Shown here: in pieces, positions 1 to 27,165 of the stretch
Position numbering within the stretch: position 1 is the first letter of the stretch
Layout of the letters: every line of letters begins with the position of its first letter
Virus record (IMG/VR): IMGVR_UViG_3300040856_002506
Span: 1-27,165 of that record
DNA from: a virus
Length of the DNA: 27,165 nt
Reading direction: 5' to 3' (one strand)
Program-made: the position numbers and the translations under genes
The notes under the pieces: generated by a model
Database searches by the model: none
What the model saw: only the letters and a program-made list of their open reading frames with translations
Told to the model about the DNA's origin: nothing

Positions 1-119
1 CCTGAACTGGCTGTTGCAACAGTAAGAGTAACTCCTGATAAATCAAGGGTGCTACTAAGCTTGGCTGCTGTTATTGCGCCATCTGCTATATATAATCCTG
101 GTACTGTTGTTTTTGCCAT
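1..119 (-). CDS. Start of a fiber or structural protein, truncated by the window edge
   Basis: Only the first 39 or so codons are present. They read MAKTTVPGLYIADGAITAAKL and continue into a Ser/Thr/Val-rich stretch with no stop before the window ends. The ATG at 119 follows an AGAGGAACAAA ribosome site and starts 19 bases after the stop of the preceding small gene, so it belongs to the same fiber operon. The GAITAAKL pattern resembles the TASKI/TTAKI repeats inside the 1271-residue fiber upstream, which suggests another beta-rich tail fiber or fiber-associated protein. Function cannot be settled from this fragment. Confidence 0.75.
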   Translation of the reverse strand, partial: MAKTTVPGLYIADGAITAAKLSSTLDLSGVTLTVATASS

Positions 120-138
120 TTTGTTCCTCTATTTTATT

Positions 139-423
139 TTAGTCGCCATTTTCTTCCTCTGCCGCAATTAGTGCGTCTACTTCTGCCTGAATTGTTGCAA
201 CGTCAGGTTTTGGAATACTGTCTTTGATTCCTTTGATAAAGTTATAAAATTCTCCAGTCTTTGCAGCTTCTCCAAATAAACCAGCATTTACATCGTCATA
301 TAACTTTTCTAATTGTGTCGCAATTACATATAAATTTTGTCTTTCATTTCTCCAAGCATTTAACTCATTAAGTTTTGCAACTATATTATCAGGTGGTGGT
401 GGAAAATTTATTTCATTACTCAT
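139..423 (-). CDS. Small fiber-associated protein, paralogue of the 63-residue protein at 6743-6934
   Basis: This 94-residue protein has an acidic C-terminus (DALIAAEEENGD). Its middle (LEKLYDDVNAGLFGEAAK, then TGEFYNFIKGIKDSIPKP) aligns with the 63-residue protein further upstream (LDLLWHAIDDGVFGDSAK, then LTSFYTQLKAVKDKFPKS). Short proteins with this LW..DDG.FG..AK....F...K.VKD..PK pattern are, from memory, common beside fiber genes in marine phages and may be fiber assembly or attachment factors. No enzyme motif is visible. It starts at an ATG behind GAGGATAAAAA, ten bases after the long fiber gene. The N-terminal half (INFPPPPDNIV) and the acidic tail are unique to this copy. The role is inferred from position only. 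Confidence 0.85.
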   Translation of the reverse strand: MSNEINFPPPPDNIVAKLNELNAWRNERQNLYVIATQLEKLYDDVNAGLFGEAAKTGEFYNFIKGIKDSIPKPDVATIQAEVDALIAAEEENGD

Positions 424-432
424 TTTTTATCC

Positions 433-3400
433 TCAATATTGATTACTACTTGATCCACTAAATGTATCAGATGTAATTTCAAAGTCTTTATTATATCCAG
501 TAGGTTGCGCAAATTCAAAATGATATACAAATCCTGCGTAATAAGAACTCGTACCCAAATAAATTTTTATACAGCTAAAGTTATCTGATGATTTATAAAT
601 TGAAATTGTCTGATTACTATCAGTTCCTTGATTTTGATATACAAGTGCGGTGTGTGAATTACCAGCTGCATATGCATATGCAGCTGCATGCAAATCAATT
701 GTTTCAGCAGTTCCATAATTATAACCAGTAACATGAACTCTATACATTATGCTTTCATTTGCGCATGAAATATTTGTTTTAATATCATGGTATGGTGTCG
801 ATGATGCTCCAGTCATATAATGAGCAGCACACATATACGTATTTGCACCATTATAATTGATTGTATGGACACCATCATTATTCAAACTATCCGAGAAAAC
901 ATTAAATTTACGTGTATTTAATAATGAACTAGTTGTACTACCTATACCAACGTTGCCTGAAGAATCAATACGCATTCTTTCCGTTGAATTACCACTAGTA
1001 GGTTGAGTGCTAAAAACTAATCTTGCACAATCAGCTTGTCCATCTGTTACTGACGATATTGTAGCTAAATCTGTATCATTATTATTTCCAAACATGATAC
1101 GACCAATACCTTGGTCGCCATTTGAATCATTTCTTCTTATTTGTATACCATGACCACCGCCACTAGCTGGAGTTTCTATTTGTAATAAGTCGTCTGTATG
1201 ACTAGCAGAATCACCGATAAGCAACTTGCCTGAAGAATCAATACGCATTCTTTCTGTATTACCACTGGTAGAGTTATAGTTGCTATTTGTATACCAGAGA
1301 TGTTTTGTAACTCCTCTATGGTCTGTACCTGAAGAACCATAAAGTAAACTTGTATTACCATTTTCTGCTTTAGCACCTAGTAGAGCAGCAGTGTTATTGG
1401 TAAACATTGTCATAATAATACCTGCATACTTAATAGTATTATCAGTTAAATTACTAGAAATGTGTATTTGGTCTACACCACTTGTGCCACCCATAATCTG
1501 TAATTTGCTTGAAGGACTAGTCGTTCCAATACCAACGTTGCCTGTACTATGTTTAATAGTAAATTCTTGCTCAGTAGCACCAGGGTTGCCGCTTATAGAA
1601 GGCAATGTTCTAATATAAAAGTCACCGGGGCTTAAGTTATTTGCACTACCTACAAGCCATCCTTTACTGTTGAGGTCGTCCCACATTCTTATAGCAGGAG
1701 CTGTGGTCCAAGTATTCCCGTTGCCCTTTAACTCTAGTCTACCATATGGAGCAGCCGTCCCAATCCCAACATTGCCTGAAGAGTCTATTCGCATTCTTTC
1801 TGCTGCTGCAGTTTTATCTTCAAATACAAGACTTCCTCCAGAAGCAACCCCCATAGCAAACTCACGTACTCCACTTCTAGATAATTTTAAGTTATTTCCT
1901 GCTCCTTCTATATGTAATTTATAATCAAGACTATCAGTCCCAATTCCAACGTTGCCTGAAGAATCAATGGTTACTTTGGTTGTGTTATTAGTTCCTAAAA
2001 ATAATTTACCAGCAGATTCTTTGTTGTAAATATATAAGTCATCTTCATAGTCTGAGATATAAGACATTGTAGTGCCAGTACCACTTCCAAGATAAATAGC
2101 GTTTGAAAGGTAGAGGTCTTTCCAACGTGAATTTGAACCGCCTAAATCAACATCAGCATCATTTGCTGTGTTCATCCTAAATGCTGTCTGATAGCCTTGT
2201 AGTTTTCTAGTAGTCCCACCATCATCCCATTGAAAAGCCATAGCACTATCGGTTACAGGCGAGTCAATAATAAAATCAACTCCACTTACACTAATACTTC
2301 CAACTGTTGTTCCTGCCTTTGAAAACCTAACAATTTCTCCGTCACTTGTAGTTCTGTCAAATTGTCCTGCTCTGTCTCCACTAGCAGATGAATAAACTAA
2401 CCCTGCCGCATTTATAGTTGTACCTGTAGTTCCGTAAGCTGAAGTAGCACCCACCAACAAGTTGCCTGAAGAATCAATACGCATTCTTTCTGTGCCAGAT
2501 ATTCTAAATTGATAATCACCTGCATCAAATAATGATGTTCTGTAAGCATTATCAACCCTATCATAATAAAGTTGTTGTACTCTTGCATTTGAATCATCAG
2601 GTGAAAATTCAACACCTGTTGCTCCTGAATCTGAAATACTTAATTTACCTACAGGACTAGTCGTTCCAATTCCAACATTTTTATTAAATGACCATGCATC
2701 TGATGTTGATTGATATAAAAGAGTTGCACTTGCTCCGTCTACAGTAATTCCAGCACCATTGGCTGCAGCTGCATTAGCTGCTCCTGATGCTAATGTGAGA
2801 TTTAAATCATCTACTGTCATTGTAGTAGAATTAATAGTAGTAGTAGTACCATCAACTTGTAAATTACCTGCAATAACAAGAGTACCTGTATTATCTCCTA
2901 CTGCGGCAGGGTCAATTGTAAATGTAGAAGGACCTGCTAAATAACCTGTTGTTGTAATATTTCCATAAGTTCTATTGCCTGAAATATAAGTTCCTACACG
3001 AGCATCTGTATAATATAGATTTGAACTTCCTTCTGATACATCATCAGTATCTCCACTTAACTCACTCAAAGCATCTTTTCCAGCTACTTGAGTATCAACA
3101 TAATCTTTTACTGCTGCAGATGTCGGTAAAGTTGTGTCATTGTCGTTTGAGCTTATACCTTCAGATTCAATAACTAACGCTGCATCTGCTATCTTTCCGA
3201 TTGTTACTGCGTCATCTGCTATCTTTGCTGTAGTAACATTTGAATCTGCTATTTTTGCTGTAGTAACAGCACTACTTACTATCTTTGAAGCTGTTACACT
3301 GTCATCCGCCATTGAAGCTGTCACAACAGAACCTGCTGCTGGAGTATTCACAGTTGTAGACGTTAACATTACAACTTCTATATTATTTGTTCCAGTTGGA

Positions 3401-4248
3401 GGTGCGCTGCTAAAGGTTAGAGTAGTTCCGCTTACACTATATGTAGTTTTTTGTTGATATACACCATCTATATAGACTTGTGTATTGTTTTCATTTCCTG
3501 GATTATTAGCAAGTGTAAAAGCTGTTGTAGTTCCGTTTCCACTAAAATTACTTATAAGTACACTTTCTCCGCTATACACATCTCCTATTACATATACGAC
3601 TACATTATTTGTTCCTGAGATTGGAGCAGTATCAAATGTTAAAGTAGTTCCACTAATTGTATAAGCGTCTTGATTTTGAAATACACCATTTATAAATGCT
3701 ATTATTTTTGATTCTGCACTTGGAGATTCAGAAAGTGTAAAAGCTGTTGTACTACCGTCTCCACTTGCAATATTTGTACTGAATGCAGTTGCAGAAGCTG
3801 CTCCTCCGCTTTGATCTTCAAATGCAAGATTTCCACTACCATCTGTTGTAAGTACTTGACCGTCTGTTCCATCTGAAACATTAAGTTCAGAAATACCTAC
3901 AGCATTTGCAGCGATTTCGGTTGAAGTTACAGAATTGGCAGATAAGCCAGAGATAGTTGCAGTAGAAGCACTTGTTATTCTTCCGTCTGCATCAATAGTA
4001 ATTACAGGTATGGCACTTGTAGAACCGTATGAGCCAGCAGTTACAGCTGTCGAAGCTAATTCAGTAGGCCCAATTGAGTTTGCTCCTACTTCTCCGATTG
4101 TAACTATTGATTCTGTTCCACTTACATCCTTCTTAATAAATAATTTGCCATCATAGGTATTAATGGCGAGTTCGCCAAGTGCTAAAGAAGATGTTGAAGG
4201 TACTGCATTTTGAGTCGCAGACCTTTTTAATTTAATCGTTTGTGCCAT
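433..4248 (-). CDS. Long tail fiber / receptor-binding protein with GIGT repeats
   Basis: This 1271-residue protein is built of repeats. Residues 1-40 (MAQTIKLKRS...LALGELAIN...GKLFIKKD) match the start of the next fiber upstream and are probably the virion attachment segment. Residues about 157-222 and 232-297 are two copies of a domain with TTAFTL, a (F/Y)I(N/D)GV(F/Y)Q turn and SGTTLTF. Residues about 310-360 hold ten-residue TTAKIAD repeats, suggesting a coiled or triple-stranded stem. From about 560 onward there are seven copies of an IDSSGNVGIGT-type motif, a hallmark of marine phage fibers. The last 140 residues are Tyr/Ser-rich and repeat-free, making them the best candidate receptor-binding tip. 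No S74 intramolecular chaperone is visible. The ATG follows AAAAGGAAATCC. Confidence 0.9.
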   Translation of the reverse strand: MAQTIKLKRSATQNAVPSTSSLALGELAINTYDGKLFIKKDVSGTESIVTIGEVGANSIGPTELASTAVTAGSYGSTSAIPVITIDADGRITSASTATISGLSANSVTSTEIAANAVGISELNVSDGTDGQVLTTDGSGNLAFEDQSGGAASATAFSTNIASGDGSTTAFTLSESPSAESKIIAFINGVFQNQDAYTISGTTLTFDTAPISGTNNVVVYVIGDVYSGESVLISNFSGNGTTTAFTLANNPGNENNTQVYIDGVYQQKTTYSVSGTTLTFSSAPPTGTNNIEVVMLTSTTVNTPAAGSVVTASMADDSVTASKIVSSAVTTAKIADSNVTTAKIADDAVTIGKIADAALVIESEGISSNDNDTTLPTSAAVKDYVDTQVAGKDALSELSGDTDDVSEGSSNLYYTDARVGTYISGNRTYGNITTTGYLAGPSTFTIDPAAVGDNTGTLVIAGNLQVDGTTTTINSTTMTVDDLNLTLASGAANAAAANGAGITVDGASATLLYQSTSDAWSFNKNVGIGTTSPVGKLSISDSGATGVEFSPDDSNARVQQLYYDRVDNAYRTSLFDAGDYQFRISGTERMRIDSSGNLLVGATSAYGTTGTTINAAGLVYSSASGDRAGQFDRTTSDGEIVRFSKAGTTVGSISVSGVDFIIDSPVTDSAMAFQWDDGGTTRKLQGYQTAFRMNTANDADVDLGGSNSRWKDLYLSNAIYLGSGTGTTMSYISDYEDDLYIYNKESAGKLFLGTNNTTKVTIDSSGNVGIGTDSLDYKLHIEGAGNNLKLSRSGVREFAMGVASGGSLVFEDKTAAAERMRIDSSGNVGIGTAAPYGRLELKGNGNTWTTAPAIRMWDDLNSKGWLVGSANNLSPGDFYIRTLPSISGNPGATEQEFTIKHSTGNVGIGTTSPSSKLQIMGGTSGVDQIHISSNLTDNTIKYAGIIMTMFTNNTAALLGAKAENGNTSLLYGSSGTDHRGVTKHLWYTNSNYNSTSGNTERMRIDSSGKLLIGDSASHTDDLLQIETPASGGGHGIQIRRNDSNGDQGIGRIMFGNNNDTDLATISSVTDGQADCARLVFSTQPTSGNSTERMRIDSSGNVGIGSTTSSLLNTRKFNVFSDSLNNDGVHTINYNGANTYMCAAHYMTGASSTPYHDIKTNISCANESIMYRVHVTGYNYGTAETIDLHAAAYAYAAGNSHTALVYQNQGTDSNQTISIYKSSDNFSCIKIYLGTSSYYAGFVYHFEFAQPTGYNKDFEITSDTFSGSSSNQY
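953..2490 (-). repeat. Dispersed 29-bp coding repeat inside the long fiber gene
   Basis: A plus-strand string beginning TTGCCTGAAGAATCAATACG recurs at 953-981, 1226-1254 and 2462-2490. A copy with two mismatches lies at 1772-1800 and a partial copy at 1952-1968. It encodes the ERMRIDSSGN part of the GIGT motif. The DNA identity is higher than protein conservation alone requires, so these blocks could recombine and change fiber length. Confidence 0.8.
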
Positions 4249-4270
4249 ATCTATGGATTTCCTTTTCTAT

Positions 4271-4282
4271 GCGTATATACGC
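4271..4282. other. 12-bp perfect palindrome between the two fiber genes
   Basis: GCGTATATACGC lies in the 46-bp gap between the 535-residue and 1271-residue fibers. On the minus strand it is enclosed by TTTCC and GGAAA, so the mRNA could form a short nested hairpin just upstream of the AAGGAA ribosome site. There is no T-tract, so it does not look like a terminator. It could be a protein-binding site or RNA-processing element; function is unknown. Confidence 0.4.
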
Positions 4283-4294
4283 GGAAACTAATTA

Positions 4295-5902
4295 TTAGGA
4301 GAATGTTCCCCCATCTATTGTGTTTGTCCAAGTAACTGTGCTATTTGCTCCTACTTGTAGTATTTGACCAACGCTATTTGTAGAATCATATGTTCCAATT
4401 GTTAGTCTTTGATAACCAGTATTTGCACCATTTGTGTTACCAAATATTAAGTCACCAGTTGCTGTTTGTGTAATACCTTTAATTCTTAAAGCGTCTGAAC
4501 TTATTTCTAGTGACTGACCGTCTACTTCTACATCAAGAGTATTTCCAGTTTTGGTCATACCTGTACCAGCAGTTATCTGACCAGCACCTGAGAATTGAGC
4601 AAAAGCTAAACTTGTAGTACCAACTGTAATTGAACCATCTGTAGTTAATACAAAACCACTATCAGCATTTACAGTACCTTCAGTTACGAAAGTAAATAAT
4701 CCTGAAGTAACTTCTGCATTTGCATCAGCATCAGTTGCTCTTGTCATTGCTGAACCAGAGCCATTAAATACATAAATACCGTTTTCTGCACCTAAAGATT
4801 GATCTTTTACAAGTACTCTATCGTCTGTAGAAAGAGTTACGCCATCAATTGCTGCTGGTGCACTTGATAAAGAAATATTTGAACCTGTAGTAGCAACTCT
4901 TACTGAATCTTTAAAGTCTAGACCAACTTTAACTGCGTCTACATATTCTTTTGATACAAGAGAAGTAGCTCCAAAGCCTGCTCTATCTTTATATCCTGAA
5001 GGAACTGTTACTGTTCCTGTACCGTTTGGTGATAATGTTAAGTTACCGTTTGAATTTGTTGTAGAGATATCATTACCATTTACAGTTACATTATCAACTG
5101 CTAATGAAGTAACTCCTGTTATATCTCCGCTGCTTATACTTGCAGTTCCGTCAGTTACAGTTGTACCAGTAATTGTAGTACCTGTTATAGCTGCTGCACT
5201 TGCACCGCCTATAACTGCACCATCAATTGTACCACCATTAATGTCAACAGTAGTTACTGAACCACCATTTGATACAGTAGCACCTGCAAAGTTAATTGTT
5301 CCTGAACTTGTTAAGTCTGTAAATGTAGCAGAAGTAGCTGAATTAGCACCAATAATAGTACCATCAATTGCACCACCATTGATATCAAAGTTTGTACCTT
5401 CAATTTCTACAGAACCTGCTTCAAGTTTTTTACCTAATGTTATTTTTTCAGCAGAGTTTGTGGAATCAAATGTTAAATATGAAGTAACGCCTTCTTTGAT
5501 AGCAAATGCATTTGCATTGTTATCAATCATAACAATTTCTGTAGCCTGACTACTTACATCAATAGAGCCACCTGTTAAGTCTAAATCTAAATCAGCTGCT
5601 GCAACTATTTGAACATTTCCTGAGCCTGCAGTAATAGAGTTAGCACCTATGGTAAGGTTTGCTGTTTTTAATTGGTCTATTTTACTATCTGAATCTATAA
5701 TGATTGCTGAACTTGCTGTTAATGTACCTGCTGTATGGTCGAGTAGATTTACATAAACCTCACCGCCTATTACATCATTAGCTGAACCATCACCTATAAA
5801 TAACTTACTGGAGTTAAACGAATACGCTAATTCACCCGCAGCTAGAGCGCTAGATGGGGCTGCTGCGCTAGTACTTCTTTTAATTTTAATTGTTTGTGCC
5901 AT
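4295..5902 (-). CDS. Tail fiber protein
   Basis: This 535-residue protein shares the N-terminal MAQTIKIKRS...ALAAGELAYSFNSSKLFIGDG segment with the 1271-residue fiber downstream, so the two probably attach to the virion in the same way. The middle contains INGGTIDG/ATVSNGG repeats typical of beta-helical stems. Next comes a domain around residues 325-440 with GVTLSTDDRVLVKDQ, ENGIYVF and TTDGSITVGTTSLAFAQF, which I recall from cyanophage and other marine phage fibers. The C-terminus (QILQVGANSTVTWTN) is short, with no recognisable chaperone or enzymatic domain. The start follows AATAGGAAAACATT. Receptor binding is inferred from family and location. Confidence 0.88.
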   Translation of the reverse strand: MAQTIKIKRSTSAAAPSSALAAGELAYSFNSSKLFIGDGSANDVIGGEVYVNLLDHTAGTLTASSAIIIDSDSKIDQLKTANLTIGANSITAGSGNVQIVAAADLDLDLTGGSIDVSSQATEIVMIDNNANAFAIKEGVTSYLTFDSTNSAEKITLGKKLEAGSVEIEGTNFDINGGAIDGTIIGANSATSATFTDLTSSGTINFAGATVSNGGSVTTVDINGGTIDGAVIGGASAAAITGTTITGTTVTDGTASISSGDITGVTSLAVDNVTVNGNDISTTNSNGNLTLSPNGTGTVTVPSGYKDRAGFGATSLVSKEYVDAVKVGLDFKDSVRVATTGSNISLSSAPAAIDGVTLSTDDRVLVKDQSLGAENGIYVFNGSGSAMTRATDADANAEVTSGLFTFVTEGTVNADSGFVLTTDGSITVGTTSLAFAQFSGAGQITAGTGMTKTGNTLDVEVDGQSLEISSDALRIKGITQTATGDLIFGNTNGANTGYQRLTIGTYDSTNSVGQILQVGANSTVTWTNTIDGGTFS

Positions 5903-5921
5903 AATGTTTTCCTATTGACTT

Positions 5922-6320
5922 CTAGAACTGTCCTCCGTCTAGATTGTCCATTGTATCCGTTGCTGCGGCAAGGGGTACGAATTCAAAGTTATTAGCGGAA
6001 GTTTCTCTATATACCTTTAACTGATCATTATCAGTGTCATACCATAGGTCACCTTCTCCTAATGAAGCCCCGGTCGGGGTAGTTGATTGTCTAAAAAATT
6101 GGTCTGCAAGATGATTAATTGCTGCTTGCAGTGTTCCGCCTCCAAAAGAGCCGTGTGCATCTGCTGTAATTTCTGAAGCAGAAGCTAATACACCTGTAAC
6201 TAGTGCTAAACTTGTTTGCACAGTTATAGGATTATCTGTTTGATTTACGGTAACATTCGTATTACTTTCATTTACAGTTACAAATGTAGGTTCTTCTTGA
6301 ACTGTTACGGTAATAGCCAT
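5922..6320 (-). CDS. Small virion structural protein, tail or fiber module
   Basis: This is a 132-residue protein. The N-terminal 60 residues are Thr/Val-rich (TVNESNTNVTVNQTDNPITVQ) and look like a beta-rich strand repeat. The second half holds AAINHLADQFFRQS and GEGDLWYDTDNDQLKVYRE, a motif I recognise from marine phage fiber-associated proteins where DLWYDTDN(N/D)QLKVY recurs. It starts one base after the stop of the previous gene, with little Shine-Dalgarno signal, so translation is probably coupled. A baseplate or fiber connector role is inferred from its position between the promoter-proximal small protein and the fibers. Confidence 0.85.
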   Translation of the reverse strand: MAITVTVQEEPTFVTVNESNTNVTVNQTDNPITVQTSLALVTGVLASASEITADAHGSFGGGTLQAAINHLADQFFRQSTTPTGASLGEGDLWYDTDNDQLKVYRETSANNFEFVPLAAATDTMDNLDGGQF

Positions 6321-6321
6321 A

Positions 6322-6657
6322 TTATCTTGTTACTTCTGGAGTTACTGTTACATTTCCCTGTAATAGACGAGTAACTACTCCAGTGCTTGATTCAATTTCT
6401 AAATCATATACATATATACCTTCTTCTATACTAGCTGTTGTAGTTGCGGTGGCTTGTAATCGTATAATACCACCAGAGGCGTTTGCAACACTGCAAGTTA
6501 CAGTAAGTAGTATACTTGTAGAATCGTGTGTTTCTCTAACTTGCATTCTCGGAGTATATCCTGTCAAATCCATAGCCGAGCCACTTTCCTGTACTGTAAC
6601 AGTTCTATCTAATGTTGCTCCCTGTTCTAAAGTGAAATTGTAGCTTCCTGCTGACAT
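6322..6657 (-). CDS. Small beta-sandwich structural protein, first gene of the fiber operon
   Basis: This 111-residue protein begins SAGSYNFTLEQGATLDRTVT and continues with LTGYTPRMQVRE, IRLQATATTTASI and YVYDLEIESSTGVVTRLLQG. The pattern (EQGATF.R.., LTGYTARMQVR, YDLE...G.VTRLLQG.V.V..EVTR) is a widespread small marine phage structural protein. From memory it is related in style to upper-baseplate or fiber-base domains, but I cannot assign a precise family. It is the first gene after the sigma-70 promoter at 6682-6711, with a strong GGAGG ten bases before the ATG. It is probably made in quantity as a fiber adaptor; that role is inferred. Confidence 0.87.
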   Translation of the reverse strand: MSAGSYNFTLEQGATLDRTVTVQESGSAMDLTGYTPRMQVRETHDSTSILLTVTCSVANASGGIIRLQATATTTASIEEGIYVYDLEIESSTGVVTRLLQGNVTVTPEVTR

Positions 6658-6681
6658 ATCTTTTATACCTCCAATGTCTTA

Positions 6682-6711
6682 ATTATACCAAATTTTATAA
6701 CCTCTTGTCAA
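6682..6711 (-). promoter_or_regulatory. Sigma-70 promoter for the fiber operon
   Basis: On the minus strand TTGACA (6711-6706) and TATAAT (6687-6682) are both exact consensus and are separated by 18 bases. Transcription should start near 6675, leaving a leader of roughly 18 bases that carries GGAGG before the ATG at 6657. The site fills most of the 85-bp gap after the 63-residue gene, where no other function is needed. Confidence 0.85.
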
Positions 6712-6724
6712 GAACTAAATTTGG
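6688..6724. promoter_or_regulatory. Inverted repeat enclosing the -35 element, possible operator
   Basis: CCAAATTT (6688-6695) and AAATTTGG (6717-6724) are perfect 8-bp inverted arms separated by 21 bp. One arm touches the -10 box and the -35 box lies between the arms. The geometry would suit a dimeric or looping DNA-binding protein. In this AT-rich sequence chance occurrence is possible, and no regulator gene is in the window. Confidence 0.35.
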
Positions 6725-6742
6725 AAAGTCCATCATATAACT

Positions 6743-6934
6743 TTATGATTTAGGAAATTTGTCCTTAACTGCTTTTAATTGAGTGTAGAAAGATGTTAAT
6801 TTTGCTGAATCTCCAAACACTCCATCATCTATAGCATGCCAAAGTAAATCTAATTGTTCTTTTAAAGTAGGGTATTCAGTTCCTCGTGCTTGAGAATAAG
6901 TATAATTTTTTGTTAAGTTTTTATTAATTGCCAT
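6743..6934 (-). CDS. Small fiber-associated protein, 63 residues
   Basis: The protein reads MAINKNLTKNYTYSQARGTE and then YPTLKEQLDLLWHAIDDGVF, ending in KAVKDKFPKS. I chose the ATG at 6934 because GGAGATCAAAGCT lies directly upstream; an in-frame ATG at 6949 overlaps that ribosome site. The gene overlaps the end of the previous gene by about 11 bases. The YPT..EQLDLLW...DDG.FG..AK..SF...K.VKD.(F/N)PK pattern is a common short protein of marine phages, usually next to fibers. The 94-residue protein at 139-423 is its paralogue. Function is unknown; an assembly helper is plausible. Confidence 0.83.
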   Translation of the reverse strand: MAINKNLTKNYTYSQARGTEYPTLKEQLDLLWHAIDDGVFGDSAKLTSFYTQLKAVKDKFPKS

Positions 6935-7355
6935 AGCTTTGATCTCCATAAACTAATACTTGAAAAGTATGGTCTAAATACTTATCTTTTGTTAATTTAA
7001 AATTAAATTTACCTGCATTAGAACCTGTAATACTTAAAGTTCCATCAGAATCTATTGTTCCAGAATTTTCTCCATCAATATAAACTGTACTACCTTCAGG
7101 TATATTTGTTATATCCATACTCTCATTTAAATACATAAAAGTACGTGGTAAATTTGGTGTAAATCTACCATAAGGAACTATATCTGTTCCTGCATCATTT
7201 ACATAATTTTCGCTAATAGAAGGTAGAGTATCTACTTCGATTTGTAAGTGAGATAATCCATCTTCTGCTTGATTGTCAATTACGCTTTGAGGAGTATCAT
7301 TAATTGTTCCCCAAATTATTTTTTTATCTGAATTGTAAAATATATGATATTCCAT
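6924..7355 (-). CDS. Structural or fiber-associated protein with an Ig-like C-terminal region
   Basis: From the ATG at 7355 the product is 143 residues (MEYHIFYNSDKKIIWGTIND...). That start has AGGAG five bases upstream, whereas the longer in-frame start at 7385 lies inside the previous gene. The second half (residues about 84-143: SMDITNIPEGSTVYIDGENS, then SGTIDSDGTLSITG and FNFKLTKDKYLDHTFQVLVY) looks like a small beta-sandwich that presents a hydrophobic, Pro/Gly-turn motif. From memory it resembles a short domain found in several marine phage tail proteins. There is no catalytic motif. Its place after the three MANRVLLG proteins suggests a virion component. Confidence 0.82.
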   Translation of the reverse strand: MEYHIFYNSDKKIIWGTINDTPQSVIDNQAEDGLSHLQIEVDTLPSISENYVNDAGTDIVPYGRFTPNLPRTFMYLNESMDITNIPEGSTVYIDGENSGTIDSDGTLSITGSNAGKFNFKLTKDKYLDHTFQVLVYGDQSYGN

Positions 7356-7363
7356 TTTTTCTC

Positions 7364-8197
7364 CTATATGAATGGTGATTCGCAATTAAATATAATGTAC
7401 GAATAATAAATTGGTTGAGAAGCATAAAACTCGTTAATTATTCGACTTCCGCCAAACCACTCCTGATATCTGCCTCCTGAACACTGATTTGTTATTGTTA
7501 AGTTTGTTGTTGTTGTTTCGTAATAAGCGCCTTCATCATAGTCTAAGTCCCATTCTTCATCTCCTTGTTGTGGCTGATTAACTAATTGAAAAACATCAAA
7601 AAATACATTAACCCCGCTCGCCCAGTTATTTCCTGTATATATCAAAGTATCTCCATTATATGCTTTATAAACCTTATTAGCATAAGCAGGAGGACCTCCA
7701 CCAAGTGGACTAGCCGTGATAGAACTATTTACATAAAAACCTCCAGAGGTTACAGTTACGCTTGTTACAGAACCTCCACTAATAGTCGCTGTTGCAGTTG
7801 CGCCTGAAGGAGAGAAAACTATAGTTGGAGCTGTTGTATATCCTGAACCTCCACTCGTTACACTTACAGAAGTAACAAAATAAACGCCAAAGAAAGCATT
7901 ATAAGTAGCTGTAACACTAAAAGTCGCTGCTGTAGTAGGAGGGGCGCCTGTCATATTTGCTTCATTTGTATATGTTACTTCTACAAAAGGTCGAAAACCT
8001 AATCCATGACTAATTGTTCTTGAGGCTCCTCCATTTAATATTCCTTGTCCATGAGCTGCAACATTAAATCCTTTTACTGCGCTGTCCGAATTAAATATGA
8101 GTCCAGAACTTGTAGAAGTTACATCTTCTGTAGGTCTACTTACATATAAACCATAATCTGAAGTTCCTCTTTTTCCTAATAATACTCTATTTGCCAT
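7364..8197 (-). CDS. MANRVLLG-family structural protein, copy 3 (277 residues)
   Basis: The first 40 residues (MANRVLLGKRGTSDYGLYVSRPTEDV, then TSTSSGLIFNSDSAVKG) are shared with the two genes just upstream, and the rest is unrelated to them. The middle carries VTSVSVTSGGSGYTTAPTIV and then SPSGATATATISGGSVTSVT, the GSGYT.AP.V repeat seen in many phage appendage proteins. The C-terminus is Tyr-rich (EGAYYETTTT, YYSYIIFNCESPFI). It starts one base after the stop of copy 2 with no Shine-Dalgarno sequence, so reinitiation is likely. I infer that the N-terminus is a docking tag and the variable C-terminus is exposed. Confidence 0.87.
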   Translation of the reverse strand: MANRVLLGKRGTSDYGLYVSRPTEDVTSTSSGLIFNSDSAVKGFNVAAHGQGILNGGASRTISHGLGFRPFVEVTYTNEANMTGAPPTTAATFSVTATYNAFFGVYFVTSVSVTSGGSGYTTAPTIVFSPSGATATATISGGSVTSVTVTSGGFYVNSSITASPLGGGPPAYANKVYKAYNGDTLIYTGNNWASGVNVFFDVFQLVNQPQQGDEEWDLDYDEGAYYETTTTNLTITNQCSGGRYQEWFGGSRIINEFYASQPIYYSYIIFNCESPFI

Positions 8198-8198
8198 T

Positions 8199-8606
8199 TT
8201 AGAATAAACTTGTGCTTGGTATTCCTTTAAAAAGAAATACTTTAATTGTTTGATCTGTTACAGCTACAGTACCTGACCCAGACGGGTCAGAATAACTTGA
8301 ATCCAGCGTTGTTGAAAATGTCGACCCTGAAGTAAAACTTGTTGTTAGTGCATCTGTTCCTTCTACTAATGCAAAAGAAGTTTCTCCTGTTGCTGTAGTT
8401 ACAGAAGTACTATTATTAACTGTAGTTCCTGCTGCTTGATTGGTACTTGTAATTTCTTCCAATACAATTACATGATCTACTTGGTCTGCACTATCTGTAG
8501 AAAAAATTAATTCATCATCTGGGCAAGTAAGAACATCACTTCCAGAGCGACTAACGTATAACCCATATTGACTTCCTCTTTGTCCTAATAATACTCTATT
8601 TGCCAT
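8199..8606 (-). CDS. MANRVLLG-family structural protein, copy 2 (135 residues)
   Basis: The N-terminus MANRVLLGQRGSQYGLYVSR matches copy 3 and, less strongly, copy 1. It is followed by GSDVLTCPDDELIFSTDSAD and a Thr/Ser-rich beta-type tail ending in TVAVTDQTIKVFLFKGIPST. At DNA level its first 33 bases are almost identical to those of copy 3, which points to recent duplication or exchange of the 5' end. The gap to copy 1 is three bases and there is no clear ribosome site, so translation is probably coupled. It is likely a small tail or fiber protein; no function is known to me. Confidence 0.86.
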   Translation of the reverse strand: MANRVLLGQRGSQYGLYVSRSGSDVLTCPDDELIFSTDSADQVDHVIVLEEITSTNQAAGTTVNNSTSVTTATGETSFALVEGTDALTTSFTSGSTFSTTLDSSYSDPSGSGTVAVTDQTIKVFLFKGIPSTSLF

Positions 8607-8609
8607 AAT

Positions 8610-9209
8610 TTAAGTCCATAATCCATTTGAATTACCAAACGTTGGATGATTTGTACTTCCAAAAGTTTGAGTTGTTCCACTTGCATCTATATAACTGCTT
8701 CCCATAAATCCATAAGCAGAAGGTATTCGTAATACTACAAAAGTTGTAGCGTTGCTTGTTCTATTTTGATGAAAAAGTTGAAAGTCTGTACTACTTAAAT
8801 GTCCTGCCCCCGCAGTTTGTTGAGTAATCCACCCTCCTTCATATGTTTCTTTTGGAGTAAGGGAAGTATTTGTAAGTTCCCAAGCAAAACCTTGATTATT
8901 AAGATTATATAAATCTAAATCATATACTTGATTTCCGTCTACTCTATCTAAGTGATATACTTTGGTTCCTTGTTCAAAAATAAAATACATTGGAATATAG
9001 GTAAGAGTAGGTTTTGAACCACTTGTCCAAGTAATTGTACTCGAAGTAGAAGAACTCGAACCTCCTGCATAAATTTGTCCTGTTCTTGGTTTTGTAGAAT
9101 CAAAAACCAAATTTTTTGCTGCAGTTGTAAGTACATCTTCTCCTTCTTTAGATATTTTTAGTCCATAGTTACTACTTCCTAAATTTCCTAATAAAACTCT
9201 GTTAGCCAC
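8610..9209 (-). CDS. MANRVLLG-family structural protein, copy 1 (199 residues)
   Basis: It starts at a GTG at 9209 behind a good AAGGAGA seven bases upstream, inside the last 22 bases of the glycosyltransferase gene. The first 40 residues (MANRVLLGNLGSSNYGLKIS...GEDVLTTAAKNLVFD) are the family tag. The remainder has aromatic and Gly-rich strands (YIPMYFIFEQGTKVYHLDRV, AYGFMGSSYIDASGTTQTFG) that suggest a beta-rich exposed domain. The tag occurs, as I recall, in many marine phage genomes, always in the tail region. It is co-transcribed with the enzyme operon. No enzymatic residues are visible. Confidence 0.86.
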   Translation of the reverse strand: MANRVLLGNLGSSNYGLKISKEGEDVLTTAAKNLVFDSTKPRTGQIYAGGSSSSTSSTITWTSGSKPTLTYIPMYFIFEQGTKVYHLDRVDGNQVYDLDLYNLNNQGFAWELTNTSLTPKETYEGGWITQQTAGAGHLSSTDFQLFHQNRTSNATTFVVLRIPSAYGFMGSSYIDASGTTQTFGSTNHPTFGNSNGLWT

Positions 9210-10168
9210 TTAATTCTCCTTGTTGTACTCTCTTGGTCATAACATAAATATTGTTCACAGTACCAAGATAAAAACTTTCTACTTTTTTCTTTACTCCACC
9301 AGGATAAATCCTCTATTGAATTTTTTAATTGTGGTAGATGTCTCAAATCTTTTGTTATCCAATGATATTCAGGATAACCATAACTTATAATAGGAACATC
9401 ATACATCATACATTCTATTCCTGCAGTGCTATTTTCAATTATAGCTAATTTAGTTTTTGGTAGTATAGTATGTATACTTTCAAATCCTTCTATTACAGTA
9501 ACACCCATACTTTTCCATAAGTCTATTCTTTTCTTATATTTTTGCCACTCTCCTACTTTTTCAGTTTCTCTTTGTAATGTAGGGTGAATCTTCACAACTA
9601 CTGGATAGTGCTTGTATAACTTATATACTATTGCAATAAGTTTATCCCAATGACTACCAAAAGAGTAATTTAATACAGTAGTATCTCCAGGCATTTGTCC
9701 TACTACGAGAATATGGTCTTCAGGAACTTGTACATCAGTTGATAACATTTTTAATTCTTCTCTATCACTCCATTTGCTTTCTAAATTTTTTATAAAAGTG
9801 GGGATTTTATCATTAAAGAAACTACTCTCATATGTTTCAAAATTAGGTTTTTCGTACGTTACTGAAGAATAACAAGCATAACCCAATTTATCTATAGAAA
9901 AATATTCTGGCGTTGGTGCAGTAGGTTTTAGAAATAAAGATTGTTCTCCTTTAAAAAATTGTAAATCATTTAATTCATCTACGTTTGTGTGATTATATAC
10001 ATAAATTGCATCTGTTTCATCTACGATTGGAGGATAATCAAAATTTAAGTATTTACTTACTTGAATTTCTGCTCCTAAAGACTCAAAAGCATTTAATACT
10101 CTGTCGTACATTGTTTGCCAGTTACCTTGAATATCTCTAAATCTGTGCGCACTTATTTTAACTTTCAT
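9188..10168 (-). CDS. Putative glycosyltransferase, capsule-synthesis (KpsS/LipB-like) fold
   Basis: The 326-residue product has two Rossmann-like halves. The first starts KVKISAHRFRDIQGNWQTMY. The second carries DHILVVGQMPGDTTVLNYS, VVVKIHPTLQRET (about residue 190) and FESIHTILPKTKLAIIENST with AGIECMMYDVPIISYGYPEY (about 229-265). The KIHP, then SIH..LP...(L/A)...NST.G.E......P.I..G pattern is that of capsule polysaccharide transferases of the Capsule_synth/KpsS group, where these residues bind the nucleotide sugar. I preferred the ATG at 10168 (GGGTGG upstream) over a GTG four codons earlier. It overlaps the oxygenase gene by 11 bases. The acceptor is unknown; the neighbouring collagen-like tail tip is the obvious candidate, but that is inference. 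Confidence 0.72.
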   Translation of the reverse strand: MKVKISAHRFRDIQGNWQTMYDRVLNAFESLGAEIQVSKYLNFDYPPIVDETDAIYVYNHTNVDELNDLQFFKGEQSLFLKPTAPTPEYFSIDKLGYACYSSVTYEKPNFETYESSFFNDKIPTFIKNLESKWSDREELKMLSTDVQVPEDHILVVGQMPGDTTVLNYSFGSHWDKLIAIVYKLYKHYPVVVKIHPTLQRETEKVGEWQKYKKRIDLWKSMGVTVIEGFESIHTILPKTKLAIIENSTAGIECMMYDVPIISYGYPEYHWITKDLRHLPQLKNSIEDLSWWSKEKSRKFLSWYCEQYLCYDQESTTRRIKWLTEFY

Positions 10169-10766
10169 TAAACCACCCACTAATTGCTATTCTTTGGTGT
10201 GGTGCACTAGAAGTAACTTCGCTTACAAAGTGGGGAAGTCCTCCATTTGGTAACTCCATAATAGTAAGAGAGTTAAACTCAGGCTGTATAAATTTGCCAT
10301 CTACATGCAACATTCCTCCATATTCAGCTTTCCAATTTTTTGTCAAGTTAAATATAAAAGCAATGCCTCTTTGTGTATCAGTATGTGTACTTAAAAAATC
10401 TCCTCTATCATATACACTAACAAAAGTTTCATACCTTACAGGATTTTTTAAGTAAGTATTCTTCTTTAAAAAAGATACAAACCCATTATCTAAATAAGTA
10501 TTAAACGAACATTCATAACAAGTGCAAGTACTCACATGAGTAGTACTTCTTTTAAATCTATAAGTAACGTACCCTTTCTGTAAGCTTTCTACTATCTTTT
10601 TATCGTAGTCCAAATTTCTAGAATTTAAATCATTTCCTACATATTTTATATCTTCATCAAAAAATTTATAAGTATACTTCCACCAATGTTCGGGAGTTTT
10701 GTAAATTTCTTCATGTAGGTGTTCTGCTAAATCTATAGGAAGAAAGTCCTTGTAAGTTTCTATCAT
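10158..10766 (-). CDS. 2-oxoglutarate/Fe(II)-dependent oxygenase, prolyl-4-hydroxylase-like
   Basis: This 202-residue enzyme has the double-stranded beta-helix signature: iron ligands H128 and D130 (STHTDTQRGIAFIFNLT), distal ligand H179 (NGGLPHFVSEV) and the 2-oxoglutarate-binding R192 (HQRIAISGWF). The YGGML at 149-153 precedes the distal histidine, as in prolyl 4-hydroxylase-type proteins. The family couples 2-oxoglutarate decarboxylation to hydroxylation of a protein or small-molecule substrate. An upstream CTCYEC cluster (C81, C83, C86) could bind a metal or form disulfides and is unusual. It lies two bases after the methyltransferase and overlaps the glycosyltransferase. A collagen-like gpJ sits just upstream, so a virion proline or threonine is a natural but unproven target. 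Confidence 0.82.
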   Translation of the reverse strand: MIETYKDFLPIDLAEHLHEEIYKTPEHWWKYTYKFFDEDIKYVGNDLNSRNLDYDKKIVESLQKGYVTYRFKRSTTHVSTCTCYECSFNTYLDNGFVSFLKKNTYLKNPVRYETFVSVYDRGDFLSTHTDTQRGIAFIFNLTKNWKAEYGGMLHVDGKFIQPEFNSLTIMELPNGGLPHFVSEVTSSAPHQRIAISGWFNES

Positions 10767-10768
10767 AA

Positions 10769-11335
10769 TTAATCCCAGTTAATATTAGTTATTTGTCCAT
10801 TAAAACCTTGACAGACATACATTGGAAAAAACTTTTGTAACTTTTCTATATCTCCAAAGTCGTAGTTTAACTTTGGTAATTCTGCTTTTTTCTTTTTTAC
10901 AATTACTGAAACATCATAGTTATATTGTATTACACTTGCTTTACTGCAATCAAATCCTGCAAGTATAAGATTATATAGTAAGAGTCCTCCATTCCATAAA
11001 CTAACATGACCTCCTACAATATTATGTTTTAAAGGAGGAACTGAGATTGCTAACACTCCTTCTTCTTCTAATAAATTGTATAATTTAGTTAAAAAATAAT
11101 TTATATTTAATTGATGTTCTAGTACATGAGCACACCATATTGCTTCAAATTTTCTATCAAAAGATATTTTGTTGAAGTCTCCTTGATAATCTGAAGATAA
11201 GTAATCTGTTGTAAAACATTCTATTCCTTTTTGTTTAAAAAGTTTTGTAAATTGCTGCTCACCAGAACCTACATCTAGTACGTTTTTAAAGACGTGGTCT
11301 TCAATTAATTTATTAAAAGTTTTTAAAGATCTCAT
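10769..11335 (-). CDS. Class I SAM-dependent methyltransferase
   Basis: The 188-residue product has motif I as VLDVGSGEQQF (19-29), an acidic residue after strand 2 (TTDYL, D44), IWCAHVLEH (66-74) and the EEGVLAISVPP loop (91-101). This is the layout of the Methyltransf_11/23-type small-molecule methyltransferases that often modify sugars or lipids. DNA methylase motifs (NPPY/DPPY) are absent, so a DNA target is unlikely. It is the first gene after the promoter at 11365-11393. Its leader is very short and lacks a Shine-Dalgarno sequence. Grouped with an oxygenase and a glycosyltransferase, it may O-methylate a glycan on the virion; the substrate is inferred. Confidence 0.8.
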   Translation of the reverse strand: MRSLKTFNKLIEDHVFKNVLDVGSGEQQFTKLFKQKGIECFTTDYLSSDYQGDFNKISFDRKFEAIWCAHVLEHQLNINYFLTKLYNLLEEEGVLAISVPPLKHNIVGGHVSLWNGGLLLYNLILAGFDCSKASVIQYNYDVSVIVKKKKAELPKLNYDFGDIEKLQKFFPMYVCQGFNGQITNINWD

Positions 11336-11364
11336 ATTATTATTTTGGCTATTTAATTTTTATA

Positions 11365-11393
11365 ATTATAACAAAATCTAAACCATAAGTCAA
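11365..11393 (-). promoter_or_regulatory. Sigma-70 promoter for the enzyme operon
   Basis: On the minus strand TTGACT (11393-11388) and TATAAT (11370-11365) are separated by the ideal 17 bases. They lie in the 67-bp gap between the end of the gpJ-like gene and the methyltransferase start. Transcription would begin near 11358, giving a leader of about 22 bases without a ribosome site. No terminator precedes it, so gpJ read-through should also reach these genes. Confidence 0.82.
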
Positions 11394-11402
11394 GAAATAT
11401 TT

Positions 11403-14400
11403 TTAGTCCGCTATTATTATTCTACTATTAACTCCATCAAAAATTATTTTACTATTATTTGAACCAACTCCTCCACCTGCTACTACAGAAGTAATTTCAG
11501 TAAAATCTGAATCTGCTGTTCCAGAACCATCATACTCAAAACTTCTTAAACTTGGTAAATGAAAGAACACGTCACCTGCTATTGGATTATTTCCTGTTCC
11601 TCTTAAATTACTAATAGCAGTGTACATAGCACTTCCTGTAGGAACTGCTCCTGCAGCTAGTCCAGAAGTAGTAGAATCAAAGACAACAGCTTTACCTGCA
11701 GCACCTGCTGGTCCTGTAGGGCCTATAGTACCAGTTCCACCTGTCGGTCCTGCTGCACCTGTTGGACCTAACGGTCCTGTTGGTCCTGCTCCACCTACTG
11801 GTCCCGTTGGACCAGCTCCACCTACTGGTCCCGTTGGACCAGCTCCACCTGTAGGTCCTTGTGGCCCTTGTGTACCTTGTATACCTTGAGGTCCTGTAAT
11901 ACCAGTGGCACCTGTAGGTCCTTGTGGCCCTTGTGTACCTTGTATACCTTGAGGTCCTGTAATACCAGTGGCACCTGTAGGTCCTTGTGGCCCTTGTGTT
12001 CCTTGTATACCTTGAGGTCCTGTAATACCTGCGGGTCCTGTTGGTCCTGCCCCACCTGTAGGTCCTTGAGGTCCTACTCCACCTGTTGGACCTGCTGCTC
12101 CTGTTGGACCTGCTCCACCTGTTGGTCCTGCTCCACCTGTTGGTCCTGCTGCACCTGTAGGTCCTACTCCACCTGTAGGTCCTGGAGTTGTTCCTGCGGG
12201 TCCTGTTGGTCCTGGTGTACCAGTTGGTCCTGCTCCACCTGTTGGTCCTGGAGTTGTTCCTGCGGGTCCTGTTGGTCCTGGTGTACCAGTTGGTCCTGCT
12301 CCACCTGTTGGTCCTTGAGGTCCTACTCCACCTGTTGGACCTAACGGTCCTGTTGGTCCTGCTCCACCTACTGGTCCTGTTGGACCTGCTCCACCTGTAG
12401 GACCTTGTGGTCCTCGTGTTCCTTGTATACCTTGTACACCTGTTGGTCCTGCTGCACCTGTTGGTCCTGCTCCACCTTGTGTTCCTTGTATACCTTGTAC
12501 ACCTGTCGGCCCTGCTGCACCTGTAGGTCCTTGTGGCCCTTGTGTTCCTTGTATACCTTGAGGTCCTGTTGGACCTGCTCCACCTTGTGGTCCTGTTGGA
12601 CCTGCTCCACCTGTTGGACCATCGGGTCCTGTTGGTCCTATTCCACCTTGTGGCCCTGTTGGACCTGCTCCACCTGTTGGACCATCGGGTCCTGTTGGGC
12701 CTGGAGCACCTTCCAATCCTTTAGTTACTGCATATAACTCTTCCATACTATAAACTGTGCTACTGTTTGTTGCTACTTTACATAATATGCTGTCTTGTAA
12801 AATAGAAGGTTTAAAACTTTGAAATTCAATAGTCGCGCCTGAATAAGTAGTCTTTACAACTTCATCTACATACATTAATGTATCGCTTTCAATAAATTGT
12901 ATTCTTCCATAATAAGTAACAGGACTAAATGTTAAAGTTACTCCATTTCCTATAGTTTGGGGAGAGCTTAAAGTTATTGAAGTACCACTTATTGCTGTAA
13001 CAAATACACTTGTACTTATTCCTGTTCCAGTTACTTTATGTCCTATTTTTATATTAGAATTTGAAGACCCTATAGTTAAAGCTGTAGAATCACTTATACT
13101 GCCACTTGAAGTAGAAGTTGTAGAACTACCATTAATTATTCTTACTAAATCGCCATTATTAAAATCTGATTCAAAAGAAGTAGAAGTTCCTATTATTGCG
13201 TTATCATTTGCAGACACTGCTATTGTTCCACTTGCAGCTGTTAATCCATTATTAGAAGCACCGACTTCTTTAAAATAAGTAACCGTAGGAGTAATTGAAG
13301 TATCGCTATAAATTTGAACTGCTTTAAATCTATCTGTAGAGTCACTTTCGTCAAATAATAAATAAGCTTCTGCAGATGCTCCCATTCCTGAAAAATCTTG
13401 CTGGTAAGTAGAAGCTGTAGCGCTTGAATTTAAAAATGTTTCTCCACTCGGAGAATCAAATTGATAAGTACTTGAACCAATTTCTAACAATCCTGTAGAA
13501 TCATCAATAGTTACAGTTTGATTAATTGAACCACCTTTAGGAACTAAATCAACTTTAGAAGTAAAGGAATTTCCAAGACTGCTTTCTGCAATTTCAATCT
13601 GTCTAACTGTATATTGAGATACTGTTCCTGAGCTTGAAACAGTTCTGACTTTTATTTTATATATACCTGCTTTTATATTTTTAAATGTTAAAGTTTGAGT
13701 TGTTATATTTGTTTTTATAGTTCTTGCTTCTCCCCTAATATTGTGGGATACTTCAAAACCCGAAGCAAATTTATATCGAGTACCGTTTGAGTTTTCAGGA
13801 AATTTCCAGTTTACAACTAATTGATGTCCTTGTGAATCTGCCGCAGTATTTGTAGAAATAGACCCATCAGATATACTCATAGGTTCTACACTCAAACTAA
13901 TACTATCAGGTGCGGGTACTACATCTTCTGGATTTGGAGAATTATCAACAGGTCTAATATTAAGTTCAAAACCTCTTTCAATCTGTGCAAATTTATTAGC
14001 AGCAAATTCTGCAGCTACTATAGAATATTTATAGTTATCTTCTTCTTTAATAGATATTACTTTGTATTCTTTTACTGTGCCTGTTTTTTCTGTTCCATCG
14101 GAATTAAATAATCTTAATGACCATATAGTTTCTTCCTCTGGAGCTTCACTAAATGCTGAAGATACAGTTAAAGAAGAAACATTTCCTGCAGATGTTGTTA
14201 CAGTTTTAGTCTCTATTCTTACATTTTCTGACCAAAAAACTTGTACGCTATTATTTGAATCATCACTTAAGTTAGCTGCATCAGACTCAGAAGTAATATT
14301 TGGTATTAAATCACCTCTATTATATACTACGCTTGATATAGTTGCAGTCTCTTGTTCTAAATATGCGCCACCTTTAGGGTAAACTAATAATAATTGAGGT

Positions 14401-16820
14401 GGAAAATCACTTGAATAAGAGGGTAAATTAATTGTTCTATCTAAAGGTATTACTGTTGTAGTTTTTGTACCTGTTGCTGAAACTCTTCCTGAATAAGATG
14501 ATCTGTCTCTGTCTGCGTCTTGTACTGTAATAATATCTCCAGGCCCTAAACCTACAGCAGCAATACTTGTTACAAAAGATACTGTTTCTTTTTCTAATCT
14601 TTGACTTAGAAGCTTCCACTTACCTGCTCTATGTGCTTGACCTCTTGATGTACAGCCAAATGCTAAATGTTCGCTTCTTACAATTCTTCCTGTTTCTAGT
14701 ATTCCTTGCTGGTCTTCTACATATTCAGTACTTTGTCTATAATTATCATTTGGGTCATTCCATTGAACTTTTACTTGATTAGTTCTAACTCTATTTCCTG
14801 TTCCTTCATATTGAAAAATTCCTCCTTCTATATTTCCTTTTGTAAAAGCATATACAGGTTCTTTTTCTCTATCAGAAATTGCAGTTACTTGACCATCTTT
14901 CCAAATAGCCATTCCTCTAAAAACACTTGCGAATTGTTTTAATACATTCGTAGCTTCTGCTGCTTTTGATAAGTACACATTAGTTGTAAAACGAGGTTCA
15001 TATCCACCTTCTCCATCAGGAACTAATTCATCACAGTACTTTGCTAATTGAAATAATCCATATTTATCTATATTTGATTTATCTATGAACTGTCCTAATC
15101 CATATCTTTCGTTTGTTAATAAATCATAAAAAACCCATACTGGATTATTGCAATATACTTTTTCATAGTTTACTGATGTTGCATTAAAAGTAGTTATATC
15201 TCCTCTAAAATTACCGTCCCAATTTTGATAAGTACTTTCAGTTGCTCCTGTAGTTATATTTCTTGTATAAGCTGCTGCTCCGCCTGTCTCATCTCTTGTA
15301 AGATAGTTTGTAGGTACTTGTATTTTTAATCCTTTTAATAAGTAAGCTCTTTGAGGTAATTGACCTTCAAAATCAGCAGCATTAAAAGATGTTGAGATAT
15401 AAGAAGTGTACGGATATTTTAACTTATCTTTTATTATAGATTCTATTGTAGCTAAAGTACAAGGGTTTGTATGTCTATAACTGCCATCTATAAAATTCGT
15501 ATCATTAATTCTTCTTACTCTTATTCTCCAGTCATCATAAGGTTGGAATTTATCTGTGATTATCATAAATTCTTCACTAAACTCATTGTATTGAGGTTCG
15601 TTTGGTTTTATATATCCAGTATTTGGAAAACTGCTGGTCGTAATAAAGTTGACATTTCTGTCTCGTCTTCCAGTGCTTCTATTAATAATTTGACTATTGG
15701 TAGGTCCATACAATAGTTCTGAGATATAACTCGAACCATTATCTACACTATACTCAAAGAATATTTGAAGTTCAACAAAAGAAGATTCTTTAGAGCCACT
15801 TGATTTTATTGCGTGACAAGCAGGCAATTTAAAAGTTAAATGAATTTCATCTATTTCGGAAGGATTAGATACTCCTGCAAGAGCTGAAGTTATAATTGTA
15901 TCTTCTGCTGTACCTTCGGATTTTGTCGGCTCATCTAATTCATTATTGTATCCAGAAACTAAATTTCCTCCAGTTCCTACTCTTGCTCTTAAATCTGACT
16001 GTTCTAAACTTATGTTTAATGCAGTGTTTGTTGCTGCAGAACCAAAACCTGTTTCATGTGGTATATAATCTTGATTTCTCTCACCTGACTTAAATTGCAT
16101 TTTGACTTTCTCAAAATTCATTATATCATCATTCTGACCAACGATTGTATTAAGAGCAGATATTTGACAAGATACATTAGAAGTCGTTACAGGAACAGCC
16201 TTAGAAAGTGTTGCTACATTTCCTGATATTGAACTAATACTTGCATTAAAATCTAAAGAAATATTTTTAGAAGATACAGTTACGGCTGCAACATCTTGTA
16301 CTGTAATTTCTGTCGCGCTTACAAAAGTCTTTACTTTAGTTATTAAATCTGTTCCATCTTGTCCTGCTCCTGCTATTCTTATAAAAGCCTCGGGAGTAAC
16401 TGATCTTAAATTTACCATATCAGAAGTAAAGAAAGAACTACTTGTTGTCACTGTATCAGAACCTGCTGTCATACTTGCAATGCCAGTTCCTTGTTTTTCT
16501 GCTCCAACAATAGTTACAGTTCTTGCTCCAAGAGATAGTCCTGATTTATTATTTAAAGTAAGTGAATTTATTTCTCCGAATTGAGAATGAGTAATATTTG
16601 CAGAACCAGCTGTAGTACTTAGTATAACTCTTCGAGGTTTCATTATTTCATTTGCTATATTATCTATAAAAGGTACATCATTTATAAATATAGAAGCAAA
16701 GCCATTTGCTAACCCTTCTATTGGGCCTTCAGAAAGGATATCATATACAACAGCATGTTGTTCCTTATCAGGATGCCTTCTACTACTATTAACTGTTGCT
16801 GGTTTAGTATATTTTGCCAT
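11403..16820 (-). CDS. J: Tail tip attachment protein, lambda gpJ-like, with a collagen-like domain
   Basis: This 1805-residue protein forms the tail tip and host-contact fiber. Residues 1-45 ([19 protein letters not shown]) are a classic gpJ start. The core to about 800 includes [46 protein letters not shown] and [20 protein letters not shown], all typical of gpJ. Residues about 970-1077 look like a fibronectin type III domain. From 1371 to 1708 there are 112 Gly-X-Y triplets with two single-Pro interruptions (GTTP). The last 97 residues form a small C-terminal domain ([20 protein letters not shown]). Lambda gpJ is about 1130 residues, so the collagen and stem are additions. It follows the gpI homologue, and the ATG has AGGAATATAA upstream. 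Confidence 0.93.
11848..12036 (-). repeat. 63-bp tandem repeat, three copies
   Basis: Copies lie at 11848-11910, 11911-11973 and 11974-12036. Each encodes seven triplets ([21 protein letters not shown] or close). The first two are identical as read, and the third differs near one end. High DNA identity over several units suggests recent slippage or unequal exchange. Confidence 0.85.
12172..12303 (-). repeat. 66-bp tandem repeat, two copies
   Basis: Copies at 12172-12237 and 12238-12303 are almost identical and each encode a block containing [16 protein letters not shown]. Each carries one extra proline that breaks the triplet register. The duplication explains why the interruption occurs twice. 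Confidence 0.82.
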
Positions 16821-16828
16821 TTATATTC

Positions 16829-17632
16829 CTATTTTTGTTGCACATAGTCTGCTGAACTCTTTGTACCTGTATGCGGTCCTGTTTGTATCGTATAAGATGA
16901 AGTTCCATCTGATTTATAGTTTGTACTTGTTCCTGTGGTTACAAAATTCGAACTTGCATATGAATTTATTGTACCTGGAGCAAAACCCTCATTGATTGGA
17001 GTTCCTCCTATTTTCATTTGTCCATATAATACTGGAACAGGTTGTCCTTGTTCTATATTTTGTCCTGCCCCATTAAAAAGGAAAGAAGGGTCATCCACTT
17101 CAGGCTCAGCTGCAGACATTTCGCTTAATCCCATAAGTGCTAAATTTACTCCTAAAGCAGCGACTAACATTCCGGGCACTGTTAAACTAACTGCAGCGCC
17201 ATAACTCATAGCTGTAGCAGCTGAAACAGTTCCTGCTGACATAGCTCCTCCTATAGTAGTTGCGCCTGCAGCTCCGGCTCCTCCAGCTGATGTGAAGAAA
17301 ACTCCCATACCCGGAAGAAAGAAGAGCGCAGCTAATAATAAAAGTCCTGCGATTAATTTTCCTAAACCTTTGCCTGAACCTGCTGGAACTGGGGTTATAA
17401 TTACAGTATCTTTTAAATTAGGCAACCATAAATCTTCTTCATCTTCAAAAAGTTCGTCTCCATTTTGAATACTAAATTGTATATTTTTATTATGGCAGTC
17501 GATTAAATATTCTTTAAATCCTTCAACTTGGCAATCAATAAGTTTTAATACATCACGCATAGAAGAATCTACAGAAGTCCATTCTGCTCCAAATTTTTCT
17601 CCTAATTCTCCCATCAATTTAACGTGGGTCAT
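16829..17632 (-). CDS. I: Tail assembly protein, lambda gpI-like
   Basis: From the ATG at 17632 (GAGGAG nine bases upstream) the product has 267 residues. A longer start at 17665 lies deep in the gpK gene. The N-terminal 80 residues (HVKLMGELGEKFGAEW...DVLKLIDCQ, ending VIITPVPAGSGK) form a ubiquitin-like fold typical of gpI. A hydrophobic, Gly/Ala-rich region follows (about 91-167, LIAGLLLLAALFFLPGMGVF). Then comes the conserved QNIEQGQPVPVLYGQMKIGG (191-210). In lambda, gpI acts with gpJ, gpK and gpL in tail-tip assembly and is not found in the mature virion. It overlaps gpK by 14 bases. The 60-residue Ser/Thr-rich tail is less conserved. Confidence 0.85.
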   Translation of the reverse strand: MTHVKLMGELGEKFGAEWTSVDSSMRDVLKLIDCQVEGFKEYLIDCHNKNIQFSIQNGDELFEDEEDLWLPNLKDTVIITPVPAGSGKGLGKLIAGLLLLAALFFLPGMGVFFTSAGGAGAAGATTIGGAMSAGTVSAATAMSYGAAVSLTVPGMLVAALGVNLALMGLSEMSAAEPEVDDPSFLFNGAGQNIEQGQPVPVLYGQMKIGGTPINEGFAPGTINSYASSNFVTTGTSTNYKSDGTSSYTIQTGPHTGTKSSADYVQQK

Positions 17633-17954
17633 AAATATATTCTCCTCTTTCCGGTAATGATACAATTAAATATGGTATCCCTAAAATTTTTGACGCATTT
17701 TTATCATGCTCGCTTGGATGACAATTTTGCCCATAGTGACTATGGACTACATATAATATTTTTGAAATAATCGAGTGACGAACGTATTCCTTTGGGTCAA
17801 TGTAAAAAGAATTTTCATCTTCACTTTTATTTTCTACAGAAATAAATTTAATTTCGTTACTTTTTTGAACTATGAGTCCGCAACCTTCACGCGGTGCCTC
17901 TTTCTCCATGTGACTATATATTTCTGGTAATAATTTATTTAAACTTTCTTGCAC
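17619..17954 (-). CDS. K: Tail assembly JAMM metallopeptidase, lambda gpK-like N-terminal domain
   Basis: The JAB/MPN zinc site is complete: E23 (REGCGL), HSH (71-73) and S81/D84 in HSHYGQNCHPSEHD, matching E...H-x-H-x7-S-x2-D. Lambda gpK combines this domain with an NlpC/P60 endopeptidase; here the 111-residue protein ends after the JAMM domain, so the cell-wall hydrolase part is missing. I chose GTG at 17954 because GGAGG is placed eight bases before it. A TTG five codons earlier gives a longer frame but overlaps that ribosome site. The gene overlaps gpL by 20 bases. It probably processes a tail-tip component during assembly; the substrate is unknown. Confidence 0.85.
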   Translation of the reverse strand: MQESLNKLLPEIYSHMEKEAPREGCGLIVQKSNEIKFISVENKSEDENSFYIDPKEYVRHSIISKILYVVHSHYGQNCHPSEHDKNASKILGIPYLIVSLPERGEYIYDPR

Positions 17955-19137
17955 CTGGGAATCCTCCAAAAGGTAATTGTGCTACTGTACCTGGTTTTGC
18001 TGAACCTGAAGTAAATCCAAATCTTTTTATACAAGATTTTAATCTTTTTCCGCAAACATCTCCTCTTTCCCAGTAACTATTAAATCCAGGAGCAACATTT
18101 GAACCAGATGTTTGTGTTCTTGTTGCTTTCCATAATCTTACTTTACTATCAGACCCCGTATGAGTTACATAATTATTGAATCTATCATCTGTATAAGTAT
18201 AGTAGTTTGCACTTGAACTGTAAGTATCAAATACTCTTATTCTTGCCCAGGTTGCACTATTATCTGCAGGAGTATTACTTGTACTTGATGTTGCCTGCCA
18301 GTAATTTAATATCGTTGAACTATCTGCAGAAGTATCTATAGTGCCATCTTCATTATATCTTCTAACTCCAGATGCTGTTCCTAAAGTCAGCGAAGTTTTA
18401 TAATAACTATCAGCAGTAGCAGAAGAACTAAATGTTGTAAAACTTGTGCTGGAAACTATAACATACTCATCATCTGCATTTACATAAACGGTGTAAGTTG
18501 TTCCTGCAATTCTATAATTACTTTCTTCGTGCCAAGTACATGCTCCTCTTTTATTTGCTTCTGTTTTACTTGGACAAGCACCTTGATAAATCCAAGGACA
18601 AGCATTATGACCTACAACTCTATAAGGAAGTACTAATCCTTCTACATCAAAAGGAGTTGTTAATTCAAATGAAAGTTCTAATGCATTTCTTTGTTCTATT
18701 CTATCTATAATCCATACTTGGCGAGGAAATTCTATTGGAGTTACTCCAGAGCCTGTATCTGCACTTCCATCTTTTAAATATTTTCGTAAAGTTCTTCTTC
18801 TATATAATTTAAAACCAACTAAGTCATCAGGAGTTAAATTTCCTAAAGCAGCTCCAAAAGTGTCTAATACGTTTGCAAAAGTTATTACTGGTCTTGGTGC
18901 AACACCTGTTGATTTTGTTTCTATTCCCTCTATTTGAATTGGTAAAGCATCATAAGTATTTAGCTGAGTATTTGTGTCATAGTCATACATTTGTACGTTA
19001 CCTAAATCACTATCTTCTCCTCTTGTAAAATAAACTTTAGAAGTTCCTTCTGCATTTAGTGCAATTTCATACAAGTCTACAATCCCTGAAGACTGTTCTA
19101 ATCCTTGAACTTCTTTTATTGCTATTTTTTCACTCAT
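17935..19137 (-). CDS. L: Minor tail protein, lambda gpL-like, with an insertion
   Basis: The 400-residue product begins with a gpL-type domain (DLYEIAL...YFTRGED, then KLYRRRTLRKYLKDG, IIDRIEQRNALELSFELTTP). Cysteines at 180 and 188 (NACPWIYQGACPS), 200 (GACTW), 362 and 369 (VCGKRLKSC) correspond to the cluster that in lambda gpL binds iron-sulfur. Between residues 200 and 362 about 160 Ser/Thr/Tyr-rich residues are inserted, making the protein much longer than lambda gpL (about 232 residues). It is fused to gpM by a TAATG overlap and is presumably part of the tail tip. The inserted region is beta-rich and resembles no domain I know. Confidence 0.85.
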   Translation of the reverse strand: MSEKIAIKEVQGLEQSSGIVDLYEIALNAEGTSKVYFTRGEDSDLGNVQMYDYDTNTQLNTYDALPIQIEGIETKSTGVAPRPVITFANVLDTFGAALGNLTPDDLVGFKLYRRRTLRKYLKDGSADTGSGVTPIEFPRQVWIIDRIEQRNALELSFELTTPFDVEGLVLPYRVVGHNACPWIYQGACPSKTEANKRGACTWHEESNYRIAGTTYTVYVNADDEYVIVSSTSFTTFSSSATADSYYKTSLTLGTASGVRRYNEDGTIDTSADSSTILNYWQATSSTSNTPADNSATWARIRVFDTYSSSANYYTYTDDRFNNYVTHTGSDSKVRLWKATRTQTSGSNVAPGFNSYWERGDVCGKRLKSCIKRFGFTSGSAKPGTVAQLPFGGFPGARKFK

Positions 19138-19523
19138 TATGCTTCGTATACTCTCTCAAAAGTTGCACTTAAACTATAGAAATCGTCATACGCCCAAGTT
19201 TGATTCCATTGTCTGCAAATAACTTTTATAGTTTCATTTCCATTTGTATCATCAATTGTCATTCTAAATTTAGAAACACCTCCTAAACTTTCAAAAAATG
19301 CTACTATATCGTCTATTTCTGCTTTTGGTCTTGTACTAAAAGACACATTCATAGTTTGTGCTAAATTATTAATGCCATCTGCAAGTCTTTGTTCATACCC
19401 ATCTCCAAAAGTCATTGTATGAACTTTTGGAGTAGAAGCTCTTGTAAATCCTTTATCTACAGCAACTCCTCCAGAGAACCCTGTAATATTACTTCCATCA
19501 TTTTGAAATATTGCTGTTGCCAT
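19137..19523 (-). CDS. M: Minor tail protein, lambda gpM-like
   Basis: This 128-residue protein contains PKVHTMTFGDGYEQRLADGI, FSTRPKAEIDDIVAFFESLG and a C-terminal WNQTWAYDDFYSLSATFERV. This matches the lambda gpM/phage minor tail family (FGDGYEQR, then W..DDF...T...ERV). In lambda, gpM joins gpL around the tail-tip hub above gpJ. It lies two bases after the tape measure stop, with GGAGGAG 14 bases upstream of the ATG. Its stop overlaps the gpL start, so the two are probably made in fixed ratio. Length and motifs are normal for the family. Confidence 0.9.
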   Translation of the reverse strand: MATAIFQNDGSNITGFSGGVAVDKGFTRASTPKVHTMTFGDGYEQRLADGINNLAQTMNVSFSTRPKAEIDDIVAFFESLGGVSKFRMTIDDTNGNETIKVICRQWNQTWAYDDFYSLSATFERVYEA

Positions 19524-19524
19524 C

Positions 19525-22518
19525 TTAACTTAATACTCCTCCAGGTCTTTTTTCTCTTTGTATTGTTTCCATTACTGCCATTTGAATTGCCATTCCAAGT
19601 GCTTTTCCTTGTTCTGCATTTCCACCAGTACTGTTTGTATTTCCACCTGCATCTACATTAATTACTATATTGTTATTTCCGCCACTTCCTTTCATATTCA
19701 CTGGAATACTTCTTCCATCTGGCAAAGGCACAACAGCTTCATTGTGTTTTCCTTCTCCTACAAGATAAGTAGGTTCTGTTGCGATTCCACCACTTCTATA
19801 GCCTGTAATTCCTCCTTTTGCCATTGGAATAATTCCTCCATCGGCCATTGGAATAGGTAATCCCATTGCTCCAAGTATTTTTAAAGCTAACATTTTTGCA
19901 AGTATTTGAGCCATCATTTGAAGAACAGATTGTGTCATTGATTTAAAAGCATCTTTAAGAGTCATCGTTCCATCAATTAATCCTTGTATTGCAGTTTGCA
20001 TTGAAGTTGCAAAAGTATCTACTAATTGGTCTTTTGCTCTCATTGTAATATTTTCGAGTCTTTCTGCAGTTGTTAGTTGTACTTTTAAGTTTGCTAACTT
20101 TGCATCTTCTTCTGCTATTTCTACTTTATTTTTTTCAGCGCCTTTATTTTTAAGCTCCTCTCTTCTTTGCATTGTCTGGGTAATTTCTAACTCTATTAGT
20201 TTTACTTTATTGCGAAAATTCATTTCTTCTCTAATTATTTTTGGCATACCTAATGACTTTTCTTGAAATTGAGTTTGTAAATTTATTTTATCTGTAAGAA
20301 ATCCTATTTCTACTTTAGCGAGTCTTTCTGCTTCATTTATTGCTAATTGCCCTAAATCTTTTAACACCTCTGCAGGGTCTCTTGTATATCCGCCTCCAGC
20401 AAAAGCAGCTTTTCTTTTATAAGTAGAAAGTATCTTATCTACAGCTTCGTCACCTACAAACTGTCGAAGGGAGCTAAGTGTTGCTTCGTCTGTCACCATA
20501 CCATGCATTCCTCCCGTTACTCCAAATCTTTTAAAGATATCTTCAGGAGAAGCATCTCCAAGGTCACTTAAAGTTTTTCCAAAAGTTCCTATAGCTGCTC
20601 CCATTCTAAAAAATGCGGACCCTTGAGTTCTCATACTTGACATTGCTGTTCCAAAGTCTTCCACTGCTCCTTTTAATAAGTTAGTAGTAGTAGAAAATTT
20701 CGTTATTGCATCTGCAGCCAGTGTTCCGTTTTCTTGTAAATCTAATAAATCAGTTGCTATTGCTTTAAAAGTTTCATTACTTACATAATCTTTATTTATC
20801 TTTCTTAAATTTGTAGTTAAATTTTGTATTTTTTCATCTAATTGCTTATATGCGTCAGTTCCTTCTAATACTCTATTACGTTGTTGCTCTAAACTTGTTA
20901 TAACTTGTTTTACTACATCTACTTGCTCTGAGGATAATCTTTGTGTTCCTGAAGGAGTTAAGAAATTATTAGCTCCTCCTTCCTCTCCAAAAGCATCTGC
21001 AATGCCTTTAAAACTAAAATTAGAGAAAAAGTTTGCCTCTTGAACAATAGCTCCCATATAAGTAGCTGTTTCTTTCATTTTTTTTGCTAAATCTGTTACA
21101 ATTTCATTTTGCTCTTTTAGTTGCTTATTTACATTTTTTAAATTTTCTTCAAACTTTCTAGTAGCTGGGTCTTTAAATTTATCAAACAAACCTGACAAAA
21201 CTGAAATTAAAGATATAACTAATCCTGCCCATCCAAGTGCAGAAATAAATCTGGAAAGCACCATACCTCCGAATTTTACAAATCCAAGGAAATTTCCATA
21301 TTCTGCTCTCATTATATATAGTTCTGCTTTCCATCTTGCTCCCATTCTTTTAAAAGAATTTCCTGAACTCATTTCTAATTGAGCATTATGAGCTTTTAAA
21401 ACATTTAGAAGATTTTGACTTTCGCTTTTTACAAATGTAGAATAATTTAAATAACTTGATTTTTTACGAGTCATTGCAGTTTCAAAAGCTTTTACCTCTT
21501 GTTTTGTACCTAAGTTTCCAAACTTTGATAGTCCTTTTTCTGACATCATTCCTTTTAATACTTTTGATGCAGATTTACTTGCTTTTTTAGTATCAATAGT
21601 TGGTGCTTCAGGAGTAATTGCTCTTAAAATACCTGAGCCTAATAATGCAAAAGAGCCTGCAAGAGCTACTATATTTTTTGTGAGACCTTTTGCTATAAAC
21701 TCTGCTAAACCTGTTAGTCCCATTTTTATTGAGTTTATTAAGTCATCAAATGATTTTGCTAAAAGTTGGAATTGGTTTAATTCAGTAGAAAATTCACCAA
21801 ACTTTTCTTCCCCTTGTCTAAGAACTTCATTTACAACTGCTTGAGATTTTTCAAAAATAGTTAAAGAATCTTTTGTCTTATTAATTTCATCTGCATATTT
21901 TTTTGTTGCAGTTTCTAATCTAAGAATAATACCTAATTCATCTAATAATTCTGGCTCTGCTTTTGTAGCACCTCTTACTAATCTATTTAAAGAGTCTGTT
22001 AAGTCTCTTCCAAGAGCAATAGAAGCATTTTTTGCAACTCCTCCAAGTCTTGATATTTGGTCTGAAGTTAATCCTGCAGCTCTTGCTATCGCTACTGATT
22101 GGGCGGCTTCTGCAAAAGCTAATTGTTGTCCTGTGGCTGCTTGTAGTCTTGAGGTTAATAGTTTAAGAGATTCTCCTGTTATGTAAGCATACTCTTTCTG
22201 ACCTTCAATTAATATTCTATAATTAGCAGCGTCTTGTAAAAATCTAAAAGCTGCTCCAATCGCAAATATATTAGCAGCTAAAGTTGCATATGCAGGTACA
22301 AGTCCGCCTGTAATGCCCTGAGCCATTTTTGAAAAGTTTTTTGTGGTATTTGAAGACTGTTGAGATGCTCCTTTAAAGTTACGGTTTAAAGTTTGTTCTG
22401 ATTTACTTAAATCATCAGTAGCTTTCTTGGCTTTTTTCGTCTTCTGTGCAAATAGTTCAATAGTATTACCATCATCTAATTGAAGTAATATTTTTCCGCC
22501 TTTTATAGTTTTTGCCAT
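19525..22518 (-). CDS. H: Tape measure protein
   Basis: This 997-residue protein is Lys/Ala/Gln-rich and mostly helical. Hydrophobic segments at about 71-97 (GGLVPAYATLAANIFAIGAAF), 281-300 and 416-445 (ISALGWAGLVISLISVLSGLF) may insert into the host membrane at DNA ejection. Long coiled-coil stretches occur near 455-490 and 740-830. The C-terminus has GGIIPMAKGGITGYRSGGIA followed by PTYLVGEGKHNEAVVPLPDG, a hallmark of tape measure proteins. At about 1.5 angstroms per residue, the tail would be roughly 150 nm. It starts one base after the gpT-like frame with little ribosome signal (AAGAAAG), so coupling to the frameshifted chaperone is likely. Confidence 0.95.
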   Translation of the reverse strand: MAKTIKGGKILLQLDDGNTIELFAQKTKKAKKATDDLSKSEQTLNRNFKGASQQSSNTTKNFSKMAQGITGGLVPAYATLAANIFAIGAAFRFLQDAANYRILIEGQKEYAYITGESLKLLTSRLQAATGQQLAFAEAAQSVAIARAAGLTSDQISRLGGVAKNASIALGRDLTDSLNRLVRGATKAEPELLDELGIILRLETATKKYADEINKTKDSLTIFEKSQAVVNEVLRQGEEKFGEFSTELNQFQLLAKSFDDLINSIKMGLTGLAEFIAKGLTKNIVALAGSFALLGSGILRAITPEAPTIDTKKASKSASKVLKGMMSEKGLSKFGNLGTKQEVKAFETAMTRKKSSYLNYSTFVKSESQNLLNVLKAHNAQLEMSSGNSFKRMGARWKAELYIMRAEYGNFLGFVKFGGMVLSRFISALGWAGLVISLISVLSGLFDKFKDPATRKFEENLKNVNKQLKEQNEIVTDLAKKMKETATYMGAIVQEANFFSNFSFKGIADAFGEEGGANNFLTPSGTQRLSSEQVDVVKQVITSLEQQRNRVLEGTDAYKQLDEKIQNLTTNLRKINKDYVSNETFKAIATDLLDLQENGTLAADAITKFSTTTNLLKGAVEDFGTAMSSMRTQGSAFFRMGAAIGTFGKTLSDLGDASPEDIFKRFGVTGGMHGMVTDEATLSSLRQFVGDEAVDKILSTYKRKAAFAGGGYTRDPAEVLKDLGQLAINEAERLAKVEIGFLTDKINLQTQFQEKSLGMPKIIREEMNFRNKVKLIELEITQTMQRREELKNKGAEKNKVEIAEEDAKLANLKVQLTTAERLENITMRAKDQLVDTFATSMQTAIQGLIDGTMTLKDAFKSMTQSVLQMMAQILAKMLALKILGAMGLPIPMADGGIIPMAKGGITGYRSGGIATEPTYLVGEGKHNEAVVPLPDGRSIPVNMKGSGGNNNIVINVDAGGNTNSTGGNAEQGKALGMAIQMAVMETIQREKRPGGVLS

Positions 22519-22971
22519 TTACTTTCTTAAATTAGCAGAATTTATTCCGCCCTTAGCTTTTGTTTCTTGACTCTTTCTTTGTCTTTCCAGCTTTTTATTT
22601 ATTTTGTCTGTGTTTCGTGCTTCAATATGCTTTATAAAATATATAGTAGATTTTTTGTCTTTTACATCCCATACATCTAAAAGAGTTCCGAGAGATGAAA
22701 AATCTTTTCCCATATAAGAACCACTCATTCCATCCCATCTATCAGGTAGTAAATCGTGCAATAAAAAAGCCACCTGAACTTCATAGGGATAATCCTCTGT
22801 AGTCGGTGGCATTTCGTCTGGGTCAGGTTCAATACCTTTTTGATCACATAATTCTAAATATGTGTCTAAAGGTAATTGACCTTCCTTATAATGTTTATCT
22901 AATAAACCAAGTATTTGTGTTACTTGGTCTTGGTAAAATTTTCCAGGTCGCCTGTAATTTCTGTAACCCAA
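22519..22971 (-). CDS. T: gpT-like tail assembly chaperone frame, expressed by -1 frameshift
   Basis: This open frame (150 codons from a TTG) overlaps the gpG-like gene by 52 bases in the -1 frame and has no ribosome site of its own. It is best read as the C-terminal half of a GT fusion: ribosomes slip at 22941-22935, and the frame continues from TAC at 22935 (FYQDQVTQILGLLDKHYKEG) for 138 residues. Added to the 138 residues of gpG before the slip, the fusion has 276. The T part is basic at its end (KKLERQRKSQETKAKGG), consistent with binding the tape measure. In lambda, gpGT coats the tape measure during tail assembly and leaves before maturation. Confidence 0.85.
   Translation of the reverse strand: MGYRNYRRPGKFYQDQVTQILGLLDKHYKEGQLPLDTYLELCDQKGIEPDPDEMPPTTEDYPYEVQVAFLLHDLLPDRWDGMSGSYMGKDFSSLGTLLDVWDVKDKKSTIYFIKHIEARNTDKINKKLERQRKSQETKAKGGINSANLRK
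22906..22929 (-). promoter_or_regulatory. Stem-loop downstream of the frameshift site
   Basis: On the minus strand ACCAAGTA (22928-22921), a seven-base loop and TACTTGGT (22913-22906) form a perfect 8-bp stem. G at 22929 can add a G-U pair at the base. It begins five or six bases after the slippery heptamer, the usual distance for a -1 frameshift stimulator, and it contains the gpG stop codon. Confidence 0.7.
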
Positions 22972-23348
22972 GTATCAAAGTCAGCTCCATTTTTCATCAA
23001 TGTTTCTGCATTTTCTACTGAGAAATCTAATTCATCTTCAGGCTCAAGTCCACTTATATCTACTAATAGAAGCTCTTCTAAGTACTTATATTTGAGTCCT
23101 TTCCATCCTTTGATGACGGCTTTACAGTATTCTGTTAAAAATTTATCTTCATCAAGAGTTTCTTCAAAAGCTCTTGTCTTTCTGTTTAGTTTCTGAGAGA
23201 CACATCTACTTCTTAATTTAATGAGTTCTTCTCTTGCTAAGTAACATAAGTCAACAGAAAATCCATTTAAAGTAGGATAATCAACTGTTACTGTTTTACT
23301 TGGAGTTAATAAACTCGCTAATGATACGTTTTGTTTTTGTTCTGTCAT
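22920..23348 (-). CDS. G: Tail assembly chaperone, lambda gpG-like
   Basis: The 142-residue product (DYPTLNGFSVDLCYLAREEL, then FLTEYCKAVIKGWKGLKYKY, acidic end) is a typical short chaperone upstream of a tape measure gene. The KGWKGLK motif and an acidic C-terminus (LEPEDELDFSVEN) are common to the family. A canonical slippery heptamer near its end shifts a minority of ribosomes into the gpT-like frame. The start lies 13 bases after the terminator T-tract, behind AGGAAAAAAC. In this family free G binds the major tail protein or the tape measure complex; the ratio to GT is functionally important. Confidence 0.88.
   Translation of the reverse strand: MTEQKQNVSLASLLTPSKTVTVDYPTLNGFSVDLCYLAREELIKLRSRCVSQKLNRKTRAFEETLDEDKFLTEYCKAVIKGWKGLKYKYLEELLLVDISGLEPEDELDFSVENAETLMKNGADFDTWVTEITGDLENFTKTK
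22935..22941 (-). promoter_or_regulatory. -1 programmed frameshift slippery site A_AAT_TTT
   Basis: In the gpG frame the codons read GAA AAT TTT ACC, so the heptamer is A AAT TTT, an exact X XXY YYZ site. Slipping back one base re-pairs both tRNAs on AAA and TTT and enters the gpT-like frame (GGA AAA TTT TAC). A stem-loop follows five to six bases later. Confidence 0.88.
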
Positions 23349-23360
23349 TGTTTTTTCCTA

Positions 23361-23388
23361 TAAAAGAGGGAGGGAATGACCCCTCCCT
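23361..23388 (-). terminator. Rho-independent terminator after the major tail gene
   Basis: On the minus strand AGGGAGGG, a six-base loop (GTCATT) and CCCTCCCT form a perfect 8-bp GC-rich stem, followed by CTTTTATA. It starts 14 bases after the stop of the major tail protein gene. The next gene begins 13 bases beyond the T-tract, so this should act as a partial attenuator and not as an operon end. Confidence 0.85.
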
Positions 23389-23401
23389 GTTAATTTAATT
23401 A

Positions 23402-24523
23402 TTAAGTTACCGCTGGTCCTACAAACTCCATTGTAATTTCGTCTGTTCCATCTACTGATGTTGGTAAAGCGTGGAAAGTAGTTTCCAAACTTACTATATC
23501 ATCAATTGAATGTGTAGGTACTTCTAAGTGACAAGTTGGTAAAGTCATAGTAACTCTTGGAGTATTACCAGTTCCACCTACTACAAATACTAAATTGAAG
23601 TCATTTGTAATTACTGAAGTTGATTCAATAATATCTTCAAATAAGTCTGCACTTGAATTTGCACCACCAGTTGGAGTATTTAAGTAACAAGTAAAGTTAC
23701 CTGAAACATTTCTTGTTCCTGTTACATGACCTAAAGGTTGATTGACAATTCCTAAAGTTTCAGGAGTTAAAAAAGTAATATTGTTTCCAATAGTAATGTT
23801 TCCGCCTGTTAATGTTAAATCATATGAAGTTTGAATATCTCCATCTGCTGTTGCAGTAACAGTTAAGTCTGTTAATCTATTCCTAATAAAGTTATTTGTG
23901 TCAGCTGCTGCTGTTCCTTCGTAAATTGTTGCTGTTGGCATTGAAGATGTTTCAGTAATAATCTGACCAAAACCAGACCAGTTTGCTGTTGCAATTCCAT
24001 CAATGTCAAAATCAATTGAAACTTCATTTACTACACAGTCTGCAATTTGATAAATAGTAGGAGTTGATTTTCCACTACCCATTTCAAATGTAAGTGTAAA
24101 AGTATCTAAAGTTACTTTATTAGAATTTGTAAATACTAAATCTGCTCCGTTTGCATCAGCTGAACTAAAGCCTGCTCCTGATTGACCAACTGCTGCTGAA
24201 CCTGCTAAAGCATTCCATAGAGCTTCTTCTACTACATGAGAAAAAGCTGAACCATGCTCTCCTCCAGAACCATCTCCGCCAGAGGTAAAAGGTCTAATAT
24301 ATGTTGAAAAAGACCACTCTGCTGGTGCGTAAGAATCTGTGAACATTTGTCTTGCTCTTCTACTCACACCTGCCGCTGTAGCCATTTCATTAAGAGTTAC
24401 CTCAGTTGTGTTTGTCGCCTGAGAAAAACTAAATCCATCTAAAACAGGTATATTATATACTGCACTCTGTGAGTCTGTTAGATGAACCTTAGTATCTCGA
24501 CTAAAATAAAATGTATCTGCCAT
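23402..24523 (-). CDS. Major tail tube protein
   Basis: This 373-residue protein (MADTFYFSRDTKVHLTDSQS, ...NIPVLDGFSFSQATNTTEVT, EWSFSTYIRPFTSGG, LNTPTGGANSSADLFEDI, TLPTCHLEVPTHSIDDIVSL) has the pattern of siphovirus tube subunits. It lies in the V position, between the tail terminator and the gpG/gpT pair. Lambda gpV has 246 residues, so this is a longer form, probably with an extra surface domain near its middle. AGGAG precedes the ATG, and a terminator follows, both expected for an abundant protein. The gene starts after a 63-bp gap that holds no consensus promoter. Confidence 0.85.
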   Translation of the reverse strand: MADTFYFSRDTKVHLTDSQSAVYNIPVLDGFSFSQATNTTEVTLNEMATAAGVSRRARQMFTDSYAPAEWSFSTYIRPFTSGGDGSGGEHGSAFSHVVEEALWNALAGSAAVGQSGAGFSSADANGADLVFTNSNKVTLDTFTLTFEMGSGKSTPTIYQIADCVVNEVSIDFDIDGIATANWSGFGQIITETSSMPTATIYEGTAAADTNNFIRNRLTDLTVTATADGDIQTSYDLTLTGGNITIGNNITFLTPETLGIVNQPLGHVTGTRNVSGNFTCYLNTPTGGANSSADLFEDIIESTSVITNDFNLVFVVGGTGNTPRVTMTLPTCHLEVPTHSIDDIVSLETTFHALPTSVDGTDEITMEFVGPAVT

Positions 24524-24586
24524 TTTAATTTCTCCTATTTTAATGAAAAGAGCTTTGGCTAAACTTTAGTTTGCCGTGGCTGTTTT

Positions 24587-25036
24587 CTAATATTGGACGG
24601 TAGTAATTATTTCGCCTATTCCAAAAGGGTCTAAAACACCTTCGTCCGTATCAATACTGAGTATCGTTGTTTGAATAGTACTTTGTACTTTTCCTAAATT
24701 ATCAGTATACGTTATTGGGTTATTGGTTTCTAACACAGTTTCTACATCTTCCATTAATCTTTCCAATGCTTCTACTGGGTCATCTTCATTTACGTAGCAA
24801 CGAAAAGTTAAAGTTAAAAATCTAAACTTTTCTCCCGCACCTAAATATTCTCTTGTTTCACTTCCTGCATTTATATGTATTGCTGGAAACTCTTCGATTT
24901 CATCCCAAAATTTTAATCTTGGTTCTACATTTGAAACAGAACTTAAAAAATTACCTGTTCCATTTATAGTTAATAATTTCTTAACAAAGGCATTAACAAT
25001 AGCACTTCTTCGTGTAGTATAACCTCTTTCTGACAT
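24587..25036 (-). CDS. Tail terminator / tail completion protein, gpU-like position
   Basis: The 149-residue product contains RSAIVNAFVKKLLTI, LKFWDEIEEFPAIHINAGSE with TREYLGAGEKFRFLTLTFRC, DPVEALERLMEDVETVLETN and a C-terminal beta hairpin (EGVLDPFGIGEIITTVQY). This alternation of an N-terminal helix, a central EFPAI...G strand pair, and a helix with E..L..D...L is typical of tail terminators that cap the tube at the head side. The ATG overlaps the previous stop as TAATG, and the ribosome site AGGAG is inside the previous gene's last codons. Identity rests on length, position just before the major tail gene and this general pattern. Confidence 0.75.
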   Translation of the reverse strand: MSERGYTTRRSAIVNAFVKKLLTINGTGNFLSSVSNVEPRLKFWDEIEEFPAIHINAGSETREYLGAGEKFRFLTLTFRCYVNEDDPVEALERLMEDVETVLETNNPITYTDNLGKVQSTIQTTILSIDTDEGVLDPFGIGEIITTVQY

Positions 25037-26538
25037 TATATTCTCCTAACTTTTATAAACTTTTTGCCCATTAATTCGCCTGCTATTTCCCGTATTGTTC
25101 CACCTATTAATCTTCTAGGGTCTCTACCTGTACTTCCTTGTGCAAATCCAGGTTCAAAAGTTTGATAAGGATACTTCATATATGTATAGTCTATATTTAC
25201 TCCGCCCTTTGGTCCTACTAAAACATTTGTGACTTCTGCGCTTGTTCTAAATCTTCCTGTTCTGTTTCTTAATGCTGGAGGATTCATTCTTTTTAACATT
25301 TCCTCTGGTAAAGCAGCGTTTAATAATTCTTTTAGAGCTACTGCACTATTTGCTTGTCTTGCTCTAGTTTCTGTAACTTTAGAAGCTGCAAGAGCTTTTC
25401 CGGATTTTCTTGTTTTAGTTTTTAGTTTTTTACCTGGAACTCTACTTCTACTTACTTTTTTATCTGTTTTTATTTTCTTTTTTAATTCTTTACTTAACTT
25501 TATATTTTTACCTTTACTCAGCTCTTTCCCCATTTTTGCTATTGCTAATTCAGGAATTGCTTTTGAAGGTTTATCACTTGAAGTCCATAAGTTTTCTATT
25601 TTCTTTATGTCCGAAATTTCCGCATATTTAGTTGCTAATCTTACAAATTCGGGAGTTGGCTTATCTCCTTTTCCAAAAATATTCTTAAAAGCTTCTGAAA
25701 TTGCTGTATTTAAAGCTCCTGGATTTGATGCATTTTGGTCCTCTAAAGTTATTTCTGCTATAAATTCTAAAACATCATTAAAACCTTTTGTACCTCTGTC
25801 CTTTTTTAGAACGTGTTCGCCACCTATATACTCTGTTAAAAATCCATTAAAAATATCAGTTATTGATATAATACTGCTATCTTCAAAGTTTTTATTTACA
25901 CTTTTTATAGCATTATCAACTGCTTGTTTCATAGATTTTTTCAAAGCTATATCTGTATAACTTCCTTTTTGACCTTGAAAGTTAGTTGCTGGTGCATATC
26001 CTTCTACTGTTTTACCTTTAGAATAGTCTATTTCTCTTTCAGTTCCGTGTTCATATTCAGTTCGTGCTTCTATTGTATCTATATAGCCATCAAAAGCATT
26101 AGCATAAGCGGCTTTTACTTCTTCTGACATTTCAGTTTTAAAAGTAGTTTCAATATCTTTTTTAACAGAGCTCGTCATTCTTGGATTATTTTTCCATTTA
26201 ATTACCCACTCTTTTTTATTTTGTCTTATTGTTTGAGGTAATGTTAGCCAACCTTTTTTTCTTGATGTAGTATTATTAGTTTTTGCCCACTTATTCATAT
26301 GATCACATATTTTATTCCATTCAGTGTCATCTTTAGAATTTAATGTTAATCCTCTTATAGTATCTCCTAAATCTTCTCCTTTAGGATTTTTAGGCACACT
26401 GACTGCAGCACTTATATTATTTCTTAACAGTCTAACTGTTCCTGAATATACTCCAACAGAAGCACTTTTCTTAGTGCCTCTTGATTTCATAAAATCTATA
26501 AAATTACTAACTGCTTGGTCTCTAATAGTGGAGGACAT
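25036..26538 (-). CDS. Large head-tail junction protein of unknown family
   Basis: This 500-residue protein occupies the slot where siphophages usually have a short head-tail adaptor or gp10-like protein. Residues about 1-130 are basic and helical (WNKICDHMNKWAKTNNTTSR). A Lys-rich segment at about 345-385 (SKGKNIKLSKELKKKIKTDK) may bind DNA or RNA. The last 85 residues (RNRTGRFRTSAEVTNVLVGP, VNIDYTYMKYPYQTFEPGFA, RDPRRLIGGTIREIAGELMG) look like a compact neck or HK97 gp10-like domain; I am not certain of the match. It is joined to both neighbours by TAATG overlaps. A fusion of a scaffold-like N-terminus to a neck protein is possible. Function is inferred. Confidence 0.85.
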   Translation of the reverse strand: MSSTIRDQAVSNFIDFMKSRGTKKSASVGVYSGTVRLLRNNISAAVSVPKNPKGEDLGDTIRGLTLNSKDDTEWNKICDHMNKWAKTNNTTSRKKGWLTLPQTIRQNKKEWVIKWKNNPRMTSSVKKDIETTFKTEMSEEVKAAYANAFDGYIDTIEARTEYEHGTEREIDYSKGKTVEGYAPATNFQGQKGSYTDIALKKSMKQAVDNAIKSVNKNFEDSSIISITDIFNGFLTEYIGGEHVLKKDRGTKGFNDVLEFIAEITLEDQNASNPGALNTAISEAFKNIFGKGDKPTPEFVRLATKYAEISDIKKIENLWTSSDKPSKAIPELAIAKMGKELSKGKNIKLSKELKKKIKTDKKVSRSRVPGKKLKTKTRKSGKALAASKVTETRARQANSAVALKELLNAALPEEMLKRMNPPALRNRTGRFRTSAEVTNVLVGPKGGVNIDYTYMKYPYQTFEPGFAQGSTGRDPRRLIGGTIREIAGELMGKKFIKVRRI

Positions 26539-27134
26539 TAAATTATAACTCTATATAAATCAAGTACTCTTTTTATATGGTCTGGAAAGTCTGTATTATC
26601 TCTTACTCCAGATGTTCCTTGATTCTGTAGCGTAGCGCCTGCTATTGTTCTTCTTTCCTTATGTTCGTCTTTTAAATAATATGTTACTAAATCAAATAAT
26701 GCTAATTTCAAGTCTGCTGGTGTTGCTGCATATCCTGCTGTGTATTCTATTTGTACACTTCCAACACCACTTGCCCAATATTTTTCACCACCCGATTGAT
26801 TCGTACGAATAATCGCGTCGCTGGCTGTATCTACGTAATATTCATAATTACTTGTAGACAGAGTTTGGTAAGTTTCTCCGTATCCTGTTCTTTCTTTTAC
26901 AGAGTTTACAGTTACCAATGGGCTCTCACTTACAATAACAGTAGTAGTATATTTATCCCTGATTGTAAAAGTTTCAGTCTTAGCTGAAGAGTAGTAATCA
27001 ATAAATGATGTACCACAATACTTTTTTGCAAGGTCGCTGACTTGTGGAACTATAATATCAAGGCGTTGGTCTTCTTTCTGACCATTTATGCCTTCTGCAT
27101 TTTTATATTCCTGTACTGTTATTAAGTCTGCCAT
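26538..27134 (-). CDS. Head-tail connector protein, HK97 gp6-like
   Basis: The 199-residue product starts ADLITVQEYKNAEGINGQKE, then DIIVPQVSDLAKKYCGTSF, a region of short beta strands (TTTVIVSESPLVTVNSVKER) and a helical C-terminus (ADLKLALFDLVTYYLKDEHK). This is the gp6/phage connector pattern of an N-terminal helical pair with the DLA..YCG...D motif. It would form a ring beneath the portal. I chose the ATG at 27134, since a GTG nine codons earlier lies inside the terminator hairpin. No Shine-Dalgarno sequence is visible before the ATG. It overlaps the next gene as TAATG. Confidence 0.85.
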   Translation of the reverse strand: MADLITVQEYKNAEGINGQKEDQRLDIIVPQVSDLAKKYCGTSFIDYYSSAKTETFTIRDKYTTTVIVSESPLVTVNSVKERTGYGETYQTLSTSNYEYYVDTASDAIIRTNQSGGEKYWASGVGSVQIEYTAGYAATPADLKLALFDLVTYYLKDEHKERRTIAGATLQNQGTSGVRDNTDFPDHIKRVLDLYRVII

Positions 27135-27138
27135 AATT

Positions 27139-27165
27139 AAAAAGGGGAGTGTTAGGTACACTCCC
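27139..27165 (-). terminator. Rho-independent terminator at the window edge
   Basis: On the minus strand GGGAGTGT, a five-base loop (ACCTA) and ACACTCCC form a perfect 8-bp stem, followed by C and TTTTT. It ends four bases before the ATG of the head-tail connector. It probably follows the major capsid gene, which should lie just outside the window. Confidence 0.82.

What the first reader, a model, noticed from the sequence alone, without database searches (positions are those of the whole stretch)
9188..12710. Candidate collagen-modification system: collagen-like tail tip next to an oxygenase, glycosyltransferase and methyltransferase
The gpJ-like tip protein carries 112 Gly-X-Y triplets rich in GPT. 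Directly behind it, with its own promoter, is a tight operon of three enzymes: a class I methyltransferase, a prolyl-hydroxylase-like 2-oxoglutarate/Fe(II) oxygenase and a capsule-type glycosyltransferase. From established knowledge, BclA of Bacillus spores has GPT-rich collagen repeats with Thr-linked glycans that include a methylated sugar, and GPT triple helices in some animal collagens are stabilised by Thr glycosylation. A phage that hydroxylates, glycosylates and methylates its own tail-tip collagen would be a new use of this chemistry. It could stiffen the fiber, shield it from defence or tune host binding. The gene order is seen; the substrate is inference.
Basis: partly seen in the sequence, partly recalled or inferred. 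Interest (0 to 1): 0.85.

Follow-up and report, generated by a model that had tools for sequence, protein, structure and literature searches.

The report
Phage enzymes paired with tail-fibre collagen
This uncultured, probably marine phage builds its tail tip partly from collagen and encodes, right behind it, a protein-proline hydroxylase and a sugar-transferring enzyme; related phages with other kinds of tail carry the same pairing, so phages probably decorate their own collagen fibres, which has been shown chemically only for giant and algal viruses.

Summary
The gpJ-type tip protein has 114 Gly-X-Y triplets (window 11688-12719). Methyltransferase (MT), 2OG/Fe(II) oxygenase (OXY) and glycosyltransferase (GT) genes follow directly.

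OXY is a protein-prolyl-hydroxylase type (closest OGFOD1/Tpa1, P. putida PPHD, PHD2). GT is KpsC-type and keeps the QXXXD nucleophile and HP motif. Collagen and oxygenase co-occur. In 65 tail tips sampled by anchor genes blind to both traits, 6 of 7 with collagen have an adjacent 2OG oxygenase, against 1 of 58 without (Fisher 6e-7; 4e-5 after 50% clustering; not significant at 40% clustering or by phylogenetic sign test). Two distant 2OG families fill the same slot. The link recurs behind collagen fibres of T4-like baseplates and in giant phages with tandem collagen fibres.

The BclA-like part is not supported: Thr at Y does not track the enzymes, and the MT is mostly found elsewhere. Lys is about 1%, and Pro lies at X rather than Y. 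Collagen phages without either enzyme also exist.

Most likely OXY hydroxylates X-position prolines of tail-fibre collagen and GT adds sugar. Modification itself is inferred, not shown.

The parts
11403..16820 (-). gpJ-like central tail fibre / tail tip protein, 1805 aa
   Evidence: PHROG 31 E 1.3e-140, Pfam Phage-tail_3 6.8e-26
11688..12719 (-). collagen-like domain of the tip, 114 Gly-X-Y triplets in three runs, followed by a ~95-aa C-terminal knob (11403-11687)
   Evidence: Pfam Collagen 9e-27; run coordinates and shuffles
11365..11393 (-). promoter-like site TTGACT-17-TATAAT with TG before -10, in the 67-nt gap between gpJ and MT
   Evidence: consensus match 11 of 12; not above chance count for the region
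10769..11335 (-). class I SAM methyltransferase, 188 aa; role in the system uncertain
   Evidence: Methyltransf_23/11; relatives
10158..10766 (-). 2OG/Fe(II) oxygenase, protein-prolyl-hydroxylase type, 202 aa; H128xD130...H179, R192 invariant in 22 homologues
9188..10168 (-). KpsC-like (GT107-like, PF05159) glycosyltransferase, 326 aa; QXXXD (Q158, D162) and K193xH195P196 invariant in 19 homologues
8610..9209 (-). first of three small tail proteins with a shared N-terminal module (MANRVLLG...); follows GT, 22-nt overlap
6322..6657 (-). p111, conserved small tail gene used as an anchor blind to collagen and enzymes

Best explanation
The phage modifies its own tail-tip collagen after translation. 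OXY, a protein prolyl hydroxylase, hydroxylates prolines of the Gly-Pro-Y repeats (the X position) on newly made chains, and GT then adds a sugar to hydroxyl groups of the same domain (Hyp, or Thr/Ser). From its KpsC-type active site GT probably takes the sugar from a CMP-activated donor such as host CMP-Kdo. The likely outcome is a more stable, hydrated or differently presenting fibre. Shown: gene content, active-site conservation, fold class, and co-occurrence with collagen in several tail architectures. Inferred: the substrate, the X position, the donor, and the benefit. The methyltransferase may trim the glycan but is not reliably part of the system.
For: (1) OXY profile finds OGFOD1 (PDB 4nhx) at E 1e-15 to 1e-20 with HxD/H/R aligned. 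Its AlphaFold model (pLDDT 93.9) is closest to P. putida prolyl hydroxylase, OGFOD1, Tpa1 and PHD2; nearly all of the best fold matches are protein prolyl hydroxylases. (2) GT model (pLDDT 90.3) is closest to KpsC (E 1.8e-9); window D162 aligns with the KpsC D160 nucleophile of the QXXXD motif (PMC10148158). (3) Trait-blind sample: adjacent 2OG oxygenase in 6/7 collagen tips vs 1/58 others, Fisher 5.8e-7; one count per state per 50% cluster 5/6 vs 1/36, p 4e-5. (4) Two 2OG families with no significant similarity to each other occupy the same slot behind collagen gpJs. (5) Recurrence behind collagen fibres of different tail types: gpJ tips (window, L001, L035, L207), another tip family (L002, L036, L117), T4-like baseplate phages (L031, L032, L127). 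(6) Co-occurrence without adjacency: in L041's record OXY, GT+MT and a collagen fibre lie more than 10 kb apart. The two longest records with a close OXY (169 and 199 kb) have three tandem collagen fibres of about 1280-1770 aa.
Against: Collagen phages with no PF13640 enzyme or GT of this family exist: a freshwater-like group (L239, L241-L246, L269-L278) and L225, whose only 2OG hit is far away. L001, L031 and L032 have GT but no OXY in their fragments; L127 has OXY but no GT next to it. L284 has the oxygenase with no clear collagen. L037 and L114 (24-34 kb), L134-L137 (42-90 kb fragments) and others have OXY with no collagen found. The larger GT clade (64 rows, T4-like) is never beside collagen. 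With 40% clusters the association is p 0.07, and the phylogenetic pair test has only 4 pairs (all agree, p 0.125). No modified residue has been seen.
Confidence: 0.65

Rival explanations
1. OXY hydroxylates a host protein, such as a ribosomal protein or EF-Tu, as its nearest structural relatives do, and its place behind gpJ is only a common insertion site for extra genes.
For: Tpa1 acts on ribosomal protein Rps23 and P. putida PPHD was solved with EF-Tu (PDB titles). OXY homologues occur away from tail genes in L107-L113 and L120-L123.
Against: It does not predict the near-absence of any 2OG oxygenase behind collagen-free tips in the same phage groups (1/58), nor the use of two 2OG families behind collagen tips.
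Confidence: 0.13
2. GT (and MT) alter host surface glycans or small molecules during infection (for example superinfection exclusion), with OXY part of a metabolite pathway; collagen is coincidental.
For: GT fold is that of capsule/LPS Kdo transferases. The larger GT clade and the nearest MTs are in T4-like phages with no collagen nearby.
Against: 11 of 18 placeable members of the window's GT clade lie directly behind a collagen ORF in at least three tail architectures, and two of the remaining seven have collagen elsewhere in the record. OXY is a protein-hydroxylase type.
Confidence: 0.12
3. The enzymes modify the neighbouring small MANRVLLG-type tail proteins, not collagen.
For: Those genes directly follow GT in the window, L001 and L002.
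Against: Collagen-free gpJ phages keep those genes without the enzymes (L142, L145, L158, L184, L193). L031, L127, L035 and L036 have the enzymes without detected copies of those genes.
Confidence: 0.05

Closest known systems
Mimivirus collagen-modifying enzymes (L230 lysyl hydroxylase/glucosyltransferase, R699, prolyl hydroxylase)
   Same: A virus encodes collagen-like proteins and the hydroxylase and glycosyltransferase that act on them (PMC9546862).
   Different: There the glycan is on hydroxylysine; here Lys is about 1% of triplets. GT is KpsC-like, the host is presumably a bacterium, and the substrate is a tail fibre.
PBCV-1 viral prolyl 4-hydroxylase
   Same: Virus-encoded prolyl hydroxylase with 4-hydroxyproline evidence in viral proteins (Eriksson 1999, as cited in PMC9301287).
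   Different: Algal virus; canonical P4H. The phage OXY is nearer OGFOD1/Tpa1, and collagen Pro is at X, not Y.
OGFOD1 / Tpa1 / Ofd1 protein prolyl hydroxylases
   Same: Closest by sequence profile and among the closest by fold; same metal and 2OG residues.
   Different: Single domain of 202 aa without the second domain; extra invariant CxCx2C motif; different presumed substrate.
KpsC retaining beta-Kdo transferase (GT107, PF05159)
   Same: Fold, QXXXD nucleophile, HP motif (PMC10148158).
   Different: Single module, phage-encoded, acceptor presumed to be protein.
BclA of Bacillus spores
   Same: GPT-rich collagen that is glycosylated (PMC8968730).
   Different: No evidence that Thr at Y is the target here; no sugar-pathway genes in the 27 kb; GT family not shown to be shared.

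Membership tests
Protein prolyl hydroxylases of the OGFOD1/Tpa1 type | DSBH fold with HxD...H iron triad and 2OG-binding Arg | tested here: met
   H128, D130, H179 and R192 invariant in 22 homologues, aligned to OGFOD1; fold match
Protein prolyl hydroxylases of the OGFOD1/Tpa1 type | two tandem domains (second = Ofd1_CTDD) | tested here: not met
   202 aa, one domain; only the distant L132 homologue shows a weak Ofd1_CTDD match. So 'works like', not filed as a member
Collagen prolyl 4-hydroxylase (C-P4H) | acts on Y-position Pro (X-Pro-Gly) | tested here: not met
   Y-Pro is 2% in the window collagen and 4% over OXY+GT loci, while X-Pro is 54-58%; little canonical substrate. Enzyme activity itself not tested
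GT107 / KpsC-type glycosyltransferase | QXXXD nucleophile, HP motif, PF05159, GT-B fold | tested here: met
   motif from PMC10148158
GT107 / KpsC-type glycosyltransferase | CMP-Kdo donor and retaining beta-Kdo transfer | not testable with these tools
   needs biochemistry
Mimivirus/animal collagen Hyl-glycosylation | Lys in the collagen repeats as target | tested here: not met
   Lys 0.9% of triplets in the window and 0.8% over OXY+GT loci
BclA-type Thr-linked collagen glycosylation | Thr at Y as acceptor, hence Thr-rich repeats wherever the GT is present | tested here: not met
   Y-Thr 4% in L207 (OXY+GT), 9% in L031 (GT), 51% in collagen phages without either enzyme
Phage central tail fibre J (gpJ) | gpJ core with Phage-tail_3 domain | tested here: met
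   PHROG 31 E 1.3e-140; PF13550 6.8e-26

The most novel reading that the evidence does not exclude
Bacteriophages make a new glycoprotein type: tail-fibre collagen whose X-position prolines are hydroxylated by an OGFOD1-like enzyme and then carry a Kdo-like (ulosonic) sugar from a KpsC-like transferase. This cassette is exchanged between unrelated phage tail types together with their collagen domains.
Probability: 0.2. Interest if true: 0.92.

Novelty: new variant of a known kind. Interest (0 to 1): 0.72.

Why it matters
2OG oxygenases of prolyl-hydroxylase type are widespread in marine phages (PMC12774648). A survey that found viral P4HA among the abundant auxiliary genes wrote that how viruses use it 'remains cryptic' (PMC9301287). 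The association found here gives a concrete substrate, tail-fibre collagen, and makes that question testable with one co-expression and mass-spectrometry experiment. It would add bacteriophages to the few viruses known to modify collagen, and would supply hydroxylase and glycosyltransferase sets that work with bacterial-type collagen, which normally lacks hydroxyproline.

Tried and rejected
Single-sequence OXY search of IMG/VR found nothing and the first 3-row profile found only known loci; a 7-row profile found 37 loci. INPHARED isolates hold no GT match and only a partial, weak OXY match, so there is no cultured phage and no host. GTDB genomes gave one partial OXY match in a Comamonas contig (L299), not pursued. 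'Enzymes act on the MANRVLLG proteins' was rejected by their separate distributions. 'MT is part of the collagen system' was downgraded. Thr at Y as marker of the system was rejected. Strict dereplication weakens the statistics (40% clusters p 0.07; 4 independent pairs). The loci found through enzyme searches were kept out of the statistics because they are biased by ascertainment.
Full report
What is there. The window is a complete IMG/VR record of 27165 bases, almost entirely a tail module read on the - strand. The tip protein (11403-16820, 1805 aa) matches PHROG 31 'central tail fiber J' at 1.3e-140 and holds a collagen domain of 52+7+55 Gly-X-Y triplets (window 11688-12719), then a knob of about 95 aa. 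Shuffling the same residues never gives a run above 11 triplets. Behind it lie MT, OXY and GT, abutting or overlapping. A good promoter match lies in the 67-nt gap before MT, but such matches are not enriched in the region, so this is weak.

What the enzymes are. OXY has 2OG-FeII_Oxy_4 and _3 domains. A profile of its homologues finds human OGFOD1 at 1e-15 to 1e-20, then a putative hydroxylase (PolD), PHD2 and P. putida PPHD. The AlphaFold model (22 rows, pLDDT 93.9) is closest to PPHD, OGFOD1, Tpa1 and PHD2. The iron ligands H128, D130 and H179 and the 2OG arginine R192 are invariant in 22 homologues. GT is PF05159. Its model (pLDDT 90.3) is closest to KpsC. The weak sequence alignment to KpsC places window D162 on KpsC D160, the residue that is N in the D160N mutant entry 8fuw and the proven nucleophile of the QXXXD motif (PMC10148158). 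Q158, D162, K193, H195 and P196 are invariant in 19 homologues. By inference the donor is a CMP-activated ulosonic acid such as CMP-Kdo; this was not tested. MT is an unassigned class I methyltransferase.

Is the link to collagen real? Searches seeded by the enzymes (contexts) found OXY and/or GT directly behind collagen proteins in several tail settings. These are gpJ tips (L001, L035, L207), a different tip family (L002, L036, L117; the L002 knob is 87% identical to the window's), and T4-like baseplate phages where a collagen fibre follows the baseplate genes (L031 and L032 with GT; L127 with 218 triplets and OXY). Such searches are biased, so I sampled tips through two genes that carry no information on either trait: the gpJ core and the small tail gene p111. 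Of 65 tips with at least 1 kb downstream, 7 have a run of 12 or more triplets and 6 of these have a 2OG oxygenase of one of the two families within 3.5 kb; of 58 without, one has (L284). Fisher p 5.8e-7; counting each state once per 50%-identity cluster, 5/6 against 1/36, p 4e-5; at 40% clusters 2/3 against 1/13, p 0.07. A wider PF13640 search of these records adds only one distant hit, in L225. On the gpJ tree there are four independent contrasts in collagen and the oxygenase follows in all four, too few for significance (p 0.125). Five of the six collagen-positive cases carry not the window's OXY family but a second 2OG family (180-188 aa, PF13640 1.3e-13) in the same slot, with no significant similarity to OXY. 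Two families at the same place behind the same kind of domain are hard to explain by shared descent.

Co-occurrence without adjacency. In L041's record OXY (about 30 kb), GT+MT (about 13.6 kb) and a collagen fibre (40-42 kb) are apart but together in one phage. L003, the one case of OXY+GT behind a collagen-free gpJ, carries collagen in two other fibres. Records L132 and L133 (169 and 199 kb), with more distant OXY, have three tandem collagen fibres of about 1280-1770 aa, and their OXY sits with a second oxygenase-like gene, a DUF6445 protein and a GT17 glycosyltransferase.

What speaks against it. A freshwater-like group has long collagen next to p111 and neither PF13640 nor this GT in the record, so modification is not needed for every phage collagen. 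GT splits into two clades: the window's (11 of 18 placeable rows beside collagen) and a large T4-like one (0 of 57) in which three records of 49-98 kb show no collagen; GT as a family therefore has other uses. MT's closest relatives lie behind DNA polymerase in T4-like phages (the polymerase was named from its sequence by eye), though GT+MT pairs recur in L037, L114 and L040-L042. Several OXY-bearing fragments show no collagen, and most records are fragments.

Which residues? Lys is about 1% of triplets, so the hydroxylysine route of mimivirus and animals is unlikely. Thr at Y does not track the enzymes: 4% in L207 (OXY+GT), 9% in L031 (GT), 51% in the enzyme-free freshwater group. Pro is at X in 54-59% of triplets in loci with OXY+GT, GT or the second oxygenase (45% in the three OXY-only loci; 37% in the freshwater group) and at Y in only 2-4% at the window and OXY+GT loci. 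This fits an X-position hydroxylase better than a canonical Y-position P4H. That OGFOD1/Tpa1 are 3-hydroxylases, and that animal 3-Hyp sits at X, is established knowledge recalled, not tested; the argument is inference.

Known and new. Viral collagen hydroxylation and glycosylation are known for mimivirus (PMC9546862), and 4-Hyp for PBCV-1 (cited in PMC9301287). Prolyl-hydroxylase-like folds are common in marine phages (PMC12774648), and PMC9301287 calls their use cryptic while noting tail-fibre collagen. In the literature searched I found no report that ties phage oxygenases to phage collagen by genomic linkage, and none for a KpsC-type enzyme on protein; the library holds open-access papers only. 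I file it as a new variant of a known kind.

Noticed in passing
window 10158-10766: OXY family signature outside the catalytic core: C81xC83x2C86 invariant in 22 homologues, with H77 in 20, perhaps a metal site; not seen in the OGFOD1 alignment.
   Followed up: partly
L157:6283-6825, L163:9667-10209, L164:7202-7744, L247:9382-9939, L233:9371-9931, L284:9366-9932: A second 2OG oxygenase family occupies the slot behind gpJ, mostly in collagen-bearing phages.
   Followed up: yes
L132:9319-13499 and L133:9327-13536: Cluster of DUF6445, OXY, a second oxygenase-like gene and a GT17 glycosyltransferase in phages of 169-199 kb with three tandem giant collagen fibres; DUF6445 also sits behind the collagen gpJ of L247.
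   Followed up: partly
L239, L241-L246, L253, L269, L270, L275, L276, L278: Freshwater-like phages with a long collagen ORF right after p111 and no PF13640 or KpsC-like GT in the record: natural controls for unmodified phage collagen.
   Followed up: partly
L247:1281-7826, L176 and L179 gpJ C-termini: Tip proteins end in a segment that looks like a Hint/intein-type domain (for example CFIAGTPVCLQDG...VHN), in L247 followed by a possible intramolecular chaperone; not tested against families.
   Followed up: no
window 7364-9209: Three tandem small tail proteins share an N-terminal module (MANRVLLG..GS..YGL) with unrelated C-termini, as if one docking module carried interchangeable heads.
   Followed up: no
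L127:10566-11915: Directly behind collagen and OXY lies a 449-aa protein with a methyltransferase-like and an MptE-like region: another methyltransferase beside a collagen/oxygenase pair.
   Followed up: no

Follow-up and report, generated by a model that had tools for sequence, protein, structure and literature searches.

A candidate A_AAT_TTT frameshift signal with a two-register hairpin in the tail assembly chaperone genes of uncultured marine viruses

Frameshifting between the tail assembly chaperone genes G and T is itself well known, and in phage lambda the slippery heptamer is GGGAAAG. The overlapping lambda frames give, by a -1 slip near the end of G, a short chaperone and a long one, G and GT (PMC5009743). 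Tail chaperone frameshifts differ by phage and include -1, -2 and +1 shifts (PMC5009743; PMC3498833), and in the reported cases the G and T frames of the phages concerned have little similarity in sequence (PMC5009743). Among -1 sites, R_RRU_UUY heptamers, the class that includes A_AAU_UUU, are notably shift-prone in Escherichia coli and G_GGA_AAC is of low efficiency there (Sharma et al., PMC4066793), rates that may not carry over to the hosts of the viruses studied here. Here we describe a probable variant of the lambda-type G/GT frameshift in a 27-kb virus record of 27,165 nt, the whole of which is called the window hereafter, and compare it with its homologues in uncultured viruses and in T5-like phages.

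All features discussed lie on the minus strand of the window. The overlapping G and T frames sit between the gene of the major tail tube protein (23402-24523; PHROG 3575, E 2e-54; Pfam Phage_tube_2) and that of the tape measure protein (19525-22518; PHROG 3779, E 2e-49), giving the order tube-G-T-tape measure. The zero frame encodes gpG, a tail assembly chaperone of 142 aa (22920-23348, stop codon TAA at 22922-22920), which matched PHROG 313 'Tail assembly chaperone' (E 8e-11). The predicted 138-aa C-terminal extension gpT, in the -1 frame after the slip (22519-22935), matched PHROG 3914 'tail assembly chaperone' (E 6e-17), and is homologous to the T of T5-like phages by profile-profile comparison (probability 99.3-99.7%). 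The chaperone identity proposed in the first-pass annotation is borne out by these families and by the position of the genes. An AlphaFold model of gpG (pLDDT 75) aligned best in the PDB with YqbN (3klu, Z 5.7) and the HK97 tail assembly chaperone (2ob9, Z 5.2), both below Z 8, the next alignment having Z 2.9; Foldseek with the gpG model alone gave no significant match. Neither a nucleotide search for a close cultured phage of the window nor a tblastn search of cultured phages with the window T returned a match, and the nearest cultured relatives of the window G and tube proteins are T5-like phages of enterobacteria and Vibrio, with 27-41% identity.

The 3' end of gpG reads GAA AAT TTT ACC AAG ACC AAG TAA. 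It holds the heptamer A_AAT_TTT (22941-22935) in the gpG reading frame, the sole in-frame X_XXY_YYZ sequence of the permitted overlap, in a set of 12 window genes where such in-frame heptamers are scarce (47 per 7091 codons). The T frame lies in -1 relative to gpG and extends without interruption from 22974 as far as its stop codon at 22519. Following a 6-nt spacer, ACCAAG (22929-22934), folding predicts a perfect 8-bp stem with 5' arm ACCAAGTA (22921-22928) and 3' arm TACTTGGT (22906-22913) around the 7-nt loop ACACAAA (22914-22920). Counting the weak outer A-U and G-U pairs, the arms extend to 22930 and 22904, the stem to 10 bp, and the spacer shrinks to 4 nt. The hairpin has a minimum free energy of -11.2 kcal/mol (RNAfold; z -2.6) and one in 200 shuffles was as stable. 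A search for heptamer, spacer and stem together, allowing up to three mismatches, found a single occurrence in the window and none in 100 shuffles, which demonstrates uniqueness only, because the pattern was taken from the site itself. No Rfam family matched the window. The first-pass annotation had described most of this correctly: the phase of the heptamer, the -1 relation of the frames, the perfect 8-bp stem shortly downstream and a 276-residue GT product, the length we also computed for the fusion. Its positions, 22906-22941, are right, with the minus strand left unstated; its stem spanning the gpG stop holds for the first two bases of TAA, which lie in the 5' arm, and not for the third, which opens the loop.

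Searches of IMG/VR, with the window included, provided 161 locus entries with a complete site, all from the same marine clade of uncultured viruses. They correspond to 147 contigs, 14 entries repeating a contig, and to 85 distinct sites, a number that, like the non-redundant sets, is unaffected by the repeats. The clade is abundant, with at least 598 relatives counted in IMG/VR. The sequence AAATTTT is exact in 144 of the 147 contigs (158/161 locus entries, 82/85 distinct sites), in line with the conservation that had been proposed as a check. The three exceptions are AAATTTC in one contig, still of the type X_XXY_YYZ, GAATTTT (L023) and GCATTTT (L161). A close relative with both frames still open but no heptamer had been named as evidence against the signal; only L023 and L161 are of this kind, and both retain the stem and the U_UUU tetramer, itself shift-prone in E. 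coli (PMC4066793). The distance from heptamer to gpG stop is constant throughout the clade, and the overlap permitted by the -1 frame is 19, 25, 37, 49 or 52 nt, with no second in-frame heptamer within it in any marine locus entry. In the 22 loci with a 19-nt overlap the heptamer marks the very start of the open -1 frame, therefore a slip upstream of it is impossible there. At the slip site, synonymous variants of the E, N and F codons number 2/48, 0/47 and 1/48, as compared to 7-49% in the remaining conserved two-fold columns of G, the AAG codon of the stem excepted. Two clade contigs, L291 and L292, are binned in a gammaproteobacterial and a euryarchaeal MAG; both have A_AAT_TTT, they are short and their labels conflict, and their placement is probably a binning artefact.

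The hairpin is conserved as well. All 85 distinct sites form a stem of 6-14 bp that starts 2-8 nt past the heptamer, with the 5' arm anchored on a nearly invariant CAAGTA core. The 3' arm occupies either of two registers, offset by nine bases: register 1, which includes the window, in 45 sites and register 2 in 40. Shuffles were made with synonymous codons in the T frame, leaving the T protein unchanged; the helix score of 50 non-redundant sites was 21.8 as compared to 12.0 in these shuffles, the highest shuffle mean being 13.4. Compensatory changes between the arms amounted to 17 and 19 two-sided cells, the shuffles giving 6 and none of 500 reaching those values, although the stem signal derives partly from related sequences and the cell counts overstate the number of independent events. 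For both registers the two-sided changes and the covariation score exceeded all 500 shuffles as well as every slid version, so the covariation that the first-pass annotation had wanted to see in relatives is present. Compensatory column pairs are 15-35 (CG/GC/UA) in register 1, and 22-37 (GC/AU) and 23-36 (AU/CG) in register 2. Locus L019 pairs GTCAAATAG with CTATTTGAT, a compensated change from G-C to A-U in the core. Four loci (L033, L034, L039 and L044) are able to form both stems. On the G tree the register switched at least six times as judged by well-supported branches and 11 times by parsimony, counts that G/T mosaicism or recombination could inflate; the hairpin therefore appears to have been kept while its own sequence was replaced.

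Taken together, the locus has the zero-frame heptamer phase and the covarying structure 2-8 nt downstream that characterize hairpin-stimulated X_XXY_YYZ sites. It shares with lambda the overlap between tube and tape measure genes, the membership of G and T in tail assembly chaperone families (here PHROG 313 and 3914) and a conserved -1 site near the 3' end of G; it differs in having A_AAT_TTT and a conserved hairpin instead of the lambda heptamer, the likeness to lambda G itself having been checked via profile libraries only. On these sequence grounds the site is very probably a programmed -1 ribosomal frameshift signal through which one mRNA yields two tail assembly chaperones. For most ribosomes translation would end at the gpG stop, with release of the 142-aa product. 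In a minority, with tRNA-Asn on AAU in the P site, tRNA-Phe on UUU in the A site and the hairpin at the mRNA entrance, both tRNAs would slip in tandem and re-pair on AAA and UUU, after which reading would continue as ENF|YQDQVTQ... into the 276-aa GT. On the model of lambda, G may coat the tape measure protein and recruitment of tail tube subunits may fall to the T part, the slip rate setting the G:GT ratio.

Relatives outside the marine clade use other sites. A second uncultured aquatic group was represented by 91 tested locus entries, some of which repeat a contig. It has T in the -1 frame, homologous G and T, and DLxNF at the site as in the window (e.g. L198, L215, L252 and L277); it differs from it in that most members have G_GGA_AAC, one codon upstream of the marine heptamer position, and in that only 9 of 24 non-redundant G_GGA_AAC sites have a hairpin above shuffles. 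The idea that G_GGA_AAC sites never have a hairpin was ruled out by those nine sites, which came from a larger sample. A subgroup of the aquatic viruses has A_AAT_TTT (GCA AAT TTT) with an unrelated 9-bp stem, for which p is 0.05-0.07 with two non-redundant sites only.

T5-like Demerecviridae, with homologues T5.143 and T5.142, resemble the window in G (27-41% identity), in a homologous T, in gene order and in a Phe codon that is invariant over the whole G alignment. They differ in having T in the +1 frame, UUU_CGN at that Phe codon in all inspected sites, and no hairpin, their sites as a group scoring no higher than shuffles (10.7 vs 10.8). The window has T in -1 and reads UUU ACC at this place. 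A slip in the +1 clade would take place with the Phe codon in the P site, pairing shifting from UUU to UUC before the CGN codon. In Vibrio phage 70E38.1 the +1 frame, as aligned, becomes open a mere 11 nt ahead of the gpG stop, so the shift there is confined to the stretch AACTTTCGT. The +1 T and the invariant UUU_CGN are found across the T5-like and Vibrio Demerecviridae loci L082-L089, L172-L197 and L293-L300. In most public records of these phages T is annotated as a gene of its own or as a hypothetical protein; the Shivani record holds a joined CDS with a length implying +1. According to one genome paper, T5 and Sugarland have no predicted frameshift signal (PMC6256483). The core UUU_CGN is also that of the +1 site of influenza A PA-X, UCC_UUU_CGU (PMC3498833), an unrelated animal-virus gene and a motif parallel for the T5-like sites only.

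The distribution of stems bears on whether the marine hairpin has a role in slippage. The heptamer could by itself give a low-level -1 shift, with the hairpin retained for mRNA stability or control of gpG termination and of no stimulatory effect. The stem does cover the gpG stop, and to our knowledge the lambda G/GT site is without an obvious strong stimulator. Likewise, in 15 of the 24 G_GGA_AAC relatives the hairpin does not stand above shuffles, and since so many of these sites lack a clear one a stem is not always needed. Against this, the stem is universal among marine A_AAT_TTT sites, at 2-8 nt in both registers, the second A_AAT_TTT lineage has its own unrelated 9-bp stem at equal distance, and the T5-like +1 sites have none above shuffles. 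Given this linkage of stem to slip type a stimulator role fits best, and we regard a non-stimulatory hairpin as rather unlikely. The place of the hairpin, its conservation and its link to A_AAT_TTT sites lead us to infer that it stimulates slippage.

T might alternatively be a separate protein, translated from its own ribosome binding site by translational coupling, with the overlap incidental. This would agree with the usual annotation of T as a separate CDS in public T5-like records, with a TTG at 22971 that precedes the overlap in the window, and with an ATG at codon 15, 18 or 24 of T in about 24 locus entries. In the marine clade, however, no start specific to T recurs consistently: T lacks GTG or TTG up to codon 20 in 138 of the 161 locus entries, and the first ATG lies most often (121 entries) at codon 37, beyond the gpG stop and inside the conserved EPDPDEMPP. 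In the 22 loci with the shortest overlap the frame opens at the heptamer itself, and a separate start of T leaves the conservation of heptamer and stem unexplained. An independent T start was judged very unlikely.

Being a stem-loop at a gene boundary, the hairpin could also be an intrinsic transcription terminator between G and T. It has no U-run, the terminator scan passes over it, and termination there would cut off the tape measure gene, which makes this reading highly improbable. The same scan does call a terminator-like hairpin between the tail tube gene and gpG (AGGGAGGGGTCATTCCCTCCCT + CTTTTATAGG, 23388-23367), which may raise expression of the tube over that of the chaperones. An error in sequencing, or a decayed gene broken by an indel, conceivable for a single frame break in metagenomic contigs, is refuted by the survey of 147 contigs, with the identical break at the same codon and both frames open and conserved.

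With the programmed -1 shift as the preferred reading for the marine clade, the three groups can be compared over homologous genes, T being homologous between the marine, other aquatic and T5-like groups with a probability of 99.3-99.8%. The +1 group is set off by a strongly supported branch (100/99) in a tree that is unrooted and has long +1 branches, so a single change of direction suffices. We consider it likely that the position of the recoding signal is held while the signal itself is exchanged. The conserved Phe would be the A-site codon in the marine clade (-1, with hairpin) and the P-site codon in T5-like phages (+1), G_GGA_AAC ends one codon upstream in the aquatic group, and the marine 3' arm has repeatedly jumped nine bases, or three codons. 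Selection thus seems to fix the place of the junction and the rough amount of GT rather than the route by which the frame is changed. As G and T can be aligned over the slip types, the replacement of one recoding mechanism by another becomes testable within a single family.

Searches of the openly available literature turned up neither A_AAT_TTT in a tail chaperone nor a +1 shift described for T5 itself. As far as the searched literature shows, A_AAT_TTT with a two-register hairpin in an abundant uncultured marine clade is new, as is the finding that three slip types, covering both directions, line up near one codon of homologous genes. The +1 reading of the T5-like site is not wholly new, given the joined Shivani record. 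The two-register hairpin offers ready natural variants for reporter assays, and UUU_CGN is a concrete prediction for a model phage that is said to lack a signal (PMC6256483).

Several other genes on the minus strand of the window deserve mention. A 500-aa protein (25036-26538) has a T5 p143 tail-completion domain confined to its C-terminus. At the place of a lambda gpK-like tail protein there is a JAB-domain protein (17619-17969), which overlaps the next gene in another frame. The tail region also encodes a Capsule polysaccharide biosynthesis-like protein (9188-10180) and an 1805-aa Phage-tail_3 protein with collagen repeats (11403-16820). Two genes downstream of the latter lies a 2OG-Fe(II) oxygenase (10158-10766), which might possibly hydroxylate the collagen-like fibre.
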